Source: an uncultured Flavobacteriaceae bacterium
Lineage (GTDB): Bacteria > Bacteroidota > Bacteroidia > Flavobacteriales > Flavobacteriaceae
Length of the DNA: 64,000 nucleotides
Direction of reading: 5' to 3'
Assembly: GCA_947493535.1 (NCBI GenBank)
Contig: CANLRK010000002.1
Coordinates: 310,001-374,000 of the forward strand
Position numbers and translations under genes: made by a program. The notes beneath the pieces are model-generated. The model worked only from the letters and a program-made list of their open reading frames with translations, was not told where the DNA came from and ran no database searches. This document shows, piece by piece, positions 1 through 64,000 of the stretch; positions within the stretch are counted from its first letter, which is position 1; each line of letters starts with the position of its first letter.

Positions 1-701
1 ACATAAGAAGCTTTTGGGTATTGTGTTGTTAGTGAATTTAATAAGTTTAAATAATAATCATTTTGTTTTAAATCGTTTAAATAGAATTCTCTACTATAAG
101 AGTTCTTATTTGCGTATAGGTAATAAGCGTACAATTCAACTAATGGATCGTTAAATGTTTTGCTGTGTTTTTGTAGTTTTTTAAAACAATTTTTAAAAAT
201 AATATCGCGTTGCGCATCACTTTTAGTACGATGTAAATTGCTTAACAACTCTTCTTGCAAATTAGTTAATTCTAATACCGCTATGTTTTGCGGTGTGCTA
301 CTTTCTATTTCACAAAAGGATTGCGATAAATCATTTAAAGGGAAATGAATAGAATCGTTGTTTTTAGCAATGAATATTATGGTGTTGCTATTTTCGCAAT
401 GCTTTATAGTGTGCTTATAGTCGGTTATTGAAGTGTTACAGTTATCTAAGTATATTTTATAAAGGCTGTTTTTTGAGTTTAAAAAATCACCAGAAAAATG
501 AAACTGATTTAAGGAATCAATTTTATATTCTTGAATAATATTTTCTGTAATGAGTAAGTCACTTTTTTGATATTCATCTATTCGAATTAAGTAAGCAGTA
601 GCATTGTTGAAATTTTGGTTTACTTGTCCCGTAAATTGAAACTGTGCATAAGTAAACAAACTACTGAAAAGAAATGAGTAAAAAAGAATAACTTGTCGCA
701 T
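1..701 (-). CDS. Exported protein of unknown function, C-terminus cut by window edge
   Basis: The reading frame opens at an ATG (699-701, minus strand) and stays open for 233 codons to the left edge, so the gene is incomplete. It begins MRQVILFYSFLFSSLFTYAQ, a clear signal peptide with a cleavage site after the AQ. A beta-rich stretch follows, then from about residue 130 a helical region rich in Leu, Asn and Tyr. This layout resembles the N-terminal extensions found on exported thioredoxin-like or repeat proteins in Bacteroidota, but no catalytic motif is visible in the part present. A strong hairpin at 757-798 separates it from the upstream DUF1573 gene, so it probably has its own promoter. 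The product is unknown; that it is a real exported protein is fairly sure. Confidence 0.75.
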   Translation of the reverse strand, partial: MRQVILFYSFLFSSLFTYAQFQFTGQVNQNFNNATAYLIRIDEYQKSDLLITENIIQEYKIDSLNQFHFSGDFLNSKNSLYKIYLDNCNTSITDYKHTIKHCENSNTIIFIAKNNDSIHFPLNDLSQSFCEIESSTPQNIAVLELTNLQEELLSNLHRTKSDAQRDIIFKNCFKKLQKHSKTFNDPLVELYAYYLYANKNSYSREFYLNDLKQNDYYLNLLNSLTTQYPKASY

Positions 702-756
702 GTAAAATAGTGTTACTAACAAATATAAGTTTTCTGGCGTTAATATTATTGTATAT

Positions 757-798
757 AAAACAAGCTCATAAGTAGTATATTACTTATGAGCTTGTTTT
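757..798 (-). terminator. Strong hairpin terminator after the DUF1573 gene
   Basis: An 18-base perfect inverted repeat (757-774 against 781-798) surrounds a 6-base loop. It is flanked by A and T runs, so it can act on the minus strand after the gene ending at 809. It lies just upstream of the start of the truncated gene at 701. Confidence 0.85.
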
Positions 799-808
799 TT
801 TTAGTTAT

Positions 809-1210
809 TTACTTGCTTGCTAGTTGTGCACTTAATACATTACCTTTTATTCTGAGTATTTTTTTTGTTTCATTAGCGTTTGAACTAACAGTGATAGTTT
901 TTGAAAATACACCCAAACGTTTGGTGTCATATTTCACGCCTATCTTTGCGGTTTCGTTAGGCATAATAGGTTTATTAGGTTTAGTGGCTACAGTACAACC
1001 ACAACTTCCTTTAACACTAGTTATTACTATGGGTTTTTTTCCGGTGTTGGTAAATACAAATGAGCGGTTGCCATCAGTATTTTTTTCAACAGAACCATAA
1101 TCTATGGTTTCGGTTACAAATGTTAATACACCTTTGTCTGATGAATTGTTGTTTTGTGCAAATGCTGTTGCTATAAATAGCATACAGGTAATAAAAATTA
1201 ACTTTTTCAT
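809..1210 (-). CDS. Exported DUF1573 domain protein
   Basis: This 133-residue protein has a signal peptide (MKKLIFITCMLFIATAFAQ) and one DUF1573 domain. The domain is an immunoglobulin-like fold seen by its core NTGKKPIVITSVKGSCGCT and the later KTITVSSNA strand. The ATG at 1208-1210 is preferred over an in-frame ATG 13 codons upstream because the signal peptide begins exactly there. DUF1573 proteins are common in Bacteroidota and sit in the periplasm or on the surface; no biochemical function is established. The gene stands alone, bounded by terminator hairpins at 757-798 and 1316-1339. Confidence 0.9.
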   Translation of the reverse strand: MKKLIFITCMLFIATAFAQNNNSSDKGVLTFVTETIDYGSVEKNTDGNRSFVFTNTGKKPIVITSVKGSCGCTVATKPNKPIMPNETAKIGVKYDTKRLGVFSKTITVSSNANETKKILRIKGNVLSAQLASK

Positions 1211-1315
1211 AATATAATTGTTTTTGATTATTGTTGTCACAAATATCATTACAGTTCATGAAAAAGACCTAAAATGTAGGGTTGAAAAAGGGACTAGACC
1301 CCGTATGAAATAAAA

Positions 1316-1339
1316 AAGCACCTTGATTTTAAGGTGCTT
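1316..1339 (-). terminator. Terminator after the Bax-inhibitor-like gene
   Basis: A 9-base stem (1316-1324 with 1331-1339) and 6-base loop are preceded on the plus strand by an A run, which reads as U-rich on the minus strand. The hairpin follows the stop codon of the gene ending at 1367. Confidence 0.8.
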
Positions 1340-1366
1340 ATGTTTTATAGTGATGTTGGATCTGCT

Positions 1367-2071
1367 TTAATCTCTTGACATAAATAATTGTATTACATAC
1401 CAAAACAGTAACATTAATGAAGCAAATAAACCAATAGCGGCAGGTATATATTGCTCGTTAGTGTATTTATGAATTAGGTTTGAGGTTTGGTATAAAATTG
1501 AACCTGCAGCCAGTACACACATTCCTACGGAAAACCAAAGCCCTAAATCAAACCCAAATAAGGCCCCTGCTATAATTAATCCAACAGCAATAAAAAATCC
1601 AATGGTTAGTATGGAACGTAAAAAAGAAAAATCTTTTTTAGTAACAAATACCACGGCGGTTAATCCTCCAAATAATGATAAGGTAACAATAGCCGCTTGA
1701 TTAATAAGTTCCATTCCGCCAGAATACATCATAGCGATATAGATAAGTGGTATAAAAATAATTGCTTCGGCTAAAATATAGATCCCATAGGCTAAATACT
1801 GTTTGTTTTTATCGCTTGTTTTTAACGCAGTACTTTCAGCGTAATTAGTCATTAACATAAAACCACCCAACATAATGAGCCAACGCCAACCCTGAGTCAT
1901 GGATAGCATAAAATCAATTATAGTATTTGATTGCAACAGAATAAATTCTGCTATAAAAAAGGCAAGTACGCCTCCAGCTACATGTGCATAGGTTTTTTTG
2001 TAAAAGGCTACTTTAGCATCGTCTGTTAAAGCAGCTACAGGAGTAAGTTGAGGTTGTTGGATGTTTTCCAT
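1367..2071 (-). CDS. Bax inhibitor-1/YccA family membrane protein
   Basis: This 234-residue integral membrane protein has seven hydrophobic segments, the usual number and length for the Bax inhibitor-1 (YccA/YbhL, UPF0005) family. The region FFIAEFILL near residue 40 and the C-terminal run ending in an aromatic helix fit the family layout. Characterised bacterial relatives act as calcium-leak channels or modulate the FtsH protease; the role here is not known. The gene lies 20 bases downstream of the split 5'-nucleotidase pair on the same strand, so the three may be co-transcribed. It has its own terminator at 1316-1339. Confidence 0.88.
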   Translation of the reverse strand: MENIQQPQLTPVAALTDDAKVAFYKKTYAHVAGGVLAFFIAEFILLQSNTIIDFMLSMTQGWRWLIMLGGFMLMTNYAESTALKTSDKNKQYLAYGIYILAEAIIFIPLIYIAMMYSGGMELINQAAIVTLSLFGGLTAVVFVTKKDFSFLRSILTIGFFIAVGLIIAGALFGFDLGLWFSVGMCVLAAGSILYQTSNLIHKYTNEQYIPAAIGLFASLMLLFWYVIQLFMSRD

Positions 2072-2091
2072 AGTTTATATTAGTTTAGTTA

Positions 2092-3009
2092 TTATACAAT
2101 AATTGATTTTCCTTTAGCTGTTTTACTACCATCCTTTGAAAAATAAAAATCTACTTTACCCATGTATACTCCACTTTTTCCACACTGATTAATAAGTACG
2201 TTTTCTCCTATACTATTTTTTTCAATAGTAGGTTTTGGGAGTAGTGTATGGGTATGACCACCAATAATTAAATCGATATCTTTAGTGTTACGTGCCAAGA
2301 TTAAATCAGATACTTTATCGGGGTTGTTTTTGTAATAATAGCCAATGTGTGACAAACAAATCACTAAATCGCACTTTTCAATTTCTTTTAATTCACGTGT
2401 TATATCTTGCGCAATTTCTACAGGATTTAAATATTTGGTTTCTTTATATAAGCGCTTACTTACAAGACCTTCAAGCTCAACACCAAGACCAAATACGCCA
2501 ATTTTAATACCGTTTTTTATAATTATTTTGTAAGGTTTCACTTTTTCTTGCAGCACAGTGTTGCTAAAATCATAATTAGCAGAAACAAAATCAAATGATG
2601 CATTAGGAAGTTGTGTAACAAATCCGTCTATACCATTATCAAAATCATGATTACCCAATGTTGCTACATCATAGCCCAACATAGACATCAGCTTAAATTC
2701 TAATTCACCACCAAAATAGTTAAAATAAGGGGTGCCTTGAAAAATATCACCAGCATCTAATAGCAAGGTATTAGGATTTTGTTTTCGGATAGTATCTACT
2801 AAAGTTGCTCTTCTTGCAAAACCACCTAAACCTGGGTATTTATAATGGTTATGTGGTAAAGGCTCTATTTGGCTATGCACATCATTTGTATGCAAAATAG
2901 TAATGTGTTTATCATTAGGTTTGTTAAAAGAACTTAATGAAAACCCTCCTAAACCTACAAAGGCTGTTGTAGCCGCTGTTTTTTGTATGAATGATCGTCT
3001 AGTTTGCAT
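2092..3009 (-). CDS. Metallophosphatase half of a split 5'-nucleotidase
   Basis: This 305-residue protein opens with a twin-arginine signal (MQTRRSFIQKTAATTAFVGL). The calcineurin-like metallophosphatase domain of the UshA/5'-nucleotidase family follows. Metal ligand motifs are visible in order: HTNDVHSQIEP (about 40-50), DAGDIFQGTP (85-94), GNHDFD (119-124), LSHIGYY and GGHTHT. The domain should hydrolyse nucleotides or similar phosphoesters in the periplasm using two metal ions. The C-terminal substrate-binding domain that normally completes the enzyme is missing here and is encoded by the upstream gene, which overlaps by 11 bases. Tat export suggests folding and metal loading before translocation. 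Confidence 0.92.
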   Translation of the reverse strand: MQTRRSFIQKTAATTAFVGLGGFSLSSFNKPNDKHITILHTNDVHSQIEPLPHNHYKYPGLGGFARRATLVDTIRKQNPNTLLLDAGDIFQGTPYFNYFGGELEFKLMSMLGYDVATLGNHDFDNGIDGFVTQLPNASFDFVSANYDFSNTVLQEKVKPYKIIIKNGIKIGVFGLGVELEGLVSKRLYKETKYLNPVEIAQDITRELKEIEKCDLVICLSHIGYYYKNNPDKVSDLILARNTKDIDLIIGGHTHTLLPKPTIEKNSIGENVLINQCGKSGVYMGKVDFYFSKDGSKTAKGKSIIV

Positions 3010-3757
3010 ATGTAAATCGGTTATCTAGCTTAGGTGTAATGCTATCGGTTTTTTTAAAATAATCTATTAATGCTGTACGAATCTTATAGCTTGTTTTATG
3101 CAATGAAACAGGATTTTTAAAAAAGCTCATTTTATCACCACCTTCTTGAAGGTAATCAGATGTGAGTATAAAATAGTTTTTAGTTGCATCAAAAGTTTTA
3201 TTGCTAATGTGCACATTATAATATTGGTTATCTTTTATTTGTAACGTAATATTAGCTACTGGGTGTGCTTTTTTATTAACAGCTAAATAGTTAAGTAGCT
3301 CTTCAACTTTACTACCTGTAAGTTCTACTAATACTAGTTCGTTTTCAAAAGGCATTACTTCAAATGCGTTACGTGCAGTTATATTTCCCTTTGCTATAGG
3401 TGCCCTAATACCTCCATAATTAAACAACACAAAATCTGCAGATTTATTTATTTGTTTGTTTAAAACAGGTGTGGCTTGCTCAAAACAAATGTCAGCCATT
3501 AAATTTCCTAGGCTACTTTCTAAAGCACCATCAGTCCGAGTTAAATCAGAAGATGTGTAGCATAAAACCGCGTCTAATTGTTCATTTAGTTGTTTTTTAT
3601 ACGGGTTGATAACGTCAGTAACACTTTGTTTTTCTTTAGTAGTGCTATCAGTTATTATTTGCTTAGCTTCAATTTTGTATAATTGAGCAGGAGTTTCTTT
3701 TTTACAAGCGCTTAAAAAGAGCAATGTAAAACATAATAAAAAAGCGTATTTTTTCAT
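2999..3757 (-). CDS. Lipoprotein with 5'-nucleotidase C-terminal domain
   Basis: This 252-residue lipoprotein has a signal peptide and lipobox LFLSAC, with lipidation at Cys18. The rest matches the 5'-nucleotidase C-terminal domain, which binds the nucleobase. The motif NYGGIRAPIAKGNIT and the following MPFENELV are diagnostic, and YLQEGGDKM occurs near the end. The domain has no metal site of its own, so it should work with the metallophosphatase encoded immediately downstream, with an 11-base overlap that implies translational coupling. A single UshA-type enzyme therefore appears split into a lipid-anchored half and a Tat-exported half. Confidence 0.9.
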   Translation of the reverse strand: MKKYAFLLCFTLLFLSACKKETPAQLYKIEAKQIITDSTTKEKQSVTDVINPYKKQLNEQLDAVLCYTSSDLTRTDGALESSLGNLMADICFEQATPVLNKQINKSADFVLFNYGGIRAPIAKGNITARNAFEVMPFENELVLVELTGSKVEELLNYLAVNKKAHPVANITLQIKDNQYYNVHISNKTFDATKNYFILTSDYLQEGGDKMSFFKNPVSLHKTSYKIRTALIDYFKKTDSITPKLDNRFTYAN

Positions 3758-3777
3758 AGAATTTAAAGCAGTTGCTA

Positions 3778-3809
3778 TTTGTTTAATGATGAATAGCAGC
3801 GTATTTTTG
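3778..3809 (+). promoter_or_regulatory. Bacteroidetes-type promoter for the DUF6913-dapA operon
   Basis: A -33 TTTG (3778-3781) is followed after 20 bases by a -7 element TATTTTTG (3802-3809), an exact TAnnTTTG match. The start codon is 20 bases downstream. It lies in the divergent gap beside the 5'-nucleotidase lipoprotein gene. Confidence 0.75.
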
Positions 3810-3828
3810 TATACTAAACGTAAAGTTA

Positions 3829-4344
3829 ATGTTTTTAAAAGGAATCAAAAGAAAATTAGCACAAAAGTATATCAGCAAGCATAGTGATGCTACTAGAGAA
3901 ATTAATCAGAACAAGATTAAAACATTAGGTGTATTGGTAGATGCTACGCTTTTTCATGAGTTCCCTTTTATAAATGATTTGTCAAAACTTTTTAATGTTT
4001 CAAAATCAGAAATATCATTATTGTATTATCATCCAAGCACTAAACAAGCTAAGGAAATGAATGTGCCCGTATTTACGTCAAATGCATTAGCTTTTGGAGG
4101 TCAAATAAAAGGAGAAGTTGTGGAGAACTTTGTAAATCAAAAGTTTGATGCTTTATTGAATTTTCATGAAGGACAGCAACTGCTATTAAATTTGGTTTCA
4201 GTACATTCAAAGGCAAAATTTAAAATTGGTTTTTCTGAAGCAAATACAAAATTGAACGACTTTACGGTGGTTACAGCTATAAAGAATATTGAAACGATTA
4301 GAACAGAATTAAAAAAATATCTATCCATATTAAATAAAATATAA
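3829..4344 (+). CDS. DUF6913-type conserved flavobacterial protein
   Basis: This 171-residue soluble protein has no signal peptide or membrane segment. Its start is basic ([16 protein letters not shown]) and the rest alternates helices and strands. I recognise it as the small protein that commonly precedes dapA in Flavobacteriaceae, which I recall as DUF6913; no function is known to me. Its stop codon overlaps the dapA start by one base (TAATG), so the two are translationally coupled. A link to lysine or peptidoglycan precursor synthesis is only inferred from this pairing. Confidence 0.8.
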
Positions 4345-5219
4345 TGAACAAATTTTTGGGTACAGGAGTAGCTTTAGTTACGCCTTTTAAAAAGAATAAG
4401 AGTGTTGATTTTGATGCACTTGAGCGTATTGTGAATTACGTTATTAACGGGGGTGTAGAGTATTTGGTGGTATTAGGAACTACAGGAGAAAGTGTGGTGT
4501 TAACTGCAGATGAAAAGCAACAGGTAATAGCTAAAATTACGGAAGTAAACAATAATCGTTTGCCTATGGTTTTAGGAGTAGGTGGTAATAATACTGCTGA
4601 TGTTGTAGCACAATTGCAAACAACCGATTTATCTGACTTTGATGCGGTTTTATCGGTGTCTCCGTATTATAATAAGCCAAGTCAAGAAGGTATTTATCAA
4701 CATTTTAAAGCGGTAGCATTAGCATCACCTAAACCAATTATACTCTATAATGTACCTGGAAGAACAGCATCAAACATGCAACCAGAAACTATTGTAAGAC
4801 TGGCGAATGATTTTGATAATATTATAGGTGTAAAAGAAGCTGCTGGTGATTTGGTACAGGCAATGAAAATAATTCAGCATAAACCTAAAGATTTTTTAGT
4901 TATTTCTGGTGATGATATGATAGCTTTACCTATGACTTTGGCAGGAGGAGCAGGAGTAATATCTGTAATAGGAGAAGGAGTGCCTAAAGAGTTTTCTGAA
5001 ATGATTCGCCTAGGATTGGCAGGAAAATCTAAAGCAGCTTATGAATTGCACTATAAAGTAGCAGATGCTATTGATTATATATTTGAAGAAGGAAATCCTG
5101 TAGGAATTAAAGCAATGTTTAATAGTTTAGGGTTATGTGAACCAACGGTGCGTTTACCACTAACAGCAGCAAGTGTTGGTTTACAGACTAAAATAGATAG
5201 TTTTATAAAAGGATTGTAA
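4344..5219 (+). CDS. dapA: 4-hydroxy-tetrahydrodipicolinate synthase
   Basis: This cytoplasmic enzyme condenses pyruvate with aspartate semialdehyde in the diaminopimelate and lysine pathway. The 291 residues match the family length. Visible motifs are LGTTGES (44-50), Tyr135 in LYNVPGR, and the Schiff-base Lys164 in GVKEAAGD. It overlaps the upstream DUF6913 gene by one base and is followed by a clear terminator at 5237-5264, so the two genes form a complete transcription unit. Confidence 0.97.
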
Positions 5220-5236
5220 ATGATAGATTAATTTTT

Positions 5237-5264
5237 AAAAGCCATAGTTGAAACTATGGCTTTT
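5237..5264 (+). terminator. Terminator after dapA
   Basis: The GC-containing stem 5241-5248 pairs with 5253-5260 around a TGAA loop. The stem is extended by AAAA and TTTT flanks, and more T follows. Confidence 0.88.
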
Positions 5265-5294
5265 GTATTTTTAAGAATTAAATAGAAAATAAAG

Positions 5295-6215
5295 ATGTCG
5301 AGAAAAATAAAAGATCCAGGTTTCGGGTATGATTCTAGTAATACATCACATCGTCTTGTGAATAGAGATGGCTCATTTAATATCAAGCATCTTAATAAAA
5401 AGTTTTCTTTTTCAGAAGTTTATAGCTATTTAATAGGTATGCCATGGTGGGCTTTTTTTGTGTTAGTTTTTTTAGGATATATAGTTGTTAATATCTTTTT
5501 TGGTGCATTATATTATTTAATAGGTATAGAGCAGTTAACAGTTAAGTCTGCGGGTTTTTTTAATGATTTTGCAAATGCTTTTTTCTTTAGTTCGCAAACC
5601 ATTACAACCTTAGGTTATGGAGCAATTTCCCCGACTGGTCATTTGGCTGCTTTTATAGCTGCTTTTGAAGCGTTTCTAGGCTTGCTATCCTTCTCTTTTT
5701 TTACAGGACTATTGTACGGACGTTTTTCAAAACCAAAAGCAGCAATAAGGTTTAGTAATACTTTTGTAATTAGGAAGTTTAAAAACGAAACTGCTTTAAT
5801 GTTTAGGTTAATGAATAAACGAAAAAATATTATGATTGAACCCGAGGTAAATGTAACAATTGCAATAAATAAAGTTTCTGATGACGGAACTTTTAAACGC
5901 GATTTTTTTCAATTGCCTTTAGAAAGAAAAAAGATAATGTATTTGCCAACTACTTGGACTATTGTACATCAAATAAATGAGACAAGTCCGTTATTTCAAT
6001 ATTCTAATAAAGAACTTAAACAACTTAACGCTGAAATATTTGTTTTATTAGAATATTATGAAGATTCCTTTTCTCAGAGAGTGTATCAATTGCATTCTTA
6101 TGATTTTAATCAGTTGGAAATCGATAAAAAATTCACTCCTGCATATTATTTTGATAATAAAGGGGTTGCTTTATTAGACCATCGTAAGCTTAGTGAAACT
6201 ATTCATATGGATTAA
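5295..6215 (+). CDS. Inward-rectifier (Kir/KirBac) potassium channel
   Basis: This 306-residue membrane protein has the Kir layout. An N-terminal cytoplasmic segment leads to a first helix (about 50-72), then the pore loop with selectivity filter TLGYG (105-109). A second helix (about 115-140) ends in GLLYGRFSKP, and a long beta-rich cytoplasmic domain carries the conserved FRLMNKR and the RDFFQLPLER region. Bacterial KirBac channels conduct potassium and are gated by ligands such as lipids. The gene follows dapA after a terminator and ends 133 bases before bamD, so it is probably monocistronic. Confidence 0.95.
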   Translation: MSRKIKDPGFGYDSSNTSHRLVNRDGSFNIKHLNKKFSFSEVYSYLIGMPWWAFFVLVFLGYIVVNIFFGALYYLIGIEQLTVKSAGFFNDFANAFFFSSQTITTLGYGAISPTGHLAAFIAAFEAFLGLLSFSFFTGLLYGRFSKPKAAIRFSNTFVIRKFKNETALMFRLMNKRKNIMIEPEVNVTIAINKVSDDGTFKRDFFQLPLERKKIMYLPTTWTIVHQINETSPLFQYSNKELKQLNAEIFVLLEYYEDSFSQRVYQLHSYDFNQLEIDKKFTPAYYFDNKGVALLDHRKLSETIHMD

Positions 6216-6301
6216 TAAAGATAAAACGAATAAAAGTTAAAATTTATCCAAAAAAGCTGTTGGCGCTTAAAGGAAATGTATCTTAGCCAGAATAATTGTT
6301 T

Positions 6302-6329
6302 TTTGTTCCGTTAAAAATGATTATTTTTG
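6302..6329 (+). promoter_or_regulatory. Promoter for the bamD-rpoZ-coaBC run
   Basis: The -7 element TATTTTTG lies at 6322-6329, ending 19 bases before the bamD start codon. The best -33 candidate is TTTG at 6302-6305 (16-base spacer), with TTG at 6296-6298 (23 bases) as an alternative. The -7 element is convincing; the -33 is uncertain. Confidence 0.6.
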
Positions 6330-6348
6330 CCAAATCTTTTGACTATAT

Positions 6349-7170
6349 ATGAAGCATATACTATACATTATAACAACTGCTATTGTACTAAGCTCGTGTT
6401 CTGAGTATCAAAAAGTATACAGAAAGGACGATATTGCTCCTAAATATGCTTTAGGAGAAAAACTGTACAATGAGGGTAAAATAAAAAAAGCTCAACGATT
6501 ATTTGAGCAAATTGTACCTGGGTATAGAGGTAAACCAGGAGCAGAAAAATTAATGTATATGTACGGTAATACATTTTATTTACAAGAAGATTACATTACC
6601 TCAGCATACCAATTAGAGCGTTTTGTAAAAGCTTATCCGCGTAGTGAAAAATTAGAAGAAATGGCTTTTAAAGCAGCAAAAAGCACCTACTTTTTGTCGC
6701 CTCGTTCTAGCCTTGATCAAGAAGATACAGAAAAAGCTATTTTAAAGCTGCAAAACTTTATGAATACTTACCCTAAATCGGAGTATTTTAAAGAAGCTAG
6801 TGATTTAGCACTTGAGTTAGATGAGAAATTACAAGAGAAAGCATACAATATAGCTAAAGGTTATCATCATCGTATAAGTAGTGGAGCTCAGTTTAGAGAC
6901 GACTATTATGCAGCAATAACTGCTTTGGATAATTTTTTAAAGGAATATCCAGGGAGTAAATACAAAGAAAAAGCCTTATATTACAAGTTTGATACAGCTT
7001 ATTTGTTGGCGAAAAATAGTACTGAAAGACGAAAAAAAGAACGTTTAGAAGAAGCTATAACGTATTACAATAAGTGGAAAAAAGCTTATGCAGAATCAGA
7101 ATTTACTGAAGAAGCAGAGCAAAATATAGCATATATAAATAACGAATTAGAACAATTGAATACTAAATAA
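6349..7170 (+). CDS. bamD: Outer membrane protein assembly factor BamD
   Basis: This 273-residue lipoprotein has a signal peptide ending in lipobox LSSC (Cys17). Tandem TPR helices follow, including LFEQIVPGYRGKPGAE, SAYQLERFVKAYPRSE and ALDNFLKEYPGSKYKEKA. BamD is the essential lipoprotein of the BAM complex, which inserts beta-barrel proteins into the outer membrane. The length is typical. The gene heads a run with rpoZ (5-base gap) and coaBC (3-base gap), an arrangement often seen in flavobacteria. Confidence 0.94.
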   Translation: MKHILYIITTAIVLSSCSEYQKVYRKDDIAPKYALGEKLYNEGKIKKAQRLFEQIVPGYRGKPGAEKLMYMYGNTFYLQEDYITSAYQLERFVKAYPRSEKLEEMAFKAAKSTYFLSPRSSLDQEDTEKAILKLQNFMNTYPKSEYFKEASDLALELDEKLQEKAYNIAKGYHHRISSGAQFRDDYYAAITALDNFLKEYPGSKYKEKALYYKFDTAYLLAKNSTERRKKERLEEAITYYNKWKKAYAESEFTEEAEQNIAYINNELEQLNTK

Positions 7171-7175
7171 TCATT

Positions 7176-7496
7176 ATGGATATTAAAAATACAACTGCAC
7201 CATCAACTACAATTACTTATGATAAGAATGAGGTAGATGCGCAAACCGGTAATATTTACGAAGCAATTTCTATCATTTCTAAAAGAGCAACTCAGATTAA
7301 CACTGAAATGAAAAATGAATTAGTAGAAAAATTAGAAGAGTTTGCTACATTTAATGACAGTTTAGAAGAAGTTTTTGAAAACAAAGAACAAATAGAAGTA
7401 TCTAAGTTCTATGAAAAACTACCTAAACCACATGCAATTGCAGTAGAGGAGTGGTTAGGAGAAAAAGTATATTTCAGAGATACAACTGAAAAATAA
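7176..7496 (+). CDS. rpoZ: DNA-directed RNA polymerase omega subunit
   Basis: This 106-residue protein contains the omega/Rpb6 core with the segment NIYEAISIISKRATQI. In omega this segment folds with the C-terminal tail of the beta-prime subunit. Flavobacterial omega proteins have an acidic C-terminal extension, as here. It sits between bamD and coaBC in a tight operon, where rpoZ is frequently found in this group. The sequence is diverged from proteobacterial omega, but the context and core motif make the call secure. Confidence 0.9.
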   Translation: MDIKNTTAPSTTITYDKNEVDAQTGNIYEAISIISKRATQINTEMKNELVEKLEEFATFNDSLEEVFENKEQIEVSKFYEKLPKPHAIAVEEWLGEKVYFRDTTEK

Positions 7497-7499
7497 TAG

Positions 7500-8705
7500 A
7501 TGTCTGTATTAAGTGGTAAAAATATATTACTAGGTATTACCGGAGGTATAGCCGCTTATAAGACAACTTATTTAGTTAGACATTTTATAAAAGCAGGTGC
7601 ACATGTAAAAATTATCATGACACCTGCTTCTAAGGATTTTGTAACACCACTTACACTATCTACTTTATCAAAAAATCCTGTGCTATCATCATTTACAAAT
7701 GAAGATGATGAAAATGATATGTGGAATAACCACGTAGATTTAGGTTTATGGGCCGATATTTTTGTAATTGCACCAGCAACTGCAAATACCTTATCGAAAA
7801 TGGCTTCAGGGAATTCAGATAATTTTTTATTAGCTACTTATCTTTCGGCAAAATGCCCAGTATATTTTGCTCCAGCGATGGATTTAGATATGTATAAGCA
7901 TACCTCTACAAAAGCATCTTTCTCAACATTAAAATCTTTTGGTAATATTATGATACCTGCTGGTTCTGGTGAGTTAGCAAGTGGCTTAATAGGTGAGGGA
8001 AGAATGGCAGAGCCTGAAGAGATTCTTGCATTTATTGAAAAAGATATTGCAAGTAAATTACCACTAAGAAATAAAAAAATACTAATTACTGCAGGCCCAA
8101 CATACGAAGCTATAGATCCTGTACGTTTTATAGGTAATCATTCTTCAGGAAAAATGGGATATGAATTGGCTAAGGCAGCTGCTAATTTAGGAGCAGAGGT
8201 GATTTTAGTGTCTGGACCAACAAAAGAGGTGTTAAGTAACTCTTTGGTTACCATCATTCCTGTGGTTTCAGCAGAAGATATGTATACAGCATCACATAAT
8301 TATTTTGCTAGTGTTGATGTTGCTATTTGTGCTGCTGCAGTTGCTGATTATAAGCCCAAAAATGTAGCCGAGCAGAAAATAAAAAAGAAAACAGAAACGT
8401 TTACAATAACGTTAGAAAAAACAAAAGATATACTAGCTTCATTAGGGGAAATTAAAAAGCAACAACTACTTGTTGGTTTTGCTTTAGAAACAAATAATGA
8501 ACTTGAAAATGCAAAAGGAAAGCTAAAGCGGAAGAATTTAGATTTTATTGTGTTAAATTCGTTACAAGATAAAGGTGCTGGATTTGGTAAGACAACAAAC
8601 AAAATTACAATTATTGATGCTGATGAATCGTTAATTTCCTTTGCATTGAAAAGTAAAAAGGAAGTGGCTACGGATATTTTAACCCATCTTTTAGATAAAT
8701 TATAA
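7500..8705 (+). CDS. coaBC: Bifunctional CoA biosynthesis protein CoaBC
   Basis: This 401-residue cytoplasmic fusion covers two steps of coenzyme A synthesis. The N-terminal flavoprotein decarboxylase domain (CoaC) shows GITGGIAAYKT near residue 10, the catalytic His in WNNHVDLGLWAD, and PAMDLDMY. The C-terminal phosphopantothenate-cysteine ligase domain (CoaB) begins at about 185 with ITAGPTYEAIDPVRFIGNHS, followed by the AAAVADYKP loop. Length and domain order are normal. It is three bases downstream of rpoZ. Confidence 0.97.
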   Translation: MSVLSGKNILLGITGGIAAYKTTYLVRHFIKAGAHVKIIMTPASKDFVTPLTLSTLSKNPVLSSFTNEDDENDMWNNHVDLGLWADIFVIAPATANTLSKMASGNSDNFLLATYLSAKCPVYFAPAMDLDMYKHTSTKASFSTLKSFGNIMIPAGSGELASGLIGEGRMAEPEEILAFIEKDIASKLPLRNKKILITAGPTYEAIDPVRFIGNHSSGKMGYELAKAAANLGAEVILVSGPTKEVLSNSLVTIIPVVSAEDMYTASHNYFASVDVAICAAAVADYKPKNVAEQKIKKKTETFTITLEKTKDILASLGEIKKQQLLVGFALETNNELENAKGKLKRKNLDFIVLNSLQDKGAGFGKTTNKITIIDADESLISFALKSKKEVATDILTHLLDKL

Positions 8706-8754
8706 ATTTAAAGTTGCTACGTAAATTTGTAGTGCTGGTGAAATTTGAAACTAT

Positions 8755-9645
8755 ATGCGTAAATTGATAGCTTTTTTGGGTATAATAACATTAGGTTTTT
8801 TTGCTAATGCACAAGAACTTAATTGTGTATTGGCAATAAATGCAGAGCAAACAGGTCGTCCTAATGAACAAGTTTTTAGAACATTAGAACGATCATTAAA
8901 TGATTTTATAAATAAAACAACTTGGACGGATAAAATTTATGCTCCTGAAGAACGCATTAATTGCGGAATGGTTATTACCATTACCGAAATGGGGTCAGAT
9001 AAGTTTACTGCAACGCTACAAGTACAATCATCTAGACCGGCTTTTAATTCAACATATAGTTCGCCTGTTTTTAACTTTAATGATAAAGATTTTAGTTTTA
9101 ATTATGTAGAGTTTCAAAATTTAACATTTAACCCAAATCAATTTGATTCTAACTTAATATCAGTAATTTCTTACTATGTCTATATAATTTTAGGTATTGA
9201 CGCCGATACGTTTTCTTTAAATGGCGGTACACCTTATTATAATCAAGCTAAAAACATTTTAAATGTAGCCCAATCAAGCGGTTTTAAAGGCTGGGGGCCA
9301 AATGACGGAAACCAAACTCGTTATCAATTAATAGATCAATTACTATCACCTACATATACAGAATATAGAGCTGTACAGTACAGTTATCATAGAAATGCAA
9401 TAGATGTAATGTATGACAATCAAAGAAAAGGAAAAGGGAGAATAATTTTAAGCTTAAAACAGTTTAAAAAAATGAATGCTCGCCGTCCGAACTCTTTTTT
9501 ACAACGTGTATTTTTTGATGCAAAAGCCGATGAAATTGAACAAATATTTAGCGATGGACCAAGCGTAAAAATTACGGAATTAGTAGAAGTGTTAAATAGA
9601 GTGTCTCCAAACAATTCTTCCAAGTGGAGTAACATTAAGTTTTAA
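8755..9645 (+). CDS. Exported DUF4835 family protein
   Basis: This 296-residue protein has a signal peptide (residues 1-19, ending NAQ). A single domain I recognise as DUF4835 follows, with cues WTDKIYAPEERINCGM, SYYVYIILGIDADTFS and the C-terminal FLQRVFFDAKADEIE. It is conserved in Bacteroidota between coaBC and recN, as here. It should be periplasmic or membrane-associated, and no activity is known. A TAAATTTG sequence at 8722-8729 could be a -7 element for its own promoter, but no -33 partner is clear. Confidence 0.9.
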   Translation: MRKLIAFLGIITLGFFANAQELNCVLAINAEQTGRPNEQVFRTLERSLNDFINKTTWTDKIYAPEERINCGMVITITEMGSDKFTATLQVQSSRPAFNSTYSSPVFNFNDKDFSFNYVEFQNLTFNPNQFDSNLISVISYYVYIILGIDADTFSLNGGTPYYNQAKNILNVAQSSGFKGWGPNDGNQTRYQLIDQLLSPTYTEYRAVQYSYHRNAIDVMYDNQRKGKGRIILSLKQFKKMNARRPNSFLQRVFFDAKADEIEQIFSDGPSVKITELVEVLNRVSPNNSSKWSNIKF

Positions 9646-9666
9646 TTTACATTAAAAAACGTACTG

Positions 9667-11322
9667 TTGTTAACAAATCTTTCTATAAAAAACTTTGCTT
9701 TAATAGATCAGTTAGAAGTTTCTTTTACTGATCAACTGACAATTATCACAGGTGAAACTGGAGCAGGTAAATCTATAATTTTAGGAGGTTTAGGACTTAT
9801 TTTAGGTAAACGTGCTGATTTATCTGTAATTAATGATACTAGTGTGAAATGCATTGTAGAAGCAGAGTTTGCTATACAAAACTATAAGCTTAATGAACTG
9901 TTTAAACTGCATGAAATTGAGTATGATGATAGCACTATAATCCGAAGAGAAATTTTGCCATCAGGAAAATCACGAGCTTTTGTTAATGATTCTCCAGTAT
10001 CTTTACAGGTACTAAAAAGTATTAGCGAACAACTAATAGATATACATTCCCAGCATCAAACATTACAATTAACAGATGATTCTTTTCAGTTTGAAATAAT
10101 AGATGCTTTAGCGGATAATTATAAAATTTTAAACAAGTATACTGAAGCCTTAACTGAATATAAAAATTATAAAAAGAGCTTAGAAGTAGCTATAGCTAAT
10201 CAAAAAGCTGCTGCAGATTCACATGAATACAATGTTCATGTTCTAAATGAGCTGTTAGAAGCTAAGTTGGATTCAGTTAATCAAGACGAGTTAGAGCAGG
10301 AGTTAGAACAGTTAAATAATGTAGAAAGTATTCAAGAACAGTTAATGCAGGCTAACCAATTATGTGCAGACGAACAATTGGGGGCTTTAAGTATACTTTC
10401 TAATTTAAAAAACAGTTTACGAAATATAGAAGGGTTTTCGGAGGCTTATGAATCGTTATTTAAGCGTATAGAATCTGTACAAATAGAATTAGAGGATGTT
10501 TTTGTTGAAATTGAAAATGAGCAACAGGTTATAGAAGCTAACCCAGAACGACTAGAAATTGTAACTTCAATTTTAAACAGGTTACAAGCATTGTTACAAA
10601 AGCATAATGTTACTACTGTTGAAGATTTATTGTTGTTGCAGAACGAATTAGAAAGTAAAGTAGCTGCAGTAGAAAATAGTGATGAGTTAATTAGAGAAAA
10701 ACAGCAATTAGTTGATAAGCAATATCTAGCTGTAAAAAAGATAGCAACTGATATTTCAGAAAATCGTAAAAAGGCACTACCTAAATTAACACAGCAACTA
10801 GAAAAGATACTTGTAAATTTAGGAATGGAAAATGCGAAGTTTAACATAGCAGTTTCTTCTACGGATGATTTCTTATATAACGGAACAGACCACTTATCGT
10901 TTTTGTTTTCCGCTAATAAAGGAGGGAGTTTTAACGAGTTAAAAAAAGCTGCTTCAGGAGGTGAGTTATCTAGAATAATGTTGGCTATAAAGGCTATTTT
11001 ATCTAAATACAAACAGTTACCAACTATCATGTTTGATGAAATTGATACAGGAGTTTCAGGTGATGTAGCTAATAAAATGGGAATGTTAATGCAATATATG
11101 AGTGAAAACATGCAAGTGTTTAGTATTACTCATTTACCTCAAATAGCAAGTAAAGGGAATGCTCATTTTAAGGTATATAAAGAGGATGTTAATGGAGTAA
11201 CTAAGTCAAACTTAAAACCATTAACTAAAGAAGAACGTATACAAGAAATAGCAGAAATGATAGGAGGAAAGCAACTTACAGATACCGCCTTAAATCATGC
11301 TAAAGAATTATTGAATGCCTAG
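9667..11322 (+). CDS. recN: DNA repair protein RecN
   Basis: This 551-residue SMC-like ATPase acts in double-strand break repair. The Walker A motif GETGAGKS lies at 29-36, long coiled-coil segments at about 150-380, the ABC signature in AASGGELSRIML, and Walker B in IMFDEIDTGVSG. The best start is a TTG at 9667-9669, because the N-terminus MLTNLSIKNFALIDQ begins exactly as in other RecN proteins. No in-frame ATG lies between the upstream stop and this point. It follows DUF4835 by 21 bases. Confidence 0.95.
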   Translation: MLTNLSIKNFALIDQLEVSFTDQLTIITGETGAGKSIILGGLGLILGKRADLSVINDTSVKCIVEAEFAIQNYKLNELFKLHEIEYDDSTIIRREILPSGKSRAFVNDSPVSLQVLKSISEQLIDIHSQHQTLQLTDDSFQFEIIDALADNYKILNKYTEALTEYKNYKKSLEVAIANQKAAADSHEYNVHVLNELLEAKLDSVNQDELEQELEQLNNVESIQEQLMQANQLCADEQLGALSILSNLKNSLRNIEGFSEAYESLFKRIESVQIELEDVFVEIENEQQVIEANPERLEIVTSILNRLQALLQKHNVTTVEDLLLLQNELESKVAAVENSDELIREKQQLVDKQYLAVKKIATDISENRKKALPKLTQQLEKILVNLGMENAKFNIAVSSTDDFLYNGTDHLSFLFSANKGGSFNELKKAASGGELSRIMLAIKAILSKYKQLPTIMFDEIDTGVSGDVANKMGMLMQYMSENMQVFSITHLPQIASKGNAHFKVYKEDVNGVTKSNLKPLTKEERIQEIAEMIGGKQLTDTALNHAKELLNA

Positions 11323-11388
11323 TAACTTTTTAAGCTAGTAATTATAGTTACGTAAAATATTTGTTAATTTTATTCGAATTAACACACT

Positions 11389-12075
11389 ATGATTATGGCA
11401 AAATTATCAATTGAATTGGTAGAATTCTTAAAAAAGCTCGCTAAAAATAACAACAGAGATTGGTTTAATCAGCGAAAGCCCACCTATAAAAAACATGAAG
11501 CAGAAGCAAAAGAACTGTATCAAATTATAGCAGAAAAATTAAGAGCGACAGACGATATAGAAGGATACAAAATTATGCGTATTTATCGTGATGTTCGATT
11601 TTCTAAAGATAAAACACCTTTTAAGCCGCGCTTTGCAGGAAGTTTTAAGCGTGCAACTGAGGCGCTACGGGGAGGGTATTTTTTAAATATTGAGCCAGGT
11701 AATTGTTGTGCGGGAGGAGGATTTTATGCTCCAAACCCGAAAGATTTATTACGTATAAGAAAGGAGTTTTCGATTGATGCTACCCAAATACGCAAAATAC
11801 TTACTGATGTAAAGTTTAAAATAGTATTTCCTGACGGCTTATTAGGTAATGAGGTTAAAACGGCTCCAAAAGGATTTAGTAAAGAAGATGAAGCTATAGA
11901 TTTAATTAGGAAAAAACAGTTTTATGTTATGAGAACATTTACCGATGAAGAAATGTTGTCAGAAGATTTTACAGATAAAATAATGGAAGTGTTTGTAACA
12001 CTTCGCCCATTTTTTGATTATATGAGCGAAGTATTAACCACAAATTTAAATGGGGAATCAATACTGAATAATTAA
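11389..12075 (+). CDS. DUF2461 family protein
   Basis: This 228-residue soluble protein matches the DUF2461 (TIGR02453) family. It shows the N-terminal LAKNNNRDWFNQRKPTYKKH, the central IYRDVRFSKDKTPFKPRF, and GGYFLNIEPGN followed by a Cys-Cys pair. The family occurs in many bacteria and fungi; its function is unknown. An ATG at 11395 is an alternative start two codons in. Its stop shares the palindrome TTAA with the stop of the convergent gene at 12072. Confidence 0.92.
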   Translation: MIMAKLSIELVEFLKKLAKNNNRDWFNQRKPTYKKHEAEAKELYQIIAEKLRATDDIEGYKIMRIYRDVRFSKDKTPFKPRFAGSFKRATEALRGGYFLNIEPGNCCAGGGFYAPNPKDLLRIRKEFSIDATQIRKILTDVKFKIVFPDGLLGNEVKTAPKGFSKEDEAIDLIRKKQFYVMRTFTDEEMLSEDFTDKIMEVFVTLRPFFDYMSEVLTTNLNGESILNN

Positions 12076-12497
12076 CCAGCAATTAGTAAGTTTTCTTGGG
12101 TGTTATTATCTAATAGCTGTGCGTTATCTTTTAAAAATTCAATAACAATATTCATCATTCGTTTGTTTAATGCTGAAGAGTTTTGAATGTATATTTTATA
12201 CTCTTCTACAGTAAAAGCACCAATAACGATACCTTTTAACGAGTTTCGAAACTTTATATCTTTTTGAATAGCATTTTCTATATAAAGTAATTTTTTTGTT
12301 GTTGTTAAGCTGTAATAAAAACCTTTATGTTTGGTTATGTAGTTTTTAAAAGCCTCAATAAGTAACTCATTTTGAAACTTAATAGCAGGTCTTATAGTAA
12401 CATTTTGAAAATGTTCACCTTCCGACATATTTTCTGAAATACTTGCCGTTTTTACTCCTAATCTAATTTTTAGTAAATCGTTTGTTCTGTTATTCAT
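12072..12497 (-). CDS. Conserved flavobacterial protein of unknown function
   Basis: This 141-residue soluble, mostly helical protein has no signal peptide. Recognisable stretches are FQNVTIRPAIKFQNELLIEAF and the basic segment AIQKDIKFRNSLKGIVIG. I recall close relatives throughout Flavobacteriaceae, sometimes automatically labelled glyoxalase, but I see none of the glyoxalase fold or metal ligands and do not support that name. It overlaps the convergent DUF2461 gene by four bases, with both stop codons inside one TTAA. Confidence 0.75.
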   Translation of the reverse strand: MNNRTNDLLKIRLGVKTASISENMSEGEHFQNVTIRPAIKFQNELLIEAFKNYITKHKGFYYSLTTTKKLLYIENAIQKDIKFRNSLKGIVIGAFTVEEYKIYIQNSSALNKRMMNIVIEFLKDNAQLLDNNTQENLLIAG

Positions 12498-12635
12498 AAT
12501 TCAACAAAGTATTGGTTTACTCTAAATTACAAATAAGAATAGCTATTCGAGTTGTTATAGATAATAGTTATTAACCGAGTTGTGAACATAGTTTGTTTTT
12601 AAAATATTGATTATTATGTTTTTACGTTTTTTTTG

Positions 12636-12643
12636 TAACTTTG
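12636..12643 (+). promoter_or_regulatory. Probable -7 element upstream of the duplicated-domain exported protein
   Basis: TAACTTTG matches TAnnTTTG and lies 90 bases before the start codon at 12733. No convincing -33 element is seen at the usual spacing. Confidence 0.4.
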
Positions 12644-12732
12644 TTCTTCATTGATAAGAAAAACAGAAGTTTTAGTAAATACATACCCCAGATTAAACAG
12701 TAAAGTTTGAATACTAATCAAAATTATGGGAT

Positions 12733-13581
12733 ATGAAAAAGACTAATCAATTACGGAATGTACTTTTATGCGTAATGTTATTTTGGGTAACATTACTAAG
12801 TTCACAAGAAAAAGAAAAACCCTCTCAGTTTTATTTAACAGTTACTACAATGCATTGGAATATGGATTTAGAAGATTTTTCCATGAAGGATTGGATTGCG
12901 ATAGAGAAAGAGTTTCTGGACAAAGTAACTAAAAAAAATGAATTTGTTTTAGCTGCAACAACTGCACATCATTATTTAACGGCAGACAATAGAGAGGTTT
13001 TATATGTACAATTATTTAGCTCATGGGAAGCTATTGAAAAGGCTGCTGATAGAAGTGATGAACTTATTAAAGAAGCTTGGCCAAATGAAGTAGACCGAGA
13101 TGCTTATTTTAAAAAACGCGGAGCCTATTATTCCGATTTTCATTCAGATGAAATATACGCGACCTTTCCTGGAGGTAAATCAAGCAGTTCAGAAGCTGGA
13201 GATGATATTTTTTACTATGTAAGAAAAAGTCATTTTGCTTTTCCAGATGAAGGCTCAAGAAAAGAGTTTGAAGCCTTGAGAAATGCCTATTTAAAAGACG
13301 TTGTACATAAAAATAAATATTTAAAAGGATACTTTCCGTACGTACATGCATGGGGATCAGACAAGAGAGATTTTGTTGAAGTTTTTGAAATAGAATCATT
13401 AACAGATTTAGAAAAAGCCTTTGAAGAAACAGGTAGGCTAAATAAAGCCCGTTTTGCTGATGAAGATAAAATGAAAGCAGAAAGTAAAAAGATAGGAAAA
13501 TATTTTACAGGATTTCATGCAGATTATGTTTATAAGGCTATACCAGAATTACGAAAAATAAGAGAGGTTTCAAAAAAGTAA
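12733..13581 (+). CDS. Exported protein with a tandem duplicated domain, unknown function
   Basis: This 282-residue protein has a signal peptide (about 1-24, ending SSQ). The mature part is two copies of one domain. Copy 1 (about 32-146) contains FLDKVTKKNEF, EVLYVQLFSSWEAIEKA and YYSDFHSDEIYATFP. Copy 2 (about 158-271) contains the equivalent YLKDVVHKNKY, DFVEVFEIESLTDLEKA and YFTGFHADYVYKAIP. The pattern of strand, helix and WEAIEKA-like segment suggests a ferredoxin-like dimeric alpha-beta barrel, but that is inference. No catalytic motif is visible. The gene is alone between its own upstream region and a very strong shared terminator. Confidence 0.8.
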   Translation: MKKTNQLRNVLLCVMLFWVTLLSSQEKEKPSQFYLTVTTMHWNMDLEDFSMKDWIAIEKEFLDKVTKKNEFVLAATTAHHYLTADNREVLYVQLFSSWEAIEKAADRSDELIKEAWPNEVDRDAYFKKRGAYYSDFHSDEIYATFPGGKSSSSEAGDDIFYYVRKSHFAFPDEGSRKEFEALRNAYLKDVVHKNKYLKGYFPYVHAWGSDKRDFVEVFEIESLTDLEKAFEETGRLNKARFADEDKMKAESKKIGKYFTGFHADYVYKAIPELRKIREVSKK

Positions 13582-13593
13582 TGTGACTTAAAG

Positions 13594-13656
13594 ACACTAA
13601 ATTCAAATAAAAAAGCACTATTAACTAAATAGTGCTTTTTTATTTGAATTTAGTGT
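13594..13656. terminator. Very long perfect bidirectional terminator hairpin
   Basis: A 29-base perfect stem (13594-13622 with 13628-13656) encloses a 5-base loop. It sits between two convergent genes (ends 13581 and 13662), and internal A and T runs let it work in both directions. Confidence 0.92.
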
Positions 13657-13661
13657 TAAAA

Positions 13662-14660
13662 TTATATTTCTAAAGAAGAAAATAATTCTATTAATTTTGG
13701 ACTTGATGGTCTTGGAGCATCAGCATCTACAATATTTCCTTTAGGATCTAATAAGATAAAGCGAGGGATACCAGTTATTTGGTAAGCTTTTGAAAACTCT
13801 TGATCATCTCCAAAATGCAATTGTACACCACCTAGTTCTTTTTCTGTTACCATTTTAGTCCATGCTTCTTTGTTTTTATCTAATGAGATACTTACAAATT
13901 CAATATTTTTACCATGATATTTTTCTTCTACTTCTTTTAAATGAGGAATTTCTTTTTTACATGGTCCGCACCAAGTAGCCCACATATCAATGTAAACATA
14001 TTTTCCTTTTAAATCAGCTAAAGAAGTTGTACCTCCTTTATGGTTTTCATAATTAAAACCAACAGATGGCTTACCATTCATTTCTTTCATTTTTTGCTTT
14101 GCAGCAAACATATTCGAAAATTGCATAGAAATACCTTCAATATTTTTATACTGATTGGCAATAGTGGTACTGTCTAATAACTCTTTAGCACCATCTACTA
14201 AATTGGTGTAATCTGTTTTAAATTTAGCCATCCCTGAATCAAAATTGGCTTGATCTCCAGAAATAATAGTTTCATAATCTAAATTCTCCTGTAATTTAAT
14301 TAACTCAGAAAAGAAGACGTTAGCTTTTGCTCCTTCACCAGTATAGGCAATTGAGTTATCAAAATCATTTGCGTCAACAGTCATGTTAAAATGATTTCCA
14401 TTTTTTACATATATCTGCGTATATTCTTGTCCAGCAACGGCAGCGTATTCACCAGTAGCTAAACGTAAGGTGTCTGCAAAAACACCGTTTTCATCTAATG
14501 TAATTTCTTTTTTTAATTCACGACCTTTATAGATCATTAATTTACCGCCTTCATTATTAGTTATTTTTCCTGTAAACAAAGTATAGTCAACAGGTTTTTC
14601 TTCTTCTTTTTTACAAGAAATTATAGCCAAAGTAGCTAATGCAAAAACAATTTTTTTCAT
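13662..14660 (-). CDS. Lipid-anchored TlpA-like thiol-disulfide protein
   Basis: This 332-residue lipoprotein has lipobox AIISC (Cys16). An N-terminal DUF4369-type beta domain (about 27-105) and a helical linker lead to a C-terminal AhpC/TSA-thioredoxin domain from about 200. The active-site WATWCGPCKKE has Cys231 and Cys234, and the cis-proline segment is ITGIPRFILLD. It should reduce or oxidise thiols on the outside of the inner membrane or the inner face of the outer membrane. Such multi-domain TlpA proteins are abundant in Bacteroidota. It is convergent with the gene at 12733 and divergent from hutH. Confidence 0.93.
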   Translation of the reverse strand: MKKIVFALATLAIISCKKEEEKPVDYTLFTGKITNNEGGKLMIYKGRELKKEITLDENGVFADTLRLATGEYAAVAGQEYTQIYVKNGNHFNMTVDANDFDNSIAYTGEGAKANVFFSELIKLQENLDYETIISGDQANFDSGMAKFKTDYTNLVDGAKELLDSTTIANQYKNIEGISMQFSNMFAAKQKMKEMNGKPSVGFNYENHKGGTTSLADLKGKYVYIDMWATWCGPCKKEIPHLKEVEEKYHGKNIEFVSISLDKNKEAWTKMVTEKELGGVQLHFGDDQEFSKAYQITGIPRFILLDPKGNIVDADAPRPSSPKLIELFSSLEI

Positions 14661-14768
14661 TTTATTATTTGTGTTTAATTGATGTGTGTATAGAAAAATA
14701 GTCTTTTAATTAAAATGCTATTTTTTATGGCTGCTAAAAATACAGAAAAAATAATAAATATTAAGGAA

Positions 14769-14776
14769 TAGTTTTG
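14769..14776 (+). promoter_or_regulatory. Possible hutH -7 element
   Basis: TAGTTTTG matches TAnnTTTG 44 bases before the hutH start. There is no clear -33 partner, so the call is tentative. A large inverted repeat at 14694-14725 lies just upstream. Confidence 0.35.
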
Positions 14777-14820
14777 GAAATCAGTAAAGCATTACGGATT
14801 TTTGAACTTTATTAATTACT

Positions 14821-16326
14821 ATGATACATCACATAAATTCTAGTCGTTTGACTATAGAAATAATTCAAGAAATTATTTTAGAGCAAAAGGATCTTGCTTT
14901 ATCAAATGAGGCTAAGGAAAAAATTGAAAAATGTCGTGCTTATTTGGACGATAAAATGAACAGGGAGTTTAACCCTATTTATGGTATTAACACTGGTTTT
15001 GGTTCTTTATGTAATGTTAAGATTGACAAAGAAAATTTAACACTATTACAAGAAAATTTAGTGCGATCACATGCTTGTGGTACAGGTAGTGTTGTTCCTC
15101 AGGAAATAGTAAAACTAATGCTATTGCTTAAAATACAAAGTTTAAGCTATGGGCATTCAGGTGTACAGTTAGCAACTGTACAGCGTTTAATTACAATGTA
15201 TAATGAGGATATTTTACCAGTGGTTTACACGCAAGGTTCCTTAGGGGCTTCTGGAGATTTAGCTCCATTGGCACATTTGGCTTTACCTTTAATTGGAGAG
15301 GGCAAGGTAAATTATAAAGGTGAAGTGATTACGGCTGCGGTTTTATTTGATAAATTGGGTTGGAAAAAAATTGCATTACAGTCTAAAGAAGGTTTGGCTT
15401 TGTTAAATGGAACTCAGTTTATGAGTGCTTACGGAGTACATAATTTACTAAAAGCTTATAAGTTATCTTATTTTGCTGATGTTGTTGGAACAATATCTTT
15501 AGAAGGGTTTAATGGAAATAGCTCGCCATTTTTAGCTTTTTCACATATCATACGTCCACATAATGGGCAACTTCTAACGGCGGCAAGAATTACTTCTTTG
15601 TTAGAAGGAAGTCAGTTAATTACTCAAGAAGGAAAAGCAGTACAGGACCCGTATTCTTTCAGATGTATGCCTCAGGTACATGGTGCTACAAAAGACACAC
15701 TAGATTTTGTTAAAAAAACGTTTGAAACAGAAATTAATTCGGTAACCGATAACCCGAATATTTTTATAGAAGAAGATATGGTAATTTCTGCAGGGAACTT
15801 TCATGGGCAACCTTTAGCTTTAGCTGCAGATTATTTAGCCATAGCTATTGCAGAGTTAGGAAGTATATCAGAGCGTAGGACTTATCAGTTAATTTCTGGT
15901 TTAAGAGGTTTGCCTGCATTCTTGGTTAATGAACCAGGTATAAACTCTGGTTTTATGATTCCGCAATATACCGCAGCAAGTATAGCCAGTGCAAATAAGC
16001 AACTATGTACCCCTTCGAGTATTGATTCTATAGTGTCAAGTAACGGGCAGGAAGATCATGTAAGTATGGGGGCAAATGGTGCTGTAAAATGTAAAACTGT
16101 AGTAGATAATGTAGAGCGTATATTAGCCATAGAATTATTAAATGCTACCCAGGCATTAGATTATAGAAAACCGTTAAGATCTTCTGATTTTATCGAAAGT
16201 TTAGTTATGGCATATCGCAAGGAAGTTCCTTTTGTTGAAAAAGATAGATTACTGCATGACGATATTCAAAAATCAATTGAGTTTATTCAAAACTTTGTAT
16301 TGGACGCTGAAGTTATTTTTGAATAA
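14821..16326 (+). CDS. hutH: Histidine ammonia-lyase
   Basis: This 501-residue cytoplasmic enzyme removes ammonia from histidine to give urocanate. The MIO-forming triad Ala-Ser-Gly is at 143-145 in GSLGASGDLAPLAHL. Catalytic Tyr54 lies in PIYGINTGFG, and His84 in LVRSHACG. His at that position favours histidine over phenylalanine or tyrosine. The rest of the hut pathway (urocanase, imidazolonepropionase, formiminoglutamase) is not adjacent, so this is an isolated hutH. It ends at a bidirectional terminator (16352-16379). Confidence 0.93.
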   Translation: MIHHINSSRLTIEIIQEIILEQKDLALSNEAKEKIEKCRAYLDDKMNREFNPIYGINTGFGSLCNVKIDKENLTLLQENLVRSHACGTGSVVPQEIVKLMLLLKIQSLSYGHSGVQLATVQRLITMYNEDILPVVYTQGSLGASGDLAPLAHLALPLIGEGKVNYKGEVITAAVLFDKLGWKKIALQSKEGLALLNGTQFMSAYGVHNLLKAYKLSYFADVVGTISLEGFNGNSSPFLAFSHIIRPHNGQLLTAARITSLLEGSQLITQEGKAVQDPYSFRCMPQVHGATKDTLDFVKKTFETEINSVTDNPNIFIEEDMVISAGNFHGQPLALAADYLAIAIAELGSISERRTYQLISGLRGLPAFLVNEPGINSGFMIPQYTAASIASANKQLCTPSSIDSIVSSNGQEDHVSMGANGAVKCKTVVDNVERILAIELLNATQALDYRKPLRSSDFIESLVMAYRKEVPFVEKDRLLHDDIQKSIEFIQNFVLDAEVIFE

Positions 16327-16351
16327 AAAGAAGAATTTGTAATGAATTGAG

Positions 16352-16379
16352 AAAGGGAGCTAAATTATTAGCTCCCTTT
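16352..16379. terminator. Bidirectional terminator between hutH and the acylphosphatase gene
   Basis: A 12-base stem (16352-16363 with 16368-16379) closes a 4-base loop. A run of T follows on each strand. It reaches the first base of the stop codon of the convergent acylphosphatase gene. Confidence 0.88.
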
Positions 16380-16654
16380 TATTTTTTGATACTAAATTTA
16401 GTATAAGCTAATACATTATTAGTAATGGTAACTTTTACATTGCTAACTACAGATAAAGGAGACCCTTCGGTTTTTAGCCAATGTACAAAGTTTTTTAATT
16501 GTTCATTCGTTCCAACAGCTTCTGTGTATACAGAACCATCATCTTTATTCATAACAAAGCCATTTAGGTTAAGTTGTTGTGCCTTTTCTTGGGTATATTT
16601 TCTAAACCAAACCCCTTGAACTTTGCCTGTTATTATAATATTGTATTGTTGCAT
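16379..16654 (-). CDS. Acylphosphatase
   Basis: This small 91-residue cytosolic enzyme hydrolyses carboxyl-phosphate bonds. The signature GKVQGVWFRKYTQ contains the phosphate-binding Arg18. The second signature GFVMNKDDGSVY contains catalytic Asn36. The length is exactly that of the family. Its start overlaps the stop of the upstream thioesterase gene by one base (TAATG), so the two are co-translated. It converges with hutH. Confidence 0.95.
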   Translation of the reverse strand: MQQYNIIITGKVQGVWFRKYTQEKAQQLNLNGFVMNKDDGSVYTEAVGTNEQLKNFVHWLKTEGSPLSVVSNVKVTITNNVLAYTKFSIKK

Positions 16655-17046
16655 TATAAAATTGTTACTGGGTTTTTGTATTCATTTATGGCTACAAACG
16701 TAAAATGACCAGTAACTGCAAGTTCTCTTTCATTAGCGTACATACGTTCAGTATATATGTCTACTTTAATTTTACAACTCGTAGTTCCTACTTTAACAAC
16801 TTTGGCTACGAGTTCAATAATACTTCCTTCAGGAATAGATTTTTCAAAGTCAATTCGATCTGTAGAAACTGTAACCATTCGTTTTCTACTAAACCTTGTT
16901 GCACAAATAAATGAAGCCTCATCCATTAACTGTAGCGCTGTACCTCCAAATAGGGTTTCGTAATGATTAGTTGTGTTTGGAAAAACTGCTTTAAATATTC
17001 TTGTTTCGGAGTTTTCAATGCGTTGTTCTACAGTAAGATTTTTCAT
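16654..17046 (-). CDS. Hotdog-fold acyl-CoA thioesterase
   Basis: This 130-residue thioesterase of the hotdog (YciA/BACH-like) type is recognised by the ETLFGGTALQLMDEASFICA segment followed by strands VTVSTDRIDFEKSI and TSCKIKVDIYTE. It should hydrolyse acyl-CoA in the cytoplasm as an oligomer. The ATG at 17044-17046 is chosen because MKNLTVEQRIENSET begins the domain. An in-frame start 11 codons upstream would run through a palindrome at 17065-17078 that looks regulatory. It is translationally coupled to the acylphosphatase gene. Confidence 0.88.
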   Translation of the reverse strand: MKNLTVEQRIENSETRIFKAVFPNTTNHYETLFGGTALQLMDEASFICATRFSRKRMVTVSTDRIDFEKSIPEGSIIELVAKVVKVGTTSCKIKVDIYTERMYANERELAVTGHFTFVAINEYKNPVTIL

Positions 17047-17064
17047 AAAGTTAAGTTTTAAAAC

Positions 17065-17078
17065 TGATAGCGCTATCA
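17065..17078. promoter_or_regulatory. 14-base perfect palindrome, operator candidate
   Basis: TGATAGCGCTATCA is a perfect palindrome in the divergent gap between the thioesterase and nitroreductase genes, 19 bases from the thioesterase start. It has the size and symmetry of a dimeric repressor site. No regulator is encoded nearby. Confidence 0.55.
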
Positions 17079-17096
17079 ATTTTTATTATGCTAATG

Positions 17097-17129
17097 CTTG
17101 TGTTAAAGTATATACAAAATGTATTTTTG
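17097..17129 (+). promoter_or_regulatory. Promoter for the nitroreductase gene
   Basis: A -33 CTTG (17097-17100) and a -7 TATTTTTG (17122-17129) are separated by 21 bases. The start codon is 17 bases downstream of the -7 element. Confidence 0.7.
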
Positions 17130-17146
17130 CAGTAAATATAGTTGAT

Positions 17147-17776
17147 ATGAATATAATAGAAAGCTTAAAGTGGCGATATGCCACTAAAAAGTTTGATGCT
17201 ACAAAAAAGATTTCAGATACTAAATTATCGTTATTAAAAGAAGCTTTTACTTTAACGGCAACCTCATATGGTTTACAACCAGTAAAATTAATGGTGTTAT
17301 CTAATAAGGTTATGCAAAAAGCATTAGTACCTCACTCATATAATCAACAACAAGTAGCACAAGCATCACATGTGTTAATTATTTGTATTGAAAATAAGAT
17401 AAACGAGGCATACATTAGAAGCTATTTTGAAGATGTGAAAAATGTTAGAGGTACAGCAGACGAAATTTTAGATCCATTTAGAACATATTTAATAGATCAT
17501 TTTTCAGAAAAAACTACTGAAGAGGTTAAAGAATGGGCGGTGAAGCAAGCATATATTATATTAGGTAATTTGCTAACAGTTTGCGCTGTAGAACAAATAG
17601 ATGCATGCCCTATGGAAGGTTTTGTACCTGAAAAATATGATGAATTATTAGGTTTGCAAGAAAAAGATTTATCATCTGTATTAGTTATGCCTATTGGTTA
17701 TCGAGCAGAAGATGATATGTTTGCTACGTTTAAAAAAGTTAGAAAATCTATTGAAAGTAATGTATTAGATTATTAG
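17147..17776 (+). CDS. NAD(P)H-dependent nitroreductase family oxidoreductase
   Basis: This 209-residue FMN enzyme is of the NfsB-like nitroreductase family. It has the N-terminal SLKWRYATKKFDATKKI, the substrate-side TATSYGLQPVKLMVL, and the C-terminal DACPMEGFVPEKYDELLGL. It should reduce nitroaromatics or quinones with NAD(P)H in the cytoplasm; the natural substrate is unknown. The ATG at 17147 is chosen over a longer in-frame opening because a good promoter lies immediately upstream and the family homology starts here. Confidence 0.92.
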   Translation: MNIIESLKWRYATKKFDATKKISDTKLSLLKEAFTLTATSYGLQPVKLMVLSNKVMQKALVPHSYNQQQVAQASHVLIICIENKINEAYIRSYFEDVKNVRGTADEILDPFRTYLIDHFSEKTTEEVKEWAVKQAYIILGNLLTVCAVEQIDACPMEGFVPEKYDELLGLQEKDLSSVLVMPIGYRAEDDMFATFKKVRKSIESNVLDY

Positions 17777-17837
17777 TTTTGGTAAGGTATTTGTTACCAT
17801 ATTAAAATATTAGATAACTTCCATAAGTTTATAGAAA

Positions 17838-18287
17838 ATGAAAAGAATACTCGTATTTATAGCCTTAGTTACAAGCACATTTTTTTATGCTCAAACATCG
17901 GCTTCAAAATTAAAGTGGGAAACAGACTTTGAAACCGCTAAAAAAATAGCAAAAAAAGAAGCGAAACCAATATTGATGTTGTTTACAGGTAGTGATTGGT
18001 GTCCGCCGTGTAAAACATTAAAGAAAGATTTTTTCAACTCATCGGAGTTTTCTACAAAAGCCAATAGTTTTGTACTATTGTTAGTTGACTTTCCGCGAAA
18101 TAAAGAAAACATAAGTGAGGCACAACAAAAGGCTAATAAAGCACTGAATTCTGCTTACGGTGTACGTTCTTTACCAACAATTATTGCTACAGATTATAAC
18201 GGTAGAGTTATTGATAAAATTAAGAGTTATAATTCAGCAAGAGATACACGATATCATTTTGAATTTATTAATAAACTGATTAAATAA
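17838..18287 (+). CDS. Exported thioredoxin-like protein (CPPC)
   Basis: This 149-residue protein has a signal peptide (1-19, ending YAQ) and a thioredoxin fold with active site GSDWCPPCKTL (Cys55, Cys58). The cis-proline lies in GVRSLPTIIATD. It should act as a periplasmic disulfide reductase or isomerase. A paralogue with the same GSDWCxPC signature and layout lies at 30130-30573, in the ApbE cassette. The gene follows nitroreductase by 61 bases and has its own terminator. Confidence 0.9.
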   Translation: MKRILVFIALVTSTFFYAQTSASKLKWETDFETAKKIAKKEAKPILMLFTGSDWCPPCKTLKKDFFNSSEFSTKANSFVLLLVDFPRNKENISEAQQKANKALNSAYGVRSLPTIIATDYNGRVIDKIKSYNSARDTRYHFEFINKLIK

Positions 18288-18308
18288 GTTTTTAATAAGA
18301 AGAGTTTT

Positions 18309-18331
18309 AAGAGGTGTTTTTGACACCTCTT
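18309..18331 (+). terminator. Terminator after the exported thioredoxin gene
   Basis: A 9-base stem (18309-18317 with 18323-18331) closes a 5-base loop. A T run continues to about 18338. Confidence 0.88.
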
Positions 18332-18531
18332 TTTTTTTACTTATAAGCATCTGCGGTTGTGTAAATTGTAAAATATTAACTTAATTTATATGTATATGGT
18401 AAAATATAAACGTATTTAATCACAAATTATCAACATTTAGTCTAAAAAAATAAAAATATACTATATATAATTGTTTTTTTTTGAAATAAAAGAGTATTTT
18501 TAATACTATAAACCCAATAAAACATTTGAAT

Positions 18532-19287
18532 ATGAGATATTTATACTTATTCTTACTGTTTTCACCATTTATCTATTCACAACAAGGAGTTGGGGTGGGT
18601 ACTAATAATCCGCAACAAAAATTGCATATAGCTTCTCCTACAGGTTCTTTACGGGTAGAAAGTTTAAATCATGTAAATAGTACATTTAACGGAGGAGATG
18701 TAGATGGTGATTCAGATTTTACTAATAATAGTTTTCCATTATATGTTGATGAGAATGGAGACTTTACTTTAGAGTTAGTTCCTTTATATAATAGTGAAGA
18801 TTCCGATGCATTAGATAATACGGTATTACCAGGAGCTTCAGTTACGTTATTGCCTACTGATGCTGACGGTAAAGAAGAAACTCAAATTACATCATATACA
18901 ATAGCTATAAATAGGGCTACTATATTAGAAGTGAAATATAACTTAAGTTTTGACGTGTATGAAAATGCAGCTAAAACTGTAATTACAGAACGTGTAGCAA
19001 GAAGAATCTCAACTTATTTTAGAGTTTCAGGATCTACAAGACGTTACGGGCCAGCATCTAAGTGTTATTATAGTGGTTCAGTAAATAGTGTACCGGGTTC
19101 TATGTTTAATGCAAGTACTTGTTATATTATTTTACCAGCAGCAGGTTCGTATACCATTAGCTTTTTCGGTGAAGTTTCAACAAATACTAAAGGTTCTGGA
19201 GGTCCACCTACAGGATTGGCTAATGTGCAGTCTACTTATGTTGAATTTGCAACAGGTAACGACTCGATATTTTTCAGATTACATTAA
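18532..19287 (+). CDS. Exported tandem paralogue 1, GxGTxxP motif protein
   Basis: This 251-residue secreted protein has a signal peptide ending YSQ. After it comes GVGVGTNNPQQKLHIA, a motif that starts many flavobacterial surface and tail-fibre-like proteins. Features shared with the next two genes are the LRVESLN strand, a YVDENGDFTLEL strand, an ILEVKYNLS strand and a C-terminal LPAAGSYTISFFGEV. These suggest an N-terminal assembly motif and a beta-sandwich, but this is inference. There is no catalytic motif, no peptidase S74 domain and no sorting domain. The ATG at 18532 is preferred over a TTG two codons earlier. It is first of three genes in a probable operon. Confidence 0.82.
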   Translation: MRYLYLFLLFSPFIYSQQGVGVGTNNPQQKLHIASPTGSLRVESLNHVNSTFNGGDVDGDSDFTNNSFPLYVDENGDFTLELVPLYNSEDSDALDNTVLPGASVTLLPTDADGKEETQITSYTIAINRATILEVKYNLSFDVYENAAKTVITERVARRISTYFRVSGSTRRYGPASKCYYSGSVNSVPGSMFNASTCYIILPAAGSYTISFFGEVSTNTKGSGGPPTGLANVQSTYVEFATGNDSIFFRLH

Positions 19288-19306
19288 TATCCCAAAATCT
19301 TAAGTT

Positions 19307-20080
19307 ATGATAAAGCAAATTAATTATATATTTTTATTAGCAAGTTCAATTGTTTTTGGGCAAGTAGGTATTGGAACAACCAACCCTCAAAAAGAATTAC
19401 ATATTGCTGGAGCAACTTCTACAATAAGAATTGAGAAGTTAAATACAGTAAACAGCCCAACCTTTAATGATGGTGTAAAAATTGCACCAGTATTTGTAGA
19501 CGGTAATGGCGATTTAACCTTAGATTCTGGTTTTGGTTCAGGAGGAGTAGAGCCACTAAACTTTTTATTAGATATTCCAGATTTTATTCCGGATGACCCT
19601 TATAATCCATTAGGTTTTCCAGGTTCGGGTACTGTTATTAATAACCCAGTAGGGACTTCGACTGCCGAAGGTCAAATAGTATCAGTTCCATTATCGGTAC
19701 CGCAAACTGCATTAATAGAGGTTAAGTATGGTGTAACAATACTTATTGCAGGAACTGATATGCAAGCTGGGCCACCAACAGCTTATACTGCGGGAGGGGA
19801 AACATCAACCGTATTTACATATTTTAGAATAGATTTAAACTCTGACGGACTTTCTGCTACTGAAATGTCTAAAAAATACGGTCAGAAAGCACAAATGTAC
19901 TCTACCTACCCAGGAGGAACAATTGGTTATCCGTATATGAATAGCCAAGGGTATTTAACGTTACCACCAGGAAACCACAGTATAATTTTTTATGGAGTTG
20001 TAAATGATTCTGCACTAAGTTATACAAGTGTTGGTTTTGGAGGAACTAAAGATTATCTAAAAATTAGAGTGTACAATTAA
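19307..20080 (+). CDS. Exported tandem paralogue 2, GxGTxxP motif protein
   Basis: This 257-residue secreted protein has a signal peptide ending FGQ, then VGIGTTNPQKELHIAGAT and IRIEKLN. The shared VFVDGNGDLTL strand, ALIEVKYGVT and the terminal LPPGNHSIIFYGVVND follow. The central region (about 80-130) is Pro- and Gly-rich and differs from its neighbours, so the family varies most in the middle. It lies 19 bases after paralogue 1 and 11 before paralogue 3. The function is unknown; a surface-exposed beta-sandwich role is inferred. Confidence 0.82.
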   Translation: MIKQINYIFLLASSIVFGQVGIGTTNPQKELHIAGATSTIRIEKLNTVNSPTFNDGVKIAPVFVDGNGDLTLDSGFGSGGVEPLNFLLDIPDFIPDDPYNPLGFPGSGTVINNPVGTSTAEGQIVSVPLSVPQTALIEVKYGVTILIAGTDMQAGPPTAYTAGGETSTVFTYFRIDLNSDGLSATEMSKKYGQKAQMYSTYPGGTIGYPYMNSQGYLTLPPGNHSIIFYGVVNDSALSYTSVGFGGTKDYLKIRVYN

Positions 20081-20091
20081 ACTTACGTATT

Positions 20092-20940
20092 ATGAAAAAA
20101 ATTATATACATATATATATTATCTACAGTAGCAGCACTGGCACAAGTAGGTATAAACACAACAACGCCAGTTCAAGAGGTACATGTAGCTGGAGCTACAG
20201 AAGGAGTAAGAATAGAAGGTTTAGATGCTACAAATAATATGGATAATTTAGGACCAGGATCATCTACTAGAGTATATGCCGATGCGAACGGTGATTTGGT
20301 TTTAGGGAGCTCAGCCGAAACAATAGAGTTGTTATTAGATGTTGAGAATTATTTAGTAGACGGAAATAATACTTCAGGGGCTACTGTTAATCAGATACTT
20401 CAAACAGGAGGAGGGAATGGTTATACAGCTACAGGAATTCAGAACGATATTCCTGGATCAATTTTCACCTTAACTAAAAATGCAATTGTTGAGGTTAACT
20501 ATTCAATTTCTTGGTCAGTTGAAATTAATTCTACAGGTAGAATTAGTGATAATAGAGCAAGAATAGTACAAACAGGTTTGTACTTTAAAAAATATAATCC
20601 AGGAACAGGTTTGTATGAAAATATACTAACAGATGTTGATGGTAATTTTATTAATTCAGGGCCGTGGTGTATAGCATCAAATGCTGGTGGATGTACTGAA
20701 GTAGGAGGGTTGTTAGCTATAAACGGACAGTTTTATAATAATGGTCATGCTAAACATGGTGAACATCAAAACTTTCAAAATACGGGTTCTGACTATGTAA
20801 AATTAGGTCCAGGTACGTATTATGCAATGTTTGCAGGTCAAATTGCTGTTGGTTCAACACTGGGGTCTGGTGCGGCTAAAATGTATTTAGGTTCTGGTAG
20901 TAGTGACGAATTACAGATTATAGCTCATTATTACTATTAG
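20092..20940 (+). CDS. Exported tandem paralogue 3, GxGTxxP motif protein
   Basis: This 282-residue secreted protein has a signal peptide (ending LAQ) followed by VGINTTTPVQEVHVAGAT and VRIEGLD. The shared YADANGDLVL, AIVEVNYSIS and LGPGTYYAMFAGQIAV segments follow. It is the longest of the three, with an extra His- and Asn-rich insert (about 215-245, including HAKHGEHQNFQNTG) and two Cys in WCIASNAGGCTE that could form a disulfide. It ends the operon at a bidirectional terminator. The function is unknown. Confidence 0.82.
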   Translation: MKKIIYIYILSTVAALAQVGINTTTPVQEVHVAGATEGVRIEGLDATNNMDNLGPGSSTRVYADANGDLVLGSSAETIELLLDVENYLVDGNNTSGATVNQILQTGGGNGYTATGIQNDIPGSIFTLTKNAIVEVNYSISWSVEINSTGRISDNRARIVQTGLYFKKYNPGTGLYENILTDVDGNFINSGPWCIASNAGGCTEVGGLLAINGQFYNNGHAKHGEHQNFQNTGSDYVKLGPGTYYAMFAGQIAVGSTLGSGAAKMYLGSGSSDELQIIAHYYY

Positions 20941-20953
20941 GAAGAAATATAAA

Positions 20954-20990
20954 ATAAAAAAAGGCTACAAAATTTGTAGCCTTTTTTTAT
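20954..20990. terminator. Bidirectional terminator between the paralogue operon and ribB
   Basis: The stem GGCTACAA/TTGTAGCC (20963-20970 with 20974-20981) is bounded by an A run on the left and a T run on the right. It serves convergent genes ending at 20940 and 20992. Confidence 0.9.
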
Positions 20991-20991
20991 T

Positions 20992-22140
20992 TTAATAATT
21001 AGTGTAATCAACTATTTCTAATCCGTAACCTATAATACCAACTCGTTTTTTATGCTGATTGGCATTAGAAACTAGGTTTAATTTATGAATACCCAAATCA
21101 TGTAAAATTTGTGCTCCTATACCAAAATCTTTTACATCCATTTTTATTTTAGGGGCTCTTATTTCTCCTTTACCTTGATTTTCTTTTAATTGAGTTAATC
21201 TATTTAAAATATTTAAAGAAGGGTTTTCTTGATTTATGAATACGTAAGCGCCTTTTTCTGATTGGTCTATAAGTTTGAAAATATTTTCAAATTGTTCATT
21301 AGTGTCAAAGGTAAGTGTATCTAAAATATCATTATTCACTAAAGTAGAGGTAACTCTTACTGTCACAGCTTCGTCTTTAGTCCAGGTACCTTTAGTTAAA
21401 GCAATATGTACTTGGTTGTTCGTGGTTTGCTTGTAAGCTCTAATTCTAAATTCCCCAAATCGAGTTTGTATCTGAAAGTCTTCTTTTTTCTGAATTAAAG
21501 AGTCGTGCTCCATACGGTAAGCCACTAAATCTTCAATAGATACAATTTTTAAATCAAACTTTTTAGCTACTTCAAGTAATTGTGGCAAACGTGCCATAGT
21601 ACCGTCATCATTCATTATTTCAACGATAACTCCAGCGGGTTTTAAGCCAGCTAAACGCGCAAAATCAATCGCTGCTTCGGTGTGTCCTGTTCGGCGTAAT
21701 ACCCCACCAGTTTTTGCTTTTAACGGAAAAATATGTCCAGGTCTATTTAAATCGTGTGGTTTCGTATCAGTATTTATAAGGGCCTGTATGGTTTTAGCTC
21801 TGTCTGATGCTGAAATACCTGTTGTAACACCATTCCCGTTCAAGTCTACAGAAATGGTAAAGGCAGTTTCCATAGGGTCTGAACTGTTGCTAGTCATCAT
21901 GTTAAGATTTAATTCATTGCACCTCGATTCGGTAAGTGGTGCGCAAATTAAACCTCTACCATGAGTAGCCATAAAATTAATCATCTCAGGAGTAACCATT
22001 TCAGCTGCTGCTAAAAAGTCTCCTTCGTTTTCTCTGTCTTCATCATCAACAACAATAATTACTTTTCCTTGACGAATATCTTCTATAGCGTCGTGAATGT
22101 TATCAAGTTGTGTAGTTGTGTTTTTTTTAATTGTTGTCAT
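20992..22140 (-). CDS. ribB: DHBP synthase (RibB) with degenerate GTP cyclohydrolase II domain
   Basis: This 382-residue RibBA-type fusion has an N-terminal 3,4-dihydroxy-2-butanone-4-phosphate synthase domain (about 12-210). The metal and substrate motifs are intact: DDEDRENEGDF (32-42), ATHGRGLIC, RPGHIFPL and RTGHTEAAIDFARLAGLKP. This domain makes the four-carbon unit of riboflavin. The C-terminal region (about 220-382) aligns with GTP cyclohydrolase II but contains no cysteine at all. The zinc-ligand region reads RVTSTLVNND (262-271) instead of the family ECLTGD, and the catalytic Arg region reads NPSLNIL. This half is predicted inactive, so GTP cyclohydrolase II must be encoded elsewhere. 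Confidence 0.9.
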   Translation of the reverse strand: MTTIKKNTTTQLDNIHDAIEDIRQGKVIIVVDDEDRENEGDFLAAAEMVTPEMINFMATHGRGLICAPLTESRCNELNLNMMTSNSSDPMETAFTISVDLNGNGVTTGISASDRAKTIQALINTDTKPHDLNRPGHIFPLKAKTGGVLRRTGHTEAAIDFARLAGLKPAGVIVEIMNDDGTMARLPQLLEVAKKFDLKIVSIEDLVAYRMEHDSLIQKKEDFQIQTRFGEFRIRAYKQTTNNQVHIALTKGTWTKDEAVTVRVTSTLVNNDILDTLTFDTNEQFENIFKLIDQSEKGAYVFINQENPSLNILNRLTQLKENQGKGEIRAPKIKMDVKDFGIGAQILHDLGIHKLNLVSNANQHKKRVGIIGYGLEIVDYTNY

Positions 22141-22174
22141 TGTGTGTTATGCTAATAAAATAGTTTTCACTGTT

Positions 22175-23674
22175 TTATTTTTCTCGTATAATTTTTTTCC
22201 AAATTTTAGTAAAAAATAAACTAATTCCATCGGTATTAAACATTCCTTTGTCAGAAGTTGCATTTCTAGTGAGTCTTATCCCTAAAGGCAGCATGATTAT
22301 GGTTGATAACCAAGCTCCTAAAAATGTAGGAATGGCTCCTTTTTCTGCACTATTTTCTGCAAAAATACCAATAAACCAGTAACTAAGAAATAAAATTATA
22401 GCAATTACCATAGGTAACCCCATACCTCCTTTACGAATTATAGCTCCTAAAGGTGCTCCAACAAAAAATAGTAAAAAACACGATACTGCTAAGGCAAACT
22501 TTTTTTGTAATGCCATTTTATGTTGATTCAGATTAGATGTTTTTGCTGCAAAGTTTTTTTCTCGTAATTCAATTTGTTTATAGGCCGATGTTGTATTGGA
22601 AATTGCGTAATCGAAAATTTTTAGCTTTTCATTATTGGTAAATAAGTCAAGTAAATTTCCTTTAAAATATGTTACTGAATCCTTTTTAGCAATACGTTTA
22701 ACGAGTCCTTTTGTTTCGGTTAGTGAAGAATCTTTTACAACTCTTTTTTTAAGATTGGTTTTGTTAATTCGGTTGTGAATACCGTAACTATTGTACAGGT
22801 TATCAATTTCTTTGTTGTTATCGTTAGTGATTTTTTGTTCTAATGAATCGATGGTTGGAATAAGTTCATTGATTTTAAGCATTCTATGAGTAGTTGCTTT
22901 CCCTTTTTCGTCTAGATCTACTTTGTTGAGCTCTGATAAATCAATATTCATGGTGTATTTCTCAAAAGAACTCTTAGCATGTGGAACTTTATTTCTTTTC
23001 TTAGGATCACGGGTTTTAATATCATGATAATAATTCCCTTCGTAAAGAATAAGTTGGAGTATGTTAGACGCTTCACTTGAAACTAAATCACCAGTTTTAG
23101 CTTTAATTACAGTTTTATTTTGGTTGCTTTCTTTTTTAAAGAGAACAATGTTTTCTAGGTGATTTCCGTTCTCACCAGTTTTTTTCTCAACTTTAATTGT
23201 TACATCTCCAATGGTGTTAAACTGCCCTTCTGCAATTGCCATTGCGGGTTTTAATTGGGCTATATTTCTACGCAAATTTCTAGATTCATATTCACCCCAA
23301 GGAATTACGTTGTTGGCAAAAAAGAAAGTTATAATACTAAGTAGTAAAATAAAAATAGAAATACCTCGCATGGCTCTTTGCAAAGAAATACCAGATGATT
23401 TCATAGCTGCAAACTCATAATTTTCGGCAAAATTACCAAAAATCATTATGGAGGTAAGTAATATTGTTAAAGGTAAAATTAAAGGTACTAGGGTAGGAAG
23501 GAGGTAAATTAAAAATTTAAAAATTACAATAAGATCTAAATCTTTTCCGGCCAATTCCTTTACAAATAACCATACCGACTGTAATATAAAAATGAATATA
23601 AGTATAGTAAAAACACTAAAAAATGTTTTTAAAAAGGTAGATAAAATGTAACGGTCAAGTATTTTCAAGATCAA
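22175..23674 (-). CDS. LptF/LptG family permease
   Basis: This 499-residue inner-membrane protein of the YjgP/YjgQ family has three N-terminal helices (about 12-120) and a periplasmic beta-jellyroll. Three C-terminal helices (about 390-480) include FAGAPLGAIIRKGG-like FVGAPLGAIIRKGGMG. The family forms the permease of the Lpt system, which extracts lipopolysaccharide from the inner membrane. The periplasmic part carries an unusually long charged insert (about 255-340) compared with E. coli proteins. It abuts lolA directly, with no gap, and is part of the ribB-lptF-lolA-ftsK run. Confidence 0.92.
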   Translation of the reverse strand: MILKILDRYILSTFLKTFFSVFTILIFIFILQSVWLFVKELAGKDLDLIVIFKFLIYLLPTLVPLILPLTILLTSIMIFGNFAENYEFAAMKSSGISLQRAMRGISIFILLLSIITFFFANNVIPWGEYESRNLRRNIAQLKPAMAIAEGQFNTIGDVTIKVEKKTGENGNHLENIVLFKKESNQNKTVIKAKTGDLVSSEASNILQLILYEGNYYHDIKTRDPKKRNKVPHAKSSFEKYTMNIDLSELNKVDLDEKGKATTHRMLKINELIPTIDSLEQKITNDNNKEIDNLYNSYGIHNRINKTNLKKRVVKDSSLTETKGLVKRIAKKDSVTYFKGNLLDLFTNNEKLKIFDYAISNTTSAYKQIELREKNFAAKTSNLNQHKMALQKKFALAVSCFLLFFVGAPLGAIIRKGGMGLPMVIAIILFLSYWFIGIFAENSAEKGAIPTFLGAWLSTIIMLPLGIRLTRNATSDKGMFNTDGISLFFTKIWKKIIREK

Positions 23675-24310
23675 CTACTCGTTAAAATAATAATCACTGT
23701 ATTTATTACGGTCAAAAATAAATAAACTTTCTGATAAAGGTTGATTTGTTTTAAAACTATTAACAGTTAATGTAGTTGTGGTACCGTTTTTTCCGTTTTC
23801 AATTAAATTGTAAATGTTTTTTGTGTGTGTGTCAATACCTAATAAAACGTATTTTATTTCCGAATTACTATCAATTGGTGTTAGTTTAATGTATTGTATA
23901 GAGCGTCCTTTAATAGGTAACTCTTTATCCCAAGCGTAAGTATATCCATCTTTATAAAAAGTTAGCATTTTTGAAGGAGTAATAGCGCCTTCATCATCAT
24001 CTGCAGCATTAGTAACTGTTATTTCTTCGTCTTCGCTATTGATAGTATATGATTTTTTTCCATCAAATAAACGGGTAACTCCCATTAAATTTAAAAGATA
24101 TTGTTCACCTTTTAAATATACATTTCCTTTGGTAGTTTGCTCAATATTTTCAGCTTCGTTTTTAAGGCTATATTTAAAGTCGATGCTAATATTTTCATAG
24201 CTTTTCACTTTAGTAGATACCGTTTCTAGGTATTTTTTTGCTTTTTCTGAGTTTTGAGAAAAACCTAAAGTGCTAATTAAGGTGATGATAATTACAAAAT
24301 ACTTTTTCAT
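23675..24310 (-). CDS. lolA: LolA-like outer-membrane lipoprotein carrier
   Basis: This 211-residue periplasmic protein has a signal peptide (1-18, ending GFS). It has the LolA fold pattern: the helix KAKKYLETVSTKVKSYENI, strands including ISIDFKYSLKNEAE and GNVYLKGEQYLLNL, and the FDGKKSYTIN turn. LolA carries lipoproteins from LolCDE across the periplasm. It lies 12 bases downstream of ftsK, which is the usual position of lolA in many bacteria. Bacteroidota LolA proteins are diverged, so substrate details are uncertain. Confidence 0.88.
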   Translation of the reverse strand: MKKYFVIIITLISTLGFSQNSEKAKKYLETVSTKVKSYENISIDFKYSLKNEAENIEQTTKGNVYLKGEQYLLNLMGVTRLFDGKKSYTINSEDEEITVTNAADDDEGAITPSKMLTFYKDGYTYAWDKELPIKGRSIQYIKLTPIDSNSEIKYVLLGIDTHTKNIYNLIENGKNGTTTTLTVNSFKTNQPLSESLFIFDRNKYSDYYFNE

Positions 24311-24322
24311 GTGTCTGTGGTC

Positions 24323-26710
24323 TTAATTTTCATTTTCTAATAGTTGGTCTAATGCTACTAAATCTGGCACTAACACCTGTCTTGCTTTACTTCCTTCAAA
24401 AGGCCCAACAATACCAGCAGCTTCTAATTGATCAATTAGTCTACCAGCTCTGTTATACCCTAATTTAAGTTTTCGCTGTAATAAAGATGCTGATCCTTGT
24501 TGTGCTGTAACCAGTACTTCGGCAGCCTCACGGAACAATTTATCACGTTCAGAGATATTGTTATCAAGAGTCGTGCCACCCTCATTATCATCACCTACAT
24601 ATTCAGGTAATAAATGTGCATCAGGATAAGCTTTTTGTCCGCCAATGAATTCGGTTATTTTTTCAACTTCAGGAGTGTCTACAAAAGCACATTGGATTCG
24701 TATTAATTCGTTTCCTTGAGTGTATAGCATATCTCCTCTACCAATAAGTTGATCGGCACCACCGCTATCTAAAATGGTTCGAGAGTCTATTTTAGACATT
24801 ACCCTAAAAGCAACACGTGCGGGGAAGTTGGCTTTAATCATTCCGGTAATTACATTTACAGACGGACGTTGTGTGGCTATTATTAAGTGTATTCCAATTG
24901 CTCTGGCTAGTTGCGCTAAACGAGCAATAGGGGTCTCAACTTCTTTTCCAGCTGTCATTATTAAATCGGCAAATTCATCTACAACTAGTACGATGTATGG
25001 TAAAAACTTGTGTCCATCATTTGGGTTTAGCTTACGCTCTTTAAATTTCTTATTGTATTCTACTATGTTACGGCAAAATGCATTTTTAAGCATTTCATAC
25101 CTATTATCCATTTCAATACATAATGAATTTAAAGTGTTAATAACTTTAGAGTTATCAGTAATTATAGCTTCTTCACTATCAGGAAGTTTTGCTAAATAAT
25201 GACGTTCTATTTTATTAAAAAGTGTAAGTTCTACTTTTTTAGGATCTACCAAAACAAACTTAACTTCAGCGGGGTGTTTTTTATATAAAATAGAAGTCAA
25301 AATACAGTTCAGGCCAACAGATTTTCCTTGCCCTGTAGCTCCAGCCATAAGTAAATGTGGCATTTTAGCTAAATCTACTACTAAGGTTTCATTACTAATA
25401 GTTTTACCAAAGGCAATAGGAAGCTGCATTTCTGCTTCTTGAAACTTTTTTGAAGCAATGGCAGCACGCATAGAAACTATTTGTGGTTTTTTATTAGGCA
25501 CTTCAATACCTATGGTACCTTTACCAGGCATTGGAGCTATAATACGTATTCCTAATGCCGCTAATGAAAGCGCAATATCATCTTCAAGGTTTTTGATTTT
25601 AGAAATTCTAACTCCAGCTTCTGGAACAATCTCGTACAAGGTTACTGTAGGACCAACAGTAGCTTTTATGTTAGATATTTCAATTTTATAGTTTTTTAAA
25701 GTAGTAACAATTTGATTCTTATTGTCTTCTAGTTCTTCTTGATTTATCGTTATACCTTTTCCTCTAGTATAATCTTTTAATAAATCAATTGTAGGGAATT
25801 TGAAATTACTTAATTCTAGGGTAGGGTCAAATTCCCCAAAATCTTCTACTAGTTTATCAGATAAGTTGTCCGTATGGGTTTTTTCTTCTTCCATAACTTC
25901 AACTTTCATCGATAAATCATCGTTTGTTGATTGAATAGTTATTTCTTCTGGTTTAGTTTCAACTACTTCTACAGTTGTGTTACTTTCTATAACTTCTTCA
26001 TCTTCTGTTTGATTCGTTTCAAGTTGCGTGTTATTCTCGAATAAAAATTCAGAAATAATAGCTTCATCCTCATCAACTATAGTTTTTTCCGTTTCATGTT
26101 CTACTTCACCATTATCAAGAAGTTCTTTTTTGCTAGTAAAAAAATCTTTTATTACGTCTGCAGTCAATTTAAAACGAATAATTAAATACGTGCTTAGAAA
26201 GAAAAGTAAGAGTAGGGTAGTGCCAACTTTTCCTAAATAATCTTGCAGAAAATCATTTATTTCAAAACCAACAGTACCACCTAAAATTGTATTGTTGAAG
26301 AATCCTAAAAAAATCGATAGCCATATTGCAACTAACATCCCCCATAACCAACGTTTTTTTAACAACTCAATTTTGGTGTTTAATAATAAGGTAACTCCTG
26401 ATAGGTTAATTAAAAAAGCAATGATTAAAGAAGCAATTCCAAAACCTCTATAAATAAAAAAGTGAGAAACAGTAGCCCCAAAAATATTGGCGATATTTTC
26501 AGTTTTTGATGCTCGTGAAAAATGGCCTATTTCACTTTGGTCGGCTTTCCAGGTAAAAATGTATGATATAAAAGCAATACACATTAACAGCCCTAATAAA
26601 AACAAGAAAATTCCTAAAATGTTTCGTTGTTGTTTATTTAGGCTTATTTTTTGAAGCTTAAATTTCGAAGCTGTTTTTTTTGTTGTTTTTGCTTTCTTTT
26701 TTTTTGCCAT
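24323..26710 (-). CDS. ftsK: DNA translocase FtsK
   Basis: This 795-residue protein couples division with chromosome segregation. Four or five transmembrane helices span residues 25-200. An acidic linker (about 205-290) is much shorter than in E. coli. The motor domain has Walker A GATGQGKSVGLN, Walker B IVLVVDEFADL and ATQRPSVNVITG. The C-terminal gamma domain SASLLQRKLKLGYNRAGRLID recognises KOPS-like sites. The length is normal for Bacteroidota. It is followed by lolA and lptF on the same strand. Confidence 0.97.
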   Translation of the reverse strand: MAKKKKAKTTKKTASKFKLQKISLNKQQRNILGIFLFLLGLLMCIAFISYIFTWKADQSEIGHFSRASKTENIANIFGATVSHFFIYRGFGIASLIIAFLINLSGVTLLLNTKIELLKKRWLWGMLVAIWLSIFLGFFNNTILGGTVGFEINDFLQDYLGKVGTTLLLLFFLSTYLIIRFKLTADVIKDFFTSKKELLDNGEVEHETEKTIVDEDEAIISEFLFENNTQLETNQTEDEEVIESNTTVEVVETKPEEITIQSTNDDLSMKVEVMEEEKTHTDNLSDKLVEDFGEFDPTLELSNFKFPTIDLLKDYTRGKGITINQEELEDNKNQIVTTLKNYKIEISNIKATVGPTVTLYEIVPEAGVRISKIKNLEDDIALSLAALGIRIIAPMPGKGTIGIEVPNKKPQIVSMRAAIASKKFQEAEMQLPIAFGKTISNETLVVDLAKMPHLLMAGATGQGKSVGLNCILTSILYKKHPAEVKFVLVDPKKVELTLFNKIERHYLAKLPDSEEAIITDNSKVINTLNSLCIEMDNRYEMLKNAFCRNIVEYNKKFKERKLNPNDGHKFLPYIVLVVDEFADLIMTAGKEVETPIARLAQLARAIGIHLIIATQRPSVNVITGMIKANFPARVAFRVMSKIDSRTILDSGGADQLIGRGDMLYTQGNELIRIQCAFVDTPEVEKITEFIGGQKAYPDAHLLPEYVGDDNEGGTTLDNNISERDKLFREAAEVLVTAQQGSASLLQRKLKLGYNRAGRLIDQLEAAGIVGPFEGSKARQVLVPDLVALDQLLENEN

Positions 26711-26722
26711 TCCTAATTTTTA

Positions 26723-27100
26723 TTATAGTGCAAGTATTTTAGGGATGTATATAATTAAACCAATTATAACTCCTGCGCTTGCTGCCATAAACACGGCTCC
26801 TGCTGAAATATCTTTAATAATTCCAATTTTACGATGGAAATCTGGATGAATGAAATCTGCAATTTCTTCAATGGCAGTATTAATACCTTCCGTACTCAAA
26901 AGTAAGCCAATGGCAAATACTTGCAGCATCCATTCTTGTGCAGATATACCAAAATAGAAACCTGCAATTGTTACAAGTAGGGCAATAATTAATTGCGCCT
27001 GAATACTTGATTCAGTTTTGATAAGAATGAGAGCTCCTTTTAAAGCATATTTTGCCCCTTTAAGTCTGCCAATTATAAAGTTATCTTGAGGTGATTTCAT
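26723..27100 (-). CDS. dgkA: Diacylglycerol kinase (DgkA family)
   Basis: This 125-residue membrane protein has three helices. The family motif is STEGINTAIEEIADF, containing the catalytic Glu and the metal-binding Glu. The N-terminal amphipathic RLKGAKYALKGALI also fits. It phosphorylates diacylglycerol or undecaprenol at the inner membrane. It sits 12 bases upstream of ftsK and 23 bases downstream of tpx, and is probably co-transcribed with both. Whether the substrate is diacylglycerol or undecaprenol cannot be told from sequence. Confidence 0.93.
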   Translation of the reverse strand: MKSPQDNFIIGRLKGAKYALKGALILIKTESSIQAQLIIALLVTIAGFYFGISAQEWMLQVFAIGLLLSTEGINTAIEEIADFIHPDFHRKIGIIKDISAGAVFMAASAGVIIGLIIYIPKILAL

Positions 27101-27123
27101 GTATTAACTGTAGCTACATATTG

Positions 27124-27621
27124 TTATAATGCTTCAAAAGCAGCTTTATAATTTGGTTCATCTACAATTTCAGGAACTTGTTCGGTGTGTGTAATAATTC
27201 CGTTTTCATCAATTACAATAATTACTCTAGAGTGTAACCCTTCTAATGGGCCATCAATAAAATCTAGTCCATATGTTTTTCCAAATTCGTTGGCTCTAAA
27301 GTCTGATAAGTTAATAACATTATCTAGGCCTTCGGCACCACAAAAACGCGCTTGAGCAAATGGTAAGTCTCGTGAAATACAAAGCACAGTTACATCTTCA
27401 ATATCATTAAGATCTTTGTTAAATTGCCTTACTGATTGAGCACATGTACCTGTATCAATGCTCGGAAATATATTTAATACTACAGCTTGACCTTTAAAAT
27501 CAGAAAGTGTAGCGGTAGATAAATCGGTTTTTACTAAGGTGAATTCTGGTGCTTTAGTACCGACTGCTGGTAAGTTTCCAGAAGTATGTATTTTATTTCC
27601 TTTTAAAGTTACGGTAGCCAT
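27124..27621 (-). CDS. tpx: Thiol peroxidase Tpx
   Basis: This 165-residue atypical 2-Cys peroxiredoxin reduces hydrogen peroxide and alkyl hydroperoxides using thioredoxin. The peroxidatic Cys60 lies in SIDTGTCAQSVR and the resolving Cys94 in ARFCGAEG, both characteristic of Tpx. The N-terminal VTLKGNKIHTSGNLPAVGTKAPEF also fits. It probably heads the minus-strand run tpx-dgkA-ftsK-lolA-lptF-ribB, because the next upstream gene is separated by a terminator. Confidence 0.96.
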   Translation of the reverse strand: MATVTLKGNKIHTSGNLPAVGTKAPEFTLVKTDLSTATLSDFKGQAVVLNIFPSIDTGTCAQSVRQFNKDLNDIEDVTVLCISRDLPFAQARFCGAEGLDNVINLSDFRANEFGKTYGLDFIDGPLEGLHSRVIIVIDENGIITHTEQVPEIVDEPNYKAAFEAL

Positions 27622-27704
27622 AATTGTTGTTTTAATGTACAGAGTATCAAATTACGTTAAAATCTATTAAAATATAAAGATTTTAGCCATAAAGTTATCA
27701 TAAA

Positions 27705-27729
27705 AAAAGCGCTCATTAAGAGCGCTTTT
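27705..27729 (-). terminator. Terminator after the peroxiredoxin gene
   Basis: A 10-base stem (27705-27714 with 27720-27729) containing GCGCTC closes a 5-base loop. An A run on its left becomes U-rich on the minus strand. Confidence 0.88.
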
Positions 27730-27750
27730 ACTTCTGTATGTATACTTGTT

Positions 27751-28383
27751 TTAGTTTTTAGCTAAGTACTCAGCTGTAGCAGAGTGGTTTGCTTGCATAC
27801 CATCTTTACCTTTGCTCCAGTTAGCTGGACAAACTTCTCCATTAGCTTCAAAGAATTGTAAAGCATCTACCATACGGATAGCTTCATCTACATTTCTTCC
27901 TAATGGTAAATCGTTTACTAATTGATGGCGAACAACACCCTCTTTGTCGATTAAGAATAAACCTCTGTAAGCAATTAATTCTCCTTCTGCAACACTTTCT
28001 CCTTCTTCGTTATAAAATACTTCTCCTGCTAAAACATCGTAGTTTGCAGCAATTGTTTTGTTAGTATCGGCAACTAAAGGGTAAGTAATACCTTTAATAC
28101 CACCTTTATCTTTCTCTACTTGTAACCACCCGTAGTGAGATTGTTCAGTATCTGTTGATACTCCTACAACAGCAACATTTCTAGCTTCAAATTCTCCTAA
28201 TTTTTCTTGGAAAGCATGTAACTCAGTTGGACAAACAAAAGTGAAATCTTTTGGATAGAAAAATAAGATAACGTCTTTTTTTCCTAAAAATTGGTCTAAT
28301 GAAAAGTTTTCAGCAAATTGATTTCCGTTTATTACTGCTTGAGCATTAAATTTTGGTGCTTTTTTTCCTACTAATACGGCCAT
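27751..28383 (-). CDS. Typical 2-Cys peroxiredoxin (AhpC/Prx1 type)
   Basis: This 210-residue cytoplasmic peroxidase has peroxidatic Cys51 in YPKDFTFVCPTELHAFQ and resolving Cys185 in GEVCPANWSKG. The middle of the protein (VSTDTEQSHYGWL, ITYPLVAD) is standard. Reduction is probably by thioredoxin or an AhpF-like partner, neither of which is adjacent. It has its own terminator, and a -7 element upstream at 28415-28422, so it is monocistronic. Together with tpx it puts two peroxidases side by side. Confidence 0.95.
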   Translation of the reverse strand: MAVLVGKKAPKFNAQAVINGNQFAENFSLDQFLGKKDVILFFYPKDFTFVCPTELHAFQEKLGEFEARNVAVVGVSTDTEQSHYGWLQVEKDKGGIKGITYPLVADTNKTIAANYDVLAGEVFYNEEGESVAEGELIAYRGLFLIDKEGVVRHQLVNDLPLGRNVDEAIRMVDALQFFEANGEVCPANWSKGKDGMQANHSATAEYLAKN

Positions 28384-28414
28384 TTTTATTTTTTTAAAAT
28401 TGTTAAAACTGGTG

Positions 28415-28422
28415 CAAATATA
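28415..28422 (-). promoter_or_regulatory. -7 element for the peroxiredoxin gene
   Basis: On the minus strand the sequence reads TATATTTG, an exact TAnnTTTG, 31 bases upstream of the start codon. I found no clear -33 element. Confidence 0.5.
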
Positions 28423-28486
28423 AACATCATCTACAGAATTGCATGTTATGTTATATTTAATTTTTTGATAGGAGTATAAAGAATAT

Positions 28487-29956
28487 TTATGCGTTTTTAA
28501 TACTTCTTATTTTAATACCAATGGCAGCAAAAAACAATGTCATAAACGGACTCAGCCAATTAAAAATGGCAAATGCAAAATACTCTGCTACACCAACACC
28601 TAAAACTCCTGATTGATAGGCTCCACATGTATTCCAAGGTATTAGTACAGAGGTTACAGTACCCGAATCTTCAAGAGTCCTACTTAAATTTTCTGGAGCC
28701 AAATTTTTATCTTCATATGCTTTCTTGAACATTTTCCCAGGTATTACTAATGCTAAATATTGATCGGAAGCAATAACGTTTAGCCCTAAACAACTTACGA
28801 CAGTAGTAGCAAATAAACCAAAAACTGAGTGTGCTAATTTTAATAACGACTTGGTGATACGTGATAAAGCTCCTATTCCATCCATTATTCCTCCAAACAC
28901 CATGGCGCAGATAATTAGATAGATAGTCCAAAGCATTCCATTCATTCCGCCAGAGCTGAATAATTCGTTTAGCTTTTCGTTATCTGTTGTAATTGCTGTA
29001 TCGGTAAGTATGGCATTAGTAATGGCACTGAAGTTAGAGGAAGCTATGCCAGACAATATGTTTTCTTGAAAATATATGGCAAATACTGCTGCCAATAGCA
29101 CACCAGCTCCTAAGGCAATTAATGGTTTTGTTTTTAGCAAAATTAGTGCAATAACTACAACGGGTACAATAAATAAGTAAGGAGTAATATTAAATGTGCT
29201 TTTAATGGTATGCAGTAATCCTGTAATATCTGCATTTCCAGTAGTTTCAATTGTCATACTCATTCCTGTAAAAGCGATTAGCGTAATGATAATTGTAGGT
29301 ATAGTTGTATAGCCCATATATTTAATATGTGTAAATAGGTCGGTTCCAGCCATTGCAGGGGCTAGGTTAGTAGTGTCGCTTAAAGGCGACATTTTATCAC
29401 CAAAATAAGCGCCAGAAATTACGGCTCCTGCAATCATACCTGTTGGTATACCTAAAGCAGTACCGATACCTATTAAAGCTATACCTACTGTAGCCGATGT
29501 TGTCCATGAACTTCCTGTTGCAATGGAAATAATAGCAGCAATAATAACCGATGCTGGCAAGAAAATTTCAGGACTCAATACTTGCAGTCCATAATAAACC
29601 ATAGCAGGAATAATACCGCTAATAAGCCAGGTTCCTGCAAGTGCCCCAACTAAAAATAAAATCATTATAGGAACAAATACACTTTTTAAGTTTTCCCAAA
29701 TTTCTAAAAACATTGTGGTTAAGGTTACTTTGTTAAGTAAGCCTACAACTGCCGCACATCCTCCACCGATTAATAAGATAAACTGATTGGAATAATCACC
29801 TAACCAAGCACCATCTTTATAAAAAATATTATAAGCAAGTAAAGCCATTAAAATTACCACAGGAATTAAGGCTTCCCAAATACTTAGTTCTTTATTGCTA
29901 ATTATGCGTTGATCGTTAATATTTATTTCAGATATATTTTGATTTTCTTCTTGCAT
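28487..29956 (-). CDS. nhaC: Na+/H+ antiporter of the NhaC family
   Basis: This 489-residue inner-membrane antiporter has about eleven hydrophobic segments. Family features include IATGSSWTTSATVGIALIGIG, GAVISGAYFGDKMSPLSDTT with conserved charged residues, and the C-terminal LEDSGTVTSVLIPWNTCGAY. It should exchange sodium for protons and maintain ion balance, consistent with a marine habit. It is monocistronic and divergent from the thioredoxin-ApbE cassette. Confidence 0.93.
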   Translation of the reverse strand: MQEENQNISEININDQRIISNKELSIWEALIPVVILMALLAYNIFYKDGAWLGDYSNQFILLIGGGCAAVVGLLNKVTLTTMFLEIWENLKSVFVPIMILFLVGALAGTWLISGIIPAMVYYGLQVLSPEIFLPASVIIAAIISIATGSSWTTSATVGIALIGIGTALGIPTGMIAGAVISGAYFGDKMSPLSDTTNLAPAMAGTDLFTHIKYMGYTTIPTIIITLIAFTGMSMTIETTGNADITGLLHTIKSTFNITPYLFIVPVVVIALILLKTKPLIALGAGVLLAAVFAIYFQENILSGIASSNFSAITNAILTDTAITTDNEKLNELFSSGGMNGMLWTIYLIICAMVFGGIMDGIGALSRITKSLLKLAHSVFGLFATTVVSCLGLNVIASDQYLALVIPGKMFKKAYEDKNLAPENLSRTLEDSGTVTSVLIPWNTCGAYQSGVLGVGVAEYFAFAIFNWLSPFMTLFFAAIGIKIRSIKNA

Positions 29957-30004
29957 TAAAATTGTTTTTTGGAGCGTAATGTTACGATTTTATTACTGTT
30001 TCTG

Positions 30005-30039
30005 CAAACTACATTTTGTTAAAACATAATAGTAGTTTG
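30005..30039. promoter_or_regulatory. Inverted repeat in the nhaC / thioredoxin-ApbE divergent region
   Basis: CAAACTAC (30005-30012) and GTAGTTTG (30032-30039) form an 8-base dyad with a 19-base spacer, between divergent transcription units. It could be an operator, but no regulator is adjacent. Confidence 0.4.
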
Positions 30040-30129
30040 TTAAATAATTAAATGAGACTGAGTATAAATAATATAGGCAATGTAATAATCAACAGATACT
30101 TTAGTTATCTTTATAGTAACAAAATCTTC

Positions 30130-30573
30130 ATGATTATGAAAATAAAGCAACTTGCTCCAATTGTGTTTTTCTTTTTTGGAACATTATTCCTTTCTGCGCA
30201 ACAAAACACCAAAACTTTTAAAGAAGCCTTATTAACAGCAAAAGAAACAAATAAAAAAGTACTGTTGGTTTTTGCGGGTTCTGATTGGTGTGCCCCATGC
30301 ATGAAACTTGAAAAAAATATATTGCATACACCAGAATTTAAAGATTTAGCAGACGAAAAATTTGTATTGTATAAGGCAGATTTTCCAATGCGAAAGAAAA
30401 ACAAATTACCAGAAAGTAAACAAAAAGAAAATGGCGCTTTAGCTGAAAAGTACAAACAAAATGGTATTTTTCCTTTGGTAGTTGTACTCACTAATGAAGG
30501 AAAAGAATTAGGGCGTATGTCATATAAAAACATAGCTCCTGTAACTTATTTTAATAAGCTTGCTTCATTTTAA
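30130..30573 (+). CDS. Exported thioredoxin-like protein (CAPC) of the ApbE cassette
   Basis: This 147-residue exported thioredoxin has a signal peptide (to about residue 23, ending SAQ). The active site is FAGSDWCAPCMKL (Cys54, Cys57) and the cis-proline is in NGIFPLVVVLTN. It resembles the thioredoxin at 17838. An upstream in-frame ATG at 30052 would add 26 non-signal residues, so the start is placed at 30130 (or 30136). It is followed after four bases by apbE, then DUF4266 and DUF3570 genes, which suggests service to that system, for example reducing the Cys-rich tail of the DUF4266 protein. That role is inference. Confidence 0.88.
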   Translation: MIMKIKQLAPIVFFFFGTLFLSAQQNTKTFKEALLTAKETNKKVLLVFAGSDWCAPCMKLEKNILHTPEFKDLADEKFVLYKADFPMRKKNKLPESKQKENGALAEKYKQNGIFPLVVVLTNEGKELGRMSYKNIAPVTYFNKLASF

Positions 30574-30577
30574 TCTT

Positions 30578-31567
30578 ATGAGAAATCACTTTTTTACCAC
30601 AATTTTAGTGTTGTTTATAGTAACAAGTTATGGGCAACAACATTATAGTAAATCTGTGTTGTTAATGGGAAGTGATTTTAAGATAACTGTTGTAGCAAAT
30701 TCTAAACAAGAAGGAGAAAAATACATTAATCTTGCTATTGCTGAAATTGAGCGAATTGAGCAATTAATTTCCTCTTGGGACCCTAATTCTCAAACGAGTT
30801 TAATAAATAAAAACGCTGGAATTAATCCTGTAGTGGTTAATCAAGAATTATTTGATTTAATTCAGCGATCAAAAAAACTATCAGAACTTACTGGAGGTGC
30901 CTTTGATGTATCTTTTGCTTCCATGGATAAAATATGGAAGTTTGATGGAAGTGTAACTACCATGCCCCCAGCAAATGAAGTTAAGGCTTCGGTTGAAAAG
31001 GTAGGGCATGATAATATTGTAATGAACCCGGAAGCTACTACCGTTTTTCTAAGAAAAAAAGGTATGAAAATAGGCTTTGGTGCTATAGGGAAAGGGTATG
31101 CTGCAGATAAGGCAAAAGAATTACTAATTGCAAAGGGAGTAACAGCAGGAATTATTAACGCATCTGGCGATTTAACCACTTGGGGTAACAAACCAGATGG
31201 TAAACCTTGGGTTGTAGGAATTAAAAACCCATTAAACAAAAACAAAGTATTTGCCTGGTTTCCTGTTGATAATAGAGCCATTGTAACTTCAGGTAATTAT
31301 GAAAAATATGTTGTTATAAATGGCACACGCTATACGCATATAATAAACCCTAAAACAGGTTATCCATCACAAGGGGTTATAAGTGCGTCTGTATTTGCTC
31401 CTAAAGCTGAGCTAGCTGATGCGTTAGCAACATCAATTTTTGTTTTGGGCATAGAAAGAGGGCTATATTTTATAAACCAATTGAATGGTGTTGATTGTGT
31501 TATAGTTACAGACACTGGAAAAATTCATTATTCAAATAATATACAAAATGAAATTCAAGAAAATTAA
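30578..31567 (+). CDS. apbE: FAD:protein FMN transferase ApbE
   Basis: This 329-residue exported enzyme transfers FMN from FAD to a Thr or Ser of target proteins outside the cytoplasm. It has a signal peptide (ending YGQ). Family motifs are LLMGSDFKITVV, IGFGAIGKGYAADKAKELL, the GDLTTWG strand and ADALATSIFVLG near the end, with its Mg-binding Asp-Ala pair. It lies between the thioredoxin and the DUF4266 gene, overlapping the latter by 20 bases. No flavin acceptor motif is visible in this operon; a good acceptor lies in the FMN-binding protein at 50515-51051. Confidence 0.95.
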   Translation: MRNHFFTTILVLFIVTSYGQQHYSKSVLLMGSDFKITVVANSKQEGEKYINLAIAEIERIEQLISSWDPNSQTSLINKNAGINPVVVNQELFDLIQRSKKLSELTGGAFDVSFASMDKIWKFDGSVTTMPPANEVKASVEKVGHDNIVMNPEATTVFLRKKGMKIGFGAIGKGYAADKAKELLIAKGVTAGIINASGDLTTWGNKPDGKPWVVGIKNPLNKNKVFAWFPVDNRAIVTSGNYEKYVVINGTRYTHIINPKTGYPSQGVISASVFAPKAELADALATSIFVLGIERGLYFINQLNGVDCVIVTDTGKIHYSNNIQNEIQEN

Positions 31568-31775
31568 CTATAAACATATACTAGTTCTATTTTTTACAGT
31601 AATACTCAGTTCATGCGTAACCGTAAAAGAATATGAGAAAGTATATGTAAATGATGCTGATATGGAATTATCAGCTTATAAAATAAATAAATTTGAAACA
31701 AGCTTTCAGGTATATCGCGAGGCAGCCTCTGGTGCCAATGGTGGTAAAGCTGGAGGAGGTTGCGGTTGTAATTAA
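31548..31775 (+). CDS. Small DUF4266-type lipoprotein with Cys-rich tail
   Basis: This 75-residue lipoprotein has lipobox LSSC (Cys23), a short conserved middle (KEYEKVYVNDADMELSAYKI) and a glycine-rich tail ending GGKAGGGCGCN. I recognise the DUF4266 family, which is found with DUF3570 and ApbE in several phyla; its function is unknown. The two tail cysteines could bind a metal or form a thioredoxin-controlled disulfide. The gene overlaps apbE by 20 bases and precedes the DUF3570 gene by four bases, so translation is coupled. Confidence 0.9.
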   Translation: MKFKKINYKHILVLFFTVILSSCVTVKEYEKVYVNDADMELSAYKINKFETSFQVYREAASGANGGKAGGGCGCN

Positions 31776-31779
31776 AAAT

Positions 31780-33051
31780 ATGATGCAAAAACAAATTGTA
31801 ACAAACATTATGTTGCTTTTATCAATAATGGTAATGGCTCAAGAAAAAACTACCGACACTATTTTTAAAAAAAGAGTGTTAGAAAAGGCTGAAGTTGATT
31901 TTTTGATGAGTTATTATACTCAAGACGGAAATCATGCGGCTGTAACTGGAGGAAAAGGGACAGAAGAGTTAACAGATATCACTCCAACTTTTATTGTAGC
32001 CATACCTTTAAATGATGATGATGTTTTAACTGCTGATGTTGGTATTTCGGCATATACTTCAGCATCATCAAGTAATATTAACCCTTTTGATGGTAACCAA
32101 ACAGCAAGTCCCTGGATAGAATCATCAGGTGCTTCGGGTGCAGATGTGTGGATGAATGGTAATTTTGATTACAGCCTTTCTTCAGATGATAGAAACACAA
32201 TATGGGGAGCAAATTTAAGTATAGCTTCTGAGTATGATTATTTTTCTTTTGGTTTTGGCGGACACATAGCTAAGTTGTTTAATGAAAAGAATACAGAAGT
32301 TTCTTTAAAGCTTAATGCTTATATTGATACATGGAACCCACAATATCCTATAGAACTTCGTGCGGGTTTTACAGCTCCTGCAGGTTATACTTCATCATAT
32401 ACTGAATTTGATAAGCTAGGTAGAAATACATATTCTTTATCAGCGGCAATTTCACAAATACTTACTAAAAAATTACAGGGATCTTTATTTTTTGATGTAG
32501 TACAGCAAAAAGGATTATTGTCAGCCCCACATCAAAGGGTATACTTCTCTGATGTTACGGATTATTTTATTGAAGACTTTCATCTAGCAGATGATGTAGA
32601 GCGTTTACCAGATTCTCGTTTTAAACTACCTATTGGAGTACGGTTAAACTACTTTATTAATGAATATGTTACGCTACGTTCTTATTATCGTTTGTATACG
32701 GATAATTGGGGGATTTCTTCTAATACTGTTGAGCTTGAATTACCAGTTAAAATAACCCGATCTTTTACAGCGTTTCCCTCTTTTAGGTATTATACACAAA
32801 CACAAGCAGACTATTTTGCTTCATACAACCTACACTTGTCTACTTCGGAATATTATACGTCAGACTATGATTTATCAAAATTTAATAGTACACAACTTGG
32901 TTTTGGTTTACGTTATACGGATGTTTTTACAAAATTGAAGTTATATAAATTTGGCTTAAAATCTGTAAATGTAAAGTATAGCAATTATAACAGAACAGAT
33001 GGTTTAGATGCTAATATAGTATCGGCCGCGTTTAAGTTTGTTTTTGACTAA
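31780..33051 (+). CDS. DUF3570 outer-membrane beta-barrel protein
   Basis: This 423-residue exported protein has a signal peptide (to about residue 19, ending MAQ). Alternating amphipathic strands end in a phenylalanine-containing C-terminus (SAAFKFVFD), as expected of an outer-membrane barrel. Cues for DUF3570 are DFLMSYYTQDGNHAAVTGG near the start of the mature protein and the SSNINPFDGN loop. The start is placed at 31780 because a longer in-frame opening overlaps the DUF4266 gene. It completes a four-gene unit with thioredoxin, apbE and DUF4266; what it transports or displays is unknown. Confidence 0.9.
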   Translation: MMQKQIVTNIMLLLSIMVMAQEKTTDTIFKKRVLEKAEVDFLMSYYTQDGNHAAVTGGKGTEELTDITPTFIVAIPLNDDDVLTADVGISAYTSASSSNINPFDGNQTASPWIESSGASGADVWMNGNFDYSLSSDDRNTIWGANLSIASEYDYFSFGFGGHIAKLFNEKNTEVSLKLNAYIDTWNPQYPIELRAGFTAPAGYTSSYTEFDKLGRNTYSLSAAISQILTKKLQGSLFFDVVQQKGLLSAPHQRVYFSDVTDYFIEDFHLADDVERLPDSRFKLPIGVRLNYFINEYVTLRSYYRLYTDNWGISSNTVELELPVKITRSFTAFPSFRYYTQTQADYFASYNLHLSTSEYYTSDYDLSKFNSTQLGFGLRYTDVFTKLKLYKFGLKSVNVKYSNYNRTDGLDANIVSAAFKFVFD

Positions 33052-33080
33052 AAAAGAGATGCTATAGTTTAGCAATAAAC

Positions 33081-35177
33081 TTAACTAATATAGTTCCAAA
33101 TGTTTTTATGCTTACCAATTTGTTGGTAGGTATAGTTGATAATTTTGTTTTTATCTAATGCTAATGAAGGATCTTCTTTTAGCACTTTAAAGGCATAGTT
33201 TCTAGCGAGTTTTAAAATATCATTATCTTTAACTAAATCGGCAATTTTTAAATTAAGTATACCGCTTTGTTGTGTACCCATAATATCACCAGGACCGCGT
33301 AATTTCAAATCAACCTCTGCTAGTTCAAAACCATCATTAGTACGTACCATGGTTTCTAAACGTGTTTTTGCATCGCTTGATAGCTTATGGCTAGTCATTA
33401 ATATACAGTAACTTTGCTCAGCTCCTCTACCAACTCTACCACGTAACTGATGTAGTTGCGATAAGCCAAAGCGCTCGGCGCTCTCAATAATCATAACACT
33501 AGCATTAGGTACGTTTACACCAACCTCAATAACTGTGGTAGCTACCATAATCTGAGTTTCGCCTTTTACAAAACGTTGCATTTCATATTCTTTATCGGCA
33601 GGTTTCATTTTACCGTGGACAATAGAAATTTGATAATCAGGTTTCGGGAAATCTCTGGAAATACTTTCAAAACCATCCATTAAATCTTTATAATCTAATT
33701 GCTCCGATTCTTGTATGAGTGGGTAGACAATATATATTTGCCTACCTTTTTTTATTTCATCACGCATAAAAGCAAAAACTTTTAAACGATTGCTATCATA
33801 ACGATGTACGGTTTTTATGGCTTTTCTACCTGGTGGTAACTCGTCAATTACAGAAATATCTAAGTCACCATATAAGCTCATAGCGAGGGTGCGCGGAATA
33901 GGGGTAGCAGTCATAACTAAAATATGAGGAGGGAAAGTATTCTTTTTCCATAATTTTGACCGTTGCGCTACACCAAAACGATGTTGCTCATCAATAATAG
34001 CCAAACCTAAGTTGTTAAATTGTACTTTATCTTCTAGTACAGCATGTGTTCCTATAAGCAACTGTAAAGACCCCTCTTTAAGTTCCTGATGAATAATTTT
34101 CCGTTCAGCAGTTTTTGTAGAGCCTGTGAGTAATTTTACGTTAATATTTAATTTTTTAACAAGTTCTGAAATACCGTTGAAATGTTGCGTTGCTAATATT
34201 TCTGTAGGAGCCATTAAACAAGCTTGAAAATCATTATCAATGGCTAATAAAACACTCATCAAAGCAACAATTGTTTTTCCTGAGCCTACATCACCTTGTA
34301 ATAACCTGTTCATTTGTGCATTACTTCCTAAATCATTACGTATTTCTTTAATAACTCGCTTTTGGGCATTGGTTAAATCAAACGGAAGATGATTATTGTA
34401 AAACTCATTAAATAACTCTCCAACTTGATCAAAAGGAAAACCTTTAATTTTATGTTTACGGCTTATGTTTTTAATTATTAGCTGTAACTGTATATAAAAT
34501 AGTTCCTCAAATTTTAAACGAAATTTAGCTTTGGCTAGCAACTCGGCATTCTTTGGAAAATGAATATTGAATAAAGCCTCTGATTTTGTAATGAGTTGTA
34601 AGCTACTTAATATATCTTCCGATAATGTTTCCTGAAATTTTCCTGAAGTTTCTAAAAATAAGGTTTGTAGTAGCTTAATTTTTGTTTTGTTGCTAATGCC
34701 TTTGTTATTTAGTTTTTCTGTTGAAGGATAAATAGCTTGCATGGCAGAGCGTATACTTGCTTTATGCTCAGATAGCAGTTCTAGCTCAGGATGAGGCATT
34801 GAAAAGCCATTAAACCAATTGCATTTACCAAAAATAACGTAAGGTACATTGAGCTTAATGGAATCTTTTATCCATTTTTGCCCACGAAACCAAACTAGTT
34901 CCATGGTGCCAGTTTCATCTTGAAAAGTAGCTACTAAACGTTTCCCTCGTTTTTGTTCAACCATTTTAAGGTGAACAATTTTACCAATTATTTGTACTTC
35001 GGCAGCATTACGTTGTAACTGATTAATTTTATAATATCTGGTTTTATCTAAATACCTGTTAGGAAAAAAGTTTATTAAATCTTGGTAAGTAAAAATACCT
35101 AATTCCTTTTTCAGTAAATCAGCACGATTAGGCCCAACACCTTTTAAATAATCTATGGGAGTTTGCAATACAGACAA
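33081..35177 (-). CDS. recG: ATP-dependent DNA helicase RecG
   Basis: This 698-residue branch-migration helicase acts in replication fork rescue. The wedge/OB domain occupies about 1-250. Helicase motifs include GDVGSGKTIVAL (Walker A), LAIIDEQHRFGVAQR (DEQH box), TATPIPRTLAM and the QLRGRVGRG motif VI. Length and order are normal. It converges with the DUF3570 gene across a 29-base gap containing only a 5-base hairpin, so termination there is weak or uses other signals. Confidence 0.97.
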   Translation of the reverse strand: MSVLQTPIDYLKGVGPNRADLLKKELGIFTYQDLINFFPNRYLDKTRYYKINQLQRNAAEVQIIGKIVHLKMVEQKRGKRLVATFQDETGTMELVWFRGQKWIKDSIKLNVPYVIFGKCNWFNGFSMPHPELELLSEHKASIRSAMQAIYPSTEKLNNKGISNKTKIKLLQTLFLETSGKFQETLSEDILSSLQLITKSEALFNIHFPKNAELLAKAKFRLKFEELFYIQLQLIIKNISRKHKIKGFPFDQVGELFNEFYNNHLPFDLTNAQKRVIKEIRNDLGSNAQMNRLLQGDVGSGKTIVALMSVLLAIDNDFQACLMAPTEILATQHFNGISELVKKLNINVKLLTGSTKTAERKIIHQELKEGSLQLLIGTHAVLEDKVQFNNLGLAIIDEQHRFGVAQRSKLWKKNTFPPHILVMTATPIPRTLAMSLYGDLDISVIDELPPGRKAIKTVHRYDSNRLKVFAFMRDEIKKGRQIYIVYPLIQESEQLDYKDLMDGFESISRDFPKPDYQISIVHGKMKPADKEYEMQRFVKGETQIMVATTVIEVGVNVPNASVMIIESAERFGLSQLHQLRGRVGRGAEQSYCILMTSHKLSSDAKTRLETMVRTNDGFELAEVDLKLRGPGDIMGTQQSGILNLKIADLVKDNDILKLARNYAFKVLKEDPSLALDKNKIINYTYQQIGKHKNIWNYIS

Positions 35178-35267
35178 GATAATGAATATTGAACCACTAA
35201 AGTACTAAAAAAAGAATATTCCTAATCATTTTTTGTACTTTGGTAGTATAATTGTGTTATCGTATTC

Positions 35268-37298
35268 ATGCCAAAAATAATAATAGTTCTGTTTATATTT
35301 AACTACAGCTTAGCTCAACAGGTTAAGGAGATAGATTTTTTAAGTTGTAAGGCTAGTTTATCCATTGTACCTAAGATTAAAAAAGTTGAAGGGACTGTTA
35401 GCTACAATTTTAAAGTACTATCAAAAGTAGATTCTCTGGTTATTGACGCTAAAAAGATGCAATTTTCTAAACTTAGATTGAATAATAGTAAAGTAAAATA
35501 TCGCATTACTAATACGCAATTAATTGTATACAAGAAGCTTAAGGCGGGTAAAAACTATACATTAAGCTTTAATTATTTAGCGCAGCCTAGTAAAGCCATG
35601 TATTTTATAGATTGGGAGTATCAAAATCAACCTGAAGCGAATCCGCAAGTATGGACACAAGGTCAAGGAAAAGATAATTCAAATTGGATACCGAGTTTTG
35701 ATGATATGAATGAGAAACTTACCTATGATTTATCCATTACCTTTAATAAAAAATATCAGGTTGTGAGTAACGGTAAACTTATTTCACAAGTTGAAAATGC
35801 TGATAATACCATTACTTGGCAATATGATATGCAACAACCTATGTCAAGTTATTTACTAGCAATAGCTATAGGTAATTATAACTCTCAGGTTACGTACGCA
35901 GAAAGCGGTGTGCCTTTGCAGTTGTACTATTATCCGAAGGATAGTTTGAAAATAGAACCAACCTATCGGTACACAAAACAGATGTTTGATTTTTTAGAAG
36001 CAGAAATAGGGGTGGATTACCCATGGCAAAATTATAAACAAATACCAGTAAAAGATTTCTTATATGCTGGTATGGAAAACACTAGTGCTACTATATTTTC
36101 TGATAGTTTTATGGTAGATAGTATTGCGTTTAACGATAGAAATTATGTAAATGTAAATGCTCATGAATTAGCGCATCAATGGTTTGGTAATTTAGTGACA
36201 GCAACTCACGGTACTCATCATTGGTTGCAAGAGGGCTTTGCAACCTATTATGCTTTGTTGGCAGAAAGAGAGGTGTTTGGCGATGATTATTACTATTATA
36301 AACTATATGAAACTTCTCAACAACTTATTGCTGCAGAAGCAACTGATAATGAGCCTTTAATGAGTCCGAAAGCTAGTAGTTTAACTTTTTATCAAAAAGG
36401 AGCCTGGGCTTTACATTGTTTACGTGAGCGAGTAGGTGATGTAGCTTTTAAAAAAGCAGTAAAAAAGTACTTGTTGCAACATCAGTATTCCAATGTAACT
36501 ACTAACGATTTTATTAAAACTGTAGAAAATGAATCGGGGACAAGTCTACAAGATTTTAAAGAGCAATGGTTATTAACTACACAGTTCCCAGAAAAAGAGG
36601 CATACAATTCATTGGCTAATAATGAAAGTATTGCTTTTTTACTAAGGCATAAGAACAATCAATATTTAACTTATAGGACAACTAGTAATGACACTATTAC
36701 TCCCTCTAGTTTAGTATATTCTTTGCCTAAGGGATTGCATTATACTATTCAGCAAACAGTAGTTAACGAAGCTTTAAATAAGCCAAATTATCCTACGTAT
36801 AATGATTTATTAGTGGAAGCTTTTTCGAGTAAAGAACTTAAGTTACGTCAGTTTTTAGCTAATTCTTTTCAAAAAATCCCCAAAGAGTTTAAGAAAGATT
36901 ATGAAGGATTACTAACAGATGCATCTTACCAAACTATTGAAATAGCACTATTCAATCTATGGGTAAACTTTCCTAATGAGAAGCTAACATATTTAGAAAA
37001 AACTGTAGATCTTATTGGATTTAATGATAAAAACATAAGAACATTATGGCTGGCATTAGCTTTAAACACTAAAGGCTTTGCTACAGAACAGTATCAGCAA
37101 TTTTTTAAGGAGTTGGTTACATATACCAAACCAGTATATCATTTTGAAGTACGTAGAAATGCATTTCAATATTTAAATGAACTTCAATTAGCAGCCAGTC
37201 CAGAAGTTTTAGTAAATTTAAAGCAAGCAACAACACATCATAATTGGCGATTTCGTTCATATTGTAAGCAATTATTGGCTAATTTAAAGATGGAGTAG
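35268..37298 (+). CDS. M1 family aminopeptidase
   Basis: This 676-residue exported metallopeptidase has a signal peptide (1-17, ending LAQ). The N-terminal beta domain is followed by the exopeptidase motif AGMENTS (267-273) and the zinc site HELAHQWFGN (His299, Glu300, His303). Glu322 follows in WLQEGFATYYAL. A C-terminal helical region follows. It should remove N-terminal residues from peptides in the periplasm. It is divergent from recG and 20 bases upstream of the patatin gene. Confidence 0.94.
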   Translation: MPKIIIVLFIFNYSLAQQVKEIDFLSCKASLSIVPKIKKVEGTVSYNFKVLSKVDSLVIDAKKMQFSKLRLNNSKVKYRITNTQLIVYKKLKAGKNYTLSFNYLAQPSKAMYFIDWEYQNQPEANPQVWTQGQGKDNSNWIPSFDDMNEKLTYDLSITFNKKYQVVSNGKLISQVENADNTITWQYDMQQPMSSYLLAIAIGNYNSQVTYAESGVPLQLYYYPKDSLKIEPTYRYTKQMFDFLEAEIGVDYPWQNYKQIPVKDFLYAGMENTSATIFSDSFMVDSIAFNDRNYVNVNAHELAHQWFGNLVTATHGTHHWLQEGFATYYALLAEREVFGDDYYYYKLYETSQQLIAAEATDNEPLMSPKASSLTFYQKGAWALHCLRERVGDVAFKKAVKKYLLQHQYSNVTTNDFIKTVENESGTSLQDFKEQWLLTTQFPEKEAYNSLANNESIAFLLRHKNNQYLTYRTTSNDTITPSSLVYSLPKGLHYTIQQTVVNEALNKPNYPTYNDLLVEAFSSKELKLRQFLANSFQKIPKEFKKDYEGLLTDASYQTIEIALFNLWVNFPNEKLTYLEKTVDLIGFNDKNIRTLWLALALNTKGFATEQYQQFFKELVTYTKPVYHFEVRRNAFQYLNELQLAASPEVLVNLKQATTHHNWRFRSYCKQLLANLKME

Positions 37299-37318
37299 AA
37301 CCTAATTTTAATTCACAT

Positions 37319-38242
37319 ATGAAAGCATTAGTAATATCAGGAGGAGGTAGTAAAGGAGCATTTGCTGGCGGTGTAGCCGAATACCTTATTAATGAAAAAA
37401 AGAAGGATTATGATTTATATTTAGGCTCCTCGACTGGTAGTTTATTAGTGCCCAATTTAGCATTGGAAAATATAGAGAAAATGCATGATATTTACACAAG
37501 TGTAAATCAACAAAGTATTTTTAGTTTATCACCTTTTAGAGTTCGTTATAAAAAAGGAAACGAGTTTATTCAAATACATCATTTTAATGTGCTACGTCAG
37601 TTAATACAAGGAAAACGAACCTTTGGAGAAAGTCGTAATTTAAAACATTTAATTAAGTTAAGTTTTTCTATAGAAGAATTTAATCATTTAAAAAGTTTAA
37701 ACAAAGATGTTATCGTTACAGTTACTAATTTAACTTTAAATAAGGTAGAGTATAAATCAATTAAAGAGTTTGATTACGAAGAATTTTGTGAATGGGTATG
37801 GATTTCATGCAACTATGTGCCGTTTATGAGTCTGGTTAAAAAAGATGAATTTGAGTATGCTGATGGGGGTTTTTCTTGTGTAATCCCTATTCAAGAGGCT
37901 ATAAATAGAGGAGCCAAAGAAATTGATGCTATTATACTGGAAACAGAAGCTTTTATGTATCGAAAAGCTATTGGTAAAAACCCGTTTTCACTAATGGTCG
38001 ATTTGTTTGATGGTATGCTAGATCAGGTAGAGAAAAAAGATATAGCCTTAGGAAAGCTCAGTGCTGCGTATAATGGAGTGAAATTAAACTTGTATCACAC
38101 ACCTACAAAACTGACTGACAATTCATTAGTGTTTAACAAAGAGCAAATGAATATGTGGTGGAAACAAGGGTATGAATACGCTAAATATAAAATAGAAAAC
38201 AATACTGATACAGGAGTTGAATCTATTCTTAAAGGAGCTTAA
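37319..38242 (+). CDS. Patatin-like phospholipase
   Basis: This 307-residue serine lipid hydrolase has the oxyanion motif SGGGSKGAFAGG (7-18), nucleophile Ser38 in GSSTG (36-40), and catalytic Asp182 in the ADGG motif. It has no signal peptide, so it is cytoplasmic or membrane-peripheral. The domain is short and unfused, unlike the T9SS-linked patatins. It follows the M1 peptidase by 20 bases. Its stop shares a TTAA with the convergent gene at 38239. Confidence 0.93.
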   Translation: MKALVISGGGSKGAFAGGVAEYLINEKKKDYDLYLGSSTGSLLVPNLALENIEKMHDIYTSVNQQSIFSLSPFRVRYKKGNEFIQIHHFNVLRQLIQGKRTFGESRNLKHLIKLSFSIEEFNHLKSLNKDVIVTVTNLTLNKVEYKSIKEFDYEEFCEWVWISCNYVPFMSLVKKDEFEYADGGFSCVIPIQEAINRGAKEIDAIILETEAFMYRKAIGKNPFSLMVDLFDGMLDQVEKKDIALGKLSAAYNGVKLNLYHTPTKLTDNSLVFNKEQMNMWWKQGYEYAKYKIENNTDTGVESILKGA

Positions 38243-38763
38243 AATAATTCTCCTACTTCATTTTTAATAAAGGCCATGCCAGTATCAGAAGGCGAAGCTT
38301 TTTCTAACAAACTAGTTAAAATTATTTCACGAAGTTTATCTGCATCTTCAATTTCTGTTTTATCTGCAGTGCTTCTTATAATTTGTATGGTAGTACTTTT
38401 GGCTGTTTTAATCACATTCCAACACTCATCACTAATGTAAATTTGTTGTGATAAGTTGTGTTCAAACTCTTGTTCGATATTAGCAACTAATAGTTGTTGG
38501 TATTGTTGTTTGTCATTATTTATAGGGCTTACGCGCAACAATAAACTAGAAGGATTTATACGCTCTAAAAATAAAGCCATACGCTCATAGGCTTGTAAGC
38601 GTAAAGGTAGTGCAGTTTTTTGAGCTTCTTTTTGAATAAGGTAACGGCGTCTGCCTTCTTCATTTTTTGTATGTTTTTTAAAAAATAAATATGCTATTCC
38701 ACCAGTAATAATTGCAGGGAATAAGTATATAATAAGCTCAACTAATTTTTGATAATCTACCAT
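38239..38763 (-). CDS. Membrane-anchored conserved protein of unknown function
   Basis: This 174-residue protein has one N-terminal helix (about 8-27, LIIYLFPAIITGGIAYLFF) and a cytoplasmic helical domain with a basic start (EEGRRRYLIQKEAQKTALPL). The LQAYERMALFLERINPSSLL segment is recognisable as a conserved flavobacterial family, possibly the one catalogued as DUF7935; I am not certain of that number. It is 27 bases downstream of the glutamate-synthase-like gene on the same strand. The function is unknown. Confidence 0.78.
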   Translation of the reverse strand: MVDYQKLVELIIYLFPAIITGGIAYLFFKKHTKNEEGRRRYLIQKEAQKTALPLRLQAYERMALFLERINPSSLLLRVSPINNDKQQYQQLLVANIEQEFEHNLSQQIYISDECWNVIKTAKSTTIQIIRSTADKTEIEDADKLREIILTSLLEKASPSDTGMAFIKNEVGELF

Positions 38764-38790
38764 TTACTGTAATTTTTGCTAAAAATACTA

Positions 38791-40389
38791 TTATTTTTTT
38801 AATACAGAAGTATATGTTTTACCAGCTTTTTCCATGTAATATTGTCCGCCTAAATAACTACACTCCTTAAGTGCTTGAACACCAGTAAAAGGCACTTCAG
38901 TTTTTTCGTATTTATATGTTCTGTTTAATTCTTTGGAGAGGTTATGGTCATCAACATTAACATCAATATCACTCATTTTAAACTGGCAAGGGTGTTCATA
39001 ACCAGCAGCATGTGTAATTTCAATCAATTCTTTTCTGAATGTTTTAAAATATTGTGCCAATCGTTCAGATTTTAAGGGTACGCTTATACCGTTTTGAAGC
39101 CATTTACTTTGTGTTGCAATACCACTAGGGCAAGTATTGGTATGGCAAACTTGTGCTTGAATACAGCCGATACTCATCATGGCTTCACGTGCAACATTAA
39201 TGCAATCGGCTCCCATGGCAAAAGCCATAGCTGCTTTGGCAGGAAAACCTAATTTACCGCTACCTATAAATACAATACGTTCCGTTAGACCTTTAGCTTG
39301 GAATAATTTATACAAATCAGAAAATCCGTATACCCAAGGTAAGGATACATGATCGGCAAAACTTGGAGGTGCTGCTCCTGTACCTCCTTCACCACCATCT
39401 ACAGTAATAAAGTCTGGGCCTTTATTTGTACTTTTCATAATATCAGCTAGCTCCTCCCACTGTTCTAGTTTTCCAATTGCTGCTTTTATTCCAACAGGTA
39501 ATCCTGTAGCTGTTGCAATAGCTTCAATAAAATCAACTAGTTCTGGTACATTTGAAAAAGCTTTATGGTTGGGTGGTGAGAGCACGTCTTTTCCAACTTC
39601 AACACCTCTAATCTCAGCAATTTCTTTAGTAATTTTACTACCAGGTAATACCCCGCCTTTACCAGGCTTGGCTCCTTGCGATAATTTTATTTCAATAGCT
39701 TTTATAAAAGGATTTTTTTCTACAAGCGCTATCATTTTTTCCATAGAAAATCCCCCATCTGCTGCACGTACTCCAAAATATCCAGTACCAAAATGAAAAA
39801 TAACGTCACCACCATTACTATGGTATGGAGACAAACCTCCTTCACCAGTATTATGATATGACCCGGCTATTTGTACTCCTTTATTTAGGGACTCCACAGC
39901 TTTTGCAGAAAGTGAACCAAAACTCATTGCCGAAACATTTATAATTGAGGCAGGGCGATACGGCTTTTTACGCTTATGATAAGCCCCCATTACTTTTGCA
40001 CATGGTAAAAAAGTTTTATCTGTTTTATTAGGGTGGTTTTCATCAATTTTATATGGCATCATTGCATTATTGATAAAGATATGTTGATGTGAATAAATAT
40101 CTCTATCCGTACCAAACCCTTCATAATTATTTTCCTTTTTTGCCGAGGCATATACCCAACCTCGCTCAATTCTGTTAAACGGTAGTTCTTCTCGGTTGTT
40201 TGCTACAAAATATTGACGCATTTCAGGGCCAATTTTTTCAAGCATATATCTCAAATGTCCTATAATAGGAAAGTTATGGCTAATGGTGTGATAGGGTTGT
40301 ATAACATCACGAATTGCAATAAGAATTAGTACAATAATTATCCACATCCACCAAGATATAGAGCCTAGAAAAGCAAGTATTGATTCCAT
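38791..40389 (-). CDS. FMN-binding glutamate synthase family protein
   Basis: This 532-residue protein has one N-terminal membrane helix (about 10-26) and a domain like the FMN/Fe-S centre of glutamate synthase large subunit. Visible motifs are SAMSFGSLSAKAVESLNKG, GEGGLSPYH, KLSQGAKPGKGGVLPG, DGGEGGTGAAP and CHTNTCPSGIATQ. The last supplies Cys for an iron-sulfur cluster. There is no amidotransferase or small-subunit domain, so it is not a complete glutamate synthase. Such stand-alone proteins are common in bacteria; the substrate is unknown. Confidence 0.93.
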   Translation of the reverse strand: MESILAFLGSISWWMWIIIVLILIAIRDVIQPYHTISHNFPIIGHLRYMLEKIGPEMRQYFVANNREELPFNRIERGWVYASAKKENNYEGFGTDRDIYSHQHIFINNAMMPYKIDENHPNKTDKTFLPCAKVMGAYHKRKKPYRPASIINVSAMSFGSLSAKAVESLNKGVQIAGSYHNTGEGGLSPYHSNGGDVIFHFGTGYFGVRAADGGFSMEKMIALVEKNPFIKAIEIKLSQGAKPGKGGVLPGSKITKEIAEIRGVEVGKDVLSPPNHKAFSNVPELVDFIEAIATATGLPVGIKAAIGKLEQWEELADIMKSTNKGPDFITVDGGEGGTGAAPPSFADHVSLPWVYGFSDLYKLFQAKGLTERIVFIGSGKLGFPAKAAMAFAMGADCINVAREAMMSIGCIQAQVCHTNTCPSGIATQSKWLQNGISVPLKSERLAQYFKTFRKELIEITHAAGYEHPCQFKMSDIDVNVDDHNLSKELNRTYKYEKTEVPFTGVQALKECSYLGGQYYMEKAGKTYTSVLKK

Positions 40390-40477
40390 AAAAAGTTAAA
40401 AGATATTTCTTCAAAAGTAGTTATTTTTTAACAATTTTTACTTGTATAAGTATAGTTCATAACTTTATAGCTCAGCT

Positions 40478-40509
40478 ATTGTAATAGCCATTTTAGAACT
40501 GTATTTTTG
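40478..40509 (+). promoter_or_regulatory. Promoter for the pcrA-type helicase operon
   Basis: A -33 ATTG (40478-40481) and a -7 TATTTTTG (40502-40509) are 20 bases apart. The start codon at 40519 is only 9 bases after the -7 element, so the transcript would be almost leaderless. Confidence 0.7.
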
Positions 40510-40518
40510 AAGTTGATT

Positions 40519-42849
40519 ATGGAGAAGAATATACAAGATTATATAAACGAATTAAACTCTGCACAAAAGGAACCTACTTTGCATAAAGAAGGTCCTATGA
40601 TTGTTATAGCTGGAGCGGGGTCAGGGAAAACAAGAGTGTTAACGTATCGTATTGCTTATTTGATGAGTGAAGGGGTAGATGCGTTTAATATATTATCACT
40701 TACCTTTACCAATAAAGCAGCTAGAGAAATGAAAAGTCGTATAGCTGCAATTGTAGGTGCTAGTGAGGCTAAAAACTTATGGATGGGAACTTTTCACTCC
40801 ATCTTTGCTAAAATATTACGCTTAGAAGCCGATAAATTAGGATACCCTTCCAACTTTACAATTTATGATACGCAAGACTCTCAACGTTTAATTTCGTCAA
40901 TTATTAAAGAGAAAGGCCTTGATAAAGATGTTTATAAATATAAGCAAATTTTAGGGAGAATTTCCTCATATAAAAATAGTTTAATTACAGTAAAGGCGTA
41001 TTATCAAAATGCTGAACTGCAAGAAGCAGATGCCATGGCTAAACGCCCTAGGATAGGAGAAATTTATAAAGAATATGTAGAACGATGCTTTAAAGCTGGA
41101 GCAATGGATTTTGACGATTTGTTATTGCGTACCAATGAGCTATTAACTCGTTTCCCTGAAGTTTTAGCCAAATATCAAAATCGATTTAGGTATATTTTAG
41201 TAGATGAGTATCAAGATACCAATCATTCTCAATACCTAATAGTTAAAGCACTTTCTGATAAGTTTCAAAATATATGTGTAGTAGGGGATGATGCGCAAAG
41301 TATTTATGCTTTTAGAGGAGCGAACATTAATAACATTTTAAATTTCCAAAAGGATTATGACAATGTTATTATGTATCGATTAGAACAAAATTACCGATCA
41401 ACAAAAAATATTGTTGAAGCAGCTAACTCTGTAATAGAACACAACAAAACAAAGCTTGATAAGGATGTTTGGACGCATAATGAAGATGGACCCAAAATAA
41501 AAGTTAATCGTCTGGTTACTGATGGGGAAGAAGGAAGATTTGTAGCCAGTTCTATTTTTGAAAATAGAATGGAACATCAGCTAAGAAATAGTGATTTTGC
41601 AATTCTTTACCGTACCAATGCACAATCAAGAGCAATGGAAGACGCTTTAAGAAAACGAGATATTCCTTATAGAATATATGGAGGCTTATCTTTTTATCAG
41701 CGCAAAGAGATTAAAGATGTATTGGCTTATTTACGCTTGTTAATTAATCCGTCTGATGAAGAGGCGCTTAAACGTATAATTAACTACCCAGCTCGAGGTA
41801 TCGGGCATACTACTGTAGAAAAATTAACGGTAACAGCTAATCATTATAAACGTTCTATTTTTGAAGTAATGCAAAACCTGCATAAACTTCCTGAATTAAA
41901 AATAAACAGTGGTACTCGTACCAAGTTAGAAAATTTTGTAACTATGATTCAAAGTTTTCAGGTACTAAATCAAACCGCTTCAGCATTTGATGTAGCCGAA
42001 CATGTAGCTAAAAAAACAGGTTTGTTTCAGGAGTTGAAGAAAGATGCTACTCCTGAAGGTGTTGCTAAAATTGAAAACGTAGAAGAGCTTTTGAACGGTA
42101 TTAAAGATTTTGTTGAAGAGCAAAAAGAACTAGTAGATACCACTGGGTCTTTGTCAGAATTTTTAGAAGATGTAGCCTTAGCTACAGATATGGATAAAGA
42201 TACTGGTGATGATGATAGAGTGGCATTAATGACCATACATTTATCAAAGGGACTTGAGTTTCCGTATTTGTATATAGTAGGAATGGAAGAAGATTTGTTT
42301 CCTTCAGGAATGAGTGTGAATACTAGAAGTGAACTTGAAGAAGAACGCAGGTTGTTTTATGTAGCACTTACGCGTGCTGAGAAGCAAGCATATTTAACGT
42401 ATGCACAAAGTCGTTATCGTTGGGGAAAATTAATAGATAGTGAACCAAGCCGTTTCATTGATGAAATTGACGATAAATATCTTGAGTATTTAACACCAAT
42501 ACATGAACGAAGATACCGACCAATGAAGGATGTTGATATCTTTGGTGAGGTTGATAAAAGTAAATTAAGGTTAAAAAAGCCTACATCAAGCACTCCATCA
42601 AAATTTACTAGCGAGTCAGCTAGTAGAAAATTACGTAAGCTCAAACCAAATGCAGAGTCAAGTGTACAAAGTGTAGGGGAGGTTACCGGATTAACAGTTG
42701 GAAGTATTGTGGAACATATTCGTTTTGGTAAAGGGGTTGTGGTGCGTTTAGAAGGTGTTGGAGGCGATAAAAAGGCAGAAATTCGTTTTGAAAATGGCGG
42801 TTTAAAAAAACTATTATTACGTTTTGCGAAATTAAATGTACTTCAATAA
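40519..42849 (+). CDS. UvrD/PcrA family ATP-dependent helicase
   Basis: This 776-residue superfamily 1A helicase shows motif I GAGSGKTRVLTYRI, motif Ia LTFTNKAAREMKSRI, motif II VDEYQDTNHSQYL and motif III VGDDAQSIYAFRGA. Motif V MTIHLSKGLEFPYLYIVG and motif VI LFYVALTRAEKQAYL follow. A C-terminal Tudor-like tail carries GSIVEHIRFGKGVV. It unwinds DNA in repair and replication. The ATG at 40519 is chosen over an upstream TTG. The gene ends directly against the glycosyltransferase start, so the two are co-transcribed. Confidence 0.96.
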   Translation: MEKNIQDYINELNSAQKEPTLHKEGPMIVIAGAGSGKTRVLTYRIAYLMSEGVDAFNILSLTFTNKAAREMKSRIAAIVGASEAKNLWMGTFHSIFAKILRLEADKLGYPSNFTIYDTQDSQRLISSIIKEKGLDKDVYKYKQILGRISSYKNSLITVKAYYQNAELQEADAMAKRPRIGEIYKEYVERCFKAGAMDFDDLLLRTNELLTRFPEVLAKYQNRFRYILVDEYQDTNHSQYLIVKALSDKFQNICVVGDDAQSIYAFRGANINNILNFQKDYDNVIMYRLEQNYRSTKNIVEAANSVIEHNKTKLDKDVWTHNEDGPKIKVNRLVTDGEEGRFVASSIFENRMEHQLRNSDFAILYRTNAQSRAMEDALRKRDIPYRIYGGLSFYQRKEIKDVLAYLRLLINPSDEEALKRIINYPARGIGHTTVEKLTVTANHYKRSIFEVMQNLHKLPELKINSGTRTKLENFVTMIQSFQVLNQTASAFDVAEHVAKKTGLFQELKKDATPEGVAKIENVEELLNGIKDFVEEQKELVDTTGSLSEFLEDVALATDMDKDTGDDDRVALMTIHLSKGLEFPYLYIVGMEEDLFPSGMSVNTRSELEEERRLFYVALTRAEKQAYLTYAQSRYRWGKLIDSEPSRFIDEIDDKYLEYLTPIHERRYRPMKDVDIFGEVDKSKLRLKKPTSSTPSKFTSESASRKLRKLKPNAESSVQSVGEVTGLTVGSIVEHIRFGKGVVVRLEGVGGDKKAEIRFENGGLKKLLLRFAKLNVLQ

Positions 42850-43722
42850 ATGAATATTGTTTATCTCGTATTTGGGCAAGATTTATCTAATCATAAACAA
42901 GCTGTTTTTTCTATATTAACAGCCTTGATTTATAAAAATGATTCTGATAAAATTATTGTTGTTACAGATGTTCCAACCTATTATAAATGTATTGATCAGG
43001 AGGATGTTATAATACAAGCCATTACTAGTGAACAAATTAAAGTTTGGAGAGGAAAGCATAACTATGTGTTTCGAGTAAAAATTAAGGCCTTGCAATTTGT
43101 GGCACAGCATTATTCAAATAACCCAATACTTTATTTAGATGCTGATACATTTTTCTATAAGAATTTACGCACTATAAATGAAAGTTTGTTAGCTGGAAAT
43201 AATGTGATGCATATAAATGAGGGAGGTTTAAGTTCTGCCAAGAGCAAAACAAAACAAAATATTTATAAAAAGATAAAAGGCAACACCTATTATAGTTTTA
43301 GTATAAATTCAAAAACCTGTATGTGGAATGCAGGGGTTGTAGGTATTGCAAATGAAAATAAATTGGCAACACTCAATAACGTTTTAGCTGTAAGTGACGC
43401 TTTGTGTGATGAAAACATACCGATGCGCTTGGTAGAACAATTATCTTTTTCAATAGTGTTGAGTAACGAAAATAAATTAGTAGCCACAAACAATTATATT
43501 GGCCATTATTGGGGGAATAAATCAGAATGGAATTGCTTTATTACCGATTTTTTTATAAAAAATTATTTTTCAGAGAAACCTATTACTGAGGTGTTACTAG
43601 AGTTAAAAAAAATAGATTTGACTCAGATTCCTGTTTGGGTAAAAACATCAAGTACAGGCTATCGATTAAAAAAAATAATCGACAATTTATTTAAACGAAG
43701 TAAAAAAGAATATGCTAAATAG
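42850..43722 (+). CDS. GT-A fold glycosyltransferase-like protein
   Basis: This 290-residue cytoplasmic protein has the layout of a nucleotide-diphospho-sugar transferase. An N-terminal Rossmann-like NIVYLVFGQDLSNHKQA leads to the metal-binding DxD in ILYLDADTFFYKNL and a CMWNAGVVGI strand typical of the acceptor side. A C-terminal basic helix may hold it to the membrane. The target glycan is unknown. Its ATG follows the helicase stop with no gap, an odd pairing for a glycosyltransferase. Confidence 0.8.
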   Translation: MNIVYLVFGQDLSNHKQAVFSILTALIYKNDSDKIIVVTDVPTYYKCIDQEDVIIQAITSEQIKVWRGKHNYVFRVKIKALQFVAQHYSNNPILYLDADTFFYKNLRTINESLLAGNNVMHINEGGLSSAKSKTKQNIYKKIKGNTYYSFSINSKTCMWNAGVVGIANENKLATLNNVLAVSDALCDENIPMRLVEQLSFSIVLSNENKLVATNNYIGHYWGNKSEWNCFITDFFIKNYFSEKPITEVLLELKKIDLTQIPVWVKTSSTGYRLKKIIDNLFKRSKKEYAK

Positions 43723-43770
43723 TTAAGCATTTTTTTTTAGCATTCAGCTTTAATTGTTAAATTTAATGTA

Positions 43771-44391
43771 ATGAGCGAGTTTATAAAATTATATAATAAA
43801 AACCCTAATCCAAAAGAAATAGAAAGGGTAGTGCGCGTACTTCAAAAAGGCGGGCTGGTAATTTACCCTACTGATACAGTATATGGTTTGGGTTGTGATA
43901 TTACAAAAACTCGCGGATTAGAACGTATAGCTAAAATAAAAGGAGTAAAGCTTGAAAAGGCAAATTTTTCCTTTGTCTGTAATGATTTAAGTCATTTGAG
44001 TGATTATGTACAACAAATAGATAGTTATACATTTAAGGTGTTAAAAAGAGCTTTACCTGGTCCATACACATTCATTCTACCAGGAAACAATAATTTGCCT
44101 AAAGTTTTTAAAAAGAAAAAAACAGTAGGTATTCGTGTGCCAGACAACACTATTATACGGACCATTATTGAGGCGTTAGGAAATCCAATAGTATCAACAT
44201 CAATTTATGATGAAGATGAAATTGTTGAGTATACTACAGATCCAGAGTTGATTTTTGAAAAATGGCAGAATATTGTTGATATAGTTATTGATGGTGGCTA
44301 TGGTGATAATGTAGCTTCTACGGTTATTGATTTTTCATCTGGTGAGCCAGAAATTATTAGGGAAGGAAAAGGAAGTATCGATATTTTATAA
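43771..44391 (+). CDS. L-threonylcarbamoyladenylate synthase (Sua5/YwlC/YrdC family)
   Basis: This 206-residue enzyme of the YrdC fold makes threonylcarbamoyl-AMP for the universal t6A tRNA modification. Motifs are GGLVIYPTDTVYGLGCDI, KIKGVKLEKANFSFVC, the PGPYTFILPG strand and VGIRVPDN, with the C-terminal GEPEIIREGKGS. It lacks the extra Sua5 C-terminal domain. A relative described as YciO-like is possible; the t6A function is most likely. It ends at a bidirectional terminator (44391-44419). Confidence 0.9.
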   Translation: MSEFIKLYNKNPNPKEIERVVRVLQKGGLVIYPTDTVYGLGCDITKTRGLERIAKIKGVKLEKANFSFVCNDLSHLSDYVQQIDSYTFKVLKRALPGPYTFILPGNNNLPKVFKKKKTVGIRVPDNTIIRTIIEALGNPIVSTSIYDEDEIVEYTTDPELIFEKWQNIVDIVIDGGYGDNVASTVIDFSSGEPEIIREGKGSIDIL

Positions 44392-44419
44392 AAAAAACCA
44401 CTCTAATGAGTGGTTTTTT
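44391..44419. terminator. Bidirectional terminator between the Sua5-type gene and pepT
   Basis: The stem AAAAACCACTC with GAGTGGTTTTT (44391-44403 against 44408-44419) closes a TAAT loop. It begins at the stop codon of the plus-strand gene and serves the convergent pepT as well. Confidence 0.9.
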
Positions 44420-44437
44420 AATGCATATATAGATATC

Positions 44438-45664
44438 TTATTTTTGAGCTGTTATTTGAGCAATTTCTACAATTACATCTATAGCTTTTTTAATACTTTC
44501 TACAGGAACATATTCATAACGTCCGTGAAAATTATGTCCTCCAGCAAATATGTTAGGACACGGTAAGCCCATGTACGATAATTGTGAACCATCAGTACCC
44601 CCTCTAATTGGTTTAATTAACGGCGTAATTCCTAAGTTTTTCATAGCTTCTTCAGCAATGTCTACAATATGCATTACTGGAGTAACTTTTTCTTTCATGT
44701 TAAAGTACTGGTCTTTAATTTCTAATTCAACAGTTCCTGCACCATGTTTTGTATTCAGTTCTGCAGTAATTTTTTCTAGTAATGCTTTACGATCCTGGAA
44801 TTTCTGTTTATCATGATCTCTTATAATTAATTGTAGGTTGGTTTCTTCTACTTTTCCTTCAATGGCATATAAATGAAAAAAACCTTCATAACCAGATGTT
44901 CTTTCGGGTACTTCTTGTTTAGGTAAAGCTGCTATAAACTCATTTGCAATAAGCATAGAATTAATTAATTTTCCTTTGGCATAACCAGGGTGCACAATTT
45001 TACCGTTTACCTTAATTTTAGCTCCAGCAGCATTAAAGTTTTCATATTCTAACTCACCAACTTGACTACCATCCATAGTGTAAGCCCAATCTGCACCAAA
45101 TTTAGCGACATCAAATTTATGAGCACCTCTACCAATTTCTTCATCAGGAGTGAACCCTACACGAATTTTACCATGTTTTATTTCTGGGTTATTGATTAGG
45201 TACTCCATAGCACACATTATTTCAGTAACACCAGCTTTATCATCTGCTCCTAAAAGGGTAGTTCCATCTGTAGTTATAAGAGTTTGTCCTTTATACAGTA
45301 ATAAGTCTTCAAAATAGTTAGGGGATAGTACAATGTTTTCTTCTTTATTTAAAATAATATCGCCACCATCATAATTAGGTACTATTTGAGGTTTTACATT
45401 TGCTCCTGTAAAATCAGGAGTTGTATCAAAATGAGCAATAAAACCAATGGTAGGGACTTCGTGTTCAACATTACTTGGTAAAGTAGCCATTACATAGGCG
45501 TGCTCATCAATGGAAACATCTTGCATCCCCATTTCTTTTAATTCCGCTACTAATTTGTTGGCTAGATCCCATTGCTTTTCTGTACTCGGACAGGTATCGG
45601 AGTTAGGATCAGATTCTGTATCAATAGTTACATAACTAATAAATCTATCTATAATATGTTGCAT
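44438..45664 (-). CDS. pepT: Peptidase T (tripeptidase)
   Basis: This 408-residue M20B metallopeptidase cleaves the N-terminal residue from tripeptides. Metal and catalytic motifs are [56 protein letters not shown] and the C-terminal [14 protein letters not shown]. The length is typical and there is no signal peptide. It is a cytoplasmic enzyme in its own transcription unit, divergent from tesB. Confidence 0.97.
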
Positions 45665-45760
45665 GCTAAAATTTTTTCACGAAAATAATTGTTATTCTTT
45701 AAACCGCATAATTTACAGTGCTTAAAGTATAGGGGTGCTGCCAAAATAGCAAGCTATTTT

Positions 45761-45791
45761 TTTGTGATGCAAATTATAAATAGTATTTTTC
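45761..45791 (+). promoter_or_regulatory. Promoter for tesB
   Basis: A -33 TTTG (45761-45764) and a -7 TATTTTTC (45784-45791) are spaced by 19 bases. The start codon lies 27 bases downstream of the -7 element. The -7 differs from consensus at the last base. Confidence 0.55.
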
Positions 45792-45818
45792 AAGTATAAA
45801 TTATAAGTTACTTAACAT

Positions 45819-46688
45819 ATGCATACTGTATCAGAATTATTAAACATTCTTATTTTAGATCAAATTTCAGAGTATAGTTATAGCGGGAATAACGAAACTG
45901 TTGGCACTCCTAATGTTTTTGGTGGGCAAGTTTTAGCGCAATCTGTAAATGCTGCTTATAATTCGGTGCCTAGTGAACGAGTGTTACACTCGTTACATTC
46001 TTATTTTTTAGAGCCTGGAAATTTAGAAATACCTATAATTTATGATGTTTCGGTAATGCGTGATGGTGGTAGCTTTTCTACACGTAGGGTAACTGCTAGC
46101 CAAGAGGGAAAGGTTATTTTTATATTAGCAGCGTCGTTTCATAAAATTGAAGAAGGTTACGAGCATCAGGTAGCTATGAAGAAAGATATTAAACAACCAG
46201 ACGAATTATTAAGTTGGACAGATATGTTAAATCAGTTTGGTGATTTTTTACCTGAACATGTTAAGGAGTTTTTACGCATTCCTCGCCCTATAGCGTTTAA
46301 GCCAACTAAAATTGTAAATCCGTTAGAACGTAAAGATTTAGAACCATTCTCTGATGTTTGGTTTCGTTTTAAGAGCCCAGATAGGGATTTGTCTTTAGCA
46401 GAAAAACAGCAAATGCTTACCTATGTATCGGATTATAACATATTAACCACAGCTTTGAATAGACATGCTAGCAAAGCTCATTTTGGAAATACACAAATGG
46501 CAAGTTTAGACCACTCTATGTGGTTTTTTAGGGACTTTGATATAGATGATTGGTTGTTATTTTCTATCGATGTACCAAGTACCCATGGTGCTAGAGGATT
46601 TTCACGAGGGAATATTTTTACTCGTGAAGGAAAACTAGTAGCTTCAGTAACTCAAGAGGGGTTAATGCGGCCAATGAAGAAGAAGTGA
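45819..46688 (+). CDS. tesB: Acyl-CoA thioesterase II
   Basis: This 289-residue protein is made of two hotdog domains. The N-terminal one carries VFGGQVLAQSVNAAY and LHSYFLEPG. The C-terminal one carries ASLDHSMWFFRDFDIDDWLL with the catalytic Asp, then the terminal GLMRPMKKK. It hydrolyses medium- to long-chain acyl-CoA in the cytoplasm. It is followed after 15 bases by the DUF2200 gene, and preceded by a recognisable promoter at 45761-45791. Confidence 0.95.
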   Translation: MHTVSELLNILILDQISEYSYSGNNETVGTPNVFGGQVLAQSVNAAYNSVPSERVLHSLHSYFLEPGNLEIPIIYDVSVMRDGGSFSTRRVTASQEGKVIFILAASFHKIEEGYEHQVAMKKDIKQPDELLSWTDMLNQFGDFLPEHVKEFLRIPRPIAFKPTKIVNPLERKDLEPFSDVWFRFKSPDRDLSLAEKQQMLTYVSDYNILTTALNRHASKAHFGNTQMASLDHSMWFFRDFDIDDWLLFSIDVPSTHGARGFSRGNIFTREGKLVASVTQEGLMRPMKKK

Positions 46689-46703
46689 AGTAACTATTAT
46701 ACA

Positions 46704-47072
46704 ATGAAGACAACTCCAGAACATAACCAACGCATTGCTAAAATGACTTTTGCATCGGTATATCCGCATTATATAACAAAAGTTGAAAAGAAAGGTAGAA
46801 CTAAAGCAGAGCTGCATGAGGTTATTGAATGGTTGACCGGGTATACTACCGTTCAGTTAGAAGAGTTAATAACTAATAAAGTTACTTTTGAAACATTTTT
46901 TAAGCAAGCTAATATACACCCCAATGCACAACTTATTACTGGAGTAATTTGTGGTTATAGAATAGAAGATATAGACAACATGTTAACACAACAAGTACGC
47001 TATTTAGATAAGTTAGTAGATGAACTTGCTAGAGGTAGAAAAATGGAAAAAATTTTGCGTAAAGCGAAGTAA
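46704..47072 (+). CDS. DUF2200 family protein
   Basis: This 122-residue soluble protein has [37 protein letters not shown]2200's typical opening, named here only by its first and last parts. The rest continues to [20 protein letters not shown]. The family is widespread in bacteria and has no known function. It is co-directional with tesB and probably read from the same promoter. Confidence 0.9.
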
Positions 47073-47139
47073 GTTATAAATGTAAATTAATGTGTAATTA
47101 CTAACAGTTTAAGTTCTTTTTTCTTTCAATAACTATATG

Positions 47140-47147
47140 TACTTTTG
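47140..47147 (+). promoter_or_regulatory. -7 element for pyrD
   Basis: TACTTTTG matches TAnnTTTG and lies 18 bases before the ATG at 47166. No clear -33 is present. Confidence 0.5.
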
Positions 47148-47165
47148 CACAAACAAAAACTGAGC

Positions 47166-48200
47166 ATGTACAAAAGCATTATTCGCCCAATTTTTTTCTC
47201 TTTTGATCCTGAAAAGATTCACCATTTCACCTTTAGTTTAATCAAGTTTGTAAGTAAAATTCCTGGAATGTCAAGCATGTTCAGAAGTTTATATCAGGTA
47301 AAGGACATTAGATTAGAACGGGAGGTTTTTGGAATAAAATTCCCTAATCCAGTTGGTTTGGCAGCGGGGTTTGATAAAGAAGCAAAATTATATAATGAAT
47401 TATCAAATTTTGGTTTTGGTTTTATTGAAATAGGCACAATTACTCCTAAAGCACAAACGGGAAATCCTAAAAAGCGATTGTTTCGTTTAAAAAAAGATCA
47501 AGCTATTATTAATCGAATGGGATTTAATAATCAAGGAGTAGAGGCTGCAATTAAAAACTTAAAGAAGAAACAAGCTAACTTAATAGTAGGAGGAAATATT
47601 GGTAAAAATACTAATACCAGCCCAGAAGATTATACTGCAGACTATGAAGTATGTTTTAAAGCTTTACACCCGTATGTAGATTATTTTGTGATAAATGTAA
47701 GCTGCCCAAATGTAGGTAGCCATGCTAAACTTCAGGACAAAGGTTATTTATTGGAATTGTTAGGAAGTTTAAAAGCGCTTAATCAAAAAGAACTAAAACA
47801 AAAGCCTATTGTGTTAAAAATAGCACCAGATTTGAACAATCAGCAATTAGATGAAATTGTTGAGGTTGTGGCAGCTACCAAAATAGACGGTGTTATTGCA
47901 GCAAATACATCTATAAACAGAGCTGGGTTGCAAACGAGTATTACTGAACTAGAAACTATTGGTAATGGAGGTCTTAGTGGTAAGCCAATTACCGAAAGAA
48001 GTACAGCGGTAATTAAATATTTATCAGAAAAATCAAATAAATCCTTCCCAATAATAGGTGTTGGTGGAATACATTCTGCTCAAGATGCTATAGATAAATT
48101 AAAAGCGGGAGCAACCTTAGTACAAGTGTATACAGGGTTTATTTATGAAGGACCCAAATTGGTTAAGGAAATAAATAAAGCAATTTTAAAATCAATTTAA
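47166..48200 (+). CDS. pyrD: Quinone-dependent dihydroorotate dehydrogenase
   Basis: This 344-residue class 2 enzyme oxidises dihydroorotate to orotate in pyrimidine synthesis and passes electrons to the quinone pool. The N-terminal amphipathic helices for membrane attachment are followed by [21 protein letters not shown]. The catalytic Ser lies in [12 protein letters not shown], and later motifs are AANTSINR and [11 protein letters not shown]. The ATG at 47166 is preferred over an upstream in-frame TTG that lies inside the -7 element. The menaquinone enzymes menB and menA are 10 kb away. Confidence 0.96.
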
Positions 48201-48261
48201 GTGCTTTTGTAATAGTATAGATTGCATAAAAATTTTATTTTTACACAAACTTCTATCATAG

Positions 48262-49128
48262 ATGAATAAACAAATTAAAATAATAGAATGCCCTCGTGAT
48301 GCTATGCAAGGGATAAAAATGTTTATTCCAACCGAGAAGAAGATTACCTACCTGCAAGCGCTCTTAAATTGTGGCTTTGATACGTTAGACTTTGGTAGTT
48401 TTGTTTCGCCTAAAGCTATTCCGCAAATGGTTGATACAGCAGAAGTATTAGCTCAATTAGATTTATCTAAAACAAAAACAAAACTGTTAGCTATAGTAGC
48501 TAATGTGCGCGGAGCACAAGCAGCAGCATTGCATGAGCCTATACAATATTTAGGTTATCCTTTTTCTATTTCAGAAAATTTTCAAATGCGTAACACGCAT
48601 AAAACTATAGCACAATCTATTGAAAGCTTAAAAGAAATATTAGATATAGCAGCAAAAGCAAATAAAGAGGTGGTTGCCTATTTATCAATGGGATTTGGAA
48701 ACCCTTATGGCGATCCTTGGAATGTTGATATTGTAGGGGAGTGGACTGAAAAATTGGCTGCTATGGGGGTTAAAATATTATCATTATCAGATACTATTGG
48801 CTCATCAACTCCCGAAGATATAGCATATATATATTCCAATTTAATACCACAGTATTCAAATATTGAGTTCGGAGCTCATTTGCATACTACACCAAGTTCA
48901 TGGCATGAAAAAATTGATGCAGCATACAAATCAGGCTGTTTACGTTATGATGGTGCTATACAAGGTTTTGGTGGTTGTCCTATGGCTAAAGATGATTTGA
49001 CAGGTAATATGCCCACTGAAAAAATATTGTCTTATTTTACCACTCATAAAGCTACTACAGGTATTAACTCAATGGCCTTTGAAGCTGCTTACAATAAAGC
49101 TTCTGATATATTTTTACACTACCATTAA
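48262..49128 (+). CDS. Hydroxymethylglutaryl-CoA lyase
   Basis: This 288-residue TIM-barrel enzyme splits HMG-CoA to acetyl-CoA and acetoacetate, the last step of leucine breakdown. Motifs are IIECPRDAMQGIK (substrate Arg and metal Asp), FGSFVSPKAIPQM, SLSDTIGSS, GAHLHTTP (metal His pair), and the active-site loop GFGGCPMAKDDLTGN with the catalytic Cys. It is monocistronic. The gene symbol varies, so none is given. Confidence 0.93.
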   Translation: MNKQIKIIECPRDAMQGIKMFIPTEKKITYLQALLNCGFDTLDFGSFVSPKAIPQMVDTAEVLAQLDLSKTKTKLLAIVANVRGAQAAALHEPIQYLGYPFSISENFQMRNTHKTIAQSIESLKEILDIAAKANKEVVAYLSMGFGNPYGDPWNVDIVGEWTEKLAAMGVKILSLSDTIGSSTPEDIAYIYSNLIPQYSNIEFGAHLHTTPSSWHEKIDAAYKSGCLRYDGAIQGFGGCPMAKDDLTGNMPTEKILSYFTTHKATTGINSMAFEAAYNKASDIFLHYH

Positions 49129-49201
49129 TCTGACTGTTAATCAGTTATATATTTTATTTAAATTAATTATAAATAAGGTTTTTTTAATTAAAAAGACAAT
49201 G

Positions 49202-49209
49202 TATATTTG
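49202..49209 (+). promoter_or_regulatory. -7 element for the porin gene
   Basis: TATATTTG matches TAnnTTTG and lies 43 bases before the porin start. The -33 region is AT-rich without a clear TTG. Confidence 0.45.
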
Positions 49210-49252
49210 CGTCCGAATTTTATAATCAATAATTAATCTAAATAAGAATAAA

Positions 49253-50413
49253 ATGAAAAAAATAGCAATAATTTGTGTGTTTACCATGTCAATGTTAGGG
49301 TTTTCACAAACACCAACTGACAGTACAAATGTAGGTCAATTTCAACAAAATAGCGCGCAACGTATTTTAAGTAACACTATAGATAAAGGAATAACAATAG
49401 GAGGTTATGGTCAGATTGACTACAATCAATTAGATGGTGAGAATGGTAAAAATGGAAACCTTGATATACATAGAATGGTGTTATTGTTTGGATATAAATT
49501 TAATGACAAAGTTCAGTTTGTTACAGAAATTGAAATGGAACATGTTAAAGAAATTTATGTAGAGCAAGCTTTTTTAACATATAACTTAAGTGATAATGTT
49601 AACTTAAGAGGAGGGTTAATGTTAGTACCTATGGGTTTAGTAAATGAATATCACGAACCTACAGTTTTTAATGGAGTTGAAAGACCAGGAGTAGATAAAA
49701 GTATTGTACCTACTACATGGAGAGAAATAGGTGTTGGAATTAATGGTAAGTTTGATAACTTATCACTAAAGTACCAAGCATATGTATTTAATGGGTTTAA
49801 ATCTGTTAATGGCACAAAGTTTTTAGGAGGGTCAAACGGATTAAGAAACGGACGCCAAAAAGGAGCGGAATCAATTATAAACTCTCCAACACTATCTGCT
49901 AAATTAGATTATTACGGGATAAAAGGATTACGTTTAGGAGCCTCTACGTATTTGGGTGATACTCAACCAGAGGATGATGTGGAAGATGTAAGAGGTGCAA
50001 AAGTAATGGTTAAGATGTTTGGTGCAGATGCACGTTATAGCTACAAAAAGTTTAGAGCGCGCGGACAATTTATTCATACATTTTTATCTGGTACTGAGGA
50101 GTATAATGCATTATATGCTTCAGATTTAGGATCAGAAATGAATGGTTGGTATGGTGAGTTAGCTTATAATTTATTACCATTAAGTAATAGCAAACAATTA
50201 TACGCATTTGCTCGTTATGAAGAGTTTGATACACAAGCAAATACAGAAGGTTTTATAGCAAATGATGCTTACGATAGAAATGTATTAACTACAGGGTTAT
50301 CATTTCATATTGCTCCTGGAGCTGTAGTAAAAGCAGATTATCAGTTTATCAACTCTAAAGTAGCTGATGATGCTACTGGAGGTTTAAATTTTGGCTTAGG
50401 GGTATGGTTCTAA
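49253..50413 (+). CDS. Outer-membrane porin, phosphate-selective porin O/P-like
   Basis: This 386-residue protein has a signal peptide (1-19, ending FSQ) and about sixteen alternating amphipathic strands ending FGLGVWF, the barrel-closing aromatic. The segments GYGQIDYNQ, VQFVTEIEMEHVKEIYVEQAF and LRGGLMLVPMGLVNEYHEP are typical of the porin O/P group. It should pass small solutes across the outer membrane. Its own promoter (49202) and terminator (50423-50463) make it a separate unit, but it stands directly before the FMN-binding/Feo operon and could supply its substrate. Confidence 0.9.
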   Translation: MKKIAIICVFTMSMLGFSQTPTDSTNVGQFQQNSAQRILSNTIDKGITIGGYGQIDYNQLDGENGKNGNLDIHRMVLLFGYKFNDKVQFVTEIEMEHVKEIYVEQAFLTYNLSDNVNLRGGLMLVPMGLVNEYHEPTVFNGVERPGVDKSIVPTTWREIGVGINGKFDNLSLKYQAYVFNGFKSVNGTKFLGGSNGLRNGRQKGAESIINSPTLSAKLDYYGIKGLRLGASTYLGDTQPEDDVEDVRGAKVMVKMFGADARYSYKKFRARGQFIHTFLSGTEEYNALYASDLGSEMNGWYGELAYNLLPLSNSKQLYAFARYEEFDTQANTEGFIANDAYDRNVLTTGLSFHIAPGAVVKADYQFINSKVADDATGGLNFGLGVWF

Positions 50414-50422
50414 ACTTTTAAG

Positions 50423-50463
50423 TAATACGTCTATTAGTTTTTTTAAAATTAATAGACGTATTA
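50423..50463 (+). terminator. Terminator after the porin gene
   Basis: A 14-base stem (50423-50436 with 50450-50463) closes a 13-base loop, and a T-rich stretch follows. It isolates the porin from the downstream operon. Confidence 0.75.
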
Positions 50464-50514
50464 TTTTTAATAAATCTAAATAGTTGTTATTTTCGCGTAG
50501 CAATTATTTATGAA

Positions 50515-51051
50515 ATGTATATGAAGTACTTTAAAATAATTTTATTTACAACTTTACTACTTGTATTAGGCTCTTTTGGTTTGCCAAAAAACATTTATAA
50601 AAAAGTAAATAAGGAAATTACAGCAGTTTTTGAAATTACTGATTTTTCTACAAAAATGATTACCATATCTGATGCTGTAAATACAACATTACCTACAAAA
50701 ATTAGCGAAAATAATTTATTTAAAATTATTAAAAACGATAGTATTTATGGTTATTTCTATGTAGGAAAAGCGCCTAGTAAAACTGATGAGTTTGATTTTT
50801 TAGTACTGTTTGATGCTGAATTAAATGTGCGTAAAGCAAAAGTTTTGATTTATCGTGAAGATTATGGAAATGAAATTGGAAGTAAACGTTGGTTAAAACA
50901 ATTTATAGGTAAAACGTCTTCGGATAATTTAAAATATGGCGAAAATGTAGATGCTATTTCAGGAGCAACAATTTCGGCAAATTCAATGACTGTTGCGATG
51001 AATAACTTATTGCGCAGCATAAGCCAATTAAAACAGCAAAACGTATTATAA
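50515..51051 (+). CDS. Exported FMN-binding domain protein
   Basis: This 178-residue protein (or 176 from an ATG at 50521) has a signal peptide (about 1-22). It has an FMN_bind domain of the NqrC/RnfG type, with the attachment motif DAISGATISANSM (146-158). In that family ApbE links FMN to the motif Thr, here Thr152. The preceding IGKTSSDNLKYGENV also fits. It should carry electrons outside the cytoplasm. Its stop overlaps the next gene start by one base, and FeoA and FeoB follow, so ferric reduction for ferrous uptake is the natural inference. TATTTTCG at 50488-50495 may be its -7 element. Confidence 0.9.
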   Translation: MYMKYFKIILFTTLLLVLGSFGLPKNIYKKVNKEITAVFEITDFSTKMITISDAVNTTLPTKISENNLFKIIKNDSIYGYFYVGKAPSKTDEFDFLVLFDAELNVRKAKVLIYREDYGNEIGSKRWLKQFIGKTSSDNLKYGENVDAISGATISANSMTVAMNNLLRSISQLKQQNVL

Positions 51052-51539
51052 TGCAAGTACAAAGTATGCATACTTGGACTAAAGAATTGAAGATGCTTAC
51101 AGGTGTTTTTTTACTTGTTTTAAGTGTAGGTTTTTTTTCAGGATTGACTTTTGTTGGGGAAACTTCACGTTTTTCATCAAACGGTATAGAAGAAAACTAC
51201 TTAGGAAATGAAGCTAATGAAGATGCTGAAGTAATGAAATTTAAAAAATCAGAACGCCATATGTTATCTGTAGTACACTCACATATACTATCTATGAGTG
51301 TATTATTCTTTATAGTAGCATTATTGCTATATCAAGTAGATTTTAATATTGTTGCCAAAAAAGTATTAATGGTTGAACCACTATTATCTGTACTTACTAC
51401 TTTTGGAGGAATTTATTTTTTATGGAAAGGTGTTTTATGGATGAAGTATGTAGTTATGATTTCTGGTGTTTGTATGACAATTTCTTACACCGTATCAGTA
51501 CTATTGATTTTTTGGAGTTTGTTTAAAAAGAAAAATTAA
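51051..51539 (+). CDS. Four-helix membrane protein of the FMN-binding/Feo operon
   Basis: This 162-residue protein has helices at about 15-33, 78-94, 104-125 and 132-157, and a polar loop (34-70) after the first. Three His lie at the start of helix 2 (His70, His76, His78 in RHMLSVVHSHIL), which could hold haem or metal. I do not recognise a named family. The start at 51051 overlaps the FMN-binding gene stop (TAATG), and feoA follows after three bases. It may pass electrons from quinol or cytoplasm to the flavin protein; that is inference. Confidence 0.85.
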   Translation: MQVQSMHTWTKELKMLTGVFLLVLSVGFFSGLTFVGETSRFSSNGIEENYLGNEANEDAEVMKFKKSERHMLSVVHSHILSMSVLFFIVALLLYQVDFNIVAKKVLMVEPLLSVLTTFGGIYFLWKGVLWMKYVVMISGVCMTISYTVSVLLIFWSLFKKKN

Positions 51540-51542
51540 ACC

Positions 51543-51764
51543 ATGACCGTTTCAGATTTAGTTAAAGGAGATAAAGCTATTATAACAAATTTTAATGTAA
51601 ACGAAATACCATTAAAGTTGATAGAAATGGGTTGTATTGAAGGAAATTTTGTTGAATTGGTTCAAGAGACACCACTAAAAGATCCTTTATACTTAAATAT
51701 TAATGGAACCTTTTTAGCCATTAGAAAAGAAACTGCTTCACAAATTTTAGTAGAAAAATTATGA
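51543..51764 (+). CDS. feoA: Ferrous iron transport protein FeoA
   Basis: This 73-residue SH3-like protein has VKGDKAIITNFNVNEIPLKL, then LIEMGCIEGNFVELVQETP and a terminal LAIRKETASQILVEKL, all standard for FeoA. It is a cytoplasmic partner that supports FeoB. It overlaps feoB by four bases (ATGA) and lies three bases after the four-helix protein gene. Confidence 0.95.
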   Translation: MTVSDLVKGDKAIITNFNVNEIPLKLIEMGCIEGNFVELVQETPLKDPLYLNINGTFLAIRKETASQILVEKL

Positions 51765-53728
51765 ATGAACTACTAAAAGTAGCCTTAATAGGAAATCCGA
51801 ACACAGGTAAAACAAGTTTGTTTAATAGTTTAACTGGGTTGAACCAAAAAGTAGGAAATTACCCAGGCATAACTGTTGATAAAAAGACGGGTAAATGTAA
51901 ATTAGATGCGAATACTACCGCTAAAATTATCGATTTGCCAGGCACTTATAGCCTTAATGCAAGTTCAGAAGACGAAAACATAGCTGTTAATGTATTAACT
52001 AATTGGACCAATACATATTACCCTGACGTTGTTGTAGTGGTAGCTGATGTAGAAAACTTAAAGCGAAACTTACTAATCTTTACACAAGTTAAAGATTTAG
52101 GTCTTCCAACAATTTTAGCAATAAATATGGAAGATCTAATTTCTGCTAAAGGCATAACAATAAATATTGCCGAACTAGAAGCAGAATTGCATACTAAAAT
52201 AGTTTTAGTTAGTTCAAAAAAAGGTACTGGAATACAGCAATTAAAATCTACGTTACTTAACTATAAAAGTTTATCAACTCAACAATGTGCTATTGGTAGC
52301 ACTAGTATTTTGAGTACTAAAGAGCTTAACGAGAAACAGCAAAAACATAAAGATACCGTACGTCGGTACCAATTTATAAATGCATTATTGACACAGCATT
52401 ATACTGTAAAAAAGACAAGGTCTGAAGGTTTTAGAGCTAAACTTGATGCTATTGTAACACATAAAGTAATGGGCTACATTATTTTTTTTAGTATACTATT
52501 TGCTATTTTTCAAGCCTTATTCACTTGGTCAGAATATCCTATGGATATGATTGATAATGCTTTTGCTTTTTTAAGTGAGTGGATTAATAATACATTACCA
52601 GAAGGAGCTTTTACTCGTTTGTTATCTGAAGGTATTATACCAGGTATAGGAGGGATAGTAATATTTATACCTCAAATAGCTTTTTTATTTTTATTCTTAT
52701 CTGTTTTAGAGGAAAGTGGTTACATGAGTAGGGTGGTTTTTTTAATGGATAAAGTAATGCGTAAATTTGGATTGAGTGGTAAAAGCGTGGTGCCTTTAAT
52801 TTCTGGTACAGCCTGTGCGATACCAGCAATTATGGCGGCTAGAAACATTGAAAATTGGAAGGAGCGCTTAATTACCATCTTAGTAACACCATTTACTACC
52901 TGTTCGGCACGTTTACCTGTTTATGCAATTATTATAAGTTTAGTTATTCCTAAAGGAAATACTTTTTTAGGCTTAAATAATCATGCTTTAGTATTGATGG
53001 CTTTATATCTGTTAGGTTTTCTTACAGCAATAGTAGCGGCTTATATTTTAAACAAAGTTTTAAAGCTAAAGTCTAAATCGTATTTTGTAATAGAAATGCC
53101 CAATTACAAATTACCATTACTTAGAAATGTTTTTTATACAGTATTAGATAAAACAAAGGCTTTTGTTTTTGGCGCAGGTAAAATAATATTAGCTGTATCT
53201 ATTTTATTGTGGGTTTTAGCTTCATACGGACCTGGTGATAGTTTTGCAAATGCAGAAGAGATTGTGAGTTCAAGCCATACTAATTTAGATGCAGAAACCC
53301 TTGATGCAAAAATAACTGCATATAAATTGGAAAATTCCTATATAGGAACATTCGGAAAGTTTATAGAACCAACAATAAAACCTTTAGGTTATGATTGGAA
53401 AATTGGTATTGCTTTGTTAACTTCTTTCGCTGCTAGAGAGGTTTTTGTAGGAACTTTAGCTACAATTTATAGTGTAGGAGCAGAAGATGAGGCGACATTA
53501 AAAGAAAAGATGAAAAAGGAGATAAATAAGGATACTTTACAACCTGTATTTAATTTTCCAACAGGAATATCGTTATTATTATTTTATGCTTATGCAATGC
53601 AGTGTATGAGCACCGTAGCTATAGTAAAAAAAGAAACTAACGGGTGGAAATGGCCATTGGTTCAAATGTTTGGAATGACAATTTTTGCGTATCTTGTAGC
53701 TTTAGTAACGTATCAAATATTACATTGA
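51761..53728 (+). CDS. feoB: Ferrous iron transporter FeoB
   Basis: This 655-residue iron permease has an N-terminal G domain: G1 GNPNTGKTSLFN, G2 VGNYPGITVDKKTG, G3 DLPGTYSLNA and G4 AINMEDL. Two gate regions have about eight helices, with GTACAIPAIMAARN and FTTCSARLPVYAIII carrying the conserved Cys, and FAAREVFVGTLATIYSVG. It moves Fe2+ inward. The length is slightly short, as in other Bacteroidota. It overlaps feoA by four bases and the next tiny gene by one. Confidence 0.97.
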   Translation: MNELLKVALIGNPNTGKTSLFNSLTGLNQKVGNYPGITVDKKTGKCKLDANTTAKIIDLPGTYSLNASSEDENIAVNVLTNWTNTYYPDVVVVVADVENLKRNLLIFTQVKDLGLPTILAINMEDLISAKGITINIAELEAELHTKIVLVSSKKGTGIQQLKSTLLNYKSLSTQQCAIGSTSILSTKELNEKQQKHKDTVRRYQFINALLTQHYTVKKTRSEGFRAKLDAIVTHKVMGYIIFFSILFAIFQALFTWSEYPMDMIDNAFAFLSEWINNTLPEGAFTRLLSEGIIPGIGGIVIFIPQIAFLFLFLSVLEESGYMSRVVFLMDKVMRKFGLSGKSVVPLISGTACAIPAIMAARNIENWKERLITILVTPFTTCSARLPVYAIIISLVIPKGNTFLGLNNHALVLMALYLLGFLTAIVAAYILNKVLKLKSKSYFVIEMPNYKLPLLRNVFYTVLDKTKAFVFGAGKIILAVSILLWVLASYGPGDSFANAEEIVSSSHTNLDAETLDAKITAYKLENSYIGTFGKFIEPTIKPLGYDWKIGIALLTSFAAREVFVGTLATIYSVGAEDEATLKEKMKKEINKDTLQPVFNFPTGISLLLFYAYAMQCMSTVAIVKKETNGWKWPLVQMFGMTIFAYLVALVTYQILH

Positions 53729-53862
53729 TGGAACTGTTTCAAAATATACTAGTGGCAATAGCTGTTGTGTTAGCAGTTGTTTTTTTGTTCCAGTTTTTTT
53801 TAAAACCAGCAAAAGCAACAAAAAAATCTTGTACTTCTTCTTCCAATTGTGGTTGTAAATAG
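53728..53862 (+). CDS. FeoB-associated Cys-rich small membrane protein
   Basis: This 44-residue protein has one helix (about 5-24), a basic turn (KPAKATKK) and a tail ending SCTSSSNCGCK with three cysteines. Such FeoB-associated Cys-rich membrane proteins (FeoC-like position, unrelated sequence) are known as a small family. The tail may bind iron or act as a redox sensor. The ATG at 53728-53730 overlaps the feoB stop by one base, so it is the last gene of the operon. Confidence 0.88.
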   Translation: MELFQNILVAIAVVLAVVFLFQFFLKPAKATKKSCTSSSNCGCK

Positions 53863-53872
53863 AGTAGTTATA

Positions 53873-54193
53873 TTACTCTAAACCTTCTAAATCATCAATG
53901 GCATCTTGGTTAGATTTTTCTTGACGTTGCTCAAAAGTTTCATCTTCAGCAACAATATCCGAAGTTAAATAGCCTCTACTTAACGAAATTATGGCACCAA
54001 TAATAGCTAAACCAATTAATAATTTAGGGAGTAGTATGCTTTTCTCTTCATTACTATTTATTTTATAAAGTATAATACCGCATAGAATAGTTATTATTGC
54101 TGGAAATATAGTAAGATATCCAATTGGGAAAACAGTAAATGCTAAGGTGATTATAAGGCCAATAAAGGCAATTATTGTTGTTAATAATTTCAT
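53873..54193 (-). CDS. Small membrane protein of unknown function
   Basis: This 106-residue protein has three hydrophobic segments (about 5-25, 26-45, 55-75) and an acidic tail rich in Glu and Asp (DAIDDLEGLE at the end). No family is recognised. It lies three bases after the DUF3108 gene on the same strand, so the two are coupled. It converges with the Feo operon across only 10 bases. Confidence 0.72.
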   Translation of the reverse strand: MKLLTTIIAFIGLIITLAFTVFPIGYLTIFPAIITILCGIILYKINSNEEKSILLPKLLIGLAIIGAIISLSRGYLTSDIVAEDETFEQRQEKSNQDAIDDLEGLE

Positions 54194-54196
54194 AGA

Positions 54197-54982
54197 TTAA
54201 TATTTTAAATTTTGAGCTTTAATTAGTTTTAACTGTCCGCTTCCTACAGGAATATTAAACTTAATTAAAACTGGCACTTTATTTTTGTCGGCCGAAATAT
54301 AAAGTATATTATTAGCCTTACCTTTTAAAAGGTTCTCCTTTTTTAAAGAAACACCAATTTTATAACATTTGATATTCCCTAAAATTGTGTTGACTGTTTC
54401 TGTACCCATAAAAGAAAGGGTAGCAGATTTTGTTTTTCGATCAAATACGATATTAAAATCTTTTTGATCACCAGCTTTAGCATTAGAAATTGGTAAGTTT
54501 CTGATATAATACAAAGTTGAAACAATATCTCTTGTATTAGCAGGAATAGTGAAGTTTTCCTTTATTTCTCCCGATCTACCCCTAACAAAAGTAGATTTTA
54601 TATTCTGTCCTTTATAAATGTATTTTTCTTTACGAATGGTACCATTTTCATTATTATCTCTTTTATAAATATACGGAGTAACCGTATATGGACTTACGTA
54701 GGCTTCATATAAGTCTCTGATTTTAAAAAAATTATCCCATTTGGTATAGGTGTTAGCAGTACACTTTAAATGTAAATAACTGTTTTTGCTTGTTTTTACG
54801 GTAGCTGTTTTTAAATCTACTTGTGCAAATGTGGTTAATACACCAGACATATTATAGGATGCTTGGTAGGTAAGATGTTCTCCAGATTTAAACGACTTAG
54901 AACTTAGCTCTTGTGCTTTAATTGTAGAAAAACTAGTTATGCTTAAAATGATAAACGTAATTTTAATAAACTGTACAATCAT
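54197..54982 (-). CDS. Exported DUF3108 protein
   Basis: This 261-residue protein has a signal peptide (to about residue 23, ending KAQ) and one DUF3108 domain, seen by FKSGEHLTYQASYNMSG and the YEAYVSPYTVTPYIYKRDN middle. The later DIVSTLYYIRNLP and RKTKSATLSFMGTETV also fit. The family is periplasmic, beta-rich and of unknown function. It precedes the small membrane protein gene and is separated from the upstream esterase gene by a hairpin at 55054-55086. Confidence 0.9.
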   Translation of the reverse strand: MIVQFIKITFIILSITSFSTIKAQELSSKSFKSGEHLTYQASYNMSGVLTTFAQVDLKTATVKTSKNSYLHLKCTANTYTKWDNFFKIRDLYEAYVSPYTVTPYIYKRDNNENGTIRKEKYIYKGQNIKSTFVRGRSGEIKENFTIPANTRDIVSTLYYIRNLPISNAKAGDQKDFNIVFDRKTKSATLSFMGTETVNTILGNIKCYKIGVSLKKENLLKGKANNILYISADKNKVPVLIKFNIPVGSGQLKLIKAQNLKY

Positions 54983-55053
54983 ATAGGTTATAATAATTTC
55001 TGTAAAAATAACGGAATAAAGTTATTATTATTATAATGAAAGCTTAAAATGTA

Positions 55054-55086
55054 AAAGGTTACTGCTTATTAAAAACAGTAACCTTT
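55054..55086 (-). terminator. Terminator after the T9SS esterase gene
   Basis: An 11-base stem (55054-55064 with 55076-55086) closes an 11-base loop. The minus-strand T run is short (about 4), so it may be only moderately efficient. Confidence 0.7.
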
Positions 55087-55105
55087 AGTATTGTATCTTG
55101 ATGTA

Positions 55106-56575
55106 TTAGTTTTTTACAAGTCGTTTAACCGCAATAGTATTGTTACTGTATGCTTTTATAATATATATGCCGTTAGTTAGTGTAGTTATGTTTAATTGGT
55201 TAAGATTTGTTGTGGTACTTAACACTTTTTCACCTAAAATAGAATACAACTCAATTTTGTTTAATGGTGTTTGGCTACTAATGTTTATAATGTCTTTAGT
55301 AGGGTTAGGATATATGGTAAAATCAAGTGTTTCAAAATCATTGATAGCAAGAGGAGCGTAAGTTAAAGATTTTGTTGTTTCATTCCAGCTTTTATTATCA
55401 TTTTCAACATAAAGTGTTACCTCATAACTACCTGCTGTAGTGTATATATGTGTAGGATTTTGTTGAGTACTTGTGTTTCCATCACCAAAATCCCATAACC
55501 AAGATATAGCACCGGTACTTGCATCAGTAAAATCAACCGATAGTCCAGTTGAATTTTCTGTAAAGTCCACTGCTGGTTTATGTTGATTCCATAAAAAGTT
55601 TACCGAAGAATCAAAAATTACGTCCCAAAAGGCATTAGGAACATCAGGCCAATCGCCATTATTAGTTCCATAAAACTCATGATCTTCACCGGTTACAAAA
55701 TAAGTTTCCTTATTCGTAAAGCCAAGGGTATTAAGTTTATCATTAACTTGTTTACTACCATATACTGTTGGCATTAGTGGGTATGCAAAAGGATAGCCAG
55801 TGTCATAAGGAACAGTACCGTCTGCGGTGCCATGAACTAAGTAAATAGGTGTAGCTTCATTTGTAATAAGATCAGGTGTTTGTATGGCACCCCAGAGCGA
55901 TATAACAGCGTCTGGAGTACCGTTATAACTTAAATTAGCACCATTATCTAAAGGACCTAAATCAGGACCAGTAAAAGGTATGAATAAACTGGTGTAACTT
56001 ACTGGGCCTGCAAAAGCTGGTTTTTCAGATTCTTGCATGTATATGGAATGTAAAGCTATAAATGCTCCTGCACTACTACCGCCAAAATATACTTTATCGG
56101 GATCTACGCCATAAGCAGCTGAATTAGCTCTTAAATAGCGAATAGCAGCTCTACCATCTTGTATACCTCTATAAACAGCACGGGTGCCATGCATAGGTAC
56201 ATCGTCTACTAAGTAAAAGCCTTTTCTATAATCTATTGTAGCGGTTACGTATCCTTTTTTTGCTAGTTCTTGGCAAAATAATACTATATCTTCATGGTTT
56301 CTGTGGCCATTGATAAATCCACCTGCATGCGCAAATATAATCGCAGGTCTGTTAGTTTCTGTATCGCCATCTGGAGTATAAATATCCATTACTAAATCTC
56401 CTACATAGGTGCTACTTTCATCAATATTAGTTGCTGTATTTAAAAAAGGTGCTGTACCATAAACAATATCAGCAGTTTTAATTGTATTAGTAAATAATGT
56501 ATTGGTATATCTATAATCTTGCGCAAAAATTAATGAAGATACTGTAAGTAAAGCAAGGAGTAGTGTTTTTTTCAT
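55106..56575 (-). CDS. Secreted alpha/beta-hydrolase with PKD domain and T9SS sorting domain
   Basis: This 489-residue secreted protein has a signal peptide (1-18, ending FAQ). The alpha/beta-hydrolase domain (about 35-310) has oxyanion HAGGF, nucleophile motif GGSSAGA, and a late HGTADGTVPYD and EDHEFYG for the Asp and His. A PKD domain (about 335-400) has WLWDFGDGNTSTQQNPTH. A C-terminal type A sorting domain has YPNPTKDIINIS and ends VKRLVKN. It should be an esterase or feruloyl-like hydrolase exported by the type IX system; the substrate is not known. Confidence 0.92.
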   Translation of the reverse strand: MKKTLLLALLTVSSLIFAQDYRYTNTLFTNTIKTADIVYGTAPFLNTATNIDESSTYVGDLVMDIYTPDGDTETNRPAIIFAHAGGFINGHRNHEDIVLFCQELAKKGYVTATIDYRKGFYLVDDVPMHGTRAVYRGIQDGRAAIRYLRANSAAYGVDPDKVYFGGSSAGAFIALHSIYMQESEKPAFAGPVSYTSLFIPFTGPDLGPLDNGANLSYNGTPDAVISLWGAIQTPDLITNEATPIYLVHGTADGTVPYDTGYPFAYPLMPTVYGSKQVNDKLNTLGFTNKETYFVTGEDHEFYGTNNGDWPDVPNAFWDVIFDSSVNFLWNQHKPAVDFTENSTGLSVDFTDASTGAISWLWDFGDGNTSTQQNPTHIYTTAGSYEVTLYVENDNKSWNETTKSLTYAPLAINDFETLDFTIYPNPTKDIINISSQTPLNKIELYSILGEKVLSTTTNLNQLNITTLTNGIYIIKAYSNNTIAVKRLVKN

Positions 56576-56709
56576 ATGTACTAATTATTAATTTTGGTTC
56601 TGTTTATTATGCGTGAATAATAAATTATCAGCTAATTTAATGAATTAGTAATAATATTTTACATTTTTTTTAAAATTATGAGTAAAATATGTGTTAAAAA
56701 GAAGTGCTT

Positions 56710-57207
56710 TTAGTTAGAAGCTATGCTAGGATCTTTTAATGTTTTTAGATACACAGGTGATGTTGTAAATAAATGTGCTACTTGATTGTCCCAATCTCTC
56801 GCAATATCAAAATAACTTGAGTTGGTTTCAGCCATAATCTCATTACAATCATGACATGTATGCTTATAATCTAAAAAATGATGTGCAAATTCATGAAAAG
56901 CAACAACTTTTAAAATTTCTTCATCGAAGAGAGTTGCCCAATTGATAACAATTTTGTTAATGTTTCCATCATCATCACGTAATACTTTTCCTAATACAGT
57001 GTTAAATTTACTTAGGGGTAATGTATCAACAATTTCTATACTTTCTAATTGAAAAAACTTTTCAGAATAGTCAATATTGTATTTGTCACAATATTCAAAA
57101 AAACTATCTAATACTGGTTTTATTTTTCCATCAACATAAACTTCATTTTGAGCATGTATAGTTGAACTGATAAATAAGATAGCGATAAAAACAATTAATT
57201 TTTTCAT
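56710..57207 (-). CDS. Small exported zincin-like metallopeptidase
   Basis: This 165-residue protein has a signal peptide (1-19, ending HAQ) and the zinc motif HEFAHHFLDYKH (about 106-117). A Cys pair (HTCHDC) and a Glu-rich IMAETNSSYFDIARDW follow and could supply the third ligand. The fold is a minimal zincin; I do not recognise the family. It may cleave an envelope protein or be a structural relative without activity. It stands alone. Two ACAACA repeats 21 bases apart lie upstream. Confidence 0.78.
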   Translation of the reverse strand: MKKLIVFIAILFISSTIHAQNEVYVDGKIKPVLDSFFEYCDKYNIDYSEKFFQLESIEIVDTLPLSKFNTVLGKVLRDDDGNINKIVINWATLFDEEILKVVAFHEFAHHFLDYKHTCHDCNEIMAETNSSYFDIARDWDNQVAHLFTTSPVYLKTLKDPSIASN

Positions 57208-57267
57208 AAGAATGTAGCTTTATGGGGTATCTCAAAGCTATTAAATTATATGATTGTTTTTGTAAAA

Positions 57268-57294
57268 TGTTGTTTTTTAAGTAATTAGTGTTGT
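57268..57294 (-). promoter_or_regulatory. Pair of ACAACA repeats 21 bp apart, possible LytTR-type site
   Basis: On the minus strand ACAACA occurs twice (57289-57294 and 57268-57273) at exactly 21-base spacing, about 60 bases upstream of the metallopeptidase start. The spacing matches the repeats before the LytTR regulator gene. The match is short and in AT-rich DNA, so it could be chance. Confidence 0.25.
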
Positions 57295-57459
57295 AATACT
57301 GCTATTAAGTAGTTTTAAGCTTAAAAAATAGTGGTATTATTAAACTAGTAAAATAAATAACAACTTTACATTAGGATATAACTTAAATGTATATGTTCTT
57401 GTAAAATAGTTAGTTATGCGTTACCCTGTGTAATTAATTTATACATCAGAAATAATTAA

Positions 57460-57490
57460 TTGATTCTAAAATTAAAAACTATTATTTTTA
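57460..57490 (+). promoter_or_regulatory. Promoter for menB
   Basis: A -33 TTG (57460-57462) and a -7 TATTTTTA (57483-57490) are separated by 20 bases. The menB start is 16 bases downstream. The -7 ends in A rather than G. The rest of the 57208-57506 gap, apart from the repeat pair at 57268-57294, shows no gene or hairpin. Confidence 0.55.
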
Positions 57491-57506
57491 CCAAAAAATA
57501 AAATTT

Positions 57507-58346
57507 ATGAGTGAAATTAATTGGAAAGTAGCAAAAGAGTTTGATGATATTACCTATAAGAAATGTAATGGTGTAGCGCGTATAGCTTTTAACCGCCCTG
57601 ATGTGCGTAATGCATTCAGGCCACATACTACTTCTGAATTAATTGAAGCATTTTATGATGCACAAGAAGACACCTCTATAGGTGTTGTGTTATTATCTGC
57701 CGAAGGACCGTCATCAAAAGATGGAGTTTATTCATTTTGTAGTGGAGGTGATCAAAAAGCACGTGGACATCAAGGGTATGTAGGACAAGATGGTCAGCAT
57801 CGTTTAAATATATTAGAAGTACAACGAATGATTCGTTTTATGCCTAAAGCTGTAATTTGTGTTGTACCAGGTTGGGCCGTGGGAGGAGGACATAGTTTGC
57901 ATGTGGTTTGTGATATGACTTTGGCTAGTAAAGAGCATGCGATATTTAAGCAAACGGATGCTGATGTTACTAGTTTTGATGGAGGCTATGGATCGGCTTA
58001 TCTAGCTAAAATGGTAGGGCAAAAAAAAGCTCGAGAAATCTTTTTCTTAGGAAGAAATTATTCTGCTCAAGAAGCTTTTGAAATGGGAATGGTTAACGCT
58101 GTAATACCTCATGAAGAGTTAGAAGCCACAGCTTACCAATGGGCTCAGGAAGTATTAGCAAAATCGCCTACTTCAATTAAAATGTTAAAATTTGCAATGA
58201 ATTTAACAGATGATGGAATGGTAGGGCAGCAAGTATTTGCTGGTGAAGCTACACGTTTGGCTTATATGACAGATGAAGCAAAAGAAGGGAGAGATGCTTT
58301 TTTAGAAAAAAGAAAGCCTAATTTTGAAAAAAGATGGTTGCCATAG
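57507..58346 (+). CDS. menB: 1,4-dihydroxy-2-naphthoyl-CoA synthase
   Basis: This 279-residue crotonase-fold enzyme of menaquinone synthesis closes the second ring of the naphthoquinone. MenB-specific cues are FNRPDVRNAFRPHTTSEL, the oxyanion GGDQKARG, PGWAVGGGHSLHVVCD and DVTSFDGGYGSAYLAKMVG with the key Asp and Tyr. The C-terminal FLEKRKPNF is standard. It is followed by menA after 31 bases. Confidence 0.96.
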   Translation: MSEINWKVAKEFDDITYKKCNGVARIAFNRPDVRNAFRPHTTSELIEAFYDAQEDTSIGVVLLSAEGPSSKDGVYSFCSGGDQKARGHQGYVGQDGQHRLNILEVQRMIRFMPKAVICVVPGWAVGGGHSLHVVCDMTLASKEHAIFKQTDADVTSFDGGYGSAYLAKMVGQKKAREIFFLGRNYSAQEAFEMGMVNAVIPHEELEATAYQWAQEVLAKSPTSIKMLKFAMNLTDDGMVGQQVFAGEATRLAYMTDEAKEGRDAFLEKRKPNFEKRWLP

Positions 58347-58377
58347 CAGCATTTTTATGTACTAATTTTACGTATTA

Positions 58378-59277
58378 ATGGCAACAGTAAAACACTATAT
58401 TCAAGCAGCAAGGTTAAGAACCTTACCGCTGTCAGTATCAGGAATTATTGTTGGTTCAGGTATTGCTGCATCTGAAGGTAAATTTGATATTCTTTTATTT
58501 ATACTTGCAATAGTTACAACAATTGGATTTCAAGTGCTTTCTAATTTTGCTAATGATTATGGCGATGGTGTTAAAGGAACTGATGATGAAAGAGAAGGGG
58601 AGCAACGATTGATTGCTTCGGGATTAATTACCCCTTCGCAAATGAAAAAAGCAATGTTGTTAACTAGTATTTCTACGTTAATTGTTGCTTTATGTTTAAT
58701 TTATTTTGCCTTTGGTAAAAATAACTTCATTACATCATTAGTATTTTTCTTTTTGGGTATTGCAAGTATAGTAGCAGCAGTAAAGTATACTGTAGGAAAA
58801 TCTGCCTATGGTTACTCTGGGTTAGGAGATGTATTTGTGTTTTTGTTTTTTGGATTATTGAGCGTTATAGGCAGCTATTATTTATTTACTAATGAGTTAT
58901 CAAGCTGGAAAATAACTCTTCCTGCCTCTGCTATTGGTTTATTAAGTACAGCGGTGTTGAATTTAAACAATATGCGTGATCAAATTCAAGATAAAAAAGC
59001 AAACAAAAATACATTAGTAGTGAAATTAGGTAGCTATAAAGCTAAAGTGTATCATTTTTTATTGATTATAGGAGCTTTAGTATTCTTTATACTATATCGT
59101 CTAGATACTACAGCCTATAGTTATTGGTTGTTTTTATTAGCTTTTATTCCTTTACTATTAAATTTAAAAGTAGTTGCTAAAAATATTATTTTTAAAGAAT
59201 TGGATGGCGAGCTTAAAAAAGTAGCTTTGAGTACTTTTTTTTGTGCCTTATTATTTTGTATTCCTTACTTCTTATAA
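58378..59277 (+). CDS. menA: 1,4-dihydroxy-2-naphthoate octaprenyltransferase
   Basis: This 299-residue membrane prenyltransferase has eight or nine helices. The Asp-rich motifs are NFANDYGDGVKGTDDE near the first loop and NLNNMRDQIQDKK in the fifth. It attaches the isoprenoid tail to dihydroxynaphthoate, giving demethylmenaquinone. It follows menB in a menBA pair. The sensor kinase gene begins 46 bases downstream. Confidence 0.95.
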   Translation: MATVKHYIQAARLRTLPLSVSGIIVGSGIAASEGKFDILLFILAIVTTIGFQVLSNFANDYGDGVKGTDDEREGEQRLIASGLITPSQMKKAMLLTSISTLIVALCLIYFAFGKNNFITSLVFFFLGIASIVAAVKYTVGKSAYGYSGLGDVFVFLFFGLLSVIGSYYLFTNELSSWKITLPASAIGLLSTAVLNLNNMRDQIQDKKANKNTLVVKLGSYKAKVYHFLLIIGALVFFILYRLDTTAYSYWLFLLAFIPLLLNLKVVAKNIIFKELDGELKKVALSTFFCALLFCIPYFL

Positions 59278-59323
59278 AAAAACTGTATATTTAAGTTGTT
59301 GTTAATTAATAACTTAAAATGTT

Positions 59324-60880
59324 TTGAGTATTAAAACTCTATTTTTTGCTCTATTTTACGCTTTTTCAATAACTATTATTTGTGCACAAACACAACTACT
59401 TTTTTCTGAAGAAGAAAAAAAATGGATTGAGGAACATCCTATTGTTCATTTTGGCTACGAACCTAATTGGCCTCCTTATGAAGTTTATGAAAATGAAGAA
59501 TATTCAGGTATAGTAGGTGATTATGTAAAACTTATTGAGAAAAATACTGGTATTGATATGAGACCAATACCTGGTATTACTTGGGAAGAGTCAATTTCAA
59601 AATTACAATCAAAAGAGATTAATGTAGTTCCAATAGCCGGTATTACAGAGGTAAGAAAAAAGTTTTTAAGTTTTACCAAACCCTATATCTCTGACCCTTT
59701 AGTAATTGTAACCAGAAAAGATTATCAGTTTGTAAGTGATTTAACTTTTTTGGAAGGGAAAAAAGTATGTTTACCTAAAGGTTACTACACAGTTGATATG
59801 ATTAAGAATGACTTTCCTAAACTTAATGTCATTACTGCCACTTCTATAAAACAATGCTTGCTAAATGTGAGTACGTCAAAAGCTGATGCTTTTGTTGGTA
59901 GCTTAAGTGTAATAGATTATCATATAAATGCATATGGTTTTACAAATTTAAAAATAGCTTCTCCTACTCAATATGGATATACTCAAATGGGGTTTGCGGT
60001 AACAAAAGATTGGGAAGTTTTTAGAGATATTGTGCAAAAAATTTTCGATAACTTGAGTAAAGAAGAGCATAATGCAATTAAAAACAAATGGATTTCTGTA
60101 AATTATGATCATTGGGTTAACAAAAGAAAAGTTGTAAAATATGTAATGTACATTGTACTGTTTTTTATAGTGTTGTTATTACTGTTTTATCTTTGGAATA
60201 AGGCGCTTAAAAATGAAATTAATACCAGAAAACAAGCGCAGTTAGAACTAAGGAAGTCGTTAGAATTAATACAACAGAAGAATGAAGAGAAAGAAGTGTT
60301 GTTAAAAGAAATACATCATAGGGTAAAAAACAACTTACAAATTGTGTATAGCTTATTAAATATGCAATCAAGAGAAGTGGCTAATGAAAACACTTTAATG
60401 ATTCTTTCTGAAGGGAAAACACGTATAAAAGCTATGGCATTAGTGCATCAAGCATTATATCAGTCAAATAATCTATCAAAAGTACAAATGGATAGCTATA
60501 TAGAATCTTTAAAAAATAATATAGAAGGAATAAACCAAAGTATAGATAAGCATATAGAGATCAAAATATCAGCAAATAATATAGCGCTAGAATTAGATAA
60601 AGTAATACCTTTAGGTTTAATTTTAAATGAGTTGTTAACCAACTCTTTTAAGCATGCTTTTGAGGGTAGAGATTCGGGGGTAATAATTATAACTTTGTTA
60701 GAAAAAGATAATGGCTATTATTTTGAGTATAAGGATAATGGGGTTGGGATTAAAAACACTAATTTTTCGGTTCATAAAACTTTAGGAATGCGTTTAATAT
60801 CTCGTTTAACAAATCAATTAAAATCTGAGGCAATAATTAAAAATGACAACGGGACAGTGCTTAGCTTTTCATTTAATTAA
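59324..60880 (+). CDS. Sensor histidine kinase with periplasmic solute-binding domain (copy 1)
   Basis: This 518-residue kinase has a signal segment (to 21, ending CAQ). A type 3 solute-binding sensor domain (about 28-262) has FGYEPNWPPYEVY and SKADAFVGSL. A membrane helix (about 270-290), a short coiled coil, HisKA_2 (EIHHRVKNNLQIVYSLLNMQS with His331/332) and a HATPase domain with NELLTNSFKHAF and KDNGVGI follow. It should sense an amino acid-like ligand. The only usable start is a TTG at 59324; the ATG just before runs into a stop. Copy 2 follows in three bases. Confidence 0.9.
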   Translation: MSIKTLFFALFYAFSITIICAQTQLLFSEEEKKWIEEHPIVHFGYEPNWPPYEVYENEEYSGIVGDYVKLIEKNTGIDMRPIPGITWEESISKLQSKEINVVPIAGITEVRKKFLSFTKPYISDPLVIVTRKDYQFVSDLTFLEGKKVCLPKGYYTVDMIKNDFPKLNVITATSIKQCLLNVSTSKADAFVGSLSVIDYHINAYGFTNLKIASPTQYGYTQMGFAVTKDWEVFRDIVQKIFDNLSKEEHNAIKNKWISVNYDHWVNKRKVVKYVMYIVLFFIVLLLLFYLWNKALKNEINTRKQAQLELRKSLELIQQKNEEKEVLLKEIHHRVKNNLQIVYSLLNMQSREVANENTLMILSEGKTRIKAMALVHQALYQSNNLSKVQMDSYIESLKNNIEGINQSIDKHIEIKISANNIALELDKVIPLGLILNELLTNSFKHAFEGRDSGVIIITLLEKDNGYYFEYKDNGVGIKNTNFSVHKTLGMRLISRLTNQLKSEAIIKNDNGTVLSFSFN

Positions 60881-60883
60881 GTA

Positions 60884-62470
60884 ATGATTTTTAGACAAAA
60901 AATATATTTTTTTATTTCAAAGTGTTTGAGGTTGTTTATACTATCAATAGTTTTATTTGCCTACAATATTCAAGCACAAAATAAAATTGTTTTTACTGAA
61001 GCTGAAATTAAATGGTTAGAAGAACATCCTACTATTTTTTTCGGATATGATCCTAATTGGCCACCTTTTGAAATATATAATAACGATACTTATTCAGGTA
61101 TAATTGCTGAATATGTAAAAGTTATAGAAAGAGAGACAGGTGTAATTATGAAACCTATTCCTTTAGAATCCTACCATGAAGCTGTAACAAAACTAAAACA
61201 AGGGGAAATAAATGTTATTCCTGAAATTGGAAAAAACAAAGAAAGAGAACAATATTTAAAATTTACTGAACCCTACTTAAGAGATCCTCAGGTAATTGTA
61301 ACAAGATATGATTTCGGTTTTATTTCAGGTCTTTCAGATTTGACTGGGAAAACTGTATCACAGCCTTTGGGCTTTTCCAGAATTAAACGATTGCAGGAAA
61401 TTAATCCCAAAATTAAAATAATTACTTCTAAAGACGTTAAAGAATCTTTATACAATGTAAGTATTGGAAAAGCAGATGCTTACGTAGGAAGTTTAAGTGT
61501 TGTTTCGTACTATATCAATAACTCTGGATATGTAAATTTAAAAATAGCAAGTTCATCAGAACTAAACGATATAAAATTTAGGCTTGCTGTTACTAATGAT
61601 TGGGTACTCTTTAGAGATATTTCTCAAAAAGTATTTTCAAGTATAACTAAGCAAGAACACAATGAAATTAGAAATAAATGGGTAAAAATACGTTATGATC
61701 ATGGTATTGATAAAAGAGATGTGTTAAAGTATATTTTATATGGTGTTATACTTATAATGATAATTATTATGTCTTTTTTATATTGGAATAAAAAGTTAAG
61801 TGTTGAAATTAAAGAAAGGAAACAAATAGAAAAAGAGTTGAGAAAAACCTTAAAAATAATTAACGAAAATAGTATTGAAAAAGACGTGTTATTAAAAGAA
61901 GTTCATCATAGAGTTAAAAATAATTTGCAGATGATATATAGTTTATTTAATATGCAGTCTAAAGAGGTCAAAAATGAGTATGCACAAGAGGTGTTATTTA
62001 AAGGAAAGGCAAGAATAAAGACAATTTCTTTAGTACATCAGTTATTATATCAATCAGATAATTTTAGTAAAATAAATATATATGATTATTTTGATACATT
62101 GAAAAAGAATGTGTTAACCATTTGTAATGATGATAAAAAACAAATTTTAATAGAACTTAATGTACAAAATGTTCAATTAAAAATAGAACAAGCCATACCT
62201 TTAGGTTTAATTTTAAATGAATTACTAACCAACTCTTTTAAGCATGCATTTACAGATAAAGATGCAGGAGTAATACTTATTACTTTACAAGAAAAAAATA
62301 ATGGTTTTTACTTTGAGTATAAAGATAATGGAGTTGGTATGCAAAACACTAATTTTTCAGATCATAAAACCTTAGGAATGCGTTTAATATCTCGTTTGAC
62401 AAATCAATTAAACTCTGAGCCTATTTTGAAAAATGAAAATGGCATTATGTTTTGTTTTAATTTTAAATAA
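60884..62470 (+). CDS. Sensor histidine kinase with periplasmic solute-binding domain (copy 2)
   Basis: This 528-residue paralogue of the preceding kinase has the same order: signal segment to 32, solute-binding domain (about 38-272, FGYDPNWPPFEIY), helix (about 281-300), HisKA_2 (EVHHRVKNNLQMIYSLFNMQS, His341/342) and HATPase (NELLTNSFKHAFTDKDAGV). The catalytic half is nearly the same as in copy 1, while the sensor half is about half identical by eye. Different ligands feeding a shared output is the likely reading. It has no receiver domain; the LytTR regulator lies 161 bases downstream. Confidence 0.9.
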   Translation: MIFRQKIYFFISKCLRLFILSIVLFAYNIQAQNKIVFTEAEIKWLEEHPTIFFGYDPNWPPFEIYNNDTYSGIIAEYVKVIERETGVIMKPIPLESYHEAVTKLKQGEINVIPEIGKNKEREQYLKFTEPYLRDPQVIVTRYDFGFISGLSDLTGKTVSQPLGFSRIKRLQEINPKIKIITSKDVKESLYNVSIGKADAYVGSLSVVSYYINNSGYVNLKIASSSELNDIKFRLAVTNDWVLFRDISQKVFSSITKQEHNEIRNKWVKIRYDHGIDKRDVLKYILYGVILIMIIIMSFLYWNKKLSVEIKERKQIEKELRKTLKIINENSIEKDVLLKEVHHRVKNNLQMIYSLFNMQSKEVKNEYAQEVLFKGKARIKTISLVHQLLYQSDNFSKINIYDYFDTLKKNVLTICNDDKKQILIELNVQNVQLKIEQAIPLGLILNELLTNSFKHAFTDKDAGVILITLQEKNNGFYFEYKDNGVGMQNTNFSDHKTLGMRLISRLTNQLNSEPILKNENGIMFCFNFK

Positions 62471-62510
62471 AATAGTTTTTTATTACATAAAGGTTAACAA
62501 GTAAAACATG

Positions 62511-62563
62511 ATTTGCAACTAAAAAAAAGTGTTTTACAACAGTTTTAACTTATTTTACAACAG
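62511..62563 (+). promoter_or_regulatory. Direct repeats at 21-bp spacing before the LytTR regulator gene
   Basis: TTTTACAACAG occurs at 62532-62542 and again, base for base, at 62553-62563, a 21-base period. A third, weaker copy (62511-62521, 7 of 11 bases) keeps the same phase, and an AAC at 62496-62498 continues it. LytTR proteins bind direct repeats at about two helical turns on one DNA face. This places a probable autoregulatory site 70-120 bases upstream of the regulator start. Confidence 0.65.
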
Positions 62564-62631
62564 AAAAATAAAATTTAATTGTATATTTAATTTTCATAGA
62601 GTAAATAATATTTAATAGTTTTTATAGAGTA

Positions 62632-63357
62632 ATGGAAAAATCCATAAGCATACTAATTGTAGAAGATAATGTCCTTATAGCTGATGATATGCAAATGATA
62701 TTAGAGGATATGGGGTATAGTGTTGTAGCAAATGTAACTTCATATGAAAAAGCAATTGAAGTACTCAAAAATGAATCGGTAGATTTAGCATTATTAGATA
62801 TTCAACTTGCTACAGAGAAAACAGGGATAGATATAGGTAAGCATATTAGAGAAAATTATGACATACCGTTTGTGTTTATTACCTCAAATTCTGATAAGGA
62901 AACAATTAATCAAGCCAAAGAGGTTAAACCTAATGGGTATTTAGTGAAGCCTTTTGAAGAAAAAGACTTGTACACAACTATAGAGATTACAATGTCTAAT
63001 TTTGAAGAATCTTCTAATGATGATGAAAATCAAAATAAATCAATTATAAAAAACTCTATTTTTGTAAAGGATAGCCATTTGTATAGAAAGATTGTTTTTA
63101 AAGATATTTTATATGTGAAGTCTGATAATGTATATATTGAAATATATACAACAGGGAAAACTTATGTAATACGTTCTACGCTAAAAGACTTTCTTAAAAA
63201 GTTACCTAAAAAGTATTTTATGCGTACAAGTAAATCATATATTATAAATGTTAAGCATGTTCAAGCAATGAACTCTAGAGATGTAATAATTGATGATAAA
63301 ATGATTCCGGTATCAAAAGAATATAAACCTATTATTCAAGAAATGTTAAATATTTAG
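62632..63357 (+). CDS. LytTR family response regulator
   Basis: This 241-residue regulator has an N-terminal receiver domain (about 5-120) with phosphoacceptor Asp56 in ALLDIQLA and acidic pair Glu11-Asp12. The conserved Thr lies in VFITSNSD, and Lys in GYLVKPFEEKDL. A C-terminal LytTR DNA-binding domain (about 145-241) has LYVKSDNVYIEIYTTG and the basic RTSKSYIINVKHV. It is the likely partner of the two kinases upstream. Direct repeats at 62511-62563 suggest it controls its own gene. It ends at a bidirectional terminator. Confidence 0.94.
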   Translation: MEKSISILIVEDNVLIADDMQMILEDMGYSVVANVTSYEKAIEVLKNESVDLALLDIQLATEKTGIDIGKHIRENYDIPFVFITSNSDKETINQAKEVKPNGYLVKPFEEKDLYTTIEITMSNFEESSNDDENQNKSIIKNSIFVKDSHLYRKIVFKDILYVKSDNVYIEIYTTGKTYVIRSTLKDFLKKLPKKYFMRTSKSYIINVKHVQAMNSRDVIIDDKMIPVSKEYKPIIQEMLNI

Positions 63358-63361
63358 AAAT

Positions 63362-63391
63362 AAAAAAGCCACTCATTTGAGTGGCTTTTTT
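63362..63391. terminator. Bidirectional terminator between the LytTR gene and transketolase
   Basis: A 14-base stem (63362-63375 with 63378-63391) has a GCCACTCA core and A/T flanks. It serves genes ending at 63357 and 63420. Confidence 0.9.
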
Positions 63392-63419
63392 TATTATAAT
63401 CTTAAATAAAAAATAATTA

Positions 63420-64000
63420 CTATTTACGAGCAATTACTTTTTCTGCTGCTGTAATTATAGCAGTATCATCTAAACCATATTTTTTCATTAGTTGATCTGG
63501 AGTACCAGATTCACCAAAAGTATCGTTTGTTGCAACAAACTCTTGTGGAGTAGGAGTGTTTTGAGCTAAAACTCTAGCAACACTTTCACCTAAACCACCT
63601 AAGTAATTGTGCTCTTCTGCGGTAACAACACACTTTGTTTTAGCTACTGAATTTAAAATAGCTTCTTTATCTAATGGTTTAATAGTGTGGATGTTAATTA
63701 CTTCGGCAGAAATACCTTTAGCTTCTAATGCTTCTGCAGCTTTTAAAGCTTCCCATACCAAGTGTCCAGTGGCTATAATGGTAACATCATTTCCTTCAGT
63801 TAACTGAATCGCTTTTCCTATTTCAAATTTTTGATTTTCAGGAGTGAAATTAGCTACTTTTGGACGTCCAAAACGTAAATAAACAGGGCCTTTATAGTCA
63901 GCAATAGCAATAGTTGCTGCTTTGGTTTGGTTATAATCACAAGGATTAATTACCACCATACCTGGTAACATTTTCATTAAACCAATATCTTCTAAAATTT
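63420..64000 (-). CDS. Transketolase C-terminal subunit, cut by window edge
   Basis: The frame is open to the right edge (first visible residues ILEDIGLMKMLPGMVVINPC), so this is partial; an internal ATG at 63977 is not the start. It shows the pyrimidine-binding and C-terminal regions of split transketolase: DYNQTKAATIAI, YLRFGRPKVANF, VTIIATGHLVWEALKAAEAL, INIHTIKPLDKEAI and VTAEEHNYLGGLGESVA. The thiamine-binding N-terminal half would be a separate gene, outside the window. It interconverts sugar phosphates in the pentose phosphate pathway. Confidence 0.93.
   Translation of the reverse strand, partial: ILEDIGLMKMLPGMVVINPCDYNQTKAATIAIADYKGPVYLRFGRPKVANFTPENQKFEIGKAIQLTEGNDVTIIATGHLVWEALKAAEALEAKGISAEVINIHTIKPLDKEAILNSVAKTKCVVTAEEHNYLGGLGESVARVLAQNTPTPQEFVATNDTFGESGTPDQLMKKYGLDDTAIITAAEKVIARK

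Follow-up and report, generated by a model that had tools for sequence, protein, structure and literature searches.

The Feo system imports iron solely as Fe2+, and which enzyme supplies this form extracytoplasmically is often not known. Passages on Bradyrhizobium describe the reductase for inorganic iron as still missing, and they show genetically that ferric iron is reduced in the periplasm, with FsrB, before FeoAB takes it up (PMC10760861). Flavinylation-associated extracytosolic electron transfer combines FMN_bind proteins and ApbE with colocalised iron transporters, and iron reduction for uptake has already been proposed for such clusters (Meheust 2021, PMC8238504). The passages of that study name five membrane classes (NapH-, MsrQ-, PepSY-, DsbD- and NQR/RNF-like) and VIT1, P19 and FTR1 as iron genes. 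SifE of Bifidobacterium breve is described in the relevant passages as an FMN_bind membrane-linked protein and predicted ferric reductase, and its cluster is induced by iron limitation (PMC5449479). Helical membrane proteins beside flavin or iron genes are also found among the DUF4405 and FezC cytochromes, and the heme site of FezC is proposed to arise by homodimerisation (passages of PMC11334425).

The locus described here lies in a stretch of 64,000 nucleotides from an uncultured Flavobacteriaceae bacterium, which was analysed as a whole and is called the window. It contains the following features:

49253..50413, + strand: Porin_O_P-type outer membrane barrel of 386 aa, outside the FMN operon (PF07396, 34.8 bits, cut-off 20.9)
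50422..50464, + strand: intrinsic terminator in the gap between porin and FMN operon, a 20-pair stem and then a T-run (fold z -7.45)
50515..51051, + strand: exported FMN_bind protein of 178 aa with a single FMN domain (PF04205, 32.3 bits, cut-off 22)
50959..50970, + strand: SGAT codons (residues 149-152), expected ApbE flavinylation site at the Thr (motif match)
51051..51539, + strand: 4TM, a membrane protein of 162 aa without a described family (no Pfam match at E up to 1)
51276..51284, + strand: invariant HxH (H76, H78) of TM2, close to the periplasm (alignment; topology inferred from charge counts)
51543..51764, + strand: FeoA (PF04023, 62.9 bits)
51761..53728, + strand: FeoB (FeoB_N, Gate and FeoB_C; TIGR00437 above cut-off)
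53728..53862, + strand: FeoB-associated type small membrane protein of 44 aa with a Cys tail (PF12669, 21.8 bits, below cut-off 27)
30560..31567, + strand: ApbE flavin transferase that may act on the FMN protein (PF02424, 281.7 bits at window positions 30665-31504)

The sequence-only reading had described the porin plus the operon of FMN_bind to Cys-tail genes as a candidate envelope ferric reductase coupled to Fe2+ uptake. Its gene order (porin, FMN_bind, 4TM, FeoA, FeoB, Cys-tail protein) agrees with the open reading frames, and all four junctions (TAATG, a 3-base gap, ATGA and a 1-base overlap) were confirmed. One correction concerns the porin: 101 bases with the terminator hairpin split it off, and 0 of 200 shuffles folded as well. 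The operon therefore does not include the porin, from which a strong terminator divides it. Terminator-like hairpins occur in 15 of 69 porin-FMN gaps at the named loci vs. 7.2 expected from shuffles, a weak indication that the terminator is conserved across loci. A scan for sigma-70-type promoters gave fewer sites than in shuffles.

FMN_bind protein: The window protein has an N-terminal hydrophobic segment (read by eye), and its FMN domain resembles the C-terminal part of RnfG. In NCBIfam, it reaches 28.4 bits with TIGR01947 rnfG, under the cut-off of 102, and a phmmer search against PDB sequences gave nothing useful. The SGAT motif fits the [S/T]GA[T/S] type, which we take to be the ApbE flavinylation motif. 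All 79 named FMN proteins contain [SA]GAT, and GA[TS] is present in 29/29 further ones. Two ApbE proteins are encoded in the genome (PF02424, 281.7 and 271.5 bits), and the one in the window sits in a Trx-ApbE-DUF4266-DUF3570 cluster. From its domain and motif, the FMN_bind protein is a probable flavin carrier.

4TM: This four-helix protein had been noted as lacking a recognised family, which the profile searches bear out. The Pfam scan that left the window protein without a match covered PepSY, MsrQ, NapH, DsbD, NQR/RNF and DUF4405, and none of these appeared for 47 4TM members among the matches listed (25 of the 34 weak families). Pfam and NCBIfam scans of these 47 members gave only weak, scattered matches, and the Pfam table carries no cut-offs: DUF5336 matches four members (best E 1.6e-4), Claudin_2 five (best E 0.006) and DUF2871 five (best E 0.012). 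DUF5336 and the like were rejected as the 4TM family, as none of ten members rescanned with cut-offs passed (DUF5336 in L116, 17.3 vs. 28.6 bits); these ten did not include the one that had given E 1.6e-4. A 4TM profile run against PDB sequences found no homology to known proteins, and Foldseek with two 4TM models gave best E values of 0.6 and 0.8. In hhalign, 4TM reached a probability of at most 2% with DUF2871-like, NorB, COX1 (30 sequences) and 400-aa HTHSH sets, and the PepSY control 3%. No homology to known cytochromes was detected by Pfam, the PDB-sequence profile or profile comparison. 4TM is a predicted membrane family without a described family in the libraries used.

The AlphaFold model of 4TM (pLDDT 94.1) has long helices at residues 11-39, 68-94, 100-125 and 131-158. 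A cluster of His residues had been pointed out in this protein, of which H76 and H78 are invariant in 135/135 distinct 4TM sequences and in 30/30 further loci; position 70, by contrast, is Glu in 116 of the 135 and His in two. In the VIA comparison, 4TM aligned with the COX1 chain 6pw1_C (Z 7.6, 141 residues, rmsd 4.6), with many helical bundles scoring alongside. On a second look, the COX1 rows had an identity of 14-17% vs. mostly below 12% in the other rows. We treat this likeness to heme-copper oxidase subunit I as a lead only.

The conserved unit in Bacteroidota is porin–FMN_bind–4TM. Of 80 named loci, among them ones from Winogradskyella, Maribacter and Algibacter, 79 have FMN_bind directly 5' of 4TM, and the remaining one begins at a contig edge. 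In a phylum-wide draw, the two genes are neighbours at 36 of 37 loci, two weak 4TM matches included (L148 in G447, E 7e-7; L149 in G180, E 3e-4). Hence, the grouping is not due to chance. At 76/79 named loci, the FMN-4TM junction spans -4 to +4 bases; the gap is larger at the other three (L093, L098 and L103), perhaps from start choice. A porin is located on the same strand two genes upstream of 4TM at 74/80 named loci and adjoins the unit at 34/37 phylum loci. Within the wide survey, apbE stands beside the unit on the same strand at 29 of 65 loci, often straight after 4TM.

Iron genes recur beside this unit, and at 22/80 named loci ferritin is near it as well. Of the 65 wide loci, 18 have a same-strand iron gene within 5 kb (Feo 10, FTR1 4, Fur 9, FbpA 3), and these represent 6 of 15 family codes, but 13 of the 18 were contributed by a draw built around the class of G347, which was picked after the linkage in G347 had appeared. 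The tally leaves out the window, L148 and L149 and counts L152 and L153, shorter copies of L280 and L281, once; G158 and G595 are outside the wide survey. An even phylum draw, window excluded, has an iron gene at 5 of 35 loci. On both strands together, 37 iron genes (36 on the strand of the unit) were found in 560 kb near the unit vs. 0 in 271 kb farther out, with queries drawn from these same loci and a few earlier ones and with FeoB matches weaker than E 1e-30 discarded as other GTPases.

In families of the phylum beyond Flavobacteriaceae, porin-FMN-4TM has feoAB, FTR1, fbpA and fur as neighbours on its own strand, and apbE is mostly present too. The orders seen are fur–feoA–feoB–…–porin–FMN–4TM–apbE, fur–FTR1–… and fbpA–…, and feo upstream of the porin occurs in separate assemblies in four families (f29, f34, f53 and f67). 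Pfam confirms FUR, FeoA, FeoB, ApbE, FTR1 and the FtrD-like domain in the examples scanned, and one FbpA-like neighbour matches solved ferric-binding proteins with E 9e-92. Thus, the arrangement is not restricted to one genome, and the partners in other families strengthen the iron role. The proposed coupling of a ferric reductase to Fe2+ uptake is partly supported: the iron link recurs, but just 4 of 79 named Flavobacteriaceae loci have FeoA as the next gene 3' of 4TM.

The window itself is one of these rare cases, and its unit is joined to the sole feoAB of the genome. A FeoB_N search gave 183 bits for the window FeoB, the only match on the scale of a FeoB, and 52 bits for the next GTPase. 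The last gene was read from the ATG at 53728 and is thereby shorter than the GTG reading frame of the mechanical list. Its predicted product misses the PF12669 cut-off and nevertheless resembles FeoB_associated proteins, with which its position after FeoB and its Cys tail agree. Cys-tail proteins are likewise encoded 3' of FeoB in L031, L046, L059, L061, L173 and L175 (L031, L004 and L174 are one contig). A FeoB-associated Cys-rich protein responds to iron depletion or an iron regulator in passages of PMC10434189 and PMC9478572; these two papers and PMC5429918 yielded no passages on expression under iron limitation tied to the cassette genes.

In the FeoB tree, calculated without L176, the linked FeoBs fall into one group (SH-aLRT 93) that also holds two unlinked FeoBs from the genus of the window. 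A second Flavobacteriaceae lineage (L046, L059 and L061) keeps the feoAB linkage, followed by IMPDH. From the count at the named loci and the FeoB group, the feoAB link in Flavobacteriaceae is rare and probably has a single origin. FeoB is present in 28/28 relatives with 4TM vs. 54/70 without it (Fisher p 0.005, kinship ignored), where the FeoB match of G068 has stop codons.

Because the conserved unit repeatedly adjoins iron-uptake genes, its probable role is to deliver electrons to extracytoplasmic iron, and we consider it likely, with some reserve, that the porin, FMN_bind and 4TM proteins work together on iron as a redox module of the Bacteroidota envelope. From gene content, this module can be read as periplasmic and flavinylated, and its iron permeases as interchangeable. 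The porin would let iron species pass the outer membrane. The exported FMN_bind protein would be flavinylated by ApbE at the Thr of SGAT and would then act as a periplasmic electron carrier. 4TM would reside in the inner membrane, its HxH close to the periplasm and perhaps holding a metal or heme, and would pass electrons, most likely from menaquinol, to the FMN protein. The reduced iron would enter through the permease attached in each lineage, which is FeoAB in the window and FTR1 or an Fbp-type ABC system elsewhere.

Iron involvement of the unit is well supported by context, yet 47 of the 65 wide loci have no same-strand iron gene of the five kinds within 5 kb, among them every wide locus of f1, f19, f27, f28, f31, f48, f49, f70 and f76. 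This would suit a general envelope electron-transfer chain, e.g., one that reduces an organic substrate entering via the porin, which iron genes join occasionally, as flavin and iron systems are often co-regulated. The first gene 3' of 4TM at the named loci is most commonly IMPDH (28/79) or encodes a 234-aa protein (18/79), and flavinylated proteins serve several kinds of reductases according to passages of PMC8238504. Nevertheless, we regard such a chain as unlikely: the iron neighbours vary in kind and order (feoAB 3' of 4TM or 5' of the porin, FTR1, fbpA, fur and ferritin), and among the identified neighbours no recurrent substrate-specific enzyme was seen, setting aside the HMG-CoA lyase-like, IMPDH and other Flavobacteriaceae housekeeping genes.

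FTR1 is generally regarded as a permease coupled to ferroxidation, so electrons could also flow the opposite way, from periplasmic Fe2+ to the membrane pool, in support of FTR1 permeation or of iron detoxification or storage. L296 and L298 have an FTR1 with a fused FtrD-like domain, placed between fur and porin, FTR1 is also present at L287 and L292, and ferritin is near the unit at 22/80 named loci, with at least seven changes on the tree. The ferritin link may partly be vertical synteny because HMG-CoA lyase-like and IMPDH genes are near the unit in 66 loci each. The FTR1 partners would allow either electron direction for the module, but the oxidising direction seems improbable to us, as the Fe2+-taking FeoAB is commoner than FTR1 (10 vs. 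4 of 65 loci) and is the partner in the window. That feoAB and FMN-4TM are accidental neighbours in the lineage of the window, as the few FeoA genes after 4TM and the unlinked FeoBs in the group of linked ones might suggest, is very hard to believe because feo was assembled separately upstream of the porin in four families, and the junctions in the window overlap and the linkage persists in the second lineage.

For the redox module for iron, the compact and widespread unit is a concrete Bacteroidota candidate for extracytoplasmic Fe2+ production, with an invariant motif for mutation and naturally occurring versions that differ in their iron permease. More tentatively, 4TM may be the first member of a novel class of electron carriers in the membrane. 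As a minimal protein of four helices with an HxH, possibly related to heme-copper oxidase subunit I in a single-arc form, it would transfer electrons from quinol to a periplasmic protein that is flavinylated. Together with a dedicated porin, it would then make up a plug-in iron reductase found across the phylum, to which Feo, FTR1 and Fbp permeases were added independently.

Flavinylation–iron clusters are already known in kind from PMC8238504, and full-text literature searches listed no paper on a version with porin, 4TM and Feo; the main text of PMC8238504 contains neither the term FeoB nor porin. By Pfam, 4TM matches none of its five membrane classes. The P19-FTR1 clusters in its passages share the FTR1 permease and the FMN_bind gene but are mostly Gram-positive, whereas the present units have porin, 4TM and Fur. 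The DUF4405 proteins have six helices with four central His according to passages of PMC11334425, whereas 4TM carries its HxH within one helix. The SifE cluster is Gram-positive with ABC permeases, and the passages concerned in PMC5449479 make no mention of a 4TM or porin. FsrB, as presented in passages of PMC10760861, is a siderophore reductase with a gene number far from that of feoB, unlike the FMN_bind, 4TM and feoAB genes of the window, which adjoin each other.

ORF reading reproduced the six genes of the locus, their positions and their junctions as the sequence-only reading had described them. The relevant features of the window are:

30052-33051, + strand: consecutive genes for Trx-like, ApbE, DUF4266 and DUF3570 proteins, some 18 kb upstream of the porin-FMN-4TM-feoAB locus
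49253-50413, + strand: porin
50422-50464: 20-pair hairpin followed by T residues, between the porin and FMN genes (fold z -7.45, equalled by 0/200 shuffles)
50515-51051, + strand: exported FMN_bind protein
51051-51539, + strand: four-helix membrane protein (4TM)
53728-53862, + strand: small Cys-tail protein, after FeoB

Family scans assigned Porin_O_P, FMN_bind, FeoA and FeoB and no family to 4TM, which bears out its earlier description as a protein without a recognised family. The last protein matched FeoB_associated weakly, below the cut-off. Because the hairpin separates the porin from the FMN gene, we take 50515-53862 as the operon proper. The window copy is the only FeoB-scale match in its genome, which has two ApbE genes, one of them in the window about 19 kb upstream.

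4TM was present in 28 of the 98 related genomes searched (the window's own counted), and FMN_bind adjoined it in 28/28 loci (flanks ≤1.5 kb); feoAB came next at two of these loci, in the window and in its congener G003. Named genomes were scanned as well; the best 80 of 454 relatives were retained, with titles from Flavobacteriaceae, Flavobacteriales or other Bacteroidota; neighbour labels were Pfam-checked on representatives. Among these best 80 of 454, the gene before 4TM was FMN_bind at 79 loci (L092 starts at a contig edge), with a junction of -4 to +4 bases in 76/79, and FMN_bind was preceded by a porin at 74 and by DUF6607 at four. DUF6607 replaces the porin in Mesonia, Ulvibacterium and the genome G252. 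The first gene after 4TM, at the 79 loci having one, was IMPDH (28), a 234-aa protein (18), ferritin (13) or FeoA (4), among others. The L076 member of the 234-aa group (8523-9227) has no Pfam match and is seemingly exported. An even draw of Bacteroidota contained 4TM in 38/395 genomes; at the 37 loci other than the window, FMN adjoined 4TM 36 times and a porin was close by 34 times. As FMN and porin nearly always accompany 4TM and the downstream genes vary, the unit is porin-FMN-4TM. The proposed FMN_bind-4TM-feoAB neighbourhood thus stands for its FMN_bind-4TM pairing (79/80), with Feo only an added partner (4/79).

Those four loci with FeoA, again among the best 80 of 454, are L031 (uncultured Kordia, same contig as L004) and L046, L059 and L061 (uncultured Flavobacteriaceae); the latter three keep the full six-gene order, followed by IMPDH. 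The tree unites the linked FeoBs with two unlinked ones from the window's genus in one group of seven (SH-aLRT 93, below the starred level), which points to a likely single origin of the FMN-4TM-feoAB arrangement in this family. G002, of the same genus and without 4TM, has feoAB instead next to a convergently oriented gene for a flavodoxin/NAD-binding reductase, a relative of the PepSY-flavodoxin proteins. This closely related feoAB with a different redox module beside it (L173, 281-4951) also follows an ABC transporter ATPase gene.

Outside the window's family, the picture of iron linkage is stronger. In G347 (family f53), one strand carries fur, feoA, feoB, a 54-aa Cys-tail ORF (no Pfam match), porin, FMN_bind, 4TM and apbE (Pfam). 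G561 and G575 (f67) have fur-feoA-feoB-small Cys protein-porin-FMN-4TM-apbE; the order in five f29 genomes is feoA-feoB-porin-FMN-4TM-apbE, with an additional ORF behind the porin in one of them. Two f34 genomes carry fur, feoA and feoB before porin-FMN-4TM (G622) or feoB at the contig end (G681). fur-FTR1 replaces fur-feoAB in G564 and G609 (f53) and in G503 and G536 (f51). Pfam scans of examples, among them ten proteins from these feo- and FTR1-linked loci, confirmed FUR, FeoA, FeoB, ApbE, FTR1 and FtrD-like assignments. In three f38 genomes, fbpA precedes the porin; the FbpA-like protein of L158 matches solved ferric-binding proteins (E 9e-92). A small zinc-ribbon-like protein with CxxC pairs lies directly after feoB at L295 (7566-7751), L297 (12071-12256) and L310 (6813-7058), replacing the membrane Cys-tail protein in f67 and at least one f29 genome.

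With iron-gene queries taken from the 65 loci with wider flanks themselves and from earlier loci, one or more of the genes for Fur, FeoA, FeoB, FTR1 and FbpA lay no more than 5 kb away on the unit's strand at 18/65 wide loci and in 6/15 family codes (Feo 10, FTR1 4, Fur 9, FbpA 3); 47 loci and nine family codes were negative. On either strand, 37 iron genes occurred in 560 kb near the unit vs 0 in 271 kb farther out (chance 4e-7 if evenly spread, 8e-4 with each positive locus counted once). Positive loci made up 5/35 in the even phylum draw and 13/30 in a draw built around the class to which G347 belongs, a choice made once G347 had been seen.

Ferritin was near the unit at 22/80 named loci (positions -3, +1, +2, +4, +5), with at least seven changes on the tree; part of this proximity may be vertical inheritance, because HMG-CoA lyase-like and IMPDH neighbours are also kept. 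FeoB was found in 28/28 genomes with 4TM (one match with stop codons) vs 54/70 without (Fisher p 0.005, relatedness uncontrolled), and the contrast is weaker within family f1 (22/22 vs 32/37). At L095 (8586-16469) and L079 (8618-16467), the unit has beside or near it a putative heme-uptake cluster of HmuY, a TonB receptor, DUF6607, an ankyrin protein, a DUF2271 protein bearing a TGAT motif and a PepSY-flavodoxin protein; parts of this cluster occur likewise at L035, L081, L097, L098, L054, L074 and L150.

The FMN protein of the window contains SGAT; [SA]GAT occurs in 79/79 named FMN proteins and GA[TS] in 29/29 others. ApbE lies beside the unit on the same strand at 29/65 wide loci, often overlapping the 4TM gene or just 3' of it. 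Flavinylation is likely, because this motif is conserved and ApbE often adjoins the unit. The Trx-like/ApbE/DUF4266/DUF3570 set, whole or in part, adjoins porin-FMN-4TM at L038, L047, L066, L071 and L091; the window's own set is a flavinylation system of a kind reported in PMC8238504.

H76, H78, F86 and P110 are invariant among 135 distinct 4TM sequences (E109 in 133, M142 in 123), and HxH recurs in 30/30 further loci. By charge counts, the N and C termini face inward and loops 1 and 3 outward; HxH would therefore sit some 8-10 residues below the point where TM2 ends on the periplasmic side. An AlphaFold model from 47 diverse sequences reached pLDDT 94.1 and pTM 0.85. Sequence and fold searches gave no convincing relative, and profile comparison did not confirm a faint likeness to a single arc of cytochrome c oxidase subunit I. 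4TM, the membrane component, may be a new class. A compact membrane family of about 151 aa (L202, 1414-1869, and similar loci up to L230; phylum relatives, mostly f31 and f49), near or under the DUF2871 cut-off, has the motif SAHTH[IVL]I; it has the HxH helix in common with 4TM, but profile comparison detected no similarity.

The observed genes, their order, conservation and linkage are the basis for our best reading of the unit. In it, 4TM would relay electrons from quinol to the flavinylated FMN protein; the latter would reduce a periplasmic iron species entering by the porin, and FeoAB would take up the Fe2+. Here we infer the flavin, the 4TM cofactor, the electron direction and the iron species; the opposite direction is possible because FTR1 versions of the unit exist. 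In Bradyrhizobium, iron reduction in the periplasm with subsequent uptake by FeoAB is already established (PMC10760861).

Full-text searches of a mostly open-access literature, judged from main-text passages, gave no paper recognisable as dealing with the porin-FMN-4TM unit or with an FMN_bind-FeoB pairing. Meheust and others (PMC8238504) had already reported flavinylated systems next to iron transporters, with NapH-, MsrQ-, PepSY-, DsbD- and NQR/RNF-like membrane classes; a term search of its main text returned 0 for FeoB and porin. A later paper (PMC11334425) added DUF4405 and FezC. The pairing of flavinylation with iron is of a known kind, and the porin-FMN-4TM unit is a variant unseen in the literature found.
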